In this document: piece by piece, positions 1 through 64,000 of the stretch
Layout of the letters: the number at the start of each line of letters is the position of its first letter
How positions within the stretch are numbered: position 1 is the stretch's first letter
NCBI RefSeq assembly: GCF_009184395.1
Contig: NZ_WEIC01000001.1
Span: forward strand, 1,134,047 to 1,198,046
DNA length: 64,000 nucleotides
Direction of reading: 5' to 3'
DNA from: Amylibacter sp. SFDW26
Lineage (GTDB): Bacteria; Pseudomonadota; Alphaproteobacteria; Rhodobacterales; Rhodobacteraceae
Position numbers and translations under genes: made by a program
Notes under the pieces: generated by a model
The model's input: only the letters and a program-made list of their open reading frames with translations
Database searches by the model: none
Told to the model about the DNA's origin: nothing

Positions 1-653
1 TCTACGGCAAAGTCATCATTACCAGCGCTTAGAGCTGGATAGCTGAGATGGCTGAGTTGTTCATCGTGATGGCGTGAAAAATATTCCGTATAGGCCACTT
101 TTATATAATCCTCGATGCGGACATCTTTTAGAAATTCTGCTGTGGTTGAAACCATAACATATTCATCACTACCGACCTCTGAAACGATCAAGTCAGGCAA
201 GTATTGCGGTGCAAAAAGCAGGCCAATATCACATACACCTGACAGCACATCCCTTTGAATTTGATAAGAAAAGTTGATTTCAATATGCAGTGCAAGATCA
301 GGTACATTTTCTTGTAAATCATCAATCCAATCCAAGAAGAACGAGCGGATCAAACTGTATTGCGCTGAGATATAAAGACGGCGGCTTAACTTATTTCCGC
401 CTTGCTCCACATCGCGTTTCGCATGCCCCCATAGGTTCAACATAGAGTGGCAATGGGTTTCAAATCTGATGCCAGAAATCGTGGGTTCTGCACCGCCACG
501 TCCCCGTTCGAAAAGGCGTGTGCCAAGCTCTTCTTCCAGTTGTCTGATGCGCGCGCTGACGGTTGATTGGGTGATATTCAACCTGTCCGCAGTGCGGTTA
601 AAGTTGCGCGTTTCAAGCACATCTAAAAAGGTTTTGATAAGCAATTGGTTCAT
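1..653 (-). CDS. LysR-family transcriptional regulator (3' end outside window)
   Basis: The first 217 residues are visible; the C-terminus lies beyond base 1. The product starts MNQLLIKTFLDVLETRNF and residues 1-60 form the LysR winged helix-turn-helix (NFNRTADRLNITQSTVSARI, then a linker helix with LEEELGTRLFERG). From about residue 90 it reads as the periplasmic-binding-protein-like effector domain. The start ATG is the complement of 651-653 and lies in a divergent arrangement with the AraC-type regulator at 767. A short dyad at 656-676 covers its ribosome-binding region and may be an autoregulatory site. Family assignment is firm; the effector and targets cannot be read from the sequence. 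Confidence 0.9.
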   Translation of the reverse strand, partial: MNQLLIKTFLDVLETRNFNRTADRLNITQSTVSARIRQLEEELGTRLFERGRGGAEPTISGIRFETHCHSMLNLWGHAKRDVEQGGNKLSRRLYISAQYSLIRSFFLDWIDDLQENVPDLALHIEINFSYQIQRDVLSGVCDIGLLFAPQYLPDLIVSEVGSDEYVMVSTTAEFLKDVRIEDYIKVAYTEYFSRHHDEQLSHLSYPALSAGNDDFAV

Positions 654-655
654 AT

Positions 656-676
656 TCAATCGAATAAACCGATTGA
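656..676. promoter_or_regulatory. inverted repeat TCAATCG-N7-CGATTGA upstream of the LysR gene
   Basis: Perfect 7-bp arms at 656-662 and 670-676 are separated by 7 bases, directly upstream of the LysR start codon in the 113-bp divergent gap. LysR proteins usually bind interrupted dyads of the T-N11-A type close to their own promoter, so this is a reasonable operator candidate. It is inferred from position and symmetry only. Confidence 0.3.
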
Positions 677-766
677 TAATGACAAATCAACAATATTTTT
701 AAACTGATTAACCTTTGATAGTATCACCGAAACTTTAAGAACGTATTAAGTGTAGAGGAGTTTACA

Positions 767-1747
767 ATGGATCGTAGCCAATATGAAACTTGTCATTTCA
801 TCTTTGTTTTGACGGAAGGATTTTCGCAATCCAGTTTGTCGAACTCTATGGCGGTTCTAAACACCTGTAATCGTATTTTAAAGAGACAAGCCTACTCTTG
901 GTCTTTGATCAGCGAAACGGGTGATGCCGTTACCAGTTCATGTGGTGTGCCAATTGCGGTAAGCAGCGGTTTATACCCAGTGAAACGTCAAGATTTTATT
1001 GTGCTTTTGAGCAGTGCGGATAATCCACAACTACAATCCAAAACGTTGGTGAATTGGGTGCGCCGTGAGAGTATGAAACGCCCAAGAATTGCTGCATTAG
1101 ACACTGCAACATATATTTTGGCTGCTGCTGGGTTGTTGAACAACCAGAAATGCACGTTGCACTGGGAAAGTCAGGATGCGTTTAAGGAATGCTATCCTGA
1201 TATCGATTTGGTCAATCAAATATACACTACAGAGCGTTCAATTTTCACCTGTGCTGGCGGAACTGCCGCTATGGATATGATGCTGCATATCGCAGAAGAA
1301 GATCACGATGGTGAAACGGCGCGCGATATTGCAGATCACTTGATTTACGTTTCCTCCCGCAGCCAAGACGACCGTCAACGTATTTCGTTGACGGGCCGTT
1401 TTGGCATCCGCAATGCACGTTTGGCAGATGCGATTAACCACATGGAAAATAATCTGGAATTCCCACTGACACCTGCGGAACTGGCAGCAAAGATCAATGT
1501 ATCTGTGCGTCAATTGGAACGGATATTCAGCCGATATATGGATTGCCCACCCAAGCGGTTTTATATGACGCTTCGTTTGGAAAAAGCACGCCGTTTGATT
1601 GCCCAAACAGATATGAGTTTGATAAACATTTCAATGGCTTGTGGTTTTACATCCACATCGCATTTTTCACGGTGGTATAAGCGCCATTACGGTATGCAAC
1701 CATCGAAGAGTGACAGCTTTACAAACCGTAAGACATTAGCAGCTTAA
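767..1747 (+). CDS. GlxA-type AraC-family transcriptional regulator (DJ-1/PfpI-like N-terminus)
   Basis: A 326-residue regulator with an N-terminal DJ-1/PfpI-like domain (about residues 10-185) and a C-terminal double helix-turn-helix of AraC type (about 215-320, ending CGFTSTSHFSRWYKRHYGM). The position of the DJ-1 nucleophile reads ALDTATYILAAAGLL, so the usual Cys is absent, as in the CdhR/GbdR subgroup that senses carnitine or glycine betaine; the TCAGGTAAMDMML motif also fits that subgroup. The specific ligand is therefore a guess. The start is preceded by a good GAGGAG-like site. Its TAA overlaps the TAA of the convergent rarD-like gene by 4 bases. Confidence 0.88.
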   Translation: MDRSQYETCHFIFVLTEGFSQSSLSNSMAVLNTCNRILKRQAYSWSLISETGDAVTSSCGVPIAVSSGLYPVKRQDFIVLLSSADNPQLQSKTLVNWVRRESMKRPRIAALDTATYILAAAGLLNNQKCTLHWESQDAFKECYPDIDLVNQIYTTERSIFTCAGGTAAMDMMLHIAEEDHDGETARDIADHLIYVSSRSQDDRQRISLTGRFGIRNARLADAINHMENNLEFPLTPAELAAKINVSVRQLERIFSRYMDCPPKRFYMTLRLEKARRLIAQTDMSLINISMACGFTSTSHFSRWYKRHYGMQPSKSDSFTNRKTLAA

Positions 1748-2634
1748 GGCGCTTTGCGGAGAGATTGATAGGAATAGAGCCCCAGCGCCGTCCATATGAT
1801 GGCAAAAGCGATGAAGTGCCATTGGGTGAAAGGTTCCATGAAGATCAAAACGCTGACGCCAAATTGTAATGTTGGGTTTAAATATTGGACAAGACCTACT
1901 GTTCCCAGTGCCAATCGTTTCATCGAATAAGACATAAGCACTAGGGGCCCGGCTGTAAGTGGCCCAACCAACATCAATAGCACGGTATCCCATCCATGCC
2001 CAAAAAAACCACCTTCGCGTCCAACCAAGCCTTGCCAGTTTAATTCGTGGACACCGTAAAGCCAGATCAAAGCCAATGGAGCCAACAAGATAACTTCACA
2101 CATTACTGATAAGACGGGGCCGCAGGAGAGTGACTTTTTGCTAAGACCATATAGCCCCATTGTGATTGCCAAAATCAGGGAAATCCAAGGGGCTACACCT
2201 AAACCTAAAGTGAGCAAGACAACGGCTATAAGCGCCATAGAAACGGCAACCCATTGTAAACGGCTTAAACGCTCGCCAAGAAAGAGGTAGCCAAGTGCCA
2301 CAGCGACCAATGGGAAAATGTAATAGCCCAAAGAACTTTCGACCAAACGGCCGATTTGGACAGATAAGATATAGGCGAACCAGTTAACCGATATCATCAA
2401 GGCTGCGATTGCTATGATGAACAGCGCGCGTTTTTGGCACAAGACTTCTGCAACTTCGCCTAAACGTTTGGAATAAGAGAGTAATACCAAGAGAAAGACT
2501 AACGACCATATAGTACGGTGGCTCAGGACCTCTAGTGGAGGAACATGAGCGATCTCACGGTAATAAAGTGCTGATAGCCCCCAAATCGTGCAGGCCAAGA
2601 CCATAGCTGCAATACCTTTGAACTGTTCAGACAT
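1744..2634 (-). CDS. rarD: EamA-family transporter, RarD type
   Basis: A 296-residue, strongly hydrophobic inner-membrane protein with about ten predicted transmembrane helices, matching the length and N-terminal pattern (ACTIWGLSALYYREI, SHRTIWSLVF) of the RarD branch of the drug/metabolite transporter superfamily. RarD proteins are annotated as chloramphenicol-sensitive permeases but their physiological substrate is unknown. The gene is monocistronic: convergent with the AraC-type regulator and separated from the next minus-strand gene by about 550 bases. The family call is secure, the substrate is not. Confidence 0.85.
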   Translation of the reverse strand: MSEQFKGIAAMVLACTIWGLSALYYREIAHVPPLEVLSHRTIWSLVFLLVLLSYSKRLGEVAEVLCQKRALFIIAIAALMISVNWFAYILSVQIGRLVESSLGYYIFPLVAVALGYLFLGERLSRLQWVAVSMALIAVVLLTLGLGVAPWISLILAITMGLYGLSKKSLSCGPVLSVMCEVILLAPLALIWLYGVHELNWQGLVGREGGFFGHGWDTVLLMLVGPLTAGPLVLMSYSMKRLALGTVGLVQYLNPTLQFGVSVLIFMEPFTQWHFIAFAIIWTALGLYSYQSLRKAP

Positions 2635-2965
2635 ATGCCACGGCCTTTTTTGTGTATGAAAACACTGTCTTTAATGACTGAAGGGGTCAACACAGGAATT
2701 GTATCAATTTTAGATCACATGTTATCGCTTTTAAAAAGCTTGGAGGTAAAATGACTCTGTGTTGCTTACTCAAGTATATGAGTTTACAAAAATCAACCTA
2801 ACACCTGACAGAAACCGCGTTTATTTTCCAGCAGAGGGTTAGTAAACGCTTGTGCTTTTTCAGCTACATCACTGCCAGTTTGAGGGAAAAAGAAGATATT
2901 CTTATATTCATAAAAAAAACTTATCACCTCCATCTCTTGGAGAAGGTAACGCCATTCCATAGTAC

Positions 2966-2997
2966 AAAAATAAAACCCCGCCAGCGGGCTGGCGGGG
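2966..2997 (-). terminator. strong intrinsic terminator
   Basis: On the minus strand a GC-rich stem (arms 2988-2997 and 2976-2985, nine or ten pairs) is followed by TTTTATTTTT. This is the clearest Rho-independent terminator in the window. It lies about 185 bases beyond the metallophosphoesterase stop, so it either ends that operon or a separate small RNA. Confidence 0.85.
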
Positions 2998-3067
2998 CTT
3001 TGAAACGCGTCGCACATCTTTAATCGAAATCAAAGTCCTCCCAGTGCAAGCAGCGTAGAAACTGTCC
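2966..3067 (-). ncRNA. candidate small RNA of about 100 nt with its own promoter and terminator
   Basis: Read on the minus strand, a -35-like TTGACT and a weak -10 are followed by GGGACAG at about 3067-3061, then a 7-bp hairpin closed by a UUCG loop (3018-3035), then a GC-rich terminator hairpin with a T-run ending near 2966. GUGC/GCAC and ACGC/GCGU pairings flank the UUCG hairpin, giving an extended rod, and a GGGAGGA motif sits unpaired on its 5' side. No open reading frame fits. It lacks the GGUCAGG...GGAAGGAAGCAGCC signature of SRP RNA and I do not recognise the family. Existence is inferred from architecture only. Confidence 0.45.
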
Positions 3068-3071
3068 CGCT

Positions 3072-3099
3072 AGAATGAGCAATTTTTCGCCAAAGTCAA
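3072..3099 (-). promoter_or_regulatory. possible sigma-70 promoter of the candidate small RNA
   Basis: TTGACT (complement of 3094-3099) is followed after 16 bases by CATTCT (complement of 3072-3077). The -35 is 5 of 6 to consensus, the -10 only 3 of 6. Spacing and the GGG about 4-6 bases downstream fit initiation near 3067. Confidence 0.35.
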
Positions 3100-3181
3100 C
3101 TCACTTATTTTTGTCGCATTGAATTTATGCAAATCACAATTAACTGCCTAAAAAAACACCATGTTTTCAGCGTCATAAGCT

Positions 3182-4072
3182 TTATGACAATTCTACAACT
3201 GTAATCTCTGGAACGGAACCAATACGAATTGGGAGTATCGAACATCCTAAACCACCTGAGACAACCAAATCTCTTCCCTGTTCTTGGATGTGTCCGTACA
3301 CAAAACGATTCCCAAATCTTGATGGCACAACAGGTGCCCAACCGAATAATCGGATTTGACCGCCATGTGTATGGCCCGAAAGCGTCAGGGCAACACGGTC
3401 TGGAACTTCGGGAAAAATATCAGGTTCATGGGCCAATAAAATCGCAGGATCATCATCTGTAATTTGGGCCAATGTCTCAGGTAGGTCATCAACGCCTCTA
3501 TGTTGCAATGGACGATTTCTTAATGCCATTTGATCCCCTAGGCCGAGCAGCCAAAAAGCGTTTTTCCCGCCGCCCAACTTGATAGCTTTGTTTTGAAGAA
3601 CTGGGATGCCTTCAGCCTCAAAAACACGTTGTGCTTCGATTGGCCCTTTTCCAGTCCGTTGCGCCTCGGCGTCATCCCACCAATCGTGATTTCCCAAAAC
3701 AGAATGCACGCCTAATGGAGCATGCAGCTTTGCCAACTCTTTCGCCGTTTCATTAATGGGTACGTGTTTAGATATGAAACGATGACTGGCATTGTGATCC
3801 CCAAGCAAGAAAATAACATCCGCCCCCAAAGCATTTGTGCGCTTCACGATACGGCGCAACCGTTTCAAGCCGCTGAAAGGTTCGCCCATGTGGATATCTG
3901 TAACAATCGCAATACGCAGTTTCTGCCCTTTGCGCCACGTTTTTGGGGAGAGCTTCCATGTGGTAACATTGAGCCTAATCAAAGGCTCAATAATTGTAGC
4001 ATATAAAGAAACAAAAAGGCCTGCTAGCACAGTTGCGAACAGGCCTTTTAAAATTTGTCGTCGTGTTGGCAT
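3182..4072 (-). CDS. Tat-exported metallophosphoesterase
   Basis: A 296-residue calcineurin-like phosphoesterase of the YaeI/YkuE type. The N-terminus TRRQILKGLF followed by a hydrophobic segment looks like a twin-arginine signal or anchor, so the enzyme probably works at the outer face of the inner membrane. Metal-binding motifs appear in order: DIHMG near residue 59, GDHN near 91, GNHDWW near 127 and SGHTHGGQ near 233. YaeI and YkuE relatives act on phosphodiester lipids such as UDP-diacylglucosamine or phosphatidylglycerol derivatives; the substrate here is not evident. Its ATG shares one base with the sodB stop (TAATG), so the two are translationally coupled. Confidence 0.88.
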   Translation of the reverse strand: MPTRRQILKGLFATVLAGLFVSLYATIIEPLIRLNVTTWKLSPKTWRKGQKLRIAIVTDIHMGEPFSGLKRLRRIVKRTNALGADVIFLLGDHNASHRFISKHVPINETAKELAKLHAPLGVHSVLGNHDWWDDAEAQRTGKGPIEAQRVFEAEGIPVLQNKAIKLGGGKNAFWLLGLGDQMALRNRPLQHRGVDDLPETLAQITDDDPAILLAHEPDIFPEVPDRVALTLSGHTHGGQIRLFGWAPVVPSRFGNRFVYGHIQEQGRDLVVSGGLGCSILPIRIGSVPEITVVELS

Positions 4073-4680
4073 TAAGCGTTAGATAGGCGCTCTGCAACAT
4101 TTTCCCAGTTCACCAAATTGTCCAAGAAGTTGGTGATATATACTGGGCGCTTGTTGCGGAAATCGATGTAGTATGAGTGCTCCCATACATCACAACCCAA
4201 CAATGCTGTTTGACCAAAGCACAATGGGTTCACGCCGTTTTCTGTTTTGGTTACTTTCAAACCGCCGTCTGCGTCTTTTACCAACCAGCACCAGCCTGAA
4301 CCGAATTGACCAGCACCTGCTGCGCCGAATTCTGATTTGAATGTGTCTACTGAACCAAAGCTGTCAACGATTGCTGCTTCTAGCTCTGATGGCATTGCAC
4401 GACCTGATGGGCCCATCATTTCCCAAAATTGGTTGTGGTTCCAAAGCTGTGAGATGTTGTTGAAGATACCGTTTTGTGCCACTGAAGATGCATCGTATGT
4501 GCCAACAATGATTTCTTCCAAAGATTTGTTTTCCCACTCTGTGCCCGCAATCGCTGCGTTGCCGTTTGTGACATAAGCGTTGTGGTGTAGATCGTGGTGG
4601 AATTCTAGTGTTTCTTGTGACATGCCGCCTGCTGCAAGTGCATCGTGGGCGTATGGTAGATCAGGAAGTTCAAAAGCCAT
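4072..4680 (-). CDS. sodB: superoxide dismutase, Fe/Mn family
   Basis: A 202-residue superoxide dismutase of normal length, converting superoxide to hydrogen peroxide and oxygen in the cytoplasm. Metal ligands are visible as H28, H82, D164 and H168 (motifs LEFHHDLHH, LWNHNQFW and CDVWEHSYYIDF), and the GQFGSGW motif near residue 124 favours the iron type. It precedes the metallophosphoesterase with a one-base TAATG overlap. An 8-bp inverted repeat lies about 30 bases upstream of its start. The metal preference cannot be proven from sequence. Confidence 0.95.
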   Translation of the reverse strand: MAFELPDLPYAHDALAAGGMSQETLEFHHDLHHNAYVTNGNAAIAGTEWENKSLEEIIVGTYDASSVAQNGIFNNISQLWNHNQFWEMMGPSGRAMPSELEAAIVDSFGSVDTFKSEFGAAGAGQFGSGWCWLVKDADGGLKVTKTENGVNPLCFGQTALLGCDVWEHSYYIDFRNKRPVYITNFLDNLVNWENVAERLSNA

Positions 4681-4710
4681 TGGAGTATCCTTTGGGTGTT
4701 ATGGGTTTCG

Positions 4711-4741
4711 TTGGCGTGAATATAGCGTAATGACACGCCAA
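4711..4741. promoter_or_regulatory. inverted repeat TTGGCGTG-N15-CACGCCAA upstream of sodB
   Basis: Perfect 8-bp arms at 4711-4718 and 4734-4741 fill much of the 69-bp gap between sodB and the Mth938-like gene. It could be an operator for sodB or an RNA hairpin between the two genes; no T-run follows, so a simple terminator is less likely. Confidence 0.3.
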
Positions 4742-4749
4742 GGGAAGGC

Positions 4750-5109
4750 CTATTCCGACACAGGCAGTGCTGCAATCGCCACACGGCGACCTTCGGATAA
4801 CAGCACATTATAGGTACGACATGCGGCAGGTGTGCCCATAACTTCGAACGGTACGTTGACCGCTTCTAATGCGGTTTTTACTGATGCTGGCAGTGGCGCG
4901 ATATCTTTGCCTGTGCCAATGAAAATGACATCATATTCTGTAGCCGCTTTGATGAGTTGATCTAAATCGTCAAAACCATTCCATTTAATGACACCTTTGG
5001 GCAGTATCGCCAATGGACCTTCTTGAACTTGTTCCATCACACGAAAGAAATTTGGGCCATAAGCATCAATGGGCGGCTGACCCTCGTATGTGATTTCTGT
5101 TAATTGCAT
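4750..5109 (-). CDS. Mth938-like (DUF498) domain protein
   Basis: A 119-residue soluble protein of the Mth938/NDUFAF3 fold family (ITYEGQPPIDAYGPNFFRV at the N-terminus, IFIGTGKDIAPLP near residue 62 and GTPAACRTYNVLLSEGRRVAAL-like C-terminal block). The mitochondrial relative NDUFAF3 is a complex I assembly factor; bacterial members are uncharacterised. From memory of Rhodobacterales gene order this gene normally follows secF directly; here three other elements separate them, suggesting a local rearrangement. The family call is good, the function open. Confidence 0.85.
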   Translation of the reverse strand: MQLTEITYEGQPPIDAYGPNFFRVMEQVQEGPLAILPKGVIKWNGFDDLDQLIKAATEYDVIFIGTGKDIAPLPASVKTALEAVNVPFEVMGTPAACRTYNVLLSEGRRVAIAALPVSE

Positions 5110-5364
5110 CCGCTTTATACTCTTTGATCAACGTTATTTCTGTTAGTTGTGTGGTCTGTTGTGATTATCTTGGCAAGTCTTAAATCAGTTGATGCATCAA
5201 CATGTAAAGTTTCGAACATGTCATTTACAATATCTTTGTTGTGGTTTTCATTGGTAAGATAAGCATGATTTAGCCGAAAAGTGGCTGTTAATATTAAGCC
5301 ATTGAAACTCATGCGAAAAAGAATAGACAAAATCTTTAAAGCAATCATTTACAGGTCACTATCA

Positions 5365-5751
5365 ATGCCTAAAACTAACTCATTTCTTTTAAAAACTACC
5401 ACATTCTGCGCAATCGTTATCGGTTCACTTTCATCAGCACATGCTACAGAGTTAGAGGTCACTGACCCCTGTTATCATTGGGTGGCAAAGGCCGCCCCTT
5501 TAACCAGTGGTTATATGGCATTTAAAGATAGCGAAGACGATCCAATTGGCTTCATAAAAAACTACATCCAATTTGAGGACTATCCAGATGGCAGTGCAGG
5601 TCATCAAATATATTCTGATATGTTAAAAACGATAGAAGAGACAGAATCTGAACAACTGACAGAAGAAGCCACCTTGAAAAGCTGTCAGGCTTTACCTGTA
5701 GAAGCTGTTCATTCAACCAATATGAATAGTCCTATATCAGACTTCCAATAG
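5365..5751 (+). CDS. small secreted protein of unknown function
   Basis: I do not recognise this protein. The start at 5365 is chosen because the next residues (MPKTNSFLLKTTTFCAIVIG...SSAHA) form a classical signal peptide with an AHA cleavage site; a longer frame from 5281 would bury it. The mature part, about 102 residues, is acidic and has two cysteines (DPCYHW and LKSCQAL) that could form a disulfide. It is convergent with the TauE/SafE permease and divergent from the Mth938-like gene, with a 255-bp upstream gap. Predicted location is the periplasm. Confidence 0.6.
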   Translation: MPKTNSFLLKTTTFCAIVIGSLSSAHATELEVTDPCYHWVAKAAPLTSGYMAFKDSEDDPIGFIKNYIQFEDYPDGSAGHQIYSDMLKTIEETESEQLTEEATLKSCQALPVEAVHSTNMNSPISDFQ

Positions 5752-5775
5752 GCTTCTTGGTCGCTGCTCCTGTCA

Positions 5776-6525
5776 TCAATCCCAAATGGGCAGGCCTGCA
5801 ACAGCACTAAAGAGGATAATCGCATAGGCGACACGGCGGTAAATATGTTCCTTTGCAGGGTCAAATACCCATTGCCCAACAAGACCGCCAATTGTGTAAG
5901 GAATACTTAGGATTGCGCCGATGAAAAGCGGAATTAGGACCAGCAAACCTTTGATGCCAAAGACAATAAATGTCAGGATATCAACAAGGAAGAGATACAT
6001 CATTGTATTGCCGCGAATGACCTCTGGCCGTCTTGGGCTGGACATATAAGACAGGATTACAGGTGGCCCTGGCAGAGCGGCTACACCGCATAAGAAGCCG
6101 CTGATAACACCTATGAAACTGGTCATTAGGGCGTTGAGTGGATTGCGGTAACGCCATCCGCTTGCAAGTAAGATCAGGAGTGATATGGCGAGCGCAGATA
6201 CGATCCATCTGAAAATGACAGGGTCAAGTTGGGTCAGCAAATAGACACCGAATGGTAGACCTATGATCGCACCTATCCCCAACAACCCAACATCACGCGG
6301 TTCACCATCCCGCCATGCGCGGGGTAATAGTGCAATGGGGCCTAAGAAATCGAAGGTCATCATCATCAAGATGGCATAGATGGGTTCAGCAACTAATGCA
6401 GCCATTGGGATGAATACCATTGCCGTACCAAAGCCCGCAAAGCCTCGGACAACGCCCGCTACAAACGCAGCTGCGAGTAACAGCATAAGCCCGTCATATG
6501 CCAGTGCTTGGCTTAATATGCCCAT
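5776..6525 (-). CDS. TauE/SafE-family permease
   Basis: A 249-residue inner-membrane protein with seven or eight hydrophobic segments and the glycine-rich N-terminal pattern FVAGVVRGFAGFGTAMVFIP typical of the TauE/SafE family, whose characterised members export sulfite, sulfoacetate or related organosulfur anions. The start at 6525 is preferred because GGGGG lies five bases upstream and because the longer frame (to 6570) would run into a perfect hairpin. There is no sulfonate catabolism gene beside it, so the substrate is unknown. It sits downstream of secF but beyond a hairpin, so it is probably transcribed separately. Confidence 0.82.
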   Translation of the reverse strand: MGILSQALAYDGLMLLLAAAFVAGVVRGFAGFGTAMVFIPMAALVAEPIYAILMMMTFDFLGPIALLPRAWRDGEPRDVGLLGIGAIIGLPFGVYLLTQLDPVIFRWIVSALAISLLILLASGWRYRNPLNALMTSFIGVISGFLCGVAALPGPPVILSYMSSPRRPEVIRGNTMMYLFLVDILTFIVFGIKGLLVLIPLFIGAILSIPYTIGGLVGQWVFDPAKEHIYRRVAYAIILFSAVAGLPIWD

Positions 6526-6543
6526 CATATCCCCCAAAACGTT

Positions 6544-6587
6544 AAAGGGACGATGACAGGGATATATCATCCTGTCATCGTCCCTTT
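6544..6587 (-). terminator. perfect 17-bp hairpin after the secDF operon
   Basis: Arms 6544-6560 and 6571-6587 are exact reverse complements with a 10-base loop; short T-runs flank both sides. It sits 45 bases beyond the secF stop and just before the TauE/SafE start, so it most likely ends the yajC-secD-secF transcript and insulates the next gene. It may work in both directions. Confidence 0.7.
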
Positions 6588-6631
6588 TGTAGTTTTGATG
6601 TTTTCCCGAAAGGCTTCAGGAAAACCGAACT

Positions 6632-7612
6632 TTAGGCGTCGATGTTTGCGAACTGTGTTCCTGCGCGACCATCATCGATTTTATCCCAATCACGCTTCAC
6701 ACCAAGGCGTAGAAGGATAGCAGATGCCACGAAGATTGATGAGTAAGTACCAATGATAACTCCCCAGATCATCGCGAATACAAAACCGTGGATCACATCG
6801 CCACCAAGAACGAACAGTGAAATCAGCGCGATCAATGTGGTGACAGATGTCATCACTGTACGTGACAATGTTTCATTGATGGACAGGTTAAGCACTTCGT
6901 TCAGCGGTTTCTTTTTATACTTACGCAAATTTTCACGCACGCGGTCAAATACAACTACGGTATCGTTTAGAGAGTAACCAACGATGGTCAACAAGGCTGC
7001 AATAATCGCGAGATCGAACTTGATTTGAAGGAGGCTGAAAATACCAATGGTAATGACAATATCATGCACCAAGGCTACAACAGCACCGAATGAGAATTGC
7101 CACTCAAAACGTAACCAGATGTAGAACAGCACCGCTGCGATCGCCAAGACCACCGCAATCACGGCTGTTTGAATAAGTTCACCCGATACTTTTGGGCCAA
7201 CACTGTCGACCTGAGGAAAGCTCATAGTTGGATCGACGGCAATCAATGCATCTTTTACCAAACGGATAGTTTCAATTGTTGCCGCCTCCGCACCTTCTTG
7301 GGTTTCGATGCGGATTTGCGATACGCTGGATGCAATACCTTGTAATTGTTCAGCAGGGTCAATCACTTCGGTAATGGAAATGTCCCCCAAACCAAGCGGT
7401 TCTAATGCTGCACGATAGGCTGTGATATCCACTGTGCTTTGTGAGTCTGTGCGGATTGTTGTGCCACCACGAAAATCAATACCGTAATTCAAACCAATCA
7501 TAAAAAACAACACAATGGACACGATCATCGCTAAGATAGATATGCCCAGTGTTCCTTTTGTAAATTTGAAAAAATCCAGTGAAGTTTCGGAAGGTACTAA
7601 TTTAAGTCTCAT
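6632..7612 (-). CDS. secF: protein translocase subunit SecF
   Basis: A 326-residue inner-membrane protein with the SecF architecture: one N-terminal helix (about 21-41), a periplasmic domain with the RGGT motif near residue 49, then five C-terminal helices with the VGYSLNDTVVVFDRVREN block near 215-235. With SecD and YajC it forms the accessory complex that uses the proton motive force to drive late steps of Sec export. It follows secD by 9 bases and is the last gene of the operon. Confidence 0.97.
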   Translation of the reverse strand: MRLKLVPSETSLDFFKFTKGTLGISILAMIVSIVLFFMIGLNYGIDFRGGTTIRTDSQSTVDITAYRAALEPLGLGDISITEVIDPAEQLQGIASSVSQIRIETQEGAEAATIETIRLVKDALIAVDPTMSFPQVDSVGPKVSGELIQTAVIAVVLAIAAVLFYIWLRFEWQFSFGAVVALVHDIVITIGIFSLLQIKFDLAIIAALLTIVGYSLNDTVVVFDRVRENLRKYKKKPLNEVLNLSINETLSRTVMTSVTTLIALISLFVLGGDVIHGFVFAMIWGVIIGTYSSIFVASAILLRLGVKRDWDKIDDGRAGTQFANIDA

Positions 7613-7621
7613 ATCTATCTC

Positions 7622-9298
7622 CTAAACTTCGATGGTCTTTGGACGGCGGCGCTGCATGTAGATCGAAATCAACAGGCGCGTTACCCAAATTGCAGTAAAT
7701 ACTGACGTGATAATGCCAAGGCCAAGTGTAATTGCAAAACCACGTACAGGGCCAGATCCCATCACAAACAAGATCACAGCAGCGATTAATGTGGTGATAT
7801 TGGCGTCAATGATGGCGCTGAAAGCGCGCTCATAGCCCAGTTCAATGGAACGGACTGCCGCTTTCTTGGCCCTAATTTCTTCGCGGATACGTTCAAACAC
7901 CAAAACATTAGCATCCACAGCCATACCGATTGTTAGAACGATACCAGCGATGCCTGGAAGTGTCAGTGTGGCGCCGATCAAGGACAGAAGCCCAAAGATC
8001 ATGCCAACGTTTATGATCAACGCAATGTTCGCAAACAGGCCAAATAGGCCGTATGATAAAATCATAAAGACAAGTACCGCAATAAACGCCACGATACAGG
8101 CAAGCGTACCTGCATCGATACTATCTTGACCAAGTTCTGGCCCAATCGTGCGCTCCTCAAGGTATGTCACTTTGGCAGGCAGCGCCCCTGCCCGCAATTG
8201 AATAGCTAGGCTGGTGGTCTCTTCGATATTAAATTGGCCTGTGATTATACCAGAACCACCTGGAATGTGGCTTTGAATAGTTGGGGCTGAAAGCACTTCA
8301 TCATCCAATACAATCGCAAATGCGCTGCCGATATTATTGGCAGTATACTCGCCAAAAATACGCCCACCGGTCGGGTTTAGACGGAAGTTAACGGCGGCTT
8401 GATTATTCTGATCGAATGCAGCTTGCGCATCCACCAAATGATCACCTGTAATCGTTGGCGTCTTCTCAAGAATGTAGAATAGCCCTTCTTGGTTCACATC
8501 AGGCAGTAGGATTTGACGTGGTTGCAGAAGCGCTTGATCATCACCAGTACGACCCAAAACCGGGTGGAATGTCAGTTTAGCAGTTTTACCAATCAACTCT
8601 TTCAATTCTTCGGCAGAGCCAATACCAGGAACTTGGATCAAGATACGGCGATCGCCTTGGCGTTGAATTGTAGGTTCGCGTGTCCCTGCTTCATCAACAC
8701 GGCGGCGAATAATCTCTAGCGATTGATCCATAGTACGCTGATTTGTTGCTATTATTTCAGCTTCTGACAGGCGAACAACGATTACGTCCCCTTCTGAAGA
8801 AACGTCAATATCGTTAGAACCAACACCCGTTAAAGAAACAATCGGACTTGCCAATTCTCGGACCATTGCGACAGCGCGTGTAATGGCCTCTGGATCTGAT
8901 GGGGCTTTCAAGCGAATTCTGAGTTGATCAGATGGAGCGTTCCTATCTGATACAATCCCGCCCGTCATTGCACGCTCGGTTCTCAAACGGTTACGTATTT
9001 GAGGCCAGTAACCATCCAGACGCTCGACCAAAACATCTTCAACATGAACTTCAGCTAGCAAATGCGCACCGCCACGTAGATCGAGACCAAGATTTACAAG
9101 GGATGACGGTAAGAAGCTTGGCCATTGTTCAGCTTGCGCTGTCAATTCAGGCGTTGCTGGCACGCCTGTTTCCAAAATCGCTTCTGCGTCATTGGACTGT
9201 TCCACCTGCGTATAAAACGCGTTTGGCGCAGCCATCATAATCCCGATCGCGCAAACCGCCCAAATCAGGAGTTTCTTAGAGAAAGAAAACTGGAGCAT
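7622..9298 (-). CDS. secD: protein translocase subunit SecD
   Basis: A 558-residue SecD of normal length: N-terminal membrane anchor, the LGLDLRGGAHLL motif near residue 70, a large periplasmic P1 region, and a C-terminal bundle of five helices carrying MAVDANVLVFERIREE near 465. It partners SecF in proton-driven pulling of proteins through SecYEG. It lies between yajC (20 bases upstream) and secF (9 bases downstream) in one transcription unit. Confidence 0.97.
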   Translation of the reverse strand: MLQFSFSKKLLIWAVCAIGIMMAAPNAFYTQVEQSNDAEAILETGVPATPELTAQAEQWPSFLPSSLVNLGLDLRGGAHLLAEVHVEDVLVERLDGYWPQIRNRLRTERAMTGGIVSDRNAPSDQLRIRLKAPSDPEAITRAVAMVRELASPIVSLTGVGSNDIDVSSEGDVIVVRLSEAEIIATNQRTMDQSLEIIRRRVDEAGTREPTIQRQGDRRILIQVPGIGSAEELKELIGKTAKLTFHPVLGRTGDDQALLQPRQILLPDVNQEGLFYILEKTPTITGDHLVDAQAAFDQNNQAAVNFRLNPTGGRIFGEYTANNIGSAFAIVLDDEVLSAPTIQSHIPGGSGIITGQFNIEETTSLAIQLRAGALPAKVTYLEERTIGPELGQDSIDAGTLACIVAFIAVLVFMILSYGLFGLFANIALIINVGMIFGLLSLIGATLTLPGIAGIVLTIGMAVDANVLVFERIREEIRAKKAAVRSIELGYERAFSAIIDANITTLIAAVILFVMGSGPVRGFAITLGLGIITSVFTAIWVTRLLISIYMQRRRPKTIEV

Positions 9299-9318
9299 TC
9301 GCCCGCCTTTAATTGATT

Positions 9319-9636
9319 TTATTTTGCTGGTTCTGTTTTATTGATAACAGCTTGGATCGTCGACTGGACAACCTTCACTTTTACGCCAGTTGCGATTTCA
9401 ACTTCAACTTCGTTGTCTGCACCAACTTTAGTGACTTTGCCTTTCAAGCCGCCTGCGGTGATAACTTGATCGCCCTTACGTAAAGCCTCGACCATAGTGC
9501 GGTGTTGTTTTGCCTTCTTTTGTTGAGGGCGGATCATAAGGAAATACATGATCGCAAAAATCAAAATCAGTGGAATAAAGCTTTCGATGCCACCGGCACC
9601 CCCTGCGGCTTGGGCATAAGCTGGGCTTGCAAACAT
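9319..9636 (-). CDS. yajC: preprotein translocase subunit YajC
   Basis: A 105-residue single-span membrane protein with the YajC hallmark FAIMYFLMIRPQQKKAKQHR around residues 32-52 and a small basic cytoplasmic domain containing GDQVITAGGLKGKV. It associates with SecD and SecF. It is the first gene of the yajC-secD-secF operon, with AAGGAA placed 8 bases ahead of the ATG. Confidence 0.96.
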   Translation of the reverse strand: MFASPAYAQAAGGAGGIESFIPLILIFAIMYFLMIRPQQKKAKQHRTMVEALRKGDQVITAGGLKGKVTKVGADNEVEVEIATGVKVKVVQSTIQAVINKTEPAK

Positions 9637-10131
9637 GTGTATTTCCTTTTCTTAGTACAGATTATCTCTGCTTGTTTGAATCCAGCAGACAGTATCTTTA
9701 ACATATAGGGATGACAAGAAGCGTTTAAACCTTGAATAGCCGTATTTTATTCTATCCGCATTGTATTTACACGACCATTCAGAGGGGCACCAAAATTTCA
9801 CCAATATAAAGGTAACATCTGTGTTTTCCCTCGTTCATTGGTTTTCCAACAGCTAAAACACACAAAATCATTCATTACCAAACAGATACGCGCCATAAGT
9901 AATGCAAAAATGCAACGGATACATATGGGTATGCAAGCTTTGGCGATTATAAATAAAACATATTTTTCAAATAGATATGCTAACGAGGGAAAATAAATAG
10001 AAATTATACATTAACAAAACACACAATCTAAATGCGATGCTTTGGGAAAATTTCTATTATGGGTAGACGTAAAAAACCGAAAAAGCGTATTCTACACTAA
10101 AAGCGATTAAGTTACGCATTAGAGGGTTATT
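9637..10131. other. AT-rich divergent gap of about 500 bp
   Basis: This gap separates yajC (minus) from the pentapeptide-repeat gene (plus) and should hold both promoters. No coding frame or RNA signature is convincing. A 12-bp inverted repeat, TTTTCCCTCGTT at 9824-9835 and AACGAGGGAAAA at 9982-9993, stands 146 bases apart and is the only ordered structure I see. Confidence 0.4.
9824..9993. repeat. 12-bp inverted repeat pair, 146 bp apart
   Basis: The arms at 9824-9835 and 9982-9993 are exact reverse complements; the flanks do not extend the match. No target-site duplication and no open frame lie between them, so a miniature transposable element is possible but unsupported. Paired regulator sites are an alternative. 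Confidence 0.3.
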
Positions 10132-11463
10132 ATGTTTAAGGGGTTAGACAATGCCACATGGCTGCCAAGTTGGCTGCCTGCGGATATGGTTCCATGGCTT
10201 TTGTTATTGGTTATTTTATTTATTGCCGTTTTCATGCGATTCAAATGGGGTCACCGAATTAAACGCCAACTCGCAATTTTAAACGGCATACAACAACCTG
10301 CCTTAAAACTACTTGCGTGGATGTCTTTAGTTTTATCCCCGTTATGGGCTGCAATCCTTATATTAGATATGTATAGTTTATGGCTGCTTACTGGATCACT
10401 TTCAGATGCCGCTGCATTGGGCGAAGTCCGTCAACATGTTTTGTCATTACTTGGATTGGTTGTAACATTTGTCGGGTTATTAGCGGCCCCATTCGTTATT
10501 TTTATAATATTTATGGCCGAACGACGCACACGCGCGACCGAAGAAAGCTACATCACAGGGCGCATTTCTGATGCAGTCACACAATTGGGCATGGAACGCA
10601 CAGTTTGGGAAGATGGTTTGCAAAACACTGAGCCTAATTTAGAAGTTCGATTGGGTGCAATTTATACATTGGAACGTGTCGCGATTGAATCGCGCCGTGA
10701 TCATATATCAGTTATGGAAACCCTTTGTGCATATGTGCGTGAAAACACACGTGCACCTCGCTTTGACGAAGATGCCAGTAAAGAAGAATGGGCCAAATTA
10801 GCAAAAAAGAAAAAAAAGCAAGTTTGGGATTTGACACCAAATGAGAAGGCATCTGTTGCAACACTCATGCCACCACGCCCTGATATTCAAGCTGTCCTGA
10901 CGATCTTTGGTCGTCGCGATGAACGCGCGCTTGGACGTATTGACTATGAAATGTCGCAAAACTTTGTACTGGATTTACGTGGATGTAATATCGCGCTGGC
11001 GGACTTGAACAACGCCAATCTTGGGCCTGTATTATTAGATGGCTCAAACTTACAGGGCGCATCCCTATCCGTTGCGAAGTTAAATGGTGCCAGCTTGAAT
11101 CACGTTAATTTACAAGAGGCTGATCTGTTTAAGGCAAATCTTAGCGATGCATCCTTAAATGGAGCGCAAATGCAACGCAGTTGGTTAGATTGGGCGAATT
11201 TTCAGGGTGCACGAATGGTTATGGCGCGCTTTCAAGAAGCAAATTTCTCTGCCGCAGAAATGTTATATGCAGGCGTTAAAGCCGCTGATTTCACAGGTGT
11301 TACCCATCTATCTGGAGAGCAATTAAAGGTTATGATCGGTGATGGTTCAACAATTTTACCAAAAGGCATGAAGCAACCCACTGTTGAGAATTGGTCTAAT
11401 AAAGACATGTCATCCGAAGCTTTTTTAAGCTTTTGGCAATCGACAAAGAACAAACTGGCTTAA
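10132..11463 (+). CDS. membrane-anchored pentapeptide-repeat protein
   Basis: A 443-residue protein with three N-terminal transmembrane segments (about 20-37, 63-85, 103-128), a cytoplasmic linker containing LGAIYTLERVAIESRRDH (typical of this family) and a C-terminal right-handed beta-helix of pentapeptide repeats A(D/N)LXX from about residue 285 to 390 (for example ADLNNANL, ADLFKANLSDASL, ANFQGARM). Such proteins are widespread but their role is unknown; the repeats usually mediate protein contacts. It appears monocistronic, starting a plus-strand run that leads to serS. Nothing in the sequence links it to gyrase protection. Confidence 0.82.
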   Translation: MFKGLDNATWLPSWLPADMVPWLLLLVILFIAVFMRFKWGHRIKRQLAILNGIQQPALKLLAWMSLVLSPLWAAILILDMYSLWLLTGSLSDAAALGEVRQHVLSLLGLVVTFVGLLAAPFVIFIIFMAERRTRATEESYITGRISDAVTQLGMERTVWEDGLQNTEPNLEVRLGAIYTLERVAIESRRDHISVMETLCAYVRENTRAPRFDEDASKEEWAKLAKKKKKQVWDLTPNEKASVATLMPPRPDIQAVLTIFGRRDERALGRIDYEMSQNFVLDLRGCNIALADLNNANLGPVLLDGSNLQGASLSVAKLNGASLNHVNLQEADLFKANLSDASLNGAQMQRSWLDWANFQGARMVMARFQEANFSAAEMLYAGVKAADFTGVTHLSGEQLKVMIGDGSTILPKGMKQPTVENWSNKDMSSEAFLSFWQSTKNKLA

Positions 11464-11535
11464 TCCACGGCTTTCATCCCCGAAAAACTTGGGTATAAAC
11501 CAGCATAATACGAATCCAATCAATCAGGTGATATT

Positions 11536-12828
11536 ATGCACGACATCCGCGCTATCCGCGAAAATCCCGCAGCTTTTGACGCAGCTCTTGCGAAACGAGG
11601 TGCTGCACCGATGTCGTCCGAAATATTGGCGATTGACGAAGCGCGCCGTGCAAAGATCACCAAAGCAGAGCAAGCTTTGGCAGAACGCAATGCTGCATCT
11701 AAAAATGTTGGTAAGGCAAAGGCTCAAGGCGATGATGCAGAGTTCGAACGTCTGCGCGCGTTGGTTGCTGACAAAAAAACTGAGATTGCGGCTTTGGAAG
11801 ACGAAGCCAAAGTTGAAGATGACAAGTTGCAAAACCTGTTAGCAACTTTGCCAAACAGCCCACATGACGATGTGCCTGAAGGTGCTGATGAGAATGACAA
11901 TATCGAGGTGCACCGTTGGGGTACGCCGCGTACATTAGATTTCGATCCAAAAGAGCATTTCGAATTGGCATCTGTTCAAGGTGGTATGGATTTTGAAACG
12001 GCCGCTAAACTTAGCGGTTCTCGTTTTGTAATCATGTCAGGTGCTGTTGCCCGTGTTCACCGTGCTTTGGCGCAGTTTATGTTAGACACGCATACAACGG
12101 AAAACGGCCTTACAGAAGTTAACACCCCTGTTTTGGTGCGTGATGATGCGATGCATGGCACAGGCCAACTACCGAAGTTTTCTGAGGATAGTTATCAAAC
12201 AACAAACGGATGGTGGTTGATCCCGACATCAGAGGTGACGCTGACAAATACAGTTGCAGGGGAAATTCTGGATGAAAGCGCCCTACCGCGCCGTATGACT
12301 GCACATTCATTGTGCTTCCGTTCAGAGGCTGGCTCTGCGGGTCGTGATACATCTGGCATGTTGCGTCAGCATCAATTTGAAAAAGTTGAAATGGTGAGTG
12401 TTACGAAACCAGAAGACAGCCGCGCGGAATTGGACCGTATGACCGAATGTGCCCAAGGTATTTTGGAAAAACTAGGCTTGCCATACCGTACAGTTGTATT
12501 GTGCACAGGCGATATGGGTTTTGGTGCACAGCGCACGCATGACATCGAAGTGTGGTTGCCTGGCCAAGATACGTACCGTGAAATTTCAAGCTGTTCTGTG
12601 TGTGGCGATTTCCAAGCGCGCCGTATGAATGCACGTTACCGCCCAGAAGGTGCGAAGAAGCCTGAGTATGTACATACATTGAACGGTTCTGGCTTGGCTG
12701 TGGGACGTTGCTTGATTGCTGTTTTAGAAAATGGTCAACAAGCGGATGGGTCGGTTGAGCTACCAGAAGCACTACACAATTACACAGGTGGTAAGACAAA
12801 AATCACTGCGGATGGTGTTTTAGTTTAA
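11536..12828 (+). CDS. serS: serine--tRNA ligase
   Basis: A 430-residue class II aminoacyl-tRNA synthetase charging tRNA-Ser and tRNA-Sec. Residues 1-110 form the antiparallel coiled-coil arm ([18 protein letters not shown] at the start), followed by the catalytic domain with motif 2 [17 protein letters not shown] near 260 and motif 3 [17 protein letters not shown] near 390. Length and motifs are normal. It begins a plus-strand group serS-porin-surE-pcm-LysM/M23; from memory serS and surE are usually adjacent in this order of bacteria, so the porin looks inserted. Confidence 0.97.
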
Positions 12829-12844
12829 TATTCGGAACAAGCAG

Positions 12845-13987
12845 ATGATATCAAAAGAAATTCTTGTATCATCTGCTCTGACACTTAGCAGCCTATCAAC
12901 GGCGGCTTGGGCCGAATTGAATGTTAAAGTCAGTGGGTTTTATACATCTACATATGCTTATACACATGTATCGCCACGATCTGGTGTGAATGAGGATTTC
13001 AGTGGTTTTGACATTAAGACCAGCGCTGAAATTCATTTCAAGCCGTCATTGGTATTGGATAATGGCGTAAAACTTGGTGCGGAAATTCAATTAGAGGCAG
13101 AATCCGAAACATCCTTTGATCAGATAGATGAATCCTTTTTCACCGTCTCTGGAGATTTTGGGCGTTTAATCATCGGATCAGAAAACTCCGCTGGGTATTT
13201 ACAAACGGTCAGAGCCCCCAATGCAGCGCATATATTCTTTGTTACCTCTGCAATAGATGATTTCGTTCCTTATTTTGGCGTTGATAGCCCCGCGGATTTT
13301 TTCCGCACTTCACTAGGAACCACTTTAATTGAAAACAACCGGAACAATGATGCCAACCGCATCACGTATTTTTCACCGCGCATCAAAGGGTTTGAGTTTG
13401 GTCTTTCCTATGCTCGTGACGAAGGGCAAGGAAATGGAGTTCAACAAGCGAGTTTTAGGCCTGTTGCCGCTGGTGTGATACGAACAAATGCAACGGATAT
13501 TGTAGATTTAAGCTTTAATTACAAAGGTGCTATAGGGGCTTTAGATGTTCGATCATCTGCAAGATATGGAACTGCAAATATCACGTCAAACATCCCTGCG
13601 GCTGGATTAGATACACCCGAAATATGGGGAATTGGTCTATCGCTGGGATATGCAGGATTTACACTTGGTGGGTCTTTTGTTGAACAGAATGGCACAACGG
13701 TTCATGATGGGAACGCCTATGATATTGGCCTAAGTTACCGCCATGGGAAATGGACACATTCCATCAACCATTTTCGGGGCAAAAACAGTGATGAAGATGT
13801 TCTTTATACATCGTCAGAACGTATAAACACGACGACACTGGCATCGCGATATAAGTTACATAAAAACTTTTCAGTCAGTGCTTTTATATCCCAAACTGAT
13901 TTTTCAGAAGAATTTGATCCAGCGGGTATTGGCGCAGAAGATGTTGAAGCCACAGTTATTGGGGTTTCGGCATCGTTACGTTTCTAG
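12845..13987 (+). CDS. outer-membrane porin
   Basis: A 380-residue protein with a signal peptide (cleavage after STAAWA near residue 23) and a beta-barrel pattern of alternating hydrophobic residues, ending SASLRF with a C-terminal Phe, the sorting signal for outer-membrane barrels. Motifs such as ELNVKVSGFYTSTY, DFGRLIIGSENSAGY and GFEFGLSYARDEG match the trimeric porins of Rhodobacterales. It should allow diffusion of small hydrophilic solutes. It begins 16 bases after serS, an unusual neighbour. Substrate preference is not visible. Confidence 0.85.
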   Translation: MISKEILVSSALTLSSLSTAAWAELNVKVSGFYTSTYAYTHVSPRSGVNEDFSGFDIKTSAEIHFKPSLVLDNGVKLGAEIQLEAESETSFDQIDESFFTVSGDFGRLIIGSENSAGYLQTVRAPNAAHIFFVTSAIDDFVPYFGVDSPADFFRTSLGTTLIENNRNNDANRITYFSPRIKGFEFGLSYARDEGQGNGVQQASFRPVAAGVIRTNATDIVDLSFNYKGAIGALDVRSSARYGTANITSNIPAAGLDTPEIWGIGLSLGYAGFTLGGSFVEQNGTTVHDGNAYDIGLSYRHGKWTHSINHFRGKNSDEDVLYTSSERINTTTLASRYKLHKNFSVSAFISQTDFSEEFDPAGIGAEDVEATVIGVSASLRF

Positions 13988-14041
13988 CGTTTGGCAGTGA
14001 TCACAACAGCATTGCCCCTTTTCAGCCGACTCGCGATAGTG

Positions 14042-14054
14042 TAGCAAATTGCTA
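14042..14054. promoter_or_regulatory. 13-bp palindrome TAGCAA-A-TTGCTA upstream of surE
   Basis: The perfect palindrome lies 23 bases ahead of the surE GTG. The one-base centre is too tight for an RNA hairpin, so a DNA operator for a dimeric regulator is the simpler reading. No regulator is identified. Confidence 0.25.
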
Positions 14055-14077
14055 ACTCACAAATCGGGCAAATCATC

Positions 14078-14860
14078 GTGCGTATTCTAATCACAAATGA
14101 CGACGGCATCAGGGCACCAGGCTTGGATGTTATGCTGGAAATTGCACGCGAATTGGCAGGTGTTGACGGGGAAGTTTGGACTGTTGCCCCTGAGATGGAA
14201 CAATCAGGCGTGGCGCATGCGGTGTCTTATGTGAACCCAATGCGGCTTTTTAAATATAGTGAAGATCGTTTTGCTGTGGATGGCATGCCTGCGGATTGCA
14301 TTTTGGCAGGTATAAACGAAGTGATGCCCGAAAAACCTGACTTGATCTTGTCTGGTGTGAACAAGGGCAATAATGCTGCACAAAACACGCTTTATTCTGG
14401 TACAATTGGTGCAGCTATAGAGGGTGCATTACACGGTATTAAATCCATAGCTCTGTCCCAATTTTATGGCCCTGCAAATAAAGATATGGATGATCCGTTT
14501 GAAGTGGCACGTGTGCATGGTGCGAAAGCCGTCAAAGACTTATTGGATGCGGGTATTTGGGGCGAAGCACCTTATGGTGTGTTTTATAACATTAACTTCC
14601 CCCCTATTCCCGCAGCTGATTGCAAAGGCGTAAAGGCTGTGGCGCAAGGGTTTCGGGATAATACAGAATTTCACACTGTTGCTGAAACGGGGCCTAATGG
14701 GCGGCGTTTCTTGTGGGTCACTATGGGATCGCAGCACGAGGCCACAAAACCAGGAACAGATGTGCATGCGAACTTAGATGGATATATTTCTGTGACACCA
14801 ATGCAGGCCGATATGACAAGCCACGCACATTTAAGCCATTTGCAAGAGGCACTAAAGTGA
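14078..14860 (+). CDS. surE: 5'/3'-nucleotidase SurE
   Basis: A 260-residue SurE phosphatase removing phosphate from nucleoside monophosphates. The N-terminal [14 protein letters not shown] carries the metal-binding acidic pair, and [22 protein letters not shown] near residue 93 is the SurE signature. Translation starts at GTG (14078), right at the conserved N-terminus. The TGA stop overlaps the GTG of pcm by four bases (GTGA), matching the classic surE-pcm coupling. Confidence 0.97.
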
Positions 14861-15504
14861 CTTTAAGCCCCGAAGATACAATGCAATTCTTGTTAATGCT
14901 TCGCAACAAAGGCGTTGCGGATCATGTTTTGCAGGCCATGGAAAAAGTGCCCCGCGATATGTTCGTGGAAGGTCATTTCAAAGCTCATGCAATGGATGAC
15001 ATGGCATTGCCAATTGATGCGGGCCAAACAATCAGTCAGCCAAGTATTGTGGCAAAGATGACAGAAGCGTTGGATGTGGGTCCACGTGATAAGGTTTTGG
15101 AGATTGGCACAGGTTCTGGATATCAAGCTGCAATCCTATCTCAGTTGGCGCGCCGTGTGTATTCGTTGGAACGTCATCGCCAACTTTCTATAAAGGCACG
15201 CAAGCGGATTGAGGCGTTAAAATTACGTAATGTAGTGATCACAACGGCCGATGGCAGCTATGGGATGCCAGACCAAGCCCCCTTTGATCGCATTATTTTG
15301 ACCGCTGCGGCAGAAGACCCCCCTGCAAATCTCTTGGAACAATTGCGTATGGGCGGTATTATGGTATTACCTGTAGGACAGTCTGATGCGGTGCAAAGCC
15401 TTATAAAGGTCGAAAAAACACCCGATGGGCTGAACTATACAGAACTTGCAGAGGTGCGCTTTGTGCCACTTGTTGCTGGGGTTGCAAAAACAGACGGGGT
15501 ATAA
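14857..15504 (+). CDS. pcm: protein-L-isoaspartate O-methyltransferase
   Basis: A 215-residue SAM-dependent enzyme that repairs isoaspartyl damage in proteins. The start is set to the GTG at 14857 ([11 protein letters not shown]) because this gives the family length and a four-base overlap with surE; the longer frame from 14713 runs inside surE. Motif [16 protein letters not shown], near residue 80 binds SAM, and the family signature PRDMFVEG is near 30. Partnered with surE and the LysM/M23 gene as in many proteobacteria. Confidence 0.95.
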
Positions 15505-15529
15505 CCCTGCAAAGACGGGAATTGGGCAA

Positions 15530-16663
15530 ATGGCAGTAATATCAAAAAGATACGGCTTTAAACCAGTGCTTTTAATGTGCAGTGCGCTTGCATTATCAGC
15601 CTGTGATGATTTTTCATTGGGCGATCTGAACTCTAAGATCAATCCAGTACCAACGACGGACGGGGGCCAGCTTGCGCCACGACCGAAACCAGACAGCCGT
15701 GGTGTGATTACATACCCAAATTATCAAGTGATCGTCGCCAAACGTAATGACCCGATTGATGCGATTGCTGCGCGTGTTGGCATGACTGGGCAAGATCTTG
15801 CTCGTCATAATGGCTTACCTGCGGATTATATCGCCCGCAAAGACGAAGTATTAGCCTTGCCCAAAGGTATCATCATTCCCGAAGCGGCTCCTGATGCTGC
15901 GGGTGGCACTTCTATTGAAAGCATTGCAACGGCTGCGATTGATCGCGCTGGTCCTACCCCTGTTCAATCAGGCACATTACAGCAAGGTCCTGAACCGATC
16001 CGCCATGTGGTTGAAAATGGCGAAACCGCTTATTCTATTGCCCGCCTTTATAATGTGTCGGTCACAGCACTGGCATCGTGGAACGGCTTAGACCGCAATC
16101 TATCAGTACGCCCAGGTCAGCAGTTGCTGATCCCTGTCAGTGCTGATGGAACGGTTGCACAGACCATTCCTGTGGCAGAAACACTGCCAGGTGCTGGAAG
16201 TGAAGCGCCTGAACCACCAAGCGCTAAGCTCCCGTTACCTGTAAAGCAACAAGATGCGGCTATTCCAGAAAGCCCAAAGCTTTCTGACGATCGCACACCT
16301 GTAGGTGCATCACGCAAATTGCTACGCCCTGTGAACGGTGACGTCATCAGAGGCTACTCCAACAAAAAAGGCGGCAATGAGGGTTTAGACATCGCAGCAG
16401 CGGCAGGCACTTCTGTAAAAGCGGCAGAAGGTGGCGAAGTGGCTTTGATTTCTAAATCAGCGGGTCAGAATACAATTATCCTGCTACGCCACCCAGATAA
16501 CCTCTATACAGTCTATTCGAATGTTGGGGATGTTGCCGTGAAAAAAGGGCAGACAGTAAACCGTGGCCAGACGATTGCTAAAATTTCAGATGGTAAGACA
16601 CCGTTTTTACACTTTGAAATTCGCCGCGGTACTGAAAGCGTTGATCCAGCGCCTTATCTGTAA
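15530..16663 (+). CDS. NlpD-like lipoprotein with LysM domains and degenerate M23 domain
   Basis: A 377-residue lipoprotein. The start at 15530 puts a lipobox (LALSAC, Cys25) after a short hydrophobic signal; the longer frame from 15446 overlaps pcm. Two LysM modules follow (about 65-115 and 160-207), then a Pro-rich linker and an M23/LytM domain (about 270-377). Catalytic residues are degraded: the HxxxD motif reads GGNEGLDI (His replaced by Asn) and the usual YxHL position reads YSNVG, while FLHFEIRR keeps one His. It is therefore likely a catalytically dead amidase activator like NlpD or EnvC, acting in cell separation. Confidence 0.88.
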   Translation: MAVISKRYGFKPVLLMCSALALSACDDFSLGDLNSKINPVPTTDGGQLAPRPKPDSRGVITYPNYQVIVAKRNDPIDAIAARVGMTGQDLARHNGLPADYIARKDEVLALPKGIIIPEAAPDAAGGTSIESIATAAIDRAGPTPVQSGTLQQGPEPIRHVVENGETAYSIARLYNVSVTALASWNGLDRNLSVRPGQQLLIPVSADGTVAQTIPVAETLPGAGSEAPEPPSAKLPLPVKQQDAAIPESPKLSDDRTPVGASRKLLRPVNGDVIRGYSNKKGGNEGLDIAAAAGTSVKAAEGGEVALISKSAGQNTIILLRHPDNLYTVYSNVGDVAVKKGQTVNRGQTIAKISDGKTPFLHFEIRRGTESVDPAPYL

Positions 16664-17131
16664 AAACACACTTTAAAATAAAACAAGGGCCCACGGCAGC
16701 GCGGGCCCTTTACTCGTACTGAATGCAATTTGCATTTTACCCAGTCCTATCAGTTGCCTTGCAGATATAAGGCAAATACGACGCAACATTTTTTACTCTT
16801 TAAACACACCCACTCGCGAATTTACAATTTACTCAGGTTACTCATTAATCGCTACTGGTTACCTAGGTACTCGTTACTTGCTTACTCAGCACTACATTTA
16901 CTGTTTTGTTACGTTGTCATTACTAACAGAACCTATTCATCAATGAATAAAGGCTAAATTGTGTTCTACATAGGCCCGATTTTTGTTCTACTAACCGAAA
17001 ACTAACTAAACGCTAACCTTAGTATTAGTTGAAAAAAAATAGTTGGATTTATCAGGAATTTTAGACAAATCGATCACAGTAAAAATGCTGTTTTTTGGAG
17101 AAATTAGAGAATCAATGCTGCCTGTGATTCT
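16664..17131. other. convergent gap of about 470 bp with repeated TTACTC / GAGTAA motifs
   Basis: This gap lies between two genes that point towards each other, so no promoter is needed, yet it is long for this compact region. It contains a GC-rich hairpin at 16685-16710 and, on the plus strand, five TTACTC copies (16709, 16793, 16829, 16838, 16882) plus a GTACTC (16867) and several GTTAC elements. Read on the minus strand these are GAGTAA motifs leading to the terminator. No protein frame is credible. It may be a long 3' UTR of the tat transcript or a non-coding RNA. Confidence 0.4.
16685..16710 (-). terminator. GC-rich intrinsic terminator
   Basis: Arms AAGGGCCC (16685-16692) and GGGCCCTT (16703-16710) pair perfectly around a 10-base loop. 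On the minus strand the stem is followed by GTTTTATTTT, a better T-tract than on the plus strand (TACTCG), so it terminates minus-strand RNA best, though it could also end the LysM/M23 transcript. Confidence 0.65.
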
Positions 17132-17959
17132 TTATAATGCTACACCTCTACGCCCAGCAAGATCTGTGAAATATTGCCAAGCTACACGACCAGAGCGGTT
17201 TCCACGAGTTGCTTGCCACTCAATTGCCTCAGCGCGAATTTCTGCATCGGTGATTTCAACACTATGTGCATCACAATATCCACGTATCATTTGTAGATAT
17301 TGATCTTGGTCACATGGATGGAAGCCAAGCCACAGGCCAAAGCGGTCTGATAACGATACTTTTTCTTCAACAGCTTCTGCAGGGTTGATACCTGTTTGGC
17401 GTTCGTTTTCGATCATATCGCGTGGCATCAAATGACGGCGGTTAGATGTGGCATAAAACACCACATTATCTGGACGTCCTTCAACGCCACCATCCAAGAC
17501 AGCTTTGAGCGATTTATAATGCGTGTCGTCGTTTGAAAAGCTCAGATCATCGCAGAATAAAATGAACCGTTCCGAGGATGCGCGCAAGATGTTTAACAGA
17601 CGTCCTAGTGTCGGCAGGTCTTCGCGTTGCACTTCGACCAGTTTTGTGCCCGCTACAGCCGCATGAACGGCTTTAACCAAGGATGATTTACCCATGCCTC
17701 GCGCCCCCCACAGAAGCGCGTTATTTGCGGGCATTCCGTTGGCGAATTGTTTGGTGTTCGCAAGCAAAGTATCGCGGGAGCGATCAATACCAACCAACAG
17801 GTTAATATCAACGCGGTTCACATTATGGACTGGGTCTAATCGATCAGGGGAAACGTGCCATACATAAGCTTGCGCCCCTGAGAAGTCAGGCGCGTCTAAA
17901 GGTTTCGGGCTGATCCGTTCTAAGGCTTCGGCAATGCGGGTTAAGGCATCGTCGTTCAT
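17132..17959 (-). CDS. DUF815-family AAA+ ATPase
   Basis: A 275-residue P-loop ATPase of the DUF815 family. Walker A is WGARGMGKSSLVKA near residue 85 and Walker B is ERFILFCDDLSF near 130, followed by VVFYATSNRRHLMPR, a sensor-1-like block. Its function is unknown in any organism I know of. Its ATG overlaps the tatC stop by four bases, so it is translated with the Tat export genes, which suggests, without proof, a role linked to export or envelope quality control. Confidence 0.85.
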   Translation of the reverse strand: MNDDALTRIAEALERISPKPLDAPDFSGAQAYVWHVSPDRLDPVHNVNRVDINLLVGIDRSRDTLLANTKQFANGMPANNALLWGARGMGKSSLVKAVHAAVAGTKLVEVQREDLPTLGRLLNILRASSERFILFCDDLSFSNDDTHYKSLKAVLDGGVEGRPDNVVFYATSNRRHLMPRDMIENERQTGINPAEAVEEKVSLSDRFGLWLGFHPCDQDQYLQMIRGYCDAHSVEITDAEIRAEAIEWQATRGNRSGRVAWQYFTDLAGRRGVAL

Positions 17960-18837
17960 GCATTATCCTCTGGGTGGCCGTCTTCGTCATCATAATAACC
18001 GTCTTCGGCCAAACGCTTTTCGCGTTTCTTTTCCACCATTGCGACCAGTTGGATAGATACTTCGTAAAGCATATAGACCACTGTGAAGAGGATAATTTGG
18101 GTGATCACATCTGGTGGTGTGATGATCGCAGCCAACGTAAGGATGCCAACAACTGCGTATTTACGCATATCTTTAAGGCCTTGTGAGGATACCAATCCAG
18201 CCATACCGAGCAGCGTCATCAACACTGGTAATTGGAAACACAAACCAAAAGCCCAAATGAATTTCATAGTGATATCAAGGCTTTCTTTGACAGACCCCAA
18301 GAACACTGTCGTGGTTTCTTTGCCTGCGGCATCTGCCACATCGCCTGTGCCACCTGCAACCAATTCGGTGACGGATGGGATAATATCAGAAAAGCCAATA
18401 AAGAAGTTCATAGCCAGTGGTGTGACCACATAATGGGCAAAGCTTGCACCCATTAGAAACAGCACAGGTGATGCAATGATGAATGGTAAAAACGCGCCCT
18501 TCTCGTTTTTATAAAGGCCAGGTGCTACAAACCGCCACAACTCATTTGCGATCACTGGGAACGAAAGCATGAGACCAGCAAGAACTGAGATGCGGAACAA
18601 TACAAAGAATTTTTCTTGTGGTGCCGTAAAAATCAAACGCGGGTCTTGGCCACGAGACCGTAGAATTTCTGCGATTGGTTCAACCAAGAAATCCAAGATG
18701 GGTTCTGCAAAGAAGAAACAAAACAGCATAGCGACAATGAAAGCCACGAAAGCGCGGATCAAACGTGTGCGCAGTTCCGCCAAATGTTCGATCAATGGCG
18801 CGGAGCTTTCTTCGATATCGTCTTCTACATCGCTCAT
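17956..18837 (-). CDS. tatC: Sec-independent protein translocase subunit TatC
   Basis: A 293-residue polytopic membrane protein with six predicted helices and TatC signatures: [16 protein letters not shown] near residue 15, [19 protein letters not shown] near 70, [14 protein letters not shown] near 105. It binds twin-arginine signals together with TatB. Four-base overlaps join it to tatB upstream and the DUF815 gene downstream. The C-terminal tail from about 270 is acidic (DEDGHPEDN). Confidence 0.97.
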
Positions 18838-19274
18838 GATTTGGCCTTGGTCGTAGTTTTCTTGGCAGCAGGCTTCTTAGCAGGTGCTTTTTTTGTAGCC
18901 GTTTTCTTAGCTGGCGCCTTTTTGGCCGCAGGCTTTTTCGCAGGTGGCTTTTTAGCTGCTGGCTTTGGTGGCTTTACCGGTGGGACATCCGCCGCAGGTT
19001 TCATGTCTGCATTGGCGTCATCAAAATCCATAAGGTTGTTCATGGACATATTATCTTTGATATCAGTAGCTTTTTTCACAGTGTCAGTAATGTCTTTCAC
19101 ACCACTTTGATCTGCGGCATCATCCATGGCACGCTGAAAATCACGCGCCATACCGCGTGCTTTACCAACAAACTGTCCCACTTTGCGGAACATCATAGGT
19201 AAATCTTTCGGTCCAACGACGATTAACGCCACCACACCGATGATCATCAACTCTGACCATCCAATATCAAACAT
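18834..19274 (-). CDS. tatB: Sec-independent protein translocase subunit TatB
   Basis: A 146-residue Tat[27 protein letters not shown] forms the membrane helix, followed by the amphipathic helix [19 protein letters not shown]. The last 50 residues are a strongly basic, low-complexity tail of Pro-Ala-Lys-Lys units ([14 protein letters not shown] and variants) resembling histone H1-like proteins. It lies 29 bases after tatA and overlaps tatC by four bases. The assignment as TatB is firm; the role of the tail is unknown. Confidence 0.95.
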
Positions 19275-19303
19275 GCATTATGCCTTATCAGCGAAGGGGC
19301 TGA

Positions 19304-19552
19304 TTAGCCCTTTTTGCTTCCATCTTTTTCAGGTGTGATGTCTTTTGCAGTCTCTGATGCATCATCAATCGCTGCGTCCATCTCTTCTTTGCCTTCACTT
19401 ACGCCCTTTTTGAACGCTGTGATGCCTTTGCCAACCTCGCCCATAAGGTTTGAAACCTTACCGCGGCCAAACAGTAACAAAACAACAACTGCGATCAGCA
19501 AGATGCCTGGTAGGCCAATATTCTGAATGAACAGTGGTGTGTGCAGAAACAT
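19304..19552 (-). CDS. tatA: Sec-independent protein translocase subunit TatA
   Basis: An 82-residue TatA with the canonical short membrane helix and hinge [23 protein letters not shown], then an amphipathic helix and a charged tail. TatA oligomerises to form the conduit for folded twin-arginine substrates. First gene of tatABC-DUF815. A plausible promoter is at 19607-19634. The metallophosphoesterase at 3182 is a likely substrate encoded in the same window. Confidence 0.96.
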
Positions 19553-19603
19553 TTATATTCTCCCAAAGTGGTGACAAAGCCATTCGTGCCCTGTCTCGTC
19601 GCC

Positions 19604-19634
19604 ATACATTTATGTATTTTTGCCGCAGGTTCAA
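19604..19634 (-). promoter_or_regulatory. possible tatABC promoter with overlapping palindrome
   Basis: On the minus strand TTGAAC (19629-19634) and TAAATG (19607-19612) are 16 bases apart. The -10 lies inside the symmetrical ATACAT-TT-ATGTAT (19604-19617). Position, about 55-80 bases ahead of tatA, is right for a promoter; the match is moderate. Confidence 0.35.
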
Positions 19635-19679
19635 ACCCTAACATGCATTTCGGGCTTATAAATTGTCACATCAGCGTAT

Positions 19680-20765
19680 TTATACTGACTTTTTAAACAG
19701 AAAACAGCGGTCGCGGCGCATAGACAGCCATAATGGTGTATCTGGTTTTGGCAAAAACACACCAGGCATCAGTACTTTTAGAACGCTTTGATCGTAATCC
19801 ATCATAAATTCGACCAAGCTTTGATGCCCCAAATAGCGTGCACGTTTCACCATGCCACGTGCAGGAACACCTTCGGCAACCGTAGGATTCGGGCCACGTC
19901 CCTTACGGTCAAAGTCTAATTTCAGGTGTTGTGGACGAATGATGATCTCTACTTCGGTTCCATCAACCATACCTGGTGTCAGGAATTGGCCAAATGGTGT
20001 CTCTGTCAGGGCATTTTTCACTAATCCTTTGATTACATTCACATCAGAAAAGAATGCAGCCGCAGCTTTATCCACTGGAGCGTTATAGATGTTATAGGGT
20101 GCGCCTGCCTGAACAATTTTACCATTGCGCATTAATGCAATCTGGTCTGCCATACGCATGGCCTCTTCTGGCTCGTGTGTGACCATTAATACAGCAGTAT
20201 TTTCTGCCTTTAGCAATTCAAGCGTTGCATCACGCACATCATCGCGCAAACGATCATCAAGACCAGAGAATGGTTCATCCATCAACATAACTTGCGGTTT
20301 TGGTGCCAAAGCACGTGCCAAAGCCACGCGTTGCTGTTCACCGCCTGACAGTTGATGTGGATATTTGGATTGATACCCGTCCAAATCAACCTTTTGCAAA
20401 AGCTCTTTAACACGTGCTTTTTTACTGGAACGCGAGCTTTTGATGCCGAAACCAACGTTTCGCTCCACATCTAAATGTGGGAAAAGTGCGAAATCTTGGA
20501 ACATTAAGCCAATATTGCGCGCCTCTGGTGGCATATGCCCTGCATGACCTGATACAGATTGCCCATCAATTAACACACGACCAGTTGTTTGCTTATCAAC
20601 ACCAGCTGCTATGCGTAAAGTCGTGGATTTACCGCAACCTGATGGCCCCAACAAGCATGTCACCTCACCCGCGTTCAAACGAAGGGACAAGCCATCGACA
20701 ACAGCTTGCCCATCATAGACGCGGGAAATATCTTGTAATTCCAGTTTATAGGCAGGATCGGACAC
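19680..20765 (-). CDS. ABC transporter ATP-binding protein, FbpC/PotA-like
   Basis: A 361-residue importer-type ATPase. Walker A LLGPSGCGKSTTLRI near residue 40, Q-loop LMFQDFALFPH near 90, signature LSGGEQQRVALARAL near 140, Walker B VMLMDEPFSGLDDR near 160, and a C-terminal TOBE-like domain from about 245. It resembles ATPases of Fe3+, polyamine or thiamine importers. No permease or binding-protein gene is adjacent, so it is an orphan that must serve a transporter encoded elsewhere. Stands alone, 68 bases downstream of the symporter start region. Confidence 0.85.
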   Translation of the reverse strand: MSDPAYKLELQDISRVYDGQAVVDGLSLRLNAGEVTCLLGPSGCGKSTTLRIAAGVDKQTTGRVLIDGQSVSGHAGHMPPEARNIGLMFQDFALFPHLDVERNVGFGIKSSRSSKKARVKELLQKVDLDGYQSKYPHQLSGGEQQRVALARALAPKPQVMLMDEPFSGLDDRLRDDVRDATLELLKAENTAVLMVTHEPEEAMRMADQIALMRNGKIVQAGAPYNIYNAPVDKAAAAFFSDVNVIKGLVKNALTETPFGQFLTPGMVDGTEVEIIIRPQHLKLDFDRKGRGPNPTVAEGVPARGMVKRARYLGHQSLVEFMMDYDQSVLKVLMPGVFLPKPDTPLWLSMRRDRCFLFKKSV

Positions 20766-20833
20766 CTAGGGCCTCATTCAGTGCAGTCTTCAATCTGACC
20801 CTTTTTATCGGGTATCGCGATCCCCTACCAGCC

Positions 20834-22240
20834 TTAGTTGCTTCGAGCAAGCTTTCCTTGGGTTACGATCCCAATTAAACCAGCCGCAAAACCCACGATC
20901 AGAACAGCGATACAGATGTATAAAAGCTGTTCATATTTATGTGTGCCAGAGAAAAGTGTCATGACCAGTTCAGTGCTGCGGTACATATAAGCTGCTGCAC
21001 CCAAAATAGCAGCTGAGTAAGCAACCATGAAAGACCATAACGGGATCACACGGTTGAAGACAAAGGCCAACATCAAAACAGGCGTTAAGAACATCGACGC
21101 AGTGCCAGACACAGCCACGGCATCGAACAAGGTCTTGTTACCCCAAAGTGTTAACAATGCACCCGCTGCCATAAAGCCGAACATTGCGATACGACCGTTT
21201 GTAACGGTACGCGGTGCAGCTTTGAATTCATCAATCACCAAACGGGCTGCTGACGCCAATGCACTGTCTAATGTGGACATGGCTGAAATCAATAATGACG
21301 CGGCAATTAAGAAGTAAACCACTGGACCAAACATGCCCTGCCAAGTGCCAAGCAGTTGATTTTCATAAGATGCGCCAAGGATGCCAGCTTGGATCCCAAA
21401 CATGCCAAAACCGAATATGCAAATAGCTGAGAGCCAGAAAGCATGGAAGAAGCTTTTCTGTGTTGTTTTCTCATCCGCGATAAAGCCGCGATCCATCATC
21501 ACTGGATCATGTGCTGGGTACGAGAACACTTGTAGGAAAGCCACTGCAACCAATATCCACCCCGGACGGCTGGCCTGATCATGCACACCTTGTGCAGTGA
21601 AAATTGCGCCTAAAGAGAAGTCTGCAGCGGAAACCATCACAATAAATGCTAGAACAAATACGATTAAAAATACGATCATTTGCATAACATCCGTACGTAA
21701 ACTTGCACGAAGCCCACCTAATGCAGAATATACGAGACCCACGACAGCGAGGATAACAATCGACCCAGTTTTGGCCCATGCCATTTCGGGGAAAGCTGCA
21801 GAAAAGATTAAACCTACGACGATAAGGTTGGCGAAAACTTCCGAAAGCAAACGCAGTGCAATCACGATGTTGTAGGCAACGTGGCCAGTACGACCGAAAT
21901 TATCACCAAGCCAATCTTGAACAGAACGGGCACCGCGAGACCGCATTTGACCCACAATGTACATACCCGTTAGAAAACTGAGATAATAGCATGTATAAGC
22001 AAGCGTTCCTGCAAATCCGTAGAAGTAGCCAAGGATTGCTGCGTTCATCAGGGAACGTGCAAATATCCATGTCGTAACTTGGCTTAACACAAGCATCCAT
22101 AGATTTGGTTGTGCACCGACTTTAGATGCCCCATCAAAGAACCCTTCGATGGAAACTTGTCGTGGTGAAATCACCAAGCTTACAATTGTGATAAGCCCAA
22201 CGAAATAAACCAACGCCATTGGATCAGCTAAAAAGCCCAT
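20834..22240 (-). CDS. sodium:solute symporter family protein
   Basis: A 468-residue inner-membrane protein with about 13 hydrophobic helices and the SSS-family layout (SARSLMNAA-like N-terminal region WIFARSLMNAAILGYFYGFAGT, then SALGGLRASLRTDVMQM near 185, and STLDSALASAARLV near 330 containing the Na+ site helix). Members couple Na+ entry to uptake of proline, sugars, carboxylates or similar solutes. The substrate cannot be assigned. It is followed by the orphan ABC ATPase and preceded by an SDR gene 104 bases upstream on the same strand. Confidence 0.86.
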   Translation of the reverse strand: MGFLADPMALVYFVGLITIVSLVISPRQVSIEGFFDGASKVGAQPNLWMLVLSQVTTWIFARSLMNAAILGYFYGFAGTLAYTCYYLSFLTGMYIVGQMRSRGARSVQDWLGDNFGRTGHVAYNIVIALRLLSEVFANLIVVGLIFSAAFPEMAWAKTGSIVILAVVGLVYSALGGLRASLRTDVMQMIVFLIVFVLAFIVMVSAADFSLGAIFTAQGVHDQASRPGWILVAVAFLQVFSYPAHDPVMMDRGFIADEKTTQKSFFHAFWLSAICIFGFGMFGIQAGILGASYENQLLGTWQGMFGPVVYFLIAASLLISAMSTLDSALASAARLVIDEFKAAPRTVTNGRIAMFGFMAAGALLTLWGNKTLFDAVAVSGTASMFLTPVLMLAFVFNRVIPLWSFMVAYSAAILGAAAYMYRSTELVMTLFSGTHKYEQLLYICIAVLIVGFAAGLIGIVTQGKLARSN

Positions 22241-22344
22241 GTGTCTTCCTCATATTTTATTATCTACAAGTTCTATATAGAGCTTTGATTAAAACAAAAG
22301 GAATAAACCATGGCCTGACGGTTTCGTTATGATGCTTTAAATGT

Positions 22345-23121
22345 TTACATGGTGCTGTTCATCGCTCCACCATCCAGAAGGATATTTTGACCAATCATGT
22401 TACCAGCGTATTGCGAGCACATGAATGCACATGTGTTTCCGAATTCCTCTGATGTACCATAACGCTGTACTGGGATTGTTGCTGCGCGTTGTGCTTTTGC
22501 TTCATCCATTGTGATCCCTTGAGCTTGGGAAACGCCTGTATCCAATGAAACTGCGCGATCTGTTGCGTGGATGCCCGGTAAAAGGTTATTAATCACAACG
22601 CCATGCTTTGCCACATCACGCGAAGTCCCAGCGACATAACCTGTTAATCCTGCACGCGCCGTGTTTGACAGGCCAAGAACGGCAATCGGGCTTTTAACAG
22701 ATTGTGAAGTGATATTAACGATGCGACCCCATTTTGCATCAATCATAGCTGGTAAAACAGCTTTGATCATAGAAATTGGTGTCATCATATTGGCATCAAC
22801 AGCTTTGATGAAATCATCACGATCCCAATCAGACCAATGCCCTGGAGGTGGGCCGCCTGCGTTGTTGACCAGAATATCCACATGACCAGCAGCATCTAGA
22901 ACAGCTTTTTGCCCCGCTTCGGTGGTGATATCACAGGCAACAGCTTTTACATCTGTCCCAAATGCACGCAGTTTTTCCGCCGCATCATCCAAAGTCTCTT
23001 GTGTACGGGCACAAATGACCAAGTTTACGCCCGCTTGTGCCAATGCTTCCGCACAACCATATCCCAGACCTTTACTGGCGGCACAAACAACGGCGGTTTT
23101 ACCCTTGATACCTAAATCCAT
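22345..23121 (-). CDS. SDR-family oxidoreductase, atypical active site
   Basis: A 258-residue Rossmann-fold protein of the short-chain dehydrogenase family. The dinucleotide motif is CAASKGLGYGCAEAL near residue 15 and NNAGG is near 87. The catalytic Ser is at NITSQSV near 140, but the YxxxK motif is missing: the equivalent segment reads LSNTARAGLTG, with Ser for Tyr and Arg for Lys. This matches an SDR subgroup close to 3-oxoacyl-ACP reductases that may not catalyse the usual reaction. The ATG at 23121, with AAGGAA eight bases before it, is preferred over GTG at 23127. Confidence 0.8.
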   Translation of the reverse strand: MDLGIKGKTAVVCAASKGLGYGCAEALAQAGVNLVICARTQETLDDAAEKLRAFGTDVKAVACDITTEAGQKAVLDAAGHVDILVNNAGGPPPGHWSDWDRDDFIKAVDANMMTPISMIKAVLPAMIDAKWGRIVNITSQSVKSPIAVLGLSNTARAGLTGYVAGTSRDVAKHGVVINNLLPGIHATDRAVSLDTGVSQAQGITMDEAKAQRAATIPVQRYGTSEEFGNTCAFMCSQYAGNMIGQNILLDGGAMNSTM

Positions 23122-23290
23122 AATCACGATTCCTTATTTTCCATTCACCATACGCATAATGTTGCTTGGATAAAGATGTGATCGCACAAAAGAGTTCGTT
23201 CGATGCTTAAGAAGACATAAGCTTAACAACAAAGTTATTCACGGCGCGATGTTATTGGCATATATTCCTTGCAAACTGGCACCATATATT

Positions 23291-24085
23291 ATGATGATTA
23301 TCTTTAAAGAAGTCGTTCACAAACTTACTTCACGCATTACGCTAACAGCTTGGGGAGCTGCATCTGTAATTTGCACGCTTACTGGCCCCTTTGGAACGTA
23401 TAACCTTGATGCGTTCAGCCATCGTTTGTTTTTTTGGGGCTGTCTCTTATTCGCAGGCATCGCATTTTGTCTGTTGTGTCTACACACAATGTTTAATGTG
23501 TTTCCTAACCTGCGTCCCATATATTCAAAACTAATCGCAATTTCATTTTTTACAGTGACTTATACCAATGCGATTTATTTCGTGGTCGACATGATATACT
23601 TATCCTACACCACCCCATCGATCCTATTGGTCTATGCAGTTGTAGGTTCAATCGCGTTTTCCATATCAGCCGCTATATATTGGTTGCATATAAGGCCGAA
23701 TGAACTTCGTAAAAAGGCGCAAGAAACCTATAGAAATCCACCAATAGCAAAATCAAAACCAAAAGTTTCTCCTAAGCTTTCAAATGCTGTACTGTCTAAA
23801 TTTGAGACTGATACACATATTATCAGACTAAACATGCGTGACCATTATGTTGAAGTGTTCAGCGATAAAGGTGCGAAATATATCCACATGCGTTTTGCTG
23901 ACGCCGTGGGTGCATTGTCCAGTTTGAATGGCATGCAAGTTCACCGATCACATTGGGTTAACCTGGATAACGTTCAGGATGTCATTAAATCTAAAGGGAA
24001 AATCTCGTTTAAGATGTCCGATGGAGCAGAAGTTCCGATATCCCGCACAAAGCAAAAAGAACTCAAAGAAATGGGACTATTATAG
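23291..24085 (+). CDS. membrane-anchored LytTR DNA-binding regulator (first of a pair)
   Basis: About 264 residues: four N-terminal transmembrane segments (roughly residues 15-140 and containing ICTLTGPFGTY), a short linker, and a C-terminal LytTR domain (about 175-262; RLNMRDHYVEVFS, MRFADAV, VHRSHWVNLDNV, VPISRTKQKELKEMG). LytTR domains bind direct repeats in promoters. The start at 23291 is chosen because it aligns with the second copy; a frame from 23249 is possible. No histidine kinase is nearby, so the membrane part may itself sense a signal. Divergent from the SDR gene. Confidence 0.78.
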   Translation: MMIIFKEVVHKLTSRITLTAWGAASVICTLTGPFGTYNLDAFSHRLFFWGCLLFAGIAFCLLCLHTMFNVFPNLRPIYSKLIAISFFTVTYTNAIYFVVDMIYLSYTTPSILLVYAVVGSIAFSISAAIYWLHIRPNELRKKAQETYRNPPIAKSKPKVSPKLSNAVLSKFETDTHIIRLNMRDHYVEVFSDKGAKYIHMRFADAVGALSSLNGMQVHRSHWVNLDNVQDVIKSKGKISFKMSDGAEVPISRTKQKELKEMGLL

Positions 24086-24313
24086 CGAATTTCTTAAGGT
24101 TAAGTAAAACCCTAGGAACTTTATTATCAATACCTATATCATATTACAATCGGCGCAGGACTACTCACTACGCCAAACTAATTACTACTGTTACAGACCT
24201 GCGCCTTAACCTTCAGCAAGGAGAAGGTACTAGTCAGAAACGATTGATAGGGGGTGTCATCAACGTCTTTTTCGTGAAATAACGCTTTTGTTTCGTGAAT
24301 GACATCAATAGTT
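24086..24313. other. spacer between the LytTR pair with stem-loop elements
   Basis: The spacer contains GGCGCAGG (24152-24159) and CCTGCGCC (24198-24205), an 8-bp inverted repeat with a 38-base loop, and a second hairpin ACCTTC/GAAGGT (24209-24214, 24223-24228) whose loop exposes AAGGA. It presumably holds the promoter or a leader of the second LytTR gene. Confidence 0.4.
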
Positions 24314-25147
24314 ATGAAAAATATTTTCCTAGATATACGCCAAATATTAAGATCCCCAGTCCCGTTAACAAGTTGGGTTGTGGCCTCTTTAATCTGCACC
24401 TTAACTGGACCACTGGGCACTTACGCAGCCGACCCATACAGCTTTCGTCTTATTTTTTGGACAAGCGTTTTATTCATTGCAACCATGTATGCGCTATTTT
24501 GTTTTTACACTGCCTTTAACATTTGGCCCAAATGGTCATTTTTAAAAGCAGGTTTCTTTGGCGGGGTATTCTTTGCCATCACATACTCTTGTTTTGGGAT
24601 TTTTATTGTCGATCAAGTCTACGGTAATTTACAACAACCATCCAATGCACTGATTTTTGCAATTGTATCAAGCTCTACTGCTGCAATCGTAATATTAATC
24701 CATTGGGTCGATGTACGACCACGCCTCATTGCAGAAGCAGCATTAGAGGCGCAAAGATTAGAATATGAAGCCGCAATCATTGAAGCTGCAATGGAACCTG
24801 TGAACGCTTCTAACCCGCTTTTAGACAGCCGAAGTGATAACCCTTTTCTTTCGCGTTTGAATACAGATATCGGCACATCATTGATCCGCTTACATATGCG
24901 CGATCATTATGTCGAAACCTATACAGGCGAGGGCATGCAATTGATCCACATGCGATTTGCGGATGCGGTTGACGCATTGTCCAGCTTTAATGGGTATCAA
25001 ACGCATCGATCCCATTGGGTTAATTTGGATGAAGTTAAAGGCGTTAAAAAAGTTGATGGAAAAACGTTCTTTGTCATGGCTGATGAAGCAAAGGTACCTA
25101 TCACACGCAAAAGGCATAAAGAGTTAAAAGAATTAGGAGCCATATAG
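24314..25147 (+). CDS. membrane-anchored LytTR DNA-binding regulator (second of a pair)
   Basis: About 277 residues (from 24314; an in-frame ATG at 24299 would add five). Same design as the upstream gene: four hydrophobic helices with ICTLTGPLGTY, a helical linker here enriched in Ala and Glu (EAALEAQRLEYEAAIIEAAME), then a LytTR domain (IRLHMRDHYVETYTG, MRFADAV, THRSHWVNLDEV, VPITRKRHKELKELG). The two proteins are clearly paralogues from a tandem duplication, more alike in the LytTR domain than in the membrane part. prfC follows on the same strand after about 55 bases. Confidence 0.8.
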   Translation: MKNIFLDIRQILRSPVPLTSWVVASLICTLTGPLGTYAADPYSFRLIFWTSVLFIATMYALFCFYTAFNIWPKWSFLKAGFFGGVFFAITYSCFGIFIVDQVYGNLQQPSNALIFAIVSSSTAAIVILIHWVDVRPRLIAEAALEAQRLEYEAAIIEAAMEPVNASNPLLDSRSDNPFLSRLNTDIGTSLIRLHMRDHYVETYTGEGMQLIHMRFADAVDALSSFNGYQTHRSHWVNLDEVKGVKKVDGKTFFVMADEAKVPITRKRHKELKELGAI

Positions 25148-25202
25148 ATCATGGCTAAGGTCTTTCTTGCCCTTAGTGCATTCCTTACATATAGGAATTA
25201 TC

Positions 25203-26810
25203 ATGTTAGATATCACGTCAAATCAACCCGTATTGCCCCCTGAAATCGATCGTCGCCGTACGTTCGCCATCATCAGTCACCCTGATGCTGGTAAAACCAC
25301 GTTGACCGAGAAATTTTTACTATATGGTGGTGCGATCCAAATGGCGGGCCAAGTCCGTGCCAAAGGTGAAGCGCGTCGTACACGGTCTGACTTTATGCAG
25401 ATGGAAAAAGACCGTGGTATTTCGGTTTCAGCATCAGCGATGTCATTTGAATTCAAAGATTATTGGTTCAATCTGGTAGACACACCAGGACACTCTGACT
25501 TTTCAGAAGATACTTACCGTACACTGACAGCAGTGGATGCCGCTGTAATGGTTATCGACGGTGCCAAAGGTGTGGAAAGCCAAACACGCAAATTGTTTGA
25601 GGTTTGTCGTTTGCGCGACATGCCAATTCTGACATTCTGTAATAAAATGGACCGCGAAAGCCGCGATACATTTGATATTATTGATGAAATCCAAGAAAAT
25701 CTTGCAATTGATGTAACCCCAGCCAGTTGGCCTATTGGTGTTGGTAAAGAATTTATGGGGTGTTACGATATTCTGAATGATCGTTTGGAATTGATGGATC
25801 GTGCGGATCGTAATGTGATCGCAGAATCTGTACAAATCAACGGTTTGGATGATCCTAAATTAGCAGAACATGTACCTGCTGACCTCTTGGAGAAGTTTCT
25901 AGAAGAGATCGAAATGGCAAAAGAGCTACTACCGTCTCTTGATCAACAAGCTTTATTAGACGGCACGATGACCCCTATCTGGTTTGGTTCGGCTATTAAC
26001 AGCTTTGGCGTCCAAGAATTAATGGATGGCATCGGTGATTTTGGCCCAAAACCGCAGATACGCCCTGCGAATGAACGTCAAATCTCACCAGATGAAAAGA
26101 AGGTTTCTGGATTTGTGTTCAAAGTACAAGCCAATATGGATCCGAAACACCGTGACCGCATTGCATTTGTACGCTTGTGTTCAGGTCACTTTAAACGTGG
26201 CATGAAGCTGACGCATGTACGTACAAAGAAGCCAATGGCGATTGCATCGCCTATGCTATTCTTGGCATCTGACCGTGAATTGGCCGAAGAAGCATGGGCA
26301 GGTGACATCATTGGCATTCCAAACCATGGGCAATTGCGTATCGGTGATGCATTGACCGAAGGCGAATTGCTGCGGTTTGCAGGTATCCCATCTTTTGCTC
26401 CTGAATTGTTGCAATCCGTGCGTTCAACTGATCCGATGAAATCAAAGCACTTGGATAAAGCACTCACTCAATTTGCCGAAGAAGGTGCGGCAAAACTCTT
26501 TAAGCCTATGATTGGTGCGGGTTGGATTGTGGGTGTTGTTGGTGCGTTGCAATTCGAAGTACTTGCCTCACGTATTGAACTTGAATACGGCATCCCTGTT
26601 CGTTTTGAACCAACACAGTTCACATCTGCACGCTGGTTATCTGGACCTGATAAAGCCGTAGATAGTTTCATAGATACGAATAAGGGCCACATGGCAAATG
26701 ACCATGATGGCGACCCTGTTTATATGACGAGACTACAATGGGATATTGACCGTGTAGAGCGTGATTTTCCTGATTTGAAGTTGACGGCAACTAAGGAAAT
26801 TATGGCTTAG
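25203..26810 (+). CDS. prfC: peptide chain release factor 3
   Basis: A 535-residue translational GTPase that recycles RF1/RF2 from the ribosome. G1 motif SHPDAGKTTLTEK near residue 21, G3 DTPGHSDFSED near 88, G4 NKMDRES near 143, followed by the EF-G-like domains 2 and 3. The ATG at 25203 is preceded by AGGAA at normal spacing, so the longer frame from 25167 is rejected. Its TAG overlaps the TAA of the convergent membrane-protein gene (TTAG, 26807-26810). Confidence 0.96.
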   Translation: MLDITSNQPVLPPEIDRRRTFAIISHPDAGKTTLTEKFLLYGGAIQMAGQVRAKGEARRTRSDFMQMEKDRGISVSASAMSFEFKDYWFNLVDTPGHSDFSEDTYRTLTAVDAAVMVIDGAKGVESQTRKLFEVCRLRDMPILTFCNKMDRESRDTFDIIDEIQENLAIDVTPASWPIGVGKEFMGCYDILNDRLELMDRADRNVIAESVQINGLDDPKLAEHVPADLLEKFLEEIEMAKELLPSLDQQALLDGTMTPIWFGSAINSFGVQELMDGIGDFGPKPQIRPANERQISPDEKKVSGFVFKVQANMDPKHRDRIAFVRLCSGHFKRGMKLTHVRTKKPMAIASPMLFLASDRELAEEAWAGDIIGIPNHGQLRIGDALTEGELLRFAGIPSFAPELLQSVRSTDPMKSKHLDKALTQFAEEGAAKLFKPMIGAGWIVGVVGALQFEVLASRIELEYGIPVRFEPTQFTSARWLSGPDKAVDSFIDTNKGHMANDHDGDPVYMTRLQWDIDRVERDFPDLKLTATKEIMA

Positions 26811-27190
26811 CGGCGGCTTTTAAACCATTCACGCGTGTCATTGATGTCAAAAACAATGGAAATGGCATCAATGACAAACAATATAATCAGGTAAACACCA
26901 AAGACACTGTGCGTTCCCATTTTAGGGGCAATAATAAACAACAGTGGGAGCCAGAAAAACAGATGTGGGATTGCCATAGATTTAGCGAACCCACGTTCCG
27001 CAATCATAATACCAATATTTGGAAGCATACCGCCAACAGCAAGAGCCGCGATCAATAAGCCGCTGTCAGGATGCTGCCAAAAGATAATTGCAAATAAGTT
27101 GGCAGGCACCAGAATACATCCGACCCAGAATTGCACCCAATTTGGTAGGGATCGAAAGCTGTGCCAAATATCTGTTATCAATGACTTCAT
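26807..27190 (-). CDS. small multi-span membrane protein of unknown function
   Basis: I do not recognise a named family. The 127-residue product has three or four hydrophobic segments (about 18-40, 44-64, 72-90, 95-117) and a charged C-terminus (DINDTREWFKSRR). It is single-gene, convergent with prfC with overlapping stop codons, and divergent from the rhlE-type helicase. Predicted to be an inner-membrane protein. Confidence 0.7.
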   Translation of the reverse strand: MKSLITDIWHSFRSLPNWVQFWVGCILVPANLFAIIFWQHPDSGLLIAALAVGGMLPNIGIMIAERGFAKSMAIPHLFFWLPLLFIIAPKMGTHSVFGVYLIILFVIDAISIVFDINDTREWFKSRR

Positions 27191-27287
27191 ATTCCACTCC
27201 GTATCTCAACTTATCGCGGTCAGCGTTAAAATTACCCCCGTTTACTGGCGTAAATACACCACTTATGACGCAAAAAACACAGTTAGA

Positions 27288-27315
27288 TTGACTTATTCAT
27301 AGAATCCGCTAGATC
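27288..27315 (+). promoter_or_regulatory. possible promoter of the RhlE-type helicase
   Basis: TTGACT at 27288-27293 and TAGATC at 27310-27315 are separated by 16 bases. The predicted leader of about 80 bases can fold into at least two hairpins (GACAGC/GCTGTC at 27331-27348, GCCGC/GCGGC at 27351-27370), as seen ahead of some cold-regulated helicase genes. Confidence 0.35.
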
Positions 27316-27400
27316 AAACATCACATGAACGACAGCACTTCGGCTGTCAGGCCGCGCTGACATTTGCGGCACTCTTGAAGCCGCTAACACCGCGAGTTAT

Positions 27401-28897
27401 ATGATAAAATTTACCGATCTGGGGTTAAACCCCAAAGTTCTTAAAGCCGTTAATGAAGTCGGCTATGAAACCCCTACCCCCATCCAAGCCGCAGCTATTC
27501 CACACGCAATGAATGGCCGTGATGTATTGGGAATTGCCCAAACTGGCACCGGGAAAACTGCAAGTTTTACATTACCAATGATCAGCAAACTGGCCCGCGG
27601 TCGCGCACGCGCACGTATGCCACGTTCATTGGTTTTGGCCCCGACACGCGAGTTGGCTGCACAGGTTGCAGAAAACTTTGAGCTTTATGCAAAGCATTGC
27701 AAGCTGGATATGGCTCTGTTGATCGGCGGCGTATCCTTTAAAGATCAAGATCGTTTGATTGACCGTGGTGTAGATGTTTTGATTGCCACACCTGGTCGTT
27801 TGTTGGATCATTTCGAACGCGGAAAACTACTGCTGACTGGCATCGAGATCATGGTGGTTGATGAAGCTGACCGTATGTTGGATATGGGTTTCATCCCAGA
27901 TATCGAACGTATCTTTAAGCTGACACCATTTACACGCCAAACATTGTTTTTCTCAGCAACTATGGCACCAGAGATCACACGGATTACGCAAGAATTCTTA
28001 CAAAATCCAGAGCGTGTTGAAGTGGCCCGTCAGGCGACAACTTCTGAAAACATTGAACAAAAACTTTGCGCATTCAAAGCCCCTAATCGATCAATGGAAG
28101 CAAAGATGAAGCGCACAGTTTTACGCAAAATCATCGATGATGAAGGCGAAAAACTGACAAATGGTATCATCTTCTGTAACCGTAAGGTTGATGTTGATAT
28201 CGTAATGAAATCATTAAAAAAACATGGGCACTCTGTGGGTGCCATTCATGGTGATTTAGATCAGCGCTACCGTATGGAAGTATTGAGTGGATTTAAAAAT
28301 AACGACATCAAGTTGCTTGTCGCATCTGATGTTGCGGCACGTGGTTTGGACATTCCGAACGTAAGCCATGTTTTCAACTATGATGTTCCGATCCATTCCG
28401 AAGATTATGTTCACCGTATTGGCCGTACAGGCCGTGCAGGACGTAATGGTTGGGCGTTTATGTTGTGTATGCCACATGAAGAAAAGCATATCGATAAAAT
28501 CGAAGATTTGGTGAAACACCCGATCCCACGTATGGATGCACCAGAAGTAGAATTGAAAGATCGTCGTCGTAAACCAAAAAAAGACGATCATGCAAAAAGT
28601 GAAGAGACAAAATCAAAGAAGTCACACTCAAAGAAGCCAAAAAAAGAAGCCAAAGCAGTGGAGCAAGAAGTAGCACCACAAGCTGAGGAAAAACCAAAAC
28701 AGCAGAAGTCAGCGAAAAAGCCGCGTCAACCACGTGGCAATAAAGGTGGCGGCAACCGTGTTGTGGGTATGGGCGATCACGTGCCAGCATTTATAATGCG
28801 CAATATTCGCACTGGTGAAATGCAATCAGATGATGCTGTGGAAATTACTGATGCAGAACCTAATTCTGAAAATAACGACAATGAAACAGCAGCTTAA
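27401..28897 (+). CDS. rhlE: DEAD-box ATP-dependent RNA helicase, RhlE type
   Basis: A 498-residue helicase. Q motif FTDLGLNPKVLKAV...TPTPIQ, motif I AQTGTGKT near residue 46, motif II VDEADRMLDMGF near 151, motif III SAT near 185, motif VI HRIGRTGRAG near 345, followed by a Lys/Glu-rich tail from about 385 that is probably disordered and RNA-binding. It unwinds structured RNA in ribosome assembly or mRNA decay; the closeness of RNase J (convergent) is suggestive but such pairs are not known to be coupled. RhlE is the best of the DEAD-box options. Confidence 0.88.
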   Translation: MIKFTDLGLNPKVLKAVNEVGYETPTPIQAAAIPHAMNGRDVLGIAQTGTGKTASFTLPMISKLARGRARARMPRSLVLAPTRELAAQVAENFELYAKHCKLDMALLIGGVSFKDQDRLIDRGVDVLIATPGRLLDHFERGKLLLTGIEIMVVDEADRMLDMGFIPDIERIFKLTPFTRQTLFFSATMAPEITRITQEFLQNPERVEVARQATTSENIEQKLCAFKAPNRSMEAKMKRTVLRKIIDDEGEKLTNGIIFCNRKVDVDIVMKSLKKHGHSVGAIHGDLDQRYRMEVLSGFKNNDIKLLVASDVAARGLDIPNVSHVFNYDVPIHSEDYVHRIGRTGRAGRNGWAFMLCMPHEEKHIDKIEDLVKHPIPRMDAPEVELKDRRRKPKKDDHAKSEETKSKKSHSKKPKKEAKAVEQEVAPQAEEKPKQQKSAKKPRQPRGNKGGGNRVVGMGDHVPAFIMRNIRTGEMQSDDAVEITDAEPNSENNDNETAA

Positions 28898-28928
28898 AGC
28901 ACAGCACACACTTTAAGCTTAACCGTTT
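28891..28928 (+). terminator. hairpin overlapping the helicase stop codon
   Basis: AGCTTAAAG (28891-28899) and CTTTAAGCT (28911-28919) form a 9-bp stem that includes the TAA stop, followed by TAACCGTTTTT. It can end the plus-strand helicase transcript in the 31-bp gap before the convergent RNase J gene. Confidence 0.5.
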
Positions 28929-30599
28929 TTAATCTTCTACAAGCCTGTTGATCATGATTTGAGAAACAGGCTTTTTGCCGACTTCATCTTTACAAACACG
29001 GTTCACGATACGACTGACAAGCCGTTCAACCTCATCATCGCTTTTGATCAGGTTCTTTTTCGCAGACATCAGTTCCTGTTCAACAGTCACCTCGATTGCT
29101 TCATTCAAACTTGGTCCTGAACCGATTGTATCAGGCAGCCCCATCGCCTCGGCCCAAACACCTATCACATCATTATCTTCGATGATGATAGACATTGCTA
29201 CAGCGCCACGTGTTGCCATGCGGATACGTTGCAGAACCACACCATCGAAAGCACCAATCAGACGTGTACCATCCATATAAAGTCGGCTGGTTTCGATATG
29301 ATCCAACACCTCAGGCGTTTCGCCTGTTAGGTCTATCATCGCACCATTCGGAGCAATGATACCTGCAATACCTTTGCTTTCACCCAATTCCTTATGTTCT
29401 TTCAAGTGACGGTACTCTCCGTGCATTGGTATCAACATTTGTGGATTAAGTATGTCGTGGATTTCTTCCAGATCAGGGCGGTTTGCGTGGCCAGATACGT
29501 GGTATTTACCAGCACTGTCATCAATCACCGTCACGCCCATTGCAGACAGACTGTTAATGATGCGACCGACAGAAACTTCATTCCCTGGAATGGTCTTGGA
29601 CGAGAATAAGAATGTATCGTTTTCACGCATGGTTATACCTAGGTATTTACCACGAGCCAGTTGAGCAGATGCCGCACGCCCTTCGCCTTGTGATCCAGTG
29701 ACGATCAACATCAGATTTTCGCGAGGTACGTCAGCGACGTCTTCAAGTTCAATCGTTGGCGGGAAATCTTCCAATACACCTGTGCTGTGTGCATAGCCTA
29801 ACATACGTTGCATAGAACGGCCCAAAACACAGACGGAACGACCTGCATCGACACCCGCTTGTGCCAATGTTTTTAGGCGCGCAACGTTGGATGCGAATGT
29901 AGTTGCGACCATCATGCCAGAGGCATTGGCGATCAACTCTGTGATGTTCGCATTCAATGTGGACTCTGATTTACCGCGATGCGGTGAAAACACATTTGTA
30001 CTGTCACAGACCAAAGCTTTGATGCCGCCCTGTGCAATCTCTGCAAATAAGGCTGGATCGTAGGGTTCACCCACGATTGGTTCTAAGTCCAATTTGAAAT
30101 CGCCCGTATGCACAATACGTCCTGCTGGGGTATCGATGATCAGACCTGCCGCTTCTGGTATAGAGTGTGCCAGAGGTAAATAACTAACGGTAAAAGGTCC
30201 CGCTTCGATCTGTTCGGGATAGCTGTCCACCACTTGAACGACCCAAGGGTCTTGGCCACGTTCTTCCATTTTTGCACGTGCAACCGCTGCTGTGAAAGGG
30301 CGTGCATAAACGGGGGCTGCCAATTTCGGGTAAAGCATACCTAATGCGCCAATATGGTCTTCGTGCGCGTGGGTTATGAATATCGCATCCAAACGATCTG
30401 CGCGTGCTTCGATATAGGCAGGATCTGCCATGATCAGATCCACACCCGGTGTTGTGTCCATAGTTGGGAAAGTTACACCAAGGTCTACAAGGATAAAGCG
30501 TTCTTTACCTTCTGGGCCGTAGCCATAGAGATACATATTCATGCCGATTTCGCCTGCGCCGCCTAGGGGCAAGAAGATCAATTTATTTTGGCTGCTCAT
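28929..30599 (-). CDS. rnj: ribonuclease J
   Basis: A 556-residue metallo-beta-lactamase/beta-CASP ribonuclease. The zinc motif THAHEDHIGAL is near residue 76, beta-CASP features include VCDSTNVFS near 198 and TGSQGE near 302, and MHGEYRHLKEH near 390 supplies the motif C histidine. RNase J is a 5'-to-3' exo/endonuclease used for 16S rRNA maturation and mRNA decay in many alphaproteobacteria. It ends the long nuo-birA-coaX transcript, four bases after coaX. Confidence 0.94.
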   Translation of the reverse strand: MSSQNKLIFLPLGGAGEIGMNMYLYGYGPEGKERFILVDLGVTFPTMDTTPGVDLIMADPAYIEARADRLDAIFITHAHEDHIGALGMLYPKLAAPVYARPFTAAVARAKMEERGQDPWVVQVVDSYPEQIEAGPFTVSYLPLAHSIPEAAGLIIDTPAGRIVHTGDFKLDLEPIVGEPYDPALFAEIAQGGIKALVCDSTNVFSPHRGKSESTLNANITELIANASGMMVATTFASNVARLKTLAQAGVDAGRSVCVLGRSMQRMLGYAHSTGVLEDFPPTIELEDVADVPRENLMLIVTGSQGEGRAASAQLARGKYLGITMRENDTFLFSSKTIPGNEVSVGRIINSLSAMGVTVIDDSAGKYHVSGHANRPDLEEIHDILNPQMLIPMHGEYRHLKEHKELGESKGIAGIIAPNGAMIDLTGETPEVLDHIETSRLYMDGTRLIGAFDGVVLQRIRMATRGAVAMSIIIEDNDVIGVWAEAMGLPDTIGSGPSLNEAIEVTVEQELMSAKKNLIKSDDEVERLVSRIVNRVCKDEVGKKPVSQIMINRLVED

Positions 30600-30603
30600 T
30601 CAG

Positions 30604-31374
30604 TCAGTTGCTCCGATTTTGAGCTTCGATTAACACAAGCCCATGTAGCGTCAAGTCATTGTCGATGGCATCGAACAGTTTCGTGCCACGTTCAAATAAG
30701 GTGGCAAGACCACCTGTACCGATAATTTTCATCTCTGTACCGTGTTCAGCACGGATTTTATCGCAAATGCCTTCAATCAAGCCAATATACCCCCAGAAGA
30801 CACCTGTTTGCATACAGGCCACAGTATTCGTTCCTATAACCTTGTCGGGCTGTGTTACATCGATATGTGGTAATGCTGCGGCTGCTTCATGTAGCGCTTT
30901 GATCGACAGGTTCACACCTGGTGAAATCACACCACCAATATAAGCGCCATCATGATCAACCACGTCAAATGTTGTGGCCGTTCCGAAATCAACAACGATC
31001 AGATTGCCACCGTAGCGATCATAGGCACCCACGGTGTTCACCAAGCGATCTGCGCCCACCAAAGTTCCTTCATCTACGCGCACATCGACACCGAGCTTAC
31101 AATCAGGTTTACCAACAACGATTGGGCGGCAATTAAAGTAACGGTCGGATAATACACGTAAATTAAACACCACTTGCGGGACAACAGATGAAATGATCAC
31201 ACGGTCGATTCTCATATCGATACCTTGCAATTCCATCAATTTCATCAGCCAGACATAATATTCATCAGCTGTGCGTTGATGAACCGTTTCGCACCGCCAA
31301 TCAGATAAGAACTCCGTTCCATCATGAATGGCAAAAACTGTATTCGTATTTCCAACATCGACCGTTAATAACAT
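30604..31374 (-). CDS. coaX: type III pantothenate kinase
   Basis: A 256-residue ASKHA-fold kinase catalysing the first step of coenzyme A synthesis. The N-terminal phosphate motif is LLTVDVGNTNTVFAI, and GADRLVNTVGAYDRYGG near 106 with VVDFGTATTFDVV near 128 are CoaX signatures. Length is typical. It sits between birA and rnj with gaps of only 3-4 bases, the usual alphaproteobacterial arrangement downstream of nuoN. Confidence 0.95.
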   Translation of the reverse strand: MLLTVDVGNTNTVFAIHDGTEFLSDWRCETVHQRTADEYYVWLMKLMELQGIDMRIDRVIISSVVPQVVFNLRVLSDRYFNCRPIVVGKPDCKLGVDVRVDEGTLVGADRLVNTVGAYDRYGGNLIVVDFGTATTFDVVDHDGAYIGGVISPGVNLSIKALHEAAAALPHIDVTQPDKVIGTNTVACMQTGVFWGYIGLIEGICDKIRAEHGTEMKIIGTGGLATLFERGTKLFDAIDNDLTLHGLVLIEAQNRSN

Positions 31375-31377
31375 GTC

Positions 31378-32130
31378 TTAACACTCACCAAAAAATATCT
31401 CTGCCGCAGTAATGGGCCGCGGGCCGTTAGGCGTTTGTAGTACAAGTGCGCCTGTTTCGTCCACAGTGTCAAATACGCCCTGAATATCCTCTTTCAAGGT
31501 GCGCGCTGTGATTACCTCGCCCAGACGTGTTGCATTTTTTAGCCAGTCGCGGCGGATGGTATCAAAACCACCCTCCTTAAACTGACGCTCGCGATTGGCA
31601 TATGCAGTAGCTAAGGCTGTTAGAAAAACTTCTGCTATGACTTCTAGGTTAGCATCTCCAGCCAAGGATTTGGGCGGCACAGCTGTTAATTCTAAAGCAG
31701 TCGTACTCGGCGCATGAGCAAGGTTCACACCGATACCAATACACAGATGGCTTGGTCCAGTTCCTGCTGTTTCTAAAAGGATGCCGGCAATTTTACCGCC
31801 CTTTAATAAAACGTCATTAGGCCATTTAAGTCCCAAGTCTTTTTCTGCAACACCAACATCGATAAATGCATCGCGCAAAGCAAGAGAGGTTACAAAGCTT
31901 AACAATGCAGCTTGTTCTAACGGGATGTTCAAAGGTTGCAGTAATGTACCTGCAAAGTTGCCAAAATTCGTAGACCACGCACGACCACGACGCCCAATTC
32001 CAGCCGTTTGTTCATGTGCTAAAATCCACAATGGCCCCGCAGTGGTTTGCAACCGCCTGCGTGCCTCTGAATTTGTGCTGTCTATGGAGTCGTAGATGAC
32101 CCGATCATACCCATCGGGCCAGCTTGTCAT
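31378..32130 (-). CDS. birA: biotin--[acetyl-CoA-carboxylase] ligase
   Basis: A 250-residue biotin protein ligase that activates biotin and attaches it to carboxylase carrier proteins. Signatures: STNSEARRR near residue 16, ADE-like QTAGIGRRGRAWST near 41, KWPNDVLLKGGKIAGILLE near 98 and IGIGVNLAHAP near 127. It lacks an N-terminal winged helix, so it is the ligase-only type without repressor function. ATG overlaps the nuoN stop by one base (TAATG). Confidence 0.94.
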   Translation of the reverse strand: MTSWPDGYDRVIYDSIDSTNSEARRRLQTTAGPLWILAHEQTAGIGRRGRAWSTNFGNFAGTLLQPLNIPLEQAALLSFVTSLALRDAFIDVGVAEKDLGLKWPNDVLLKGGKIAGILLETAGTGPSHLCIGIGVNLAHAPSTTALELTAVPPKSLAGDANLEVIAEVFLTALATAYANRERQFKEGGFDTIRRDWLKNATRLGEVITARTLKEDIQGVFDTVDETGALVLQTPNGPRPITAAEIFFGEC

Positions 32131-33569
32131 TATTTAAGCAATGCTTCTGCTGCTACGGCAGCGTAGCCTTCAATACCGAATAGATTCACAACACCAAACA
32201 ACATGATCCCAGCACATGCCATTAAGGCAATGTAATGCACAGCTGGCATTTTGCCGTTCATTGGTTCTACTTCATCACCGAAATACATATAGTAGATGAT
32301 ACGCAAGTAATAGAAGGCACCGATCACAGATGCGATCACGCCAGCAAGCGCCAACCAAGTCATGTCTGCATCGATTGCAGCTTTCAGTACGTAGAACTTA
32401 CCAAAGAAACCAACTAATGGCGGAATACCTGCCAATGAGAACATCAAGATGCCAAGTGCCGCTGCACGCGCAGGTTCAATACGTGAATATTGACCAAGAG
32501 CAGAGATGTCTGTGATTGCGGTCCCGTCACGTTCCATATTCAAAATGAATGTGAATGTACCGATATTCATCACAACGTAGATTGCCATATAGATCAACAA
32601 TGCCTGAACACCCGCTTCTGTACCCGCAGCCAACCCCATCAAGGCAAAGCCCATATGCGCGATGGAAGAGAATGCCATCAGGCGTTTGATGTTTGTCTGA
32701 CCGATCGCAGCAATAGCGCCAAGGAACATAGATAACAGTGATAGAAATGCGATGATCTGTGTCCAATCACCAGTTGCCTCGGTAAACGCATCATGCATCA
32801 CGCGTGCGAATAAACAAGCCGCTGCCACTTTTGGAGCTGTTGCAAAGAATGCTGTCACTGGTGTTGGAGAACCTTCGTAAACATCTGGTGTCCACATATG
32901 GAACGGTGCAGCGGATACTTTGAACGCCATACCAACGCATAGGAACACAAGACCGAACAACATACCCAAACCAAGTTCACCTGTTTCGATTGTCGATGCG
33001 ATACCCGTAAATGTTGTTGTTCCAGCAAAGCCGTACACCAATGATGCACCGTATAAAAGCATACCAGAAGATAACGCACCAAGAACGAAGTATTTCAAAC
33101 CAGCCTCTGTTGAACGCAAGCTGTCACGACGGAACGATGCAACCACGTATAAAGATAAGGATTGCAGCTCTAGGCCCATATAAAGCGCCATAAGATCACC
33201 AGCGGATACCATCATCATCATACCCAAGGTCGCCAAGGCAATCAGGATTGGATATTCAAACTTAAACAAGTTGTTCTTTTGCAAATAATCCCTGCTGATA
33301 AGAATAATCACAGCGCTGGCTAACAGCATAATCACTTTTGCATAGCGCGAGAATGCATCATCAATAAATGCGCCATTGAAAGCTGTCTGTGTACCCGCAG
33401 GAGCAAGTGCGATTGCAGCTGCTAAAACAACCAATACGATCGACGTCAGCCAAAAGATAAGGTTGGCGCGGCTGTCTTTGCCAAAGTAAACGGCGAACAT
33501 CAAAGCTGCCATTGAATAGATCGCTAGGATCAGCTCTGGTAGAACCGTATTTAGATCAGTACCAATCAT
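32130..33569 (-). CDS. nuoN: NADH-quinone oxidoreductase subunit N
   Basis: A 479-residue antiporter-like proton-pumping subunit of complex I, with about 14 helices, the EL motif [13 protein letters not shown] near residue 130 and the lysine-containing [17 protein letters not shown] near 158. It lies between nuoM (1 base away) and birA (overlapping), in line with a single transcript. Confidence 0.96.
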
Positions 33570-33570
33570 C

Positions 33571-35133
33571 TTAATGAGCCTCTACTATTGCTTCAACGGC
33601 GGCAGGCATTGCATCAGCAGCTGCCGCTTGAGCGGATGTTACGTTTTCAAGAAGTGCATTCACCGATGGGCCGATGATATCCAATACCAATGCTGGATAG
33701 ACCCCCAATAGGATAGTCATAATGATCAGCGGTGCCATCATCAAACGCTCACGTGTATTCATGTCTGTGATCGATTTCAGGCTTTCCTTGATCAAGTCAC
33801 CAAATACGACGCGGCGATAAAGCCATAGTGCGTAACCTGCGGATAAGATCACGCCTGTTGTTGCACCGAATGCAATCCATGTGTTGGCTTTAAAGGCCGC
33901 GATCAATGTTAAGAATTCGCCGATGAAACCAGATGTGCCTGGCAAACCTACGTTTGCCATCGTGAACAACATAAACACCAAAGCGTAAGCTGGCATTCGG
34001 ATTACCAAACCACCGTAAGCATCTATATCGCGTGTATGCATGCGGTCGTAAATCACACCAACGCCCAAGAACAATGCGCCAGAGATAAAGCCGTGTGATA
34101 ACATTTGGAAAATCGCACCGTCCAAACCTTGTTGGTTCAATGTGAAGATACCCATCGTCACGAACCCCATATGTGCCACAGATGAATAGGCAATCAGCTT
34201 TTTCATATCTTCTTGCATCATCGCCACAAGAGACGTGTAGATGATAGCAATGACAGACAGTGTCATAACAAAGGTTGCAAGCAGTTCAGATGCCACTGGG
34301 AACATTGGAAGGCTGAAGCGCAAGAAGCCATAGCCACCCATTTTCAATAGGATTGCTGCCAATACAACAGAACCCGCTGTTGGCGCCTGCACGTGTGCGT
34401 CAGGCAACCATGTGTGTACAGGCCACATTGGCATTTTTACTGCAAAGCTCGCGAAAAACGCTAAGAATAGAAGTGTTTGCAAACCGCCCATGATTTGGAA
34501 ACCTAGGACAGTCATAGGCACATAGCTGAACTCATGATTCAACAGTGTAGGAATGTCTGTCGTGCCCGCGTCCATCCACATAACGATCATTGCAACAAGC
34601 ATCAAAACAGAGCCAAGCAATGTATATAGGAAGAACTTGAATGATGCATATATGCGGTCTTTACCGCCCCAGATGCCTACGATCAGGAACATTGGTATCA
34701 AGCCAGCTTCAAATACCACATAGAACAATACCAGATCCAATGCACAGAACACTGCAATCATGAGCGTTTCTAAGACTAGGAACAGCACCATATATTCTTT
34801 GACACGCGTGGTTACGGTCCAACAAGCACCGATCACAACTGGCATCAAGAAAGTTGTCAGCATCACAAATAGAACGCTGATACCATCAACACCTAATTTA
34901 TAATTCAGACCAGCAAGCCATTTGTGCTCTTCGACCATTTGAAACCCAGTATTGCTTGGATCAAATTCGGAATAGATTGCCACTGCAGAAATCACGAAAG
35001 TGGCAAGTGTTGTCGCAAGTGCCACACTCTTAGCATTGCGTTGTTCATAATCATCGTCGCCATGTAGACACGCAACCAAAATAACAGCGCCCACCAAAGG
35101 CAAGAAGGTGATGATGGATAGGAGATTTTCCAT
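33571..35133 (-). CDS. nuoM: NADH-quinone oxidoreductase subunit M
   Basis: A 520-residue antiporter-like membrane subunit with MPVVIGACW near 110, [21 protein letters not shown] near 138 carrying the conserved Glu, and [19 protein letters not shown] near 235. The start at 35133 shares one base with the nuoL stop (TAATG), so the longer frame from 35250, which lies inside nuoL, is rejected. Confidence 0.96.
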
Positions 35134-37106
35134 TAATACGTGCCCCCAATGACGAACCAAGTGATGATTGCCGCCAATCCTAGGAACATCGCAAATGCGT
35201 AGTGAAATAAGTAACCCGACTGTACGCGGCCAGCCAAGCGTGTGAACCAAGGTATAATGCCCATAGCCAATCCGTTGATGCTGCCATCAATCACTTTACC
35301 GTCGCCTTTTTTCCAAAGGAAGACACCTAAAGCTTTCGCAGGGCGCACAAAGATCATCTCGTATAGTTCATCAAAGTACCATTTGTTCAACAAGAACTGA
35401 TACAAAGCACTTTGCTGTTTAGCCAAGGCAGCAGGGGCTGTTGGGAATTTGATGTACATCAACCAAGACAGGATGAAACCAAGTGCCATCGCAACGAATG
35501 GCGATACTTTCACCCATTTCGCAACATTATGTGCATCGTGCACCACATGGTTTGTTGCATGGTTTTCGTAGATCGCTGTGCCGAACCATTCTTGATAATG
35601 ATGGCCAAAGAAATCTTCGTACCATAACATACCAGCAAAGATCGCACCAAGGGCAAGAACACCCAAAGGAATGATCATTGTCAGTGGGCTTTCATGTGCA
35701 TGATCATGCGTATGCTGATCACCACGCTCTTCACCATAGAAGGTAAGGAAAATCAGGCGCCACGAATAGAAGCTTGTCATTGCAGCCGCAATTACCAACA
35801 TCCAGAAAGCATATTGTGCAACACCAGGGCCACCCGCAAAAGCGCTTTCGATGATTGCATCTTTAGAAAGGAAACCAGCAAAACCGATATGTGTTAGTGG
35901 GATACCAACACCCGTAATCGCCAATGTACCGATCATCATAGCCGCAAAAGTGAATGGAATTTTTTTACGCAAGTTACCATAGTTGCGCATGTCTTGTTCG
36001 TGATGCATCGCGTGGATCACAGAACCCGCACCTAAGAACAACATCGCTTTAAAGAATGCGTGTGTGAACAGATGGAACATTGCAGCGCCATATGCACCAA
36101 CACCTGCGGCTACGAACATGTACCCCAACTGAGAGCATGTTGAATAGGCAATCACGCGTTTGATGTCGTTTTGAACCAAACCAACTGTGGCTGCAAAAAA
36201 TGCTGTAGTCGCACCAATGAAGATGATGAAGTTCGGTGTGAACTCAGCGTACTCCATAAGCGGCGCCAAACGGCAAACCATGAATACACCAGCCGTTACC
36301 ATTGTCGCTGCGTGGATAAGTGCAGACACAGGTGTCGGGCCTTCCATCGCGTCTGGCAACCATGTGTGTAACATCAACTGGGCTGATTTACCCATCGCAC
36401 CAACGAATAATAGGAATGTAATCACTTCAAGTGCATTCATTTCCCAGCTTAGGAACATGAATGTTTGTTTGCTCAGATCTTTTGCTGTGTGCGGATCCAG
36501 AACTTCGGAAAAGTTAATGCTGTCTGTTAAGTAGAATAAGCCAAAGATACCCAATGCAAAGCCAAAGTCACCAACACGGTTGACGATAAACGCTTTCATG
36601 GCAGCCGCACCTGCAGATGGTTTGCGGTAATAAAAGCCAATCAATAGGTATGAGGCAACGCCCACGCCTTCCCAGCCAAAGAACATTTGCAATAGATTGT
36701 CAGATGTGACCAACATCAACATCGCGAATGTAAAGAATGATAGGTATGCAAAGAAGCGTGGCTTGTAACTTTCGCCTTCTTTCCACTGCGGGTCTTTATC
36801 CATGTAACCCCATGAATACAGGTGAACCAATGCAGAAACAGTGTTGATTACAATCAGCATAATCACAGTTAGGCGGTCAATACGGATAGCCCAATCTGTG
36901 GATAAGCTGCCGCTTTCCAACCAACGGAACAATGTTACGGTATAAGCATCACCATGGAATGTCAGGAACATTACCCATGACAGGATCGCCGTCAGAAACA
37001 GCATGCCTGTTGCAAAGCCCATAGCCGCTTTTTCGCCAATCATTTTGTGCCCAAAGCCACAAATGATGGAACCGACAAGCGGTGCGAATAGAAGAATGGT
37101 TTCCAT
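35133..37106 (-). CDS. nuoL: NADH-quinone oxidoreductase subunit L
   Basis: A 657-residue antiporter-like subunit at the distal end of the complex I membrane arm, with the long lateral C-terminal helix. Visible signatures: [17 protein letters not shown] near 142 (conserved Glu), [24 protein letters not shown] near 243 and ACSQLGYMF-type [17 protein letters not shown] near 330. The region 490-560 is His-rich ([17 protein letters not shown]), which is common in alphaproteobacterial NuoL. Confidence 0.96.
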
Positions 37107-37112
37107 TTCCCC

Positions 37113-37418
37113 TTAACCTTTCATCACATTCACATCTTCCACCGCGATCGTGCCACGGTTACGGAAGAAACAAACTAAAATAGCCAAACCAATCGCAGCT
37201 TCGGCAGCGGCAACGGTTAGCACAAATAACGTGAAAATCTGACCTACGAGATCATTCAAATGCGCTGAGAAAGCTACAAAGTTGATATTCACAGCCAGAA
37301 GCATTAATTCAATCGACATCAAGATGACGATGACGTTTTTACGGTTTACGAAGATACCAAAGATACCAATCACAAACAGGATCGCGGCAACAGCCAGATA
37401 GTGTTCAAGTGTAATCAT
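37113..37418 (-). CDS. nuoK: NADH-quinone oxidoreductase subunit K
   Basis: A 101-residue, three-helix membrane subunit. The two conserved Glu residues of the E-channel are present in [14 protein letters not shown] (near 36) and [13 protein letters not shown] (near 72). Starts inside the last four bases of nuoJ (ATGA overlap). Confidence 0.97.
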
Positions 37419-38029
37419 AGTCCCTGCCCTGGTTTCACATCTTTCAATTCCATTGCGTCTTTTGGATTACGCAACACTTGTTCTGATATGTTCTGACGTT
37501 TCACGTCATCACGGTGGCGCAGTGTCAAAACAATCGCCCCGATCATCGCAACCAACAGGATCAAACCCGCTGTTTGGAACATGTAAATATAGTCTGTGTA
37601 GATCAACTGCCCCAAAGCGATGGTGTTATGTGCTTCGTCAAGAGATGGTGTAACCGCCGCACGCAAGTCTTGTGCTTGCTCTGCGAACTTCCAGTGACCG
37701 AATACCAGTGCCAATTCGCCCAAGAGAACCAGCCCGATGAGTGAACCAATGCCCATGAATTTGGACATACCAGACTTTAACTGTGTGAAGTCCACGTCCA
37801 ACATCATCACAACGAAGAGGAATAGAACCGCAACCGCACCCACATAAACGATAGCCAAAAGCATCGCGATATATTCTGCGCCCATAAGAACGAATAAACC
37901 TGCCGCACTAAAGAAAGCTAAGATCAACCAAAGCACCGAATGTACTGGATTGCGTGCCATAACGACCAAGAACCCAGATACGATAGCTGTGAGTGCAAAC
38001 AGATAGAATGCCAATACTGTAATAGTCAT
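37415..38029 (-). CDS. nuoJ: NADH-quinone oxidoreductase subunit J
   Basis: A 204-residue, five-helix membrane subunit with [22 protein letters not shown] near 33-55 and [21 protein letters not shown] near 60-80, the conserved third helix that includes the pi-bulge. The C-terminal 40 residues are charged and hydrophilic. Follows nuoI after 12 bases. Confidence 0.96.
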
Positions 38030-38041
38030 ATCTGCGTCCCC

Positions 38042-38536
38042 TTACCGATACGGCGCGTCGATTTCGATGTTACGCGCAATTTCCGCTTCCCATCGTTCGC
38101 CGTTCGCCAGCAGTTTATCTTTGTCATAGAACAGCTCTTCACGAGTTTCCGTTGCAAACTCAAAGTTCGGGCCTTCTACGATTGCATCCACTGGACAGGC
38201 TTCTTGGCAGAAGCCACAGTAAATGCATTTTGTCATGTCGATGTCGTAACGTGTTGTGCGGCGGCTGCCGTCATCACGTGGCTCCGCATCAATCGTAATC
38301 GCTTGTGCAGGACAAATCGCTTCGCACAATTTACACGCAATGCAACGCTCTTCGCCATTTGGGTAGCGGCGTAATGCGTGTTCACCACGGAAACGTGGGG
38401 ACAAAGGCCCCTTTTCGTGTGGGTAGTTCAATGTTGCTTTTGGTTTGAAGAAGTACTTCATACCTAATTTAAAGCCTCTGAAAATATCAAAGAGCAAAAA
38501 ATAGGAAGCGCGGCGACCAAGTGAATGTTGTGCCAT
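38042..38536 (-). CDS. nuoI: NADH-quinone oxidoreductase subunit I
   Basis: A 164-residue ferredoxin-like subunit carrying clusters N6a and N6b. Two CxxCxxCxxxCP motifs supply the ligands: C65, C68, C71, C75 and C104, C107, C110, C114. The N-terminal 35 residues form the amphipathic anchor onto the membrane. Only three bases separate it from nuoH. Confidence 0.97.
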
Positions 38537-38539
38537 GAT

Positions 38540-39577
38540 TTAACCCCCAACAGCCCAGCGAGCATATGTGCCGCCAAAGGCTCCGTATTGTGCAAAGAAT
38601 GCTACGATCACAACCCAAGCCAATGAGAGTGGTAGGAAGACTTTCCAACCCAAACGCATCAATTGGTCGTAGCGGTAGCGTGGTACAATGGCTTTAACCA
38701 TCGCGAATAAGAAGAAGAAGAACACCATCTTAGCAAACAACCACAAAGCGCCGTCTGCGATGAATGGAACAGGTGACAACCAACCGCCAAAGAACAGGAT
38801 GGATGTCAGTGCGCACATCATCCAGATCGCTAGATATTCACCTATCATGAACAATAGGAATGGCGTCGATGAGTATTCAACTTGATAACCAGCAACCAAT
38901 TCTGATTCAGCTTCTGGCAAATCAAACGGTGGGCGGTTTGTTTCAGCCAATGCTGAGATGAAGAACAAGAAAACCATAGGGAAGTGTGGCAGCCAGTACC
39001 AATTTAATGCACCCCAATTGCCCTCTTGCGCCAATACGATGTCTACTAGGCTCAATGACCCAGTTGATAGGATCACACCAATGATGATGAAACCAATGGA
39101 CACCTCATAGGAAATCATTTGTGCAGCAGAGCGTAGAGAACCCAAGAATGGATATTTCGAGTTGGATGCCCAACCGCCCATGATTACGCCGTAGACTTCC
39201 AATGAGCCGATGGCGAAAATATACAAGATAGCAACGTTCAGGTCCGCCAATATCCATGTTTCGTTAAACGGAATAACCGCCCACATGATCACTGGCAGGA
39301 TAAACGCAATCAACGGTGCCATAAGGAAAATAGTCTTATCTGCACCCGCAGGCACAACAATTTCTTTGACTACATACTTCAAGAAGTCCGCAATCAGCTG
39401 TAACAGCCCCCAAGGGCCCACAACGTTTGGGCCACGGCGCAACTGAACTGCACCCCAAATCTTACGGTCACCGTAAACAAGGAACATTGCACAGACCAAA
39501 AGGAAGCCAATGATCAACAGACACTGGCCTGCTATGATCAGGAAAACCCCTAGGTTTGATGAGAAAAATTCAGTCAT
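38540..39577 (-). CDS. nuoH: NADH-quinone oxidoreductase subunit H
   Basis: A 345-residue membrane subunit forming the quinone-binding chamber with NuoB and NuoD. Signatures: [21 protein letters not shown] near 34 and [23 protein letters not shown] near 210-232, both hallmark acidic loops. Ten bases upstream lies the stop of the accessory lipoprotein gene at 39588. Confidence 0.97.
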
Positions 39578-39587
39578 ATCCTAATCC

Positions 39588-40007
39588 TTAGACCGTCGGT
39601 ACGTTGTTAGCGGTACAATCTTCGACTGTAACCTCTGCATCAATTGTATGTCGCCCACCTGGGTGTGCGTTCGAAAGTGTGTAAATCGCATTACCTGCCC
39701 AAACGCCGCTTTTTTCTTCAGCAACATCTAGTTTTACGCGGCCTGCAAATCCGAAACCACGGATCAACGTATATTGCGCGGCAGCACATTCCACATAAGC
39801 CACAACATCCGTTGGCGTACGTGGATTGCGTAGCGTGACAACCATGTTCACAAGTTCTGGGCTCATCAAGCGTGTATCCACCTTGATGTATTCCAGCGTG
39901 CCTGTTGTTGGCTTACTTACCTCTTGTCCTTCTGGCCCACAAGCAGACAACAAGCCAAGGGCCAGTCCAATGCTTGTGAGTTTTGAAAGGGTTAAGGTCA
40001 CGTTCAT
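39588..40007 (-). CDS. putative lipoprotein embedded in the complex I operon
   Basis: A 139-residue protein with a hydrophobic signal and lipobox (GLLSAC, Cys23), followed by GPEGQEV and a beta-rich domain with two further cysteines (VECAAAQY and EDCTANN). It reads directly on from nuoG, whose stop abuts its ATG, and precedes nuoH by 10 bases. I do not recognise a characterised family. Rhodobacter and Paracoccus complex I operons are known to contain such unidentified frames. It would be periplasmic, on the far side from the NADH-oxidising arm, so a role in complex I is only inferred from position. Confidence 0.72.
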   Translation of the reverse strand: MNVTLTLSKLTSIGLALGLLSACGPEGQEVSKPTTGTLEYIKVDTRLMSPELVNMVVTLRNPRTPTDVVAYVECAAAQYTLIRGFGFAGRVKLDVAEEKSGVWAGNAIYTLSNAHPGGRHTIDAEVTVEDCTANNVPTV

Positions 40008-42029
40008 TTACTCCGCAGCGATTGGCGCATCTTGGCGCGCTTTAGCGTTTGCAGACAATTCAGCCATCACTTCGGATGCCCGCGTGATCGGGTTTGTCAT
40101 GTAATGATCTGCGATAGCGTTTTTAAATCCACCTGATTTCAGTGCTTTCGGCTTCACAGCTTTCCATACATTTTCTGGCACCATATCAATGGCAGCCAAA
40201 TGCGGGAACTCTGCAAACAGAGCTTGGCGCAATTGTGCGATACTGTCGTAAGGCAATGTGGCGCCCAGTTCAGCAGACAAGGCACGCAAGATCGCCCAGT
40301 TTTCTTTGGCATCACCTGGGGCAAAACCAGCACGTTGCGCCATTTGCGGACGACCTTCTGTATTTACAAAAATGCCGCTTTCTTCTGTATATGTTGCACC
40401 TGGTAGAATTACATCAGCACGATGTGCACCACGATCACCATGGCTGCCTTGGTAAATAACAAAAGGATTGTCAGCGATTTCGACTTCGTCAGCACCTAAG
40501 TTAAATACAACTTGTGCACCTTTAAGCGCTGATTTCATGCCACCCTTAGTCGTGAAACCAATATCCATACCACCAACGCGAGACGCTGCTGTGTGTAATA
40601 CCAATAGCTTAGACTTAGAGTTCTCAGCCAACTGCATTGCTGCGGCCAGAACGGCTTCACCATCCGCACCTTGAATGGCGCCTTGGCCAACGATCACAAG
40701 GCTTGGTGCCTTTTTCGTTGCAGCCGTAATTTTCTTTTTTGTAAGTTTTTCAAGTGCTGCACGGTCTGTACCCACATGCGCATAGTCATATGTTAGATCA
40801 ACCGCTTCACCGACCAAACCAATATTTGCACCGCGCGCCCATGCTTTACGAAGGCGTGCATTCAACACAGGCGCTTCTGTACGTGGGTTTGTGCCGATCA
40901 ATTGGATCATATCAGCGCTATCAATGTCTTCAATCGTAGCGTTTCCAACATAAGCAGAACGATTACCTGTAGGCAGCTTTGCATCATCGACACGGCACTC
41001 AACGTTGCCGCCCATGCCTGTAACCAAAGTTTTCAACGCATACATTGCTTCAACAGGAGCTAAGTCACCAGCTACTGCAGCAACCTTCTTGCCTTTAACA
41101 GCCTCTGCAACTGCTTGGAATGCTTCACCCCAAGTTGCTGGCTTCAGTTTGCCACCCTTACGCACATAAGGTTTATCTAATCGCTGACGGCGCAGACCAT
41201 CCCAAACGAAGCGGGCTTTATCAGACAGCCATTCTTCGTTCACGCCATCATGGTTGCGCGGCAAAATACGCATCACTTCGCGACCTTTGGTATCCACACG
41301 AATGTTCGAACCAAGTGCATCCATCACATCGATGGTTTCTGTTTTCTTCAATTCCCAAGGGCGCGCAGAAAACGCGTAAGGCTTTGATGTTAAAGCACCA
41401 ACTGGGCATAGATCAATGATATTACCTTGAAGCTCACTGTCCAATGTTTGGTTTAGATAAGATGTAATCTCAGCATCTTCACCCCGACCCGTTTGACCCA
41501 TTTGTGTAATGCCAGCAACTTCCGTGGTAAAACGCACGCAACGTGTACACGAAATACAACGCGTCATCGTTGTGGCCACCAATGGCCCCAAATCTAGATC
41601 TTCTGTTGCACGTTTTGCTTCGCGGAAACGACTGAAATCAACACCATAAGCCATAGCTTGGTCTTGTAGGTCGCATTCACCACCTTGGTCACAAATTGGA
41701 CAATCAAGCGGGTGATTGATCAACAAGAACTCCATCACGCCTTCACGCGCTTTTTTCACCATAGGTGACGTCGTTTTCACCTCTGGTGGCTGACCTTCTG
41801 GACCTGGACGCAAATCACGTACCTGCATCGCACAAGATGCTGCTGGTTTTGGTGGACCACCAACGACTTCGACCAAACACATGCGGCAATTACCAGCAAT
41901 CGTCAGACGTTCATGGTAACAAAAACGCGGCACTTCGATACCAGCCACTTCACAGGCTTGGATCAGTGTCATGGCACCTTCGACTTCGACTTCGGTTCCG
42001 TCGATGATGATTTTGCGTAGATCAGACAT
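40008..42029 (-). CDS. nuoG: NADH-quinone oxidoreductase subunit G
   Basis: A 673-residue iron-sulfur subunit. N-terminal [2Fe-2S] region [19 protein letters not shown] near 37-55, His/Cys [4Fe-4S] region with [14 protein letters not shown] near 113, and [10 protein letters not shown] near 157, then a molybdopterin-oxidoreductase-like domain without catalytic function. It sits between nuoF (5 bases) and the accessory lipoprotein gene (0 bases). Confidence 0.97.
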
Positions 42030-42034
42030 TCAGA

Positions 42035-43330
42035 TTACTCCGCAGCAACCGCAGAAACGCGGCCTGTTCTTTTGTGTTTAATACGGTCTTCGATTTCATC
42101 GCGGAAATGGCGGATCAAACCTTGGATCGGCCATGCAGCCGCATCACCCAACGCACAGATTGTGTGGCCTTCGACCTGTTTGGTCACATCCAGCAACATA
42201 TCGATTTCTTCTGGCTCAGCTTCGCCCGTTACCAAACGATCCATCACGCGCATCATCCAACCTGTACCTTCACGGCACGGCGTACATTGGCCACAGCTTT
42301 CGTGTTTGTAAAATTTAGACAAGCGCCAGATCGCTTTGATCACATCTGTGTTTTGATCCATCACAATCACAGCTGCCGTTCCCAAACCAGAGCGCTGGTT
42401 GCGCAGCCAATCAAAATCCATGATCGCCTCGTCGCAGATATCTGCAGGTAGCATCGGTACAGATGAACCGCCTGGAATAACCGCTTTTAGGTTTTTCCAG
42501 CCACCACGCACACCGCCACAGTGGCGGTCGAGCAATTCTTGTAATGGAATAGACATCGCTTCTTCCACAACACACGGGTTGTTCACATGACCAGAGATTG
42601 CAAACAATTTTGTACCCGCATTATTCTCTCGTCCAAAGCTAGAAAACCAATCTGCACCACGGCGCAGGATTGTTGGAACAACAGCAATAGACTCAACGTT
42701 ATTCACAGTAGTAGGACAACCATACAAACCAGCACCTGCTGGAAATGGTGGCTTCATACGCGGCATACCTTTTTTGCCCTCAAGACTCTCCAGCAATGCT
42801 GTTTCTTCACCGCAAATATAGGCACCTGCTCCATGGTGTAGATATAGATCAAAATCCCAACCAGACTTAGCGGCATTTTTACCCAACATACCTTTATCAT
42901 AGCACTCATCGATCGCTGCTTGCAGCGCTTCGCGTTCGCGAATAAATTCACCACGAATATAAATGTAACAGGCATGTGCTCCCATCGCGAAAGAGGCTAT
43001 TAACGCACCTTCAATCAATGTGTGCGGATCATGGCGCATGATTTCGCGATCTTTACATGTACCTGGCTCAGACTCATCAGCATTGATAACAAGATAAGCT
43101 GGACGGCCATCGCTTTCTTTTGGCATAAAAGACCATTTCAAGCCCGTAGGAAAACCCGCTCCACCACGCCCACGAAGTCCAGATTTTTTCATCTCATCGA
43201 CGATCCAATCACGGCCATTCTTGATAAATTTCGCAGTTCCATCCCAATGGCCACGCTTCTTGGCGCCTGCCAAAGAGCGGTCATGCTGACCATATAGATT
43301 TGTAAAGATACGATCCTTATCTGCGAGCAT
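42035..43330 (-). CDS. nuoF: NADH-quinone oxidoreductase subunit F
   Basis: A 431-residue flavoprotein subunit that binds NADH and FMN and carries cluster N3. [16 protein letters not shown] near 54 is the NADH-binding loop, [14 protein letters not shown] near 83 is the FMN site, and [13 protein letters not shown] near 350 supplies three of the four cluster cysteines, with CALGD near 395 the fourth. Downstream of a small DUF5337-like gene. Confidence 0.97.
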
Positions 43331-43342
43331 ATCTGTCTTCCT

Positions 43343-43555
43343 TTATCCGCGGCCTGATTTCCAGACCTGAAACAATACAACCAACGCCCAAAACAGCGCG
43401 GCAAGTGCAGCGAAATCGAACAAGAACGCATAGCGTACAGGCAGTCCGATCATTCCGCCAATCCAAGAGGCCCCCATCCAAGCTACAATCGCCACCAAAA
43501 TGACGATCGAAGCAACCCGCGCCTTTTGGCGCTTTGGATCAGGTAAAGGGGCCAC
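43343..43555 (-). CDS. DUF5337-like small membrane protein in the complex I operon
   Basis: A 70-residue protein with two hydrophobic helices (about 14-35 and 43-64) and short basic ends. It resembles the small DUF5337 proteins I remember from the same operon position in Rhodobacterales. It lies 12 bases upstream of nuoF. Function is unknown; position suggests an accessory or assembly role at the membrane. Confidence 0.7.
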   Translation of the reverse strand: MAPLPDPKRQKARVASIVILVAIVAWMGASWIGGMIGLPVRYAFLFDFAALAALFWALVVLFQVWKSGRG

Positions 43556-43578
43556 TTAGTTATCCCTTCTTCAGCGTC

Positions 43579-44442
43579 CTACTTACGCTTCTTCTTTGAA
43601 AATTCTGTGTCGCCACCTTTGGCTAGAACTTTCGCTTGCTTCATCCAATTGTCGCGTTCGATGCGACCTTTGAATTTCAGTTGGTCATCTACTTTCTTGA
43701 TGTCCGCTTTTTTCCAAACAGCAACCTGTTCGTATTTATAAACGCCGATATCGTTCAAGGTTTTCTCCAACTTAGGACCAACGCCAGAGATCAACTTAAG
43801 ATCATCCACTTTTGCTGGTGCCTTCGTATAGAATTTAGCTGGTGACGCTTTTTTCGCCGCTGCAGGCTTAGCCGCCGCTTTTGCTTTTGGCGCAGCTTTT
43901 GCTGCTACAGGTTTTTTAGCCGCTGCAGTTTTTGTTTTGGCAGTCGACGTGGACTTAGCTGCAGTTTTCTTTGCAGGAGCCGCTTTTTTCGCCGCTGGCT
44001 TCTTCGCCGTTGCAGGTTTAGCCGCCGCTTTTGCCTTAGGCGCAGCTTTTGCTGCTGCAGGCTTTTTAGCCGCTGCAGTTTTTGTTTTGGCAGTCGACGT
44101 GGACTTAGCTGCAGTTTTCTTTGCAGGAGCCGCTTTTTTCGCCGCTGGCTTTTCCGCAGCCGCTGATGTCGCAGCAGTTGCTGTTGCAACAGCACCCGCA
44201 CCTACAGCCGCTGCTGCAGTTGTTGACGAAACAGTTGATGATGCATCATCCGCACAGAACATACCTTTTAAAATCCAGCCAGCTAGAAGCATTGCTATCA
44301 ATCCAATAACAGCTGCAAGCAATCCATGTATACTAACCCAGTGAATCAATGCTGCTGCTACGAAAATTCCCAAAGCAAATGCCAACAACCAACACACGAT
44401 AGAACATGTGGTAAGGCCGTTGGATGAGTTATTATCAGTCAT
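43579..44442 (-). CDS. membrane protein with Lys/Ala repeats and a helix-hairpin-helix domain
   Basis: A 287-residue protein: two transmembrane helices (about 13-58), a long basic low-complexity region (about 85-215) made of Ala/Lys units, and a C-terminal helix-hairpin-helix block (LKLISGVGPKLEKTLNDIGV, then FKGRIERDNWMKQAK and GGDTEFSKKKRK). The same C-terminal block is fused to the NuoE C-terminus in rhizobia and Brucella, as far as I recall, so this looks like the detached form. The basic region contains a tandem 150-bp duplication. It probably belongs to complex I in some accessory way; DNA binding by the HhH block is not implied. Confidence 0.72.
   Translation of the reverse strand: MTDNNSSNGLTTCSIVCWLLAFALGIFVAAALIHWVSIHGLLAAVIGLIAMLLAGWILKGMFCADDASSTVSSTTAAAAVGAGAVATATAATSAAAEKPAAKKAAPAKKTAAKSTSTAKTKTAAAKKPAAAKAAPKAKAAAKPATAKKPAAKKAAPAKKTAAKSTSTAKTKTAAAKKPVAAKAAPKAKAAAKPAAAKKASPAKFYTKAPAKVDDLKLISGVGPKLEKTLNDIGVYKYEQVAVWKKADIKKVDDQLKFKGRIERDNWMKQAKVLAKGGDTEFSKKKRK
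43852..44150. repeat. near-identical 150-bp tandem duplication inside the Lys/Ala-rich gene
   Basis: Bases 43852-44000 match 44002-44150 with only a few substitutions, an offset of exactly 50 codons. The unit encodes one copy of the PAAKKAAPAKKTAAKSTSTA-type block. The match at the DNA level, including silent positions, indicates a recent duplication. Confidence 0.9.
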
Positions 44443-44486
44443 TATAGTCTCCCCTTATAAAGGCCAGCAGAGCTCTTGCTGGCAAA

Positions 44487-45209
44487 TCATTTCGCGGCAG
44501 TTGTCTTCCGCGGTTTCAGTACTGGAACTTCATCCCCTTGGATACGTTTTACCGTATCTCCATAGTCTAACGCTAAGGTTGCTGAAGCATTGTTGGCGTA
44601 TTTGCCAGAATCCATGTCTTTGAGAGTGGTCACACCACCCAATGGCTCCGCCGCATAGCGACCGTTTTGCGGACCAGGTGTTGGCACCTTTCCATCCGCA
44701 AAGTCTGCGATGATCTGTGTAAACGTCTCCACAGTCAAATCTTCATAGAAATCTTTCCCGATTTGGGCCATCGGTGCATTTGTACATGCGCCCAAACATT
44801 CAACTTCTTCCCAGCTGAATTTGCCGTCTTCGGATATTTGGTGAGGGTTCGGCGCGATCTTATCTTTACATACACCGATCAAATCTTCTGCACCGCAGAT
44901 CATGCAGGATGTTGTGCCACATACTTGGATGTGCGCCACTGTTCCCACTGGTTGCAATTGGAACATGAAATAGAACGTCGCAACTTCTAAAACACGGATA
45001 TAGGCCATGCCTAGCATATCAGCCACATACTCAATGGCTGGCTTAGACAACCAACCTTCTTGTTCTTGAGCACGCCAAAGCAGCGGAATAACACCAGAGG
45101 CTTGACGGCCTTCTGGGAATTTCTTCAACTGAGCTTGCGCCCATTTCTGGTTCGCAGCTGTGAATTCAAAGCTGTCAGGTTGTGTATGATGTAAACGACG
45201 CAATGACAT
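44487..45209 (-). CDS. nuoE: NADH-quinone oxidoreductase subunit E
   Basis: A 240-residue thioredoxin-like subunit holding the [2Fe-2S] cluster N1a. Ligands are C97, C102, C138 and C142 ([11 protein letters not shown] and [10 protein letters not shown]). The ATG at 45209 shares one base with the stop of the upstream small gene (TAATG), so the TTG nine bases earlier is not used. The C-terminus from about 165 is an extension relative to E. coli NuoE; it lacks the helix-hairpin-helix block that here is on the next gene. Confidence 0.95.
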
Positions 45210-45532
45210 TATTTGCAAAATCCTGATTTGATAACCAAGCTATCGCCCTGAAGCATAGCTTGTGAATGTTTGGAAAGACCTGTCAAAACATTGTTGATGG
45301 CTTTTTTAGATTTGATGCTGCGCTTATCAAACTCATTTTTCCAGTCTGCTTTTGACAATGTGCAATTCGTAGCAGCAGCTACCGCTCCCAACTCTTTTGC
45401 AAATTTTGGGTAGCCTTTATTCTTTGCCACACGCTTGCTGGTGAATTTTGAATCTAAATTCGTAATTTCCGCCAAAGCGGCTACGGGGCTGAATGAGATC
45501 AGAGCGATCGCAGTCAATGTAACAAATCTCAT
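45209..45532 (-). CDS. small exported protein between nuoD and nuoE
   Basis: A 107-residue product with a clear signal peptide ([21 protein letters not shown]). The mature part is basic and has two cysteines ([12 protein letters not shown] and the terminal GFCK), suggesting a disulfide. Its ATG overlaps the nuoD stop by four bases and its stop overlaps the nuoE start by one, so it is translated with the complex I subunits. I do not recognise the family. Exported, and therefore on the periplasmic side if it acts on complex I. Confidence 0.72.
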
Positions 45533-46740
45533 CGATCAATCTCCCCAAAAACAACGTCCATGGTACCAATAATGGCTGCAACGTCAGCCAATTGGTGGCC
45601 TTTGCAAATATGATCCATCGCTTGCAGGTGCAAATATCCTGGCGCACGAATTTTGGTTTTATATGGTTTGTTTGTGCCGTCAGAAACAAGATAAACACCA
45701 AACTCACCTTTTGGTGCTTCCACAGCAGCATAAACTTCGCCCTCTGGAACGTGGAAGCCTTCGGTGTAAAGTTTGAAGTGGTGGATCAAAGCTTCCATCG
45801 AAGTCTTCATATCACCACGTGATGGCGGTGTTAATTTACCACGTGCTAAAACGTCACCCGTTGAGGCTTCTAATTTCTGGATCGCCTGTTGCATAATGCT
45901 CAAGCTTTCGCGCATTTCCTGCATACGGCATAGGTAACGATCATAGCAGTCGCCATTTGTACCGACAGGAATTTGGAAATCAAACTCGTCATAGCATTCA
46001 TATGGCTGCGCACGACGCAAATCCCATGCCATTCCAGAACCGCGCACCATCACACCAGAGAAACCCCAATCAAGGGCTTCTTGTTCCGAAATCACAGCGA
46101 TATCAACGTTACGCTGCTTAAAGATGCGGTTTTCAGTCAACAGACCGTCGATATCTGCAAGCACCTCTGGGAATTCCAAAGTCCATTGCATGATGTCATC
46201 AAGCAAATCCTGCGGCAGGTCTTGGTGAACACCACCCGGGCGGAAGTATGCTGCGTGTAAACGCGCACCACAGGCACGCTCGTAGAACACCATCAGTTTT
46301 TCACGCTCTTCAAAGCCCCAAAGCGGCGGCGTAAGCGCACCAACATCCAAAGCTTGTGTTGTGATGTTTAGAAGATGATTTAGAATGCGGCCGATTTCAG
46401 AATATAGAACACGGATCAAAGAGGCACGACGCGGCACCTCTACACCTGTTAGTTTTTCGATCGCCAAACACCAAGCATGTTCTTGGTTCATCGGAGCCAC
46501 ATAATCAAGGCGGTCAAAGTATGGAAGGTTTTGCAGATATGTTCTGCTTTCCATCAGTTTTTCTGTACCGCGGTGCAGCAGGCCAATATGCGGATCGCAA
46601 CGCTCTACCAGCTCGCCATCCAACTCCAACACCAAGCGCAAAACACCGTGTGCCGCAGGGTGTTGCGGACCGAAGTTGATGTTGAAATTACGAATACGTT
46701 GTTCGCCCGTTTTCGCATCATTAAATTGAGAGCCGTCCAT
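45529..46740 (-). CDS. nuoD: NADH-quinone oxidoreductase subunit D
   Basis: A 403-residue subunit related to the large hydrogenase subunit, forming the quinone site with Nuo[23 protein letters not shown] near 27-48 includes the quinone-site His; [12 protein letters not shown] near 57 and the C-terminal DVVFGEIDR are intact. The ATG shares one base with the stop of the preceding 35-codon gene. Confidence 0.97.
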
Positions 46741-46847
46741 TATTTACGATCCTCCGCACGAACCACTGCACGTTTTGCAGCTTTCTTGTTGCGCAATGCA
46801 GTAGCGAACAATGCTGTTGCCGCCAATATAAAAGCAATTACTTCCAT
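46740..46847 (-). CDS. 35-residue membrane peptide between nuoC and nuoD
   Basis: A 35-codon frame reading [19 protein letters not shown] followed by a basic tail ([16 protein letters not shown]). It has one hydrophobic helix with the positive end expected in the cytoplasm. Its ATG shares a base with the nuoC stop (TGATG) and its TAA shares a base with the nuoD start (TAATG), so a ribosome can pass nuoC, this frame and nuoD without leaving. A frame exactly filling the gap with a coherent membrane-peptide design argues for a real gene. Function is unknown. Confidence 0.75.
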
Positions 46848-47458
46848 CACTTCGCCCCTTCTGCATTTTCATCACCTGGTAAGATGTATTCTGCACCTTC
46901 CCACGGGGACATAAAATCAAACTGACGGTATTCCTGCACAAGGGATACAGGCTCATAAACTACGCGTTTTTCCGCTTCGTCATAACGACACTCTGTATAT
47001 CCCGTTGTTGGGAAATCCTTGCGTAATGGATATCCGCGGAAACCATAATCTGTCAGGATACGACGTAAATCTGGATGACCCGAGAACATGATACCGTACA
47101 TGTCAAACACTTCGCGTTCGAACCAATTCGCCGCTGGGAATGGCTCCGTTACTGTTGGCACAACTTCATCCTCTGCCACAGACGCTTTTACGCGGATGCG
47201 GTGATTCATATACATAGACAAGAAATGGTACACCATTTCAAACCGCTTTGCGTTCGATGGGTAATCAATTGCAGTAATGTCAATCAAAGTCGAAAACTTG
47301 CAGCTACGATCTGATTTAAGGAACTCCAGAAAGTCCGGCAATGAAGACGGTGCAACCTCAACAACAAGCTCGCCCAAATCATTTACAAACCAACCCAAAA
47401 CCGCAGCAGATTGTTTGCTTTCGATCAACGTGCCTAGATCTTGCATTTCTTGTGACAT
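46847..47458 (-). CDS. nuoC: NADH-quinone oxidoreductase subunit C
   Basis: A 203-residue hydrophilic subunit of the peripheral arm. The signature block [39 protein letters not shown] spans about 111-150. Normal length, separate from NuoD (not fused as in E. coli). Six bases after nuoB. Confidence 0.97.
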
Positions 47459-47464
47459 ACGCGC

Positions 47465-48354
<890 letters not shown>

Positions 48355-48396
48355 GACGACTCCCTTAACGTTTGCTATATGGCTACATTCGTAACA

Positions 48397-48425
48397 GGTT
48401 TACCCTTGCCCAATAGCAAGGTCAA
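48397..48425 (-). promoter_or_regulatory. likely promoter of the complex I operon
   Basis: On the minus strand TTGACC (48420-48425) and TAAACC (48397-48402) are 17 bases apart, with the nuoA start about 43 bases further on. This is the best promoter match in the 187-bp gap and is correctly placed for the nuo transcript that continues to RNase J, about 19 kb downstream. Confidence 0.5.
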
Positions 48426-48541
48426 CAGAAGGTCGCGTTTTTGAGACTTTTTAAGTCGCAAAATCATCGCTTATTTTACGTTAGCGAATAACATTCGAAG
48501 TTACTTCTAAAAAAATACAATTAAACGTTAGTTTCTACACC

Positions 48542-48976
48542 TTAGTGTCCACACCAACCTTGCCTTTTTCCACCTTGATAAGAGCGCGCCAAATCACTTG
48601 CAATCATATGGGATGCAACGTCCCTTCCATCTACAGAAAGGATAACTAGATCACGGCCATATTTATCAAGTTTTGTTTTTTGTATTTCAATTTTATCTGC
48701 GAACCACATTGCCCAACGCAATGCCCATGCAGCGCGATTGGCTTTGATATATTCTGCGATGCATTGTGCATTTTTTTCAGGTGCATCGTATCCTAAGATA
48801 CGTGCGCTTTTATAATCGCCATCTTCGCAATCTAGTTTAACAGTATCCCCATCAACGACCATTACGACACTGCATGCTCCTTCGGATTTCATATATCCAT
48901 TCACTGCGTCCAAAAGCGGGGGAATAAATAGCAACATCGCAACACATAATAAAAGAAGATTAGATTTAGATCGCAT
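48542..48976 (-). CDS. thermonuclease-like (SNase) membrane-anchored nuclease
   Basis: A 144-residue protein with an N-terminal hydrophobic anchor (about 6-26) and a staphylococcal-nuclease fold. Catalytic positions are preserved: VVDGDTVKLD near 40, ARILGYDAPEK near 58 with the Arg, Asp and Glu, and KYGRDLVIL near 105 with the second Arg. It would cleave nucleic acid at the periplasmic face. Three cysteines in the mature part could pair. It follows the DegT-type gene by three bases. Confidence 0.85.
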   Translation of the reverse strand: MRSKSNLLLLCVAMLLFIPPLLDAVNGYMKSEGACSVVMVVDGDTVKLDCEDGDYKSARILGYDAPEKNAQCIAEYIKANRAAWALRWAMWFADKIEIQKTKLDKYGRDLVILSVDGRDVASHMIASDLARSYQGGKRQGWCGH

Positions 48977-48979
48977 ACC

Positions 48980-50185
48980 TTATGCAGCAGCTTGATATAC
49001 CGCGCCAACCTCTTCACGTATAATCGCGGCAAGTGTGTCGCAATCTTCCAAACTGAATGTAAGCGGCAAACGCATATCCATAAGACCAGACAACACACGA
49101 TCTGTTTGTGGCAATTCATGTGCCTCCACATACCGCCAACTGTCGTGGCGCGATGTAAAGCCAACAGGTTTATCCGCACCGAACCATTTCAATTCCACAC
49201 CACGGTTTGCACAGCGTTGTTGAACATCGTGCACTTTGGCAGCATCCCAATCTGGCAAAGTGAATTGAAAGGATGAGGCCACAAAATATTCTTCCTTAGG
49301 GCGTGGTATCAATCGAAGACCAGCAACGCTTTGCAAGCCCTCTTCCATTCGGGCATAGCGTTCATTCCATCTTTTACCCTGCTCATCGAGTTGGGCAAGT
49401 TGCGGGCGCAAAATTGCTGCGCGTAAATTATCCATACGACCAGAACAATTCGGAGTATCCAATCGGACATCCGCAAATGCTTCAGCCGGTGCACCCGCAG
49501 CGTGCGCACCATACAACATATATGACCCAGACAGCATAGTAGCTCGCGCCATCACTTCAGCATCATCCGTGATCAGCAAACCACCCTCGCCCGAATTGAT
49601 GTGTTTAAAGGTTTGCGTTGAATAGCACCCAATCAGACCATGGCGCCCACTTGGCGTACCATTCCAGTTCGCACCCATCGTATGTGCACAGTCTTCGATC
49701 ACGATAACATTTGCCGTATTACAGATTGCCATCAATGCATCCATATCAACAATATGACCACGCATATGGCTAAGCATCAAAAATTTAGCACCACTTTCAT
49801 CGATCTTTTTATGCAAGTCATCCAAATCCATCACAAGGTCTTCGGTAACTTCTACAAAGATAGGAACACCGCCTGCATTGGCAATCGCACCTGGAACTGG
49901 AGCAAGCGTGAAAGCATTGGTCATTACTTTATCACCAGCCGCCATACCTGCAGCGCGCAACCCAGCAGCCAGAGCATACCCACCAGAGGCAACCGCTAGG
50001 CAATACTTGGAACCTGTGTACGCAGCATATTCTGTTTCAAGCAAAGAGGTTTCAGCGATCTCCCCTTCCACAACATTATAACGGTGTAAACGACCGTGTT
50101 TTAAAACAGCCAATGCAGCCTCAATGCCTGCATCAGGGATTGATTCTTGCTGGGTAAAATTGCCTGTAAACTTATATGCCATCAC
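48980..50185 (-). CDS. DegT/DnrJ/EryC1/StrS-family aminotransferase
   Basis: A 401-residue PLP-dependent enzyme of the sugar aminotransferase family. EYAAYTGSKYCLAVASGGYAL near 54 binds the cofactor phosphate, VIEDCAHTMGANWNG near 160 holds the PLP-interacting Asp, and CYSTQTFKHINSGEGGLL near 185 contains the Schiff-base Lys. Members aminate keto sugars for surface glycans or antibiotics, but some act on non-sugar substrates. No other glycan genes are nearby, so the substrate is open. Confidence 0.84.
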   Translation of the reverse strand: MMAYKFTGNFTQQESIPDAGIEAALAVLKHGRLHRYNVVEGEIAETSLLETEYAAYTGSKYCLAVASGGYALAAGLRAAGMAAGDKVMTNAFTLAPVPGAIANAGGVPIFVEVTEDLVMDLDDLHKKIDESGAKFLMLSHMRGHIVDMDALMAICNTANVIVIEDCAHTMGANWNGTPSGRHGLIGCYSTQTFKHINSGEGGLLITDDAEVMARATMLSGSYMLYGAHAAGAPAEAFADVRLDTPNCSGRMDNLRAAILRPQLAQLDEQGKRWNERYARMEEGLQSVAGLRLIPRPKEEYFVASSFQFTLPDWDAAKVHDVQQRCANRGVELKWFGADKPVGFTSRHDSWRYVEAHELPQTDRVLSGLMDMRLPLTFSLEDCDTLAAIIREEVGAVYQAAA

Positions 50186-50230
50186 AACACTCCTTCGTTA
50201 CTCACTATTAAGAACAACCAAACAAAAGGG

Positions 50231-50899
50231 TCAATTCGGAATCATAACTTTCAGGATATCGGGAAGATCATTGTAGTGATCCAACAAACCTTCGGGCTCT
50301 AATTCAGTTACATCACGCCCATCTGGGCCAAATGTCACAAGAATACATGATACCCATGCATTTTTGGCCGCATTACGGTCTGTAGCGGTATCACCAATCA
50401 AAACAGATTTTGACGGATTGCCACCTAATTCTTTAATAGTTCCCAAAAGATGTCCCGCATCTGGTTTTCGCACAGGCAATGTATCAGCCCCTAACAAAGC
50501 ACCAAAATAATGACGTATTCCCAAACGAGTAATCAGTTTTTCTGCCAATGCTTCTGGTTTATTCGTACATATGCCCAGCGCATATCCTTGCAATGTTAAT
50601 TCTTTTAGGCAGGTTTCCGCCCCATCGTATAAGAATGTATGATCATCAATATTTTGATCATAGACTTCTAGTAGGCGGTTATAGTTCTCAACCATAAGTT
50701 CTTCGGATGGCTCCACACCCAAACGAGAGAACCCGAGATTTAACATCGCACGCCCTCCCTTAAGAGCTGTTCCTGCATCAGTTTCAGTCTTTAATTGTGG
50801 CTTTTCGCCCATTTTCACAAAACAAGCATTTGCTGCTGCCAGCAAATCACCGCTTGTATCTGCTAATGTACCATCTAAATCAAAGATAACTGATTTCAT
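50231..50899 (-). CDS. HAD-family phosphatase, phosphoglycolate phosphatase-like
   Basis: A 222-residue HAD hydrolase. Motif I FDLDGTLADTSGDLL near residue 5 supplies the nucleophile, a four-helix cap follows, motif II CTNK is near 110, Lys in VRKPDAGHL near 142 and motif IV IGDTATDRNAAKNA near 165. The start at 50899 has GGGAG six bases upstream; the frame to 50932 is longer but has no site. Most like Gph, which removes phosphate from 2-phosphoglycolate; related cap-type HADs cannot be excluded. Confidence 0.83.
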   Translation of the reverse strand: MKSVIFDLDGTLADTSGDLLAAANACFVKMGEKPQLKTETDAGTALKGGRAMLNLGFSRLGVEPSEELMVENYNRLLEVYDQNIDDHTFLYDGAETCLKELTLQGYALGICTNKPEALAEKLITRLGIRHYFGALLGADTLPVRKPDAGHLLGTIKELGGNPSKSVLIGDTATDRNAAKNAWVSCILVTFGPDGRDVTELEPEGLLDHYNDLPDILKVMIPN

Positions 50900-51033
50900 T
50901 CCAATCTCCCTATTATTTATAGGCTTTGCCACAGACCGTAACGAAGTGAAAGACTTCTTGAGCAGCTACCCCCTTTTGTTGTGCGATAATCTTTCGTAGA
51001 AGGCATGGAATATTAAATTTATTAGAGGCATCA

Positions 51034-52389
51034 ATGAGCGTTTCAGTCATAATTTTAGCAGCAGGTATGGGCAGCCGTATGCAATCGGATATGCCAAAAG
51101 TCCTTCATAACGTAGCAGGTGCATCTATGTTGATTCACGCAATGCGCTCTGCCGAAGGGATTAATGCAGAAAAGACCGTTATTGTAACGGGTCATGGTGC
51201 TAAACATGTTGCTAAGGCTGCGGTTGATTATGATGAAACAGCGCAAACGGTTTTGCAATCAGAACAAAACGGTACAGGTCATGCCGTTCAGCAAGCTGCT
51301 CCAGTTTTGCATGATTTTGATGGTGATGTGATTGTCCTCTATGGCGACACACCATTCGTTCGCTCAGAAACCCTACAAGCTATGCTTGATGAAAAAGCCA
51401 AGGGCCACGGAGTGGTCGTTTTGGGTTTCAATGCCGCTGATCCAGCAAAATACGGGCGCCTTGTCACAACAGATGATGGACTATTAGATGCAATTGTTGA
51501 ATTCAAGGATGCAACTGACACTCAACGCGCCATAACATTTTGCAATTCTGGTGTAATATGCGCAGATGCCAAATTGTTATTTGAACTTCTTAATGAAGTA
51601 AAAAACGACAATGCAAGTGGTGAATATTATTTGACAGATGTTGTAGGCCTTGCCCGCGCACGCAATTTAACTTGCGCAGCGATAGCCTGTGATGAAGCAG
51701 AAACAATGGGTGTAAATTCACGTGTTGATCTTGCTGCAGCGGAAGTCGCCTTTCAAAATACAGCACGCCGTGAAGCTATGGAGAATGGTGCTACATTAAC
51801 TGCCGCTGAAACAGTTTGGTTTGCCTATGACACAGTAATCGGTCGAGATGTGATTATAGAACCAAATGTAGTCTTTGGCCCCGATGTAACGGTTGAAACA
51901 GGTGCTACAATCCGCGCTTTTTCACACTTAGAGGGCTGTCATGTATCCAAAGATGCAATCGTTGGTCCCTACGCGCGCCTGCGTCCTGGTACAGAACTGG
52001 GCAATGGTGTTAAGGTCGGTAATTTTGTGGAAATCAAGGCTGCCATCGTTGATGAAGGCGCAAAAGTTAATCACTTGTCATATATAGGTGACGCCGAAGT
52101 TGGCAGCGAAGCCAACATTGGCGCAGGTACAATCACCTGTAACTACGACGGTGTATTCAAACATAAGACAAAAATTGGCGCACGCTCCTTTATTGGCTCA
52201 AACACAATGCTTGTTGCCCCTGTTTCTGTTGGTGACGATGCCATGACAGGATCCGGCAGTGTGATCACCAAAGATATACCCGATGAAGCCTTGGGATTGG
52301 GCCGTGCCAGACAGGATAATAAAGAAGGCTTTGCCTTAAAACTCATGAATAAATTGCGCGCAGCAAAAGCCGCAAAAACAAAGGAATAA
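51034..52389 (+). CDS. glmU: bifunctional UDP-N-acetylglucosamine pyrophosphorylase / glucosamine-1-phosphate N-acetyltransferase
   Basis: A 451-residue bifunctional enzyme. The N-terminal uridylyltransferase has LAAGMGSRMQSDMPKVLH near residue 8 and LYGDTPFV near 101; the C-terminal left-handed beta-helix acetyltransferase starts near 250 with hexapeptide repeats and the catalytic NHLSYIGD near 345. It makes UDP-GlcNAc for peptidoglycan and LPS. Followed after four bases by glmS. Confidence 0.97.
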   Translation: MSVSVIILAAGMGSRMQSDMPKVLHNVAGASMLIHAMRSAEGINAEKTVIVTGHGAKHVAKAAVDYDETAQTVLQSEQNGTGHAVQQAAPVLHDFDGDVIVLYGDTPFVRSETLQAMLDEKAKGHGVVVLGFNAADPAKYGRLVTTDDGLLDAIVEFKDATDTQRAITFCNSGVICADAKLLFELLNEVKNDNASGEYYLTDVVGLARARNLTCAAIACDEAETMGVNSRVDLAAAEVAFQNTARREAMENGATLTAAETVWFAYDTVIGRDVIIEPNVVFGPDVTVETGATIRAFSHLEGCHVSKDAIVGPYARLRPGTELGNGVKVGNFVEIKAAIVDEGAKVNHLSYIGDAEVGSEANIGAGTITCNYDGVFKHKTKIGARSFIGSNTMLVAPVSVGDDAMTGSGSVITKDIPDEALGLGRARQDNKEGFALKLMNKLRAAKAAKTKE

Positions 52390-52393
52390 AGCT

Positions 52394-54217
52394 ATGTGCG
52401 GTATTGTTGGAATATTAGGACAACACGAAGCAGCCCCAATTTTGGTAGATGCTCTTAGGCGTCTTGAATACCGTGGTTATGATAGCGCAGGTATTGCGAC
52501 CGTTGATGAAGGTAAACTCGGCCGCCGTCGCGCTGTTGGAAAGCTCGTAAACCTTGCAGATTTACTTATGCACGAACCCATTACTGGTAAATCAGGTATA
52601 GGACATACACGTTGGGCCACACATGGTGCACCTACTGTTGTGAATTCACACCCACACCGCGCGCGCAATGTGGCTGTTGTGCACAATGGTATTATTGAAA
52701 ACTTCAAGGAATTACGTGACGAATTAACAGCGGGTGGAATCATTTTCGAAACTGAAACTGACACCGAAACAGTTGTTCAACTTTGTATGACGTATCTCGA
52801 CCAAGGCATGTCACCTGTGGATGCTGCCGATGCCACAATCAAACGTCTTGAAGGCGCATATGCTCTTTGCTTTCTATTCGAAGGTGAAGATGATCTGTTG
52901 ATTGCCGCCCGCAAAGGCTCACCACTTGCAATTGGTCATGGTGATAATGAAATGTTTGTAGGCTCTGACGCATTAGCATTGGCCCCTATGACAGACAAAG
53001 TTACATACCTAGAAGAAGGTGATTGGGCCGTTCTTACGCGTACATCCCTTGAAATTCGCAATGCAAAAGGCAAAATTGCCAATCGTGATATGCGTGTCAT
53101 TCCAGTAGAAGCAAATACTGCCGATAAAGGTGTTTATAAGCACTACATGATGAAAGAGATTGCTGAGCAACCAACAGTTTTAGCAGATGCGATCCACAAA
53201 TATACAGACCCGCAATCGGGTCAGATCACAGTACCAGACCTTGACCTTGATTTTTCTAAAATCGATAAGATTACAATGGTCGCCTGTGGAACAGCCTATC
53301 TTGCCTGTAATGTAGCCAAATACTGGTTTGAACAAGTTGCAAGACTACCTGCTGAAATTGATGTAGCCTCAGAGTTTCGTTATCGCGAACCACCAATGAG
53401 CAAAAACTCTTTAGCACTTTTTGTCAGTCAATCGGGCGAAACAGCAGATACTTTAGCAGCTCTGCGCTATTGCTCTGGTAATGTTGCAAAAACAATTGCT
53501 GTGGTAAACGTGGCTGAAAGCTCTATCTCGCGAGAAAGTGACATCTCTTTACCTATCCATGCAGGTGTTGAAATCGGCGTAGCATCCACCAAAGCTTTCA
53601 CATGTCAATTAGTGGCGCTTGCAGCACTTGTTATTTCTGCTGCTCGCGAGCGCGGTGAATTAACCGCAGAAGCTGAAGTCGAAATAAAGAAATCATTAGA
53701 TGCCCTACCAGGGTTGATCAATCAAACACTGCAGCAAAAAGAAAAGATAGATAAAGTTACAAACAAACTATCCAAAGCTTCCGATGCTTTGTTCTTGGGA
53801 CGTGGGGCAATGTATCCACTCGCCCTAGAAGGTGCTTTAAAGCTGAAAGAAATCAGCTATATACATGCCGAAGGTTATGCGAGTGGTGAATTAAAACACG
53901 GGCCAATTGCACTTGTTGATGAAAACATGCCAGTGATTGTTTTAGCTCCAAAAGATGCATTGTTCGACAAAACCGTTAGTAACATGCAAGAAGTCATGGC
54001 CCGTAACGGCAAGGTATTATTGGTAACGGACCAAGATGGTGCAGATGAAGCAAGTGATGGCGTATGGAAAACAATTGTGATGCCACCAGTACACGATATG
54101 TTAGCTCCAATTTTATATGCAGTCCCAGCTCAATTGCTTGCGTATTATACAGCAGTGCGTAAAGGTACCGATGTGGATCAACCACGTAACTTAGCAAAGT
54201 CAGTGACCGTGGAATAA
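52394..54217 (+). CDS. glmS: glutamine--fructose-6-phosphate aminotransferase (isomerizing)
   Basis: A 607-residue enzyme: N-terminal glutaminase with catalytic Cys at MCGIVGILG, then two SIS domains (CGTAYLACNVAK near 298; LGRGAMYPLALEGALKLKEISYIHAEGY near 475). It makes glucosamine-6-phosphate, the substrate pathway for GlmU. Immediately followed by an AEC transporter whose ATG directly abuts the stop. Confidence 0.98.
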   Translation: MCGIVGILGQHEAAPILVDALRRLEYRGYDSAGIATVDEGKLGRRRAVGKLVNLADLLMHEPITGKSGIGHTRWATHGAPTVVNSHPHRARNVAVVHNGIIENFKELRDELTAGGIIFETETDTETVVQLCMTYLDQGMSPVDAADATIKRLEGAYALCFLFEGEDDLLIAARKGSPLAIGHGDNEMFVGSDALALAPMTDKVTYLEEGDWAVLTRTSLEIRNAKGKIANRDMRVIPVEANTADKGVYKHYMMKEIAEQPTVLADAIHKYTDPQSGQITVPDLDLDFSKIDKITMVACGTAYLACNVAKYWFEQVARLPAEIDVASEFRYREPPMSKNSLALFVSQSGETADTLAALRYCSGNVAKTIAVVNVAESSISRESDISLPIHAGVEIGVASTKAFTCQLVALAALVISAARERGELTAEAEVEIKKSLDALPGLINQTLQQKEKIDKVTNKLSKASDALFLGRGAMYPLALEGALKLKEISYIHAEGYASGELKHGPIALVDENMPVIVLAPKDALFDKTVSNMQEVMARNGKVLLVTDQDGADEASDGVWKTIVMPPVHDMLAPILYAVPAQLLAYYTAVRKGTDVDQPRNLAKSVTVE

Positions 54218-55147
54218 ATGGATACAATCCTTCTGCAGCTTATCCCTTTCTTTGCCATCATTGGCTTGGGGTATGCTGCAGGGGTTACAAAGATATTTCC
54301 ACCAGAAGCTACTGCAGCACTCAGTAAGTTCGTCTTTTTCTTTGCACTCTCTGCAATGCTGTTTCGCTTTGCCGCAAACTTATCCTTATCAGAAATATTC
54401 GATGTGCCATTCATTACCGCCTATTTAAGTGGCACGATGTTGATATATTTAATCGCTACTGCAATTGCTATGATACGCCGCAAAGGTATGCAAGAAGCCG
54501 CGATTGAAGCCCAGTGTGCTGTCATTGGTAATGTTGGTTTTTTGGGCATACCAGTATTCATTATATTATTGGGTCCACAATCCATAGGACCCGTTATGTT
54601 GGCACTTGCCGTTGATTTAATCTTGTTTAGCAGCCTTGTTGTCATTTTGATCACCGCAGGTGGTGGTGACCGAATGACTGCCGCCGTTTTTAAAAAGGTT
54701 GCCTTTAGCCTGTTCAAGAACCCAATGGTTGTTTCAATTACATGTGGGATAGTTTGGTCGTTTTTCAATATTCCAATCCCCAAACCTATGAATGACTTCT
54801 TGGATATTCTTGGGGCCGCCGCTGCCCCTGGTGCTCTGTTTGCAATTGGTGCATCATTGGCAGATAAATCTGCGGGGCAAGTCAAAGTGGCAAGTTGGCT
54901 ATCATTTTGCAAACTAGTATTACATCCAGCAGCAGTCGCCTTTTTTGCACTTTATGTATTTGATGTTGCCCCTTATGCAGCAGCTGTAATGATAGCACTC
55001 GCCGCCCTACCCGTTGCAGGTAATGTTTATATCATTGCACAACATTATAATGTGGCACCGCAACGTGCATCCGCGGCTATCTTGATCTCTACCATTCTAA
55101 GTATCATCACACTGACGGTAATATTAAAATACGTTATGTCCTTTTGA
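54218..55147 (+). CDS. AEC-family transporter
   Basis: A 309-residue membrane protein with about ten helices arranged as two inverted halves, typical of the auxin efflux carrier family (AEC). Signatures include PFFAIIGLGYAAG near 10, GNVGFLGIPVFIILLG near 108 and PVAGNVYIIAQHYNVAPQRASAAIL near 265. Members export organic anions such as malonate or malate in bacteria. Translation begins at once after the glmS stop, so it is probably in the glmU-glmS transcript; the functional link is unclear. Confidence 0.85.
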   Translation: MDTILLQLIPFFAIIGLGYAAGVTKIFPPEATAALSKFVFFFALSAMLFRFAANLSLSEIFDVPFITAYLSGTMLIYLIATAIAMIRRKGMQEAAIEAQCAVIGNVGFLGIPVFIILLGPQSIGPVMLALAVDLILFSSLVVILITAGGGDRMTAAVFKKVAFSLFKNPMVVSITCGIVWSFFNIPIPKPMNDFLDILGAAAAPGALFAIGASLADKSAGQVKVASWLSFCKLVLHPAAVAFFALYVFDVAPYAAAVMIALAALPVAGNVYIIAQHYNVAPQRASAAILISTILSIITLTVILKYVMSF

Positions 55148-55194
55148 TCTGAGACTGTTTATGGAAACCCCAAATATCTTTGGAAGATAATCCT

Positions 55195-55872
55195 ATGACA
55201 ACACCAGAAACAGCCCTTGCCGATCTACAAGCACTTGCAAACCCAGAAGTTTCAGCAGGGATGAGCAAAAAGCATAAAATCGCGCGTGAGTATCTTGGCA
55301 TAACAAATCCAGAGTTAGATACCGCCTATAAGGCATGGCGCAAAGATACTAATGTGCAAGAACGTGTAGAGATTGCAGACTATCTATGGAACGGTAATAT
55401 TCACGAGGGGCGTATTGCTGCCACAAAATTGCTCACACAAGCGCGTATTACATCAGATGATGGCGTATGGAATGCTCTTATCAGATATCTACCCCAAGTA
55501 GATACACTCGCTATATCCGACCAGCTATCCGCAGCACTTTCGCGCCGCATTGAAGCACATCCAGAACGCCTAGATATAATTGAAACATGGGCGACTAGCG
55601 AGGATCGGTGGACACGCCGTGCCGTTTTAACGGCAACTTTACCTTGGGCAAAATACAGCAATCCAAAAACAAGTGACTTACTCATACTGGATCGTATTTT
55701 AGGATGGATTGAGCTCTTAGCACCAGAACATGAGCCTATAATCCAAAAAGCAATTGCGCACTGGCTGCGTAGTTTGTCAAAACACAACAAATCAAAAGTT
55801 CAAGATTTCCTCGATGAGCATGGCACTACATTGAAAGCTTTTGCCTTAAAAGAAGCGTCTATACTGCTTTAG
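55195..55872 (+). CDS. DNA alkylation repair protein, AlkD-like
   Basis: A 225-residue, all-helical protein with HEAT-like repeats. The segment WATSEDRWTRRAVLTATLPWAK near 137 and the C-terminal SLSKHNKSKVQDFL match the AlkD/AlkC family, which removes bulky alkyl adducts from DNA without base flipping. The ATG at 55195 follows GGAAG; a TTG five codons earlier is less likely. It overlaps the convergent antiporter gene by 14 bases. Confidence 0.82.
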   Translation: MTTPETALADLQALANPEVSAGMSKKHKIAREYLGITNPELDTAYKAWRKDTNVQERVEIADYLWNGNIHEGRIAATKLLTQARITSDDGVWNALIRYLPQVDTLAISDQLSAALSRRIEAHPERLDIIETWATSEDRWTRRAVLTATLPWAKYSNPKTSDLLILDRILGWIELLAPEHEPIIQKAIAHWLRSLSKHNKSKVQDFLDEHGTTLKAFALKEASILL

Positions 55873-57658
55873 CCTCATTAACCTTAACAAAAGCTATAAC
55901 CTCACCACTGGTGCGGTTATCTGGCAACTTACTGCCCGCGCGAATAGATAATTCGCGCTTTTCATTTACAAAACCAATCACTTCTGCATTGGGCCGGTCT
56001 GCCATATAGGCAAGTAAATCATATTCCTCTGTCAGGTTTGTAGAGCGGAATTGCCAACCATCACGGGTTTGATTAAGGATATCATAAAACTTCAAGCCAG
56101 ATCCGAAACTACGACCACCCAATGTTGGCGGCAAATCTTTGTTACCTTCTTCGCGTTCTGCACGTCCAACTTGAAATACATTTTGGCGGCCAAACTCTGG
56201 GCCAAAATCTGTACATATTAAAGCATTGTACGCATCATTATCAGTTGCGGCCAGAAGCGTGCCGTATAGATTCAAATCTAGCGTATGTTCTGCCGCTTCT
56301 GACAATATTTCTCCATGAAACGTTGGTAATTCCATCTGTCTGGCTTCGCGCAAGCGCAGATAATTTCGATCAGCCATCAAAACGGGAAAACCTTCGTCTT
56401 TTAGTTTTGCAGCCAAAGCTATGGACCATGACGAGGCACCAATAATCAAAACACCCGCTGGCTGGGTTGATGTCAGCCCTAGCAAGCGTGCCATAGGCGC
56501 AATCGAAAACCCATGCAAAACAACAGTTGCAGCAACTAATGCGAAAGCGAGTGGAGCAAGCAATGCACCATCTTCCACCCCAAGCTCCACAAGGCGTGCG
56601 CCAAACAGCCCTGAAACAGCCACAGCAACCACACCGCGTGGACCAATCCATGCGATGATAGATTTTTCACGCCAATTCAGGTCTGTATTTATAAGGCATA
56701 GGAATATAGTAACAGGACGCACCAGCAGAACAATCAAGCCTACAAATACGATCGCATGCCAATCCAACCGTGCGATCGTCGAAAACTCTAACGATGCGGC
56801 CAAAAGGATAAATACACCAGATACAAGGATCACAGTGATATGCTCTTTAAATCGTTTCAACTCTTCCAAGGATGGCAAGTGGGCGTTCCCAATCAACATC
56901 CCCATAACGGTTACAGCCAGTAATCCACTTTCATGCAGCACCGTATCAGTACTCGCATAAACCACGAGTACAACGCCAAATAACACAGGTACTTTCATAT
57001 ACTCAGGCACCCAACCACGGCGGAATGACGTAATAATTAAACGCGCACCAAGATAACCCACAACAGCAGCGACAATGATACCAATAGCAAGGTGCTCAAA
57101 GGCCTTTAACAAATCACCTGCACCGTACAGTGATGTAATAACCTCAAAAGCCAATACAGCAAAAATTGCCCCTACGGGATCATTTACAATGGCTTCCCAC
57201 CGCAAAATAGATGCAGGACGTGGTGCCAATTTGGCCTGACGCAATAATGGCGTCACAACAGTCGGCCCTGTCACAACCAAGATACCACCAAAGACAGCAG
57301 AGCTTTCCCAACTTAACCCAGCACCATAATGAATAGCCAACGTTGACAACACCCAACCTATGGGGGCGCCAAAATAAACTAAGCGCCGCACAGCGGGCCC
57401 TGTATCACTTAACTCTTTAAATTTTAGTGTTAAACCGCCCTCAAAAAGAATAACGGCAACCGCTACAGATACAATTGGTTGCAACAAATGCCCCATATCC
57501 TTTGCAGGATGAATAACACCAAAAACAGGTCCAGCAAACACACCAGCGGCAAGCATCAATACAATTGCGGGTAATTGTAAGCGCCATGCCAACCATTGTG
57601 ATCCAATCCCAAGAAATCCGATAATTGCAAAAATGGCTGCAGGTTCTAAATGGGGCAT
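55859..57658 (-). CDS. CPA1-family Na+(K+)/H+ antiporter with cytoplasmic nucleotide-binding domain
   Basis: A 599-residue protein: 12-13 N-terminal helices with the antiporter motif WEAIVNDPVGAIFAVLAFE near 154 (ND pair) and a C-terminal Rossmann-like region from about 400 (VLIIGASSWSIALAAKLKDEGFPVLMADRN) resembling TrkA-N regulatory domains. This combination is typical of NhaP2/KefC-like exchangers. It regulates cytoplasmic pH and cation balance. Followed upstream by a small lipoprotein gene in the same orientation with an 8-base gap. Confidence 0.87.
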   Translation of the reverse strand: MPHLEPAAIFAIIGFLGIGSQWLAWRLQLPAIVLMLAAGVFAGPVFGVIHPAKDMGHLLQPIVSVAVAVILFEGGLTLKFKELSDTGPAVRRLVYFGAPIGWVLSTLAIHYGAGLSWESSAVFGGILVVTGPTVVTPLLRQAKLAPRPASILRWEAIVNDPVGAIFAVLAFEVITSLYGAGDLLKAFEHLAIGIIVAAVVGYLGARLIITSFRRGWVPEYMKVPVLFGVVLVVYASTDTVLHESGLLAVTVMGMLIGNAHLPSLEELKRFKEHITVILVSGVFILLAASLEFSTIARLDWHAIVFVGLIVLLVRPVTIFLCLINTDLNWREKSIIAWIGPRGVVAVAVSGLFGARLVELGVEDGALLAPLAFALVAATVVLHGFSIAPMARLLGLTSTQPAGVLIIGASSWSIALAAKLKDEGFPVLMADRNYLRLREARQMELPTFHGEILSEAAEHTLDLNLYGTLLAATDNDAYNALICTDFGPEFGRQNVFQVGRAEREEGNKDLPPTLGGRSFGSGLKFYDILNQTRDGWQFRSTNLTEEYDLLAYMADRPNAEVIGFVNEKRELSIRAGSKLPDNRTSGEVIAFVKVNEAKAV

Positions 57659-57666
57659 ATAATTTC

Positions 57667-58182
57667 CTAACGGGTAAAAACTTGTACTTCGACTAGATCA
57701 GAGATGGCTATGCCCAACAATTGCATAGCAGCAATAGACATTTGCGATCCACTACCAGATGGGGCACCATTTGGTATCAAGCGTACATTGGCTGTTTTTC
57801 CTGTGCCCGCATAAAGTACACGTCCTTCAGCTTCGGCGCTAACCAATGGCGTTTGTAGCCAAAATCCAGTTTGATCTAACAAGCCTAAAGATATGACTGT
57901 TTTACCAAGATCTTGCTCTGCGCGCACTGATGATTTGGCAACAGCCACTTTCAATTCTGTGTTAGAAACCTTTGCCGCATTCGCAACAGTAATACGGCCT
58001 AAATTTTGTGGATTCTTCCTAACTGCACTGCGCAACTTAGGCTTCTCAGTTTCTGAAACAACCTCTTCACTAACAGCTCTATTTTTTTCAAATTTTGAAA
58101 ATATACCACCTGATGAACAGGCGGACAGCACCATAACAGTTATACAGAATGCCATAATAGGCTTCGTAAAAAGAATGCGCAT
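57667..58182 (-). CDS. conserved lipoprotein of unknown function
   Basis: A 171-residue protein with signal and lipobox (VLSACSSGG, Cys22), a charged linker and a C-terminal domain (about 85-171) rich in Gly and Val, with GLLDQTGFWLQTPLV and GSGSQMSIAAMQLLGI. Similar sequences in Rhodobacterales carry misleading automated names; I do not trust them. It is upstream of the CPA1 antiporter by 8 bases, suggesting co-expression. Probable outer-membrane anchored. Confidence 0.68.
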   Translation of the reverse strand: MRILFTKPIMAFCITVMVLSACSSGGIFSKFEKNRAVSEEVVSETEKPKLRSAVRKNPQNLGRITVANAAKVSNTELKVAVAKSSVRAEQDLGKTVISLGLLDQTGFWLQTPLVSAEAEGRVLYAGTGKTANVRLIPNGAPSGSGSQMSIAAMQLLGIAISDLVEVQVFTR

Positions 58183-58298
58183 TATTAAGTTCAGTCCTTA
58201 TGTTATCTAAGTCATACCCTTTGATCACGACCTTTTCAACGAAACACTATCGCTTTGCTCTTGCCCATAGTGTTTTTGCATCCTAGATGTAAACCACT

Positions 58299-59306
58299 AT
58301 GGAAATGCCTCAATTAATAGACCCATTTGATCGGACGATCAGCTATCTGCGTGTCTCTGTGACAGACAGGTGTGATTTCCGGTGTGTCTATTGCATGTCC
58401 GAAAATATGACTTTTTTACCTAAAAAAGAATTACTTACGTTAGAGGAACTGGATCGTATGTGTTCCGTTTTCATCTCACAAGGTATTCGTAAATTACGTA
58501 TTACTGGCGGTGAACCATTGGTGCGCCGCGGTATCATGGGATTCTTTGAAAACATGTCACGGCATCTTGGCAATGGTCTGGATGAGCTGACATTGACGAC
58601 AAATGGCTCTCAATTGGTTCGTTATGCCGATGATTTGGCCCGTCTCGGCGTCAAGCGCATCAATATTTCTCTGGACACTTTGGGTGCACAAAAATTCAAA
58701 GACATCACCCGTTGGGGCGATTTAAGAAAAGTTCTAGACGGTATCAAAGCTGCCAAAGCGGCGGGCATTCGCGTTAAGATTAATATGGTAGCTTTAAAAG
58801 GCACCAATGAAGATGAACTTGAAGACGTCATTAAATGGTGTGCCGACGAAGATATGGACATCACCTTTATCGAAGTTATGCCAATGGGCGATTTGGGCAA
58901 CGAAGATCGTTTAGATCAATATTGGGCATTATCTGACCTGCGCGAACGTCTAGCCAAAACATGGACGTTAACAGATATTCCAGAAAACACAGGCGGCCCG
59001 GCCCGTTATGTGCGTTTGAACGAAACCAATCAAAAAGTGGGCTTCATCACACCACTCACCCATAATTTCTGCGAAAGCTGTAACCGCGTGCGTTTGACAT
59101 GCACAGGTCAGTTATTCCAATGCTTAGGGCAAGAGGACGAAGCGGATTTGCGCAAAGCATTACGCGATAATCCAGACGATAATGGCCCTGTTATTAAAGC
59201 AATTCGCGCGGCGATTGCCCTAAAACCCAAAGGGCATGATTTTTCTTATGATCGTCAAAAAGTGGCTGGTGAAATGTCTCGCCACATGAGCCATACAGGC
59301 GGTTAA
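58299..59306 (+). CDS. moaA: GTP 3',8-cyclase (molybdenum cofactor biosynthesis protein A)
   Basis: A 335-residue radical SAM enzyme making the first pterin intermediate of molybdenum cofactor from GTP. The N-terminal cluster ligands are C25, C29 and C32 (CDFRCVYC); the C-terminal cluster uses [11 protein letters not shown] near 265, and the C-terminus ends HTGG, the conserved double Gly. No other moa gene is adjacent. Its TAA overlaps that of olsB by four bases. Confidence 0.96.
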
Positions 59307-60052
59307 GCCCGTACAACATCCGCATCATTACGTAATAACTGTGCACGCTTTTGTGGAATACGTCCAATTTCCACACCAGTAAAAACATGCAAAGTGCCCA
59401 AAGCACGATCAATCACGGCATGATCAGACACCCAACCACCCATAGTTAGATAAGTTCGTAGCAAAGGTGGCATATTTTGGCTGGCCAATTTCAAAACAGG
59501 TTTATGGTCTTTTAAATGATCTGCGAAACGGAAAACTTCGCCAGCTTTCGCACACGGTCGCCAAACATCTGGCGCAAGATGGCGTTCTTTTAGCAAAGCA
59601 AAAGTGTCAGTATACTTGTCTTCGTCAGTACCTCGAAAAGAAGAACATCCAAACATCAAAGAAATGTCGTTTTCATCCACATAAGTCGTTAGAAATGTCC
59701 AAGCGGTCCGTAATAAGCCTGGGTCACGAATATCTTCACGAAGGCAAAATCGCCCAACCTCAATCATAGCTTCGCAGTACTTTTTGAGACGGCTTAAATC
59801 GTAATACTGCGCGGAATAACATTTCTCGATCTCATTACCATTCGGTAAATGCATGAATCTAAATGTTGCTAATAATTCACCCGTTTCTACAGATTCGATC
59901 AAAACATGGTGATTGATATGATCGAATTCATCATTATCCAGTACAATTTCATCTACATTTTCATAAAATAAACCTGCACGTAAAGCTTGTGCACGTTGGA
60001 TATCAGCCTCAGTTTGAGCCATGCGCGTTTTATAAAGAACTGCTTCTTGCAT
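59303..60052 (-). CDS. olsB: L-ornithine N(alpha)-acyltransferase
   Basis: A 249-residue GNAT-fold protein matching OlsB, which forms lyso-ornithine lipid from 3-hydroxyacyl-ACP and ornithine. Signatures: [21 protein letters not shown] near 105-125, [21 protein letters not shown] near 135-160, and [31 protein letters not shown] near 200-230. The O-acyltransferase partner OlsA is not in the window. Ornithine lipids replace phospholipids under phosphate limitation in marine roseobacters, so regulation by phosphate is likely but no Pho box is visible. Confidence 0.9.
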
Positions 60053-60154
60053 TTTGCTTCACCCATACTTGCATTGAACACAAGACTTTCGAGACTTAAT
60101 TAATACATATATAAACACCCTGTAACCCCCCTTGCACAAAAGGATAACATTGCA

Positions 60155-60556
60155 ATGACAGATAAAGTGACCAAGACCGATGCTGAATGGCGTGCGCAAT
60201 TAAGTGATTTAGCTTACAAGGTTACACGCAAACACGGTACTGAGCGTGCATTCACAAATGATAATTTTCCAAAGTCTGCAGGCACTTTTTCTTGTATATG
60301 CTGCAATGCAGCACTGTTTGATGCAGGCACAAAATTTGATTCAGGCACAGGTTGGCCTTCATTTTATGCTCCTATGTCACCAGAAGCCGTTATTGAAAAA
60401 GAAGACAATGGATTCTTTATGCGCAGAACTGAAATTTTATGCTCAAAATGTGATGCACACTTAGGTCATGTTTTTCCAGACGGCCCACAGCCCACAGGGC
60501 TGCGGTATTGTATGAATGGTGTTGCTTTGACTTTTGACGAAGATGGTAAGGCTTAG
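60155..60556 (+). CDS. msrB: peptide-methionine (R)-S-oxide reductase
   Basis: A 133-residue MsrB reducing the R epimer of methionine sulfoxide. Zinc ligands are C47, C50, C96, C99 (CICC and CSKC), [10 protein letters not shown] near 61 is the family motif, and the catalytic Cys is C119 in RYCMNGVAL (where RYCINS is more common). No signal peptide, so it is cytoplasmic. Stop codon overlaps that of bamE. Confidence 0.94.
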
Positions 60557-61017
60557 CCGTCGCCAAAAACGTCACCCAAGTCTACGTTGCCGATATTCCG
60601 GATAATCTGGCTGATAATGCCAGGGCCTTTAACAGGTTGATCTGTAACACGACGACTTAGAGCAACAACCCGGCCATCCTCCAGACCAAAGCGCTCAACA
60701 TTCTCAAGAACACCTGTGTCAGCAAAAGAAAGTACAACAACTTCACGTTCTACAGGTTGTGGAGCTTTATATGCATAGTGGCGAAATTTAGACGATACAT
60801 AGTACCAGTCACCATCAGCTAAAACGCCTGAACTAGAAGGCTTGCCAACCACTTCTTCAACAGTTTCACGAGTATCTGCACCAACCAACAGGTTAGCAAG
60901 CTCATCATCTGATGGTGCATAACCATGATATCTGAACGTTGCAGAGCAACCTACTATAACAGTCAAACATGCAATCGCTGCGATTGTTTTAGTTGCCTTT
61001 GTTGAAAATCCACCCAC
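60553..61017 (-). CDS. bamE: outer membrane protein assembly factor BamE
   Basis: A 154-residue lipoprotein (lipobox VIVGCS, Cys23) of the SmpA/OmlA type. [34 protein letters not shown]-type N-terminal half and [17 protein letters not shown]-terminal half match alphaproteobacterial BamE. It supports barrel insertion by the BAM complex, and so the porin at 12845. Divergent from the DUF177-rpmF-plsX-fabH operon, a conserved arrangement. Confidence 0.9.
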
Positions 61018-61123
61018 CAGAATGCCTCTTAATTTTTTTATCGCTCTTGTTCACATATCGTGACCGTGCTCTACAATCAAATATCTTCTTGGAAATCGCA
61101 ACAAATTAAAATCAGAATATCCC

Positions 61124-61675
61124 ATGACACACGCAGAAATTACCTACCCAATAAGCCTTAAGGGCATTCCAAAAACAAAACACGTGCCTTTCGACATAAC
61201 TTTCACAGAAGAAGATATGTCAAAGGTTCGAACGATTCTCTCGGCTGTATCGGTTAAAAAGATGCGGATCAGTGGTAAAATCAGCCCTTTGGATGCAAAA
61301 GACTGGCTCTTATCGGCAACAGTTGGCGTAACCGTTACGCAGTCTTGTGTGATCACGTTGAAGCCCGTGCAGACCCGTTTGGATTTACCTGTAAAGTTAA
61401 AATACGTTGCAGAGTACGAAAAAGATAACGACGAATCCGTCACAGAAATGACCATTGACGAGACCATTGAGCCCTTAACAGAGGAAATTGACCTTGCTAC
61501 AGTGGCTATTGAGGCTATTGCGCTGGCTCTTCCTGATTATCCAAGATCAGAAAATGCCACTCTAGAAAACGCGGTTTTTGCAGAGCCTGGCGTTAAACCA
61601 ATGACGGATGAAGACACAAAACCATTTGCGTCCTTGGCAAGTTTAAAGGATAAGTTATCCCAAGAAGATAAATAA
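61124..61675 (+). CDS. DUF177 / YceD-family protein
   Basis: A 183-residue protein of the YceD (DUF177) family, found before rpmF in most bacteria. It has ACTTTVTQSCVITLKPVQTRLD-like segment VGVTVTQSCVITLKPVQTRL near 66 and an acidic C-terminal half. In plants and E. coli relatives are linked to 23S rRNA metabolism. Followed by rpmF after about 150 bases. Confidence 0.88.
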   Translation: MTHAEITYPISLKGIPKTKHVPFDITFTEEDMSKVRTILSAVSVKKMRISGKISPLDAKDWLLSATVGVTVTQSCVITLKPVQTRLDLPVKLKYVAEYEKDNDESVTEMTIDETIEPLTEEIDLATVAIEAIALALPDYPRSENATLENAVFAEPGVKPMTDEDTKPFASLASLKDKLSQEDK

Positions 61676-61824
61676 GGTGAAAAAAAGCCTTGCAGAGTTC
61701 GAATTTCTTTGTATTTTCGCGGCTCTTATACAAGGGCGTTTTTTGTGGTTAAGTCAGTTCAGTATCTGACAACATATATGAGCGCTGAAATGGGTTAACC
61801 CCCGCATTATTCTGAGGTTGTGAC

Positions 61825-62031
61825 ATGGCTGTCCCACAAAATAAAATCACTCGCTCACGACGCAACAACCGTCGTTCACACGACGCATTGGTTGCTGACA
61901 ATCCAAATGAATGCGCGAACTGTGGCGAACTAAAGCGTCCACATCACGTATGTGCATCATGTGGTCACTACGATGACCGTCAAGTTATCTCTGTGGTTGA
62001 TGATATCGACCTAGATGACGACGCGGCATAA
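61825..62031 (+). CDS. rpmF: 50S ribosomal protein L32
   Basis: A 68-residue ribosomal protein. [22 protein letters not shown] is the basic N-terminus; zinc-site cysteines are CANCGEL and CASCGHYDD. Length matches alphaproteobacterial L32. A GAGGTTG site lies just upstream. Co-transcribed with plsX. Confidence 0.97.
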
Positions 62032-62055
62032 GAAATGCTATTGGGCTGATTGTTG

Positions 62056-63141
62056 ATGTCACAAGACTCGAATTCTATCAGCCCTTTTTCTTCTGAGCAT
62101 ATTGTTCTTTCGATCGACGCCATGGGCGGTGATCTCGGACCATCCGTTGTAATAAACGGGATGGCAAGGTTTCTTAATAGAAATCAAAATGTTAGATACA
62201 TTGTTCACGGCGACGAAACAAAGCTTAAGATGCTTTTGGAAAAACGTCCTGACTTAGAAAAATGTTGCGACATTCGACACTCTGACGCAATAGTTAAGAT
62301 GGAAGATAAGCCAAGTCACGTTATGCGACATGGTAAAGATACCAGTATGTGGAGCTGCATTGATGCGGTTCGAGATAAACATGCAGAGGTCGCTGTCTCG
62401 TGTGGCAACACAGGCGCTTTGATGGCTGTGTCCATGATACGCCTGCGTAAAGCACCAGGAATTAATCGCCCTGCTATCGCTATTCTATGGCCTTCAGATA
62501 ACCCGCAAGGCTCAAATGTGATGCTCGATGTTGGGGCAGATATACGTGCAGAAGCATCCGATCTTTTACAATATGCAATGATGGGCGCATCTTATGCGCG
62601 CAATGGTTTAGATGTTGCGCGGCCAAGAATCGGTTTACTAAATGTCGGCACAGAAGAGCATAAAGGCCGAATTGAGCTGAAAGAGGCGCATGAACGCATC
62701 TCAGAACAAGCAGAAAATGCAAACTTTGAATTTGTTGGTTTTGTTGAAGGTGGTGATATTCCATCCGATAAAGTCGATGTAATTGTAACAGATGGCTTTA
62801 CAGGTAATGTCGCACTCAAAACAGCTGAGGGAACCGCAACAGTGGTTCGCAAACGTTTGGGGCAAGCGTTTAAGCAAACACCTTTTGCAATGCTTGGCGC
62901 ATTACTTGCCTATGGTTCTCTACGCCGTTTAAGTAAAAAGATTGACCCACGCCGTTCAAACGGCGGTGTTTTCTTGGGATTGAACGGCACAGTTGTCAAA
63001 TCACATGGTGGCGCTGATGCTAAGGGCATCGAAGCAGCAATACGACTTGCATATCAGTTAGCACAAAACGGCTTTACAGAAAAACTAGCAGCACGTGTTG
63101 CATCTAGTACGTCTCCAAGCAATGATACAGAAAAACAATAA
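62056..63141 (+). CDS. plsX: phosphate acyltransferase PlsX
   Basis: A 361-residue enzyme that makes acyl-phosphate from acyl-ACP for phosphatidic acid synthesis. [19 protein letters not shown] near 20, [12 protein letters not shown]-like [19 protein letters not shown] near 115 and [21 protein letters not shown] near 236 are family signatures. ATG at 62056 is preferred over the TTG codons at 62050 and 62053. Followed after 14 bases by fabH. Confidence 0.95.
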
Positions 63142-63155
63142 TAAAAGGCATACAA

Positions 63156-64000
63156 ATGAGCACGATCAGAGCCGTTCCAATCGGAGTTGGGCATTATTTG
63201 CCAAAACGTGTAGTAGAAAACGCCGAGTTTGAACAATGGGTCGAAACAAGTGACGAATGGATTCGAGGCCGCACAGGCATCGAACGCCGCCATTTTGCTG
63301 CCGAAGGCGAATTGACATCGGATCTAGCCTATTATGCTGCAATTGATGCCTTGGATGATGCTGGCATTGAAGCTTCGACAATTGATGCAATTGTTTTAGC
63401 GACATCAACACCAGATCAAACATTCCCATCCACAGCAACAAAGTTGCAAGCCAAACTTGGTATTACAGTTGGGTTTGCATTTGATTTACAAGCTGTCTGT
63501 GCTGGCTTTGCCTACGCACTAACAACAGCAAACTCTCTGATATTATCTGGACAGGCAAAACGTATCTTAGTGATCGGCGCTGAAACCTTTTCTCGCATCA
63601 TGGATTGGGAAGATCGTACAACCTGTGTTCTCTTTGGCGACGGTGCTGGCGCACTAATCTTAGATGCGCAAGAAGGATCAGGCACGAATGATGATCGTGG
63701 TGTTTTATCTTGTGATTTGAATTCTGACGGTACTTACAATGACATCCTTTATGTAGATGGCGGCGTCTCTTCCACCCAAACTACGGGTGTTCTGAAAATG
63801 GAAGGACAAGAGGTTTTCAAACACGCAGTTAAAAAACTGGCGTCATCTGGTGAAACAGCTTTGGACAAAGTCGGTCTATCAGGTGATGATGTAGATTGGA
63901 TTGTTCCACATCAAGCGAATTTACGTATCATAAAAAGTACAGCGCAAAAGATGAACGTACCAATGGAGCGCGTAGTAGTAACTGTACAAGATCACGGTAA
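63156..64000 (+). CDS. fabH: 3-oxoacyl-ACP synthase III (3' end outside window)
   Basis: The first 281 residues are visible; the C-terminus with the catalytic Asn lies beyond the window. FabH condenses acetyl-CoA with malonyl-ACP to start fatty acid synthesis. The nucleophile is C115 ([10 protein letters not shown]) and the catalytic His is H252 (VPHQANLRI). Frame and spacing behind plsX are normal. The expected downstream genes are ihfA and a MerR regulator, not visible here. Confidence 0.95.

Follow-up and report, generated by a model that had tools for sequence, protein, structure and literature searches.

The nuoC and nuoD genes of Amylibacter sp. SFDW26 are separated by a short stretch of DNA, raising the questions of what occupies it and whether its product belongs to complex I. 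We examined this junction within a window of 64,000 nucleotides (the whole stretch of DNA analysed; contig NZ_WEIC01000001.1, positions 1,134,047 to 1,198,046), where the following features were placed:

46740..46847, minus strand: 35-residue putative microprotein ORF, ATG to TAA (frame and translation; hydropathy, AlphaFold2, codon use)
46847..47458, minus strand: nuoC, 203 aa (PF00329, E 3e-47; NF004733)
45529..46740, minus strand: nuoD, 403 aa (PF00346, E 2.7e-119; TIGR01962)
46855..46860, minus strand: AAGGGG, Shine-Dalgarno-like, 7 nt 5' of the ORF ATG and within nuoC (sequence)
46751..46755, minus strand: GGAGG, Shine-Dalgarno-like, 10 nt 5' of the nuoD ATG and within the 3' end of the ORF (sequence)

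The 35-residue frame is codirectional with the nuo operon and fills the junction exactly. Its ATG (46847-46845) and the nuoC TGA (46849-46847) have one A in common, giving TGATG, and the last A of its TAA (46742-46740) is the first base of the nuoD ATG (46740), giving TAATG. The initial annotation had described this filling frame and both overlaps, and our reading agrees with it and adds the strand (minus), which had been left unstated. The start signal of the ORF was also found in relatives, where AAGGGGCGAAGTG precedes the nuoD ATG of a relative with an empty junction (L102) and the ATG of the insert in a relative with a filled one (L100); the signal thus stands before nuoD in the empty L102 and before the inserted ORF in filled relatives. 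Among the matches listed, the nearest named records had NuoD 91-93% identical to that of the window, three of the four being Amylibacter and one HTCC2255.

Considering codon use, start signals, rarity and a design that recurs in relatives, the frame is very probably a real gene. The peptide contains one hydrophobic stretch (Kyte-Doolittle mean 2.12 over its best 17 residues) with a predicted helix at about residues 3-18, followed by a basic tail at residues 19-35 (17 residues, net charge +6). AlphaFold2 modelled a single helix from residue 2 to 34 with a mean pLDDT of 75.5 and a pTM of 0.33, a low value expected for a lone helix. A spanning ORF appeared in 0.09 of 600 dinucleotide shuffles of the insert and a spanning ORF with a hydrophobic helix in 0.005 (0.5%); among shuffles with an open frame, 0.6% had a helix at least as hydrophobic as that of the window. 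The synonymous-codon log-odds of the ORF, using a codon table from 12 long window ORFs (six of them nuo genes by Pfam), was 7.63, a value reached by 0.3% of 3715 open dinucleotide shuffles (P 0.003; mean -0.3), by 1 of 138 open off-frame stretches (mean -2.4) and by 20 of 131 in-frame stretches (mean 4.8), the last of which had also trained the table. The earlier view that one hydrophobic helix and a basic tail mark the frame as non-random is therefore upheld by the shuffles, the codon use and the exact placement, and from these properties we infer that the frame is translated and its product inserted in the membrane.

No family in Pfam or NCBIfam was matched by the peptide at E 1, and a PDB search returned an unrelated, designed-looking chain as its best match (E 0.33); the best PDB match of profile A2 had an E of 0.76. 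A search with the single peptide against 295 genomes of the family matched only its own genome below E 0.25, with 16 others at E 0.255-0.98, and so gives no support to a subunit conserved across the family. A profile of four rows, searched against 394 genomes, gave 129 genomes at E 0.5 or lower (0.0046 for the best one apart from its own), and these matches, judged by their scores, are taken as noise.

We then compared the junction among closer relatives. Thirty of the 33 genomes in the genus survey gave nuoC, and all 30 junctions were readable. Eighteen of these had nuoC directly against nuoD and 12, including the window, carried an insert, so that 18 of the 29 readable congeners other than the window source had none. 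The sister genome G324 has NuoC and NuoD 98% and 99% identical to those of the window (91% and 89% for DNA), and its junction encodes a different peptide of 48 residues, MEFTFALFIILSSVLTAGIVLFSRKMQIKQVVAKCPNRDISKSGSEYF, with TAATG at both ends. The initial annotation had proposed a small complex I subunit or assembly peptide and named absence of the frame in close relatives as evidence against it; a conserved subunit is not borne out by the differing peptide of G324 and the empty congeners, and such absence is what we observed.

The insert DNA of G324 aligned to that of the window with a score of 13 (shuffle mean 10, P 0.10), so that DNA kinship of the two inserts was not demonstrable. Simulated drift (33% change, 39 nt inserted) gave a median score of 22 and a 5th percentile of 13. 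Synonymous change between the two genomes was 0.36 in nuoC and 0.50 in nuoD, the nuoD comparison leaving out L102, L100 and L020, whose rows were out of register. Because of these simulated scores and this synonymous change, the G324 insert is compatible with either a replacement or a fast-drifting ortholog. Under both, the peptide sequence appears not to have been held between the sisters while NuoC and NuoD were. Using one scoring scheme, the insert DNA of three other relatives gave lower P values against the window (L020, 0.022; L107, 0.032; L105, 0.048), reflecting either chance or kinship.

To describe the junction more widely we collected 199 nuoC-nuoD junctions, comprising 80 from named loci (the best 80 of 589 matches), 30 from the genus (the window counted once) and 89 from the family (the highest-ranked of 377 nuoC-bearing genomes). 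The named and family samples lean towards relatives because they were taken from the top of rankings. Five junctions were unreadable (L082, L087, L176, L191, L196), and the 194 readable ones included 176 that were distinct, with 53 empty (<40 nt) and 123 filled (>=40 nt). Crude text rules, which wrongly placed L018 among the two-span peptides and the first ORF of L202 among the one-span ones, sorted the filled junctions into those with a two-span peptide (55), a sulfotransferase-like gene (46), a one-span peptide (26), a helix-less small ORF (16), an NTF2-like gene (10) or a GFA gene (4), with one example of each larger-gene class checked using Pfam. Two filled junctions had no ORF (L093, 51 nt; L208, 46 nt). 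The site between nuoC and nuoD is a variable slot, in which relatives carry different proteins, frequently short membrane proteins, or none. No description of this slot was found in the titles and abstract beginnings of papers listed from an open-licence library.

In the size range of 80-200 nt there were 33 distinct inserts, and each was spanned by one ORF ending at most 8 nt from both neighbours (2.0 of the 33 expected from shuffles). A hydrophobic helix was present in 27 of the 33 (0.25 expected), 13 being two-span and 14, including the window, one-span; the remaining six were spanning and non-hydrophobic (L027, L051, L070, L167, L171, L188). Because related inserts were counted separately and are not independent, the number of events is lower than either count (33 or 27) implies.

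Several further observations were made on these loci. The sulfotransferase-like genes found in 46 of the 123 filled junctions encode about 280-350 residues, and one was identified as PF13469. In six one-span inserts (L018, L020, L060, L090, L094, L107) the FFKK-like stretch after the helix is encoded by a run of T and then a run of A, as in TTTTTTAAAAAAA of L018, and an inverted repeat, judged by eye, often comes after it. One record titled Nocardioides marinus (L061) has a NuoD 88% identical to that of the window over 402 residues, with nuoC adjoining, and is probably mislabelled or contaminated. The nuo clusters of Rhodobacter capsulatus and Paracoccus were reportedly published with unidentified reading frames. 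A search of 275 genomes directed at Paracoccus (E 1e-92) yielded 15 matches, the best 81% identical and so without P. denitrificans; the four loci kept had sulfotransferase-like genes (L246, L248), a GFA-like gene (L249) or nothing (L247).

The nuoC-nuoD junction is not alone among nuo junctions in carrying large gaps. Gaps of at least 100 nt were present at 56 of 78 loci between nuoC and nuoD, 48 of 80 between nuoD and nuoE and all 69 between nuoE and nuoF, and at 4 of 74 and 9 of 75 loci between nuoA and nuoB and between nuoB and nuoC, respectively. Within the window, an ORF of 107 residues with a signal-peptide-like start lies between nuoD and nuoE (45209-45532, minus strand), a gap that is also variable in relatives; Pfam gave no family above the cut-off for this ORF. 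A two-span protein of 70 residues containing DUF5337 (PF17272, E 2.1e-25) lies between nuoE and nuoF (43343-43555, minus strand). An ORF of 287 residues after nuoE (43579-44442, minus strand) matches the NuoE model PRK12373 (400 positions) over its second half, positions 187-396, and nuoE itself matches positions 1-238, so that a long form of NuoE seems to be split in two in the window.

Among the slot peptides, the best matches to that of the window were the 36-residue peptides of three congeners, L116 (E 0.011), L127 (0.078) and L122 (0.14), from genomes G310, G306 and G323, respectively. As in the window, each of these is encoded by the last ORF before nuoD with a TAATG overlap, and has one helix, a basic tail, RK as its last residues and an CGTAAATAATG end; unlike in the window, one or two two-span ORFs precede it. 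The L116 peptide is identical to that of the window at 14 of 35 residues. Of 572 hydrophobic decoy ORFs, one scored as well as or better than L116, 7 than L202, 10 than L127 and 67 than L122, so that the L122 peptide scores like a decoy. The single decoy as good as L116 (L017) came from a search that had used the window peptide itself, as did the loci of several other high-scoring ORFs, and none of 110 basic-tail decoys was as good as L116. The window insert had no DNA similarity to the inserts of these three peptides (P 0.20-0.74), and the L116 peptide had zero matches in 101 genomes of the order, a set that contained no known positive, so that this empty result carries no weight. Kinship of the window peptide with the three is only suggested, at a little better than even.

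These look-alikes (L116, L122, L127) are under purifying selection, with dN/dS of 0.20, 0.13 and 0.16, respectively. One-span pairs elsewhere ranged from 0.26 to 0.73, including L018/L020 at 0.70 and L105/L107 at 0.73, and six two-span pairs had values of 0.10-0.33. The two-span peptides (55-73 residues; about 55 of the 123 filled junctions by the crude rule) had no Pfam or NCBIfam family, and a PDB search with one of them gave no relative. They resemble the window peptide in slot, coupled ends and membrane-spanning character, and differ in having two helices and a conserved motif (LLPxFGI..W, e.g. L072, L023) absent from the window peptide.

We consider it probable that the frame encodes a translated, translationally coupled and lineage-specific single-span membrane microprotein of 35 residues, the current occupant of the variable slot. 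The main rival is a neutral or near-neutral proto-gene, in which inserts are tolerated only with an open frame that keeps NuoC and NuoD coupled and the peptide is inert. The spanning of all 33 inserts, the fast sequence change between sisters and the patchy presence are each in keeping with this, and a dispensable proto-gene would also fit that patchy presence together with the weak sequence constraint in several one-span pairs, such as L018/L020 and L105/L107. However, an open frame alone leaves the excess of helices unexplained, and the gene-like codon use of the window ORF and the low dN/dS of the look-alikes (0.13-0.20) speak against it; we regard a proto-gene as possible though fairly unlikely.

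The role first proposed, that of a stoichiometric small subunit of complex I or a peptide dedicated to its assembly, appears more doubtful still. The location of the ORF within the nuo operon, where genes of two Q-module subunits flank it, the helix and basic tail of its product and the purifying selection on the three look-alikes would agree with such a role, but a supernumerary subunit of this kind would be expected to be present in relatives and to match a known one, and with near-identical NuoC and NuoD the sister has another peptide, most congeners have none and Pfam, NCBIfam and PDB chains gave no match. As given in the parts of the report considered here, the extra subunits of the Paracoccus denitrificans complex I structure are NDUFS4, NDUFS6, NDUFA12 and PIMT (PMC11522691). 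Mass spectrometry could miss a peptide of 35 residues, since two small hydrophobic core subunits escaped mass spectrometry of gel bands according to the portion of a second report considered (PMC8115037).

The window peptide also invites comparison with CydX of cytochrome bd, a small single-span subunit of a respiratory enzyme and one of a group that is conserved and co-purifies. Having one hydrophobic helix and fewer than about 50 residues, and being encoded within the operon of a respiratory complex, it is like CydX in size, helix and location, and unlike it in showing no conservation between sisters and in having no hit in Pfam at E 1.

That the spacer is instead an RNA element (a processing hairpin, attenuator or coupling structure) and no protein gene is very improbable, for although its predicted fold contains a stem and inverted repeats were seen by eye in three inserts (L018, L099, L105), the fold does not exceed that of shuffled sequence (z 0.19 and -0.16), giving none of the above-chance structure of a leader peptide or attenuator, and the codon use is protein-like. 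Positions 46400-47200 also lack a promoter-like site, and their single terminator-like site (0.7 expected) lies on the opposite strand. A type I toxin was considered as well, the absence of a promoter-like site being the one result that bears on it.

Under the preferred reading of a coupled microprotein, ribosomes ending NuoC at TGATG would restart directly on the overlapping ATG of the ORF, aided by AAGGGG, and would restart again on nuoD at TAATG, aided by GGAGG. The helix would enter the membrane and leave the basic tail on the inner side, following the positive-inside rule. The peptide probably acts through its gross properties, a membrane helix plus basic tail synthesised at the membrane next to NuoC and NuoD, as an optional accessory of complex I production that helps to make or place the Q-module there with no specific conserved contact. 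Such a function is the most economical because the sequence is free while the helix and the coupling recur. The six inserts whose spanning ORF is not hydrophobic count against this reading, as does the failure of the searches to give an ortholog of the window peptide from which to compute dN/dS. The peptide probably represents an optional addition to complex I, not one of its conserved parts.

The short occupants suggest a rule by which they are coupled at both ends, mostly membrane-spanning and free to change in sequence. A stronger form for the Rhodobacteraceae, which we offer as speculation and think improbable, is that the slot is sequence-agnostic: selection would keep gapless translation of a nascent membrane helix between soluble Q-module subunits, tethering the nuo polysome where the membrane arm is built, and unrelated peptides that are coupled and membrane-inserting would be interchangeable. 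For annotation, such a rule would be a warning that the nuoC-nuoD junction hides genes of 35-73 residues. If the slot rule is true, the operon of a well-studied and conserved enzyme would carry fast-turning, unannotated microproteins whose common trait is a coupled membrane helix, and both the origin of new membrane microproteins and the role of translation order and membrane tethering in the building of complex I would become testable.
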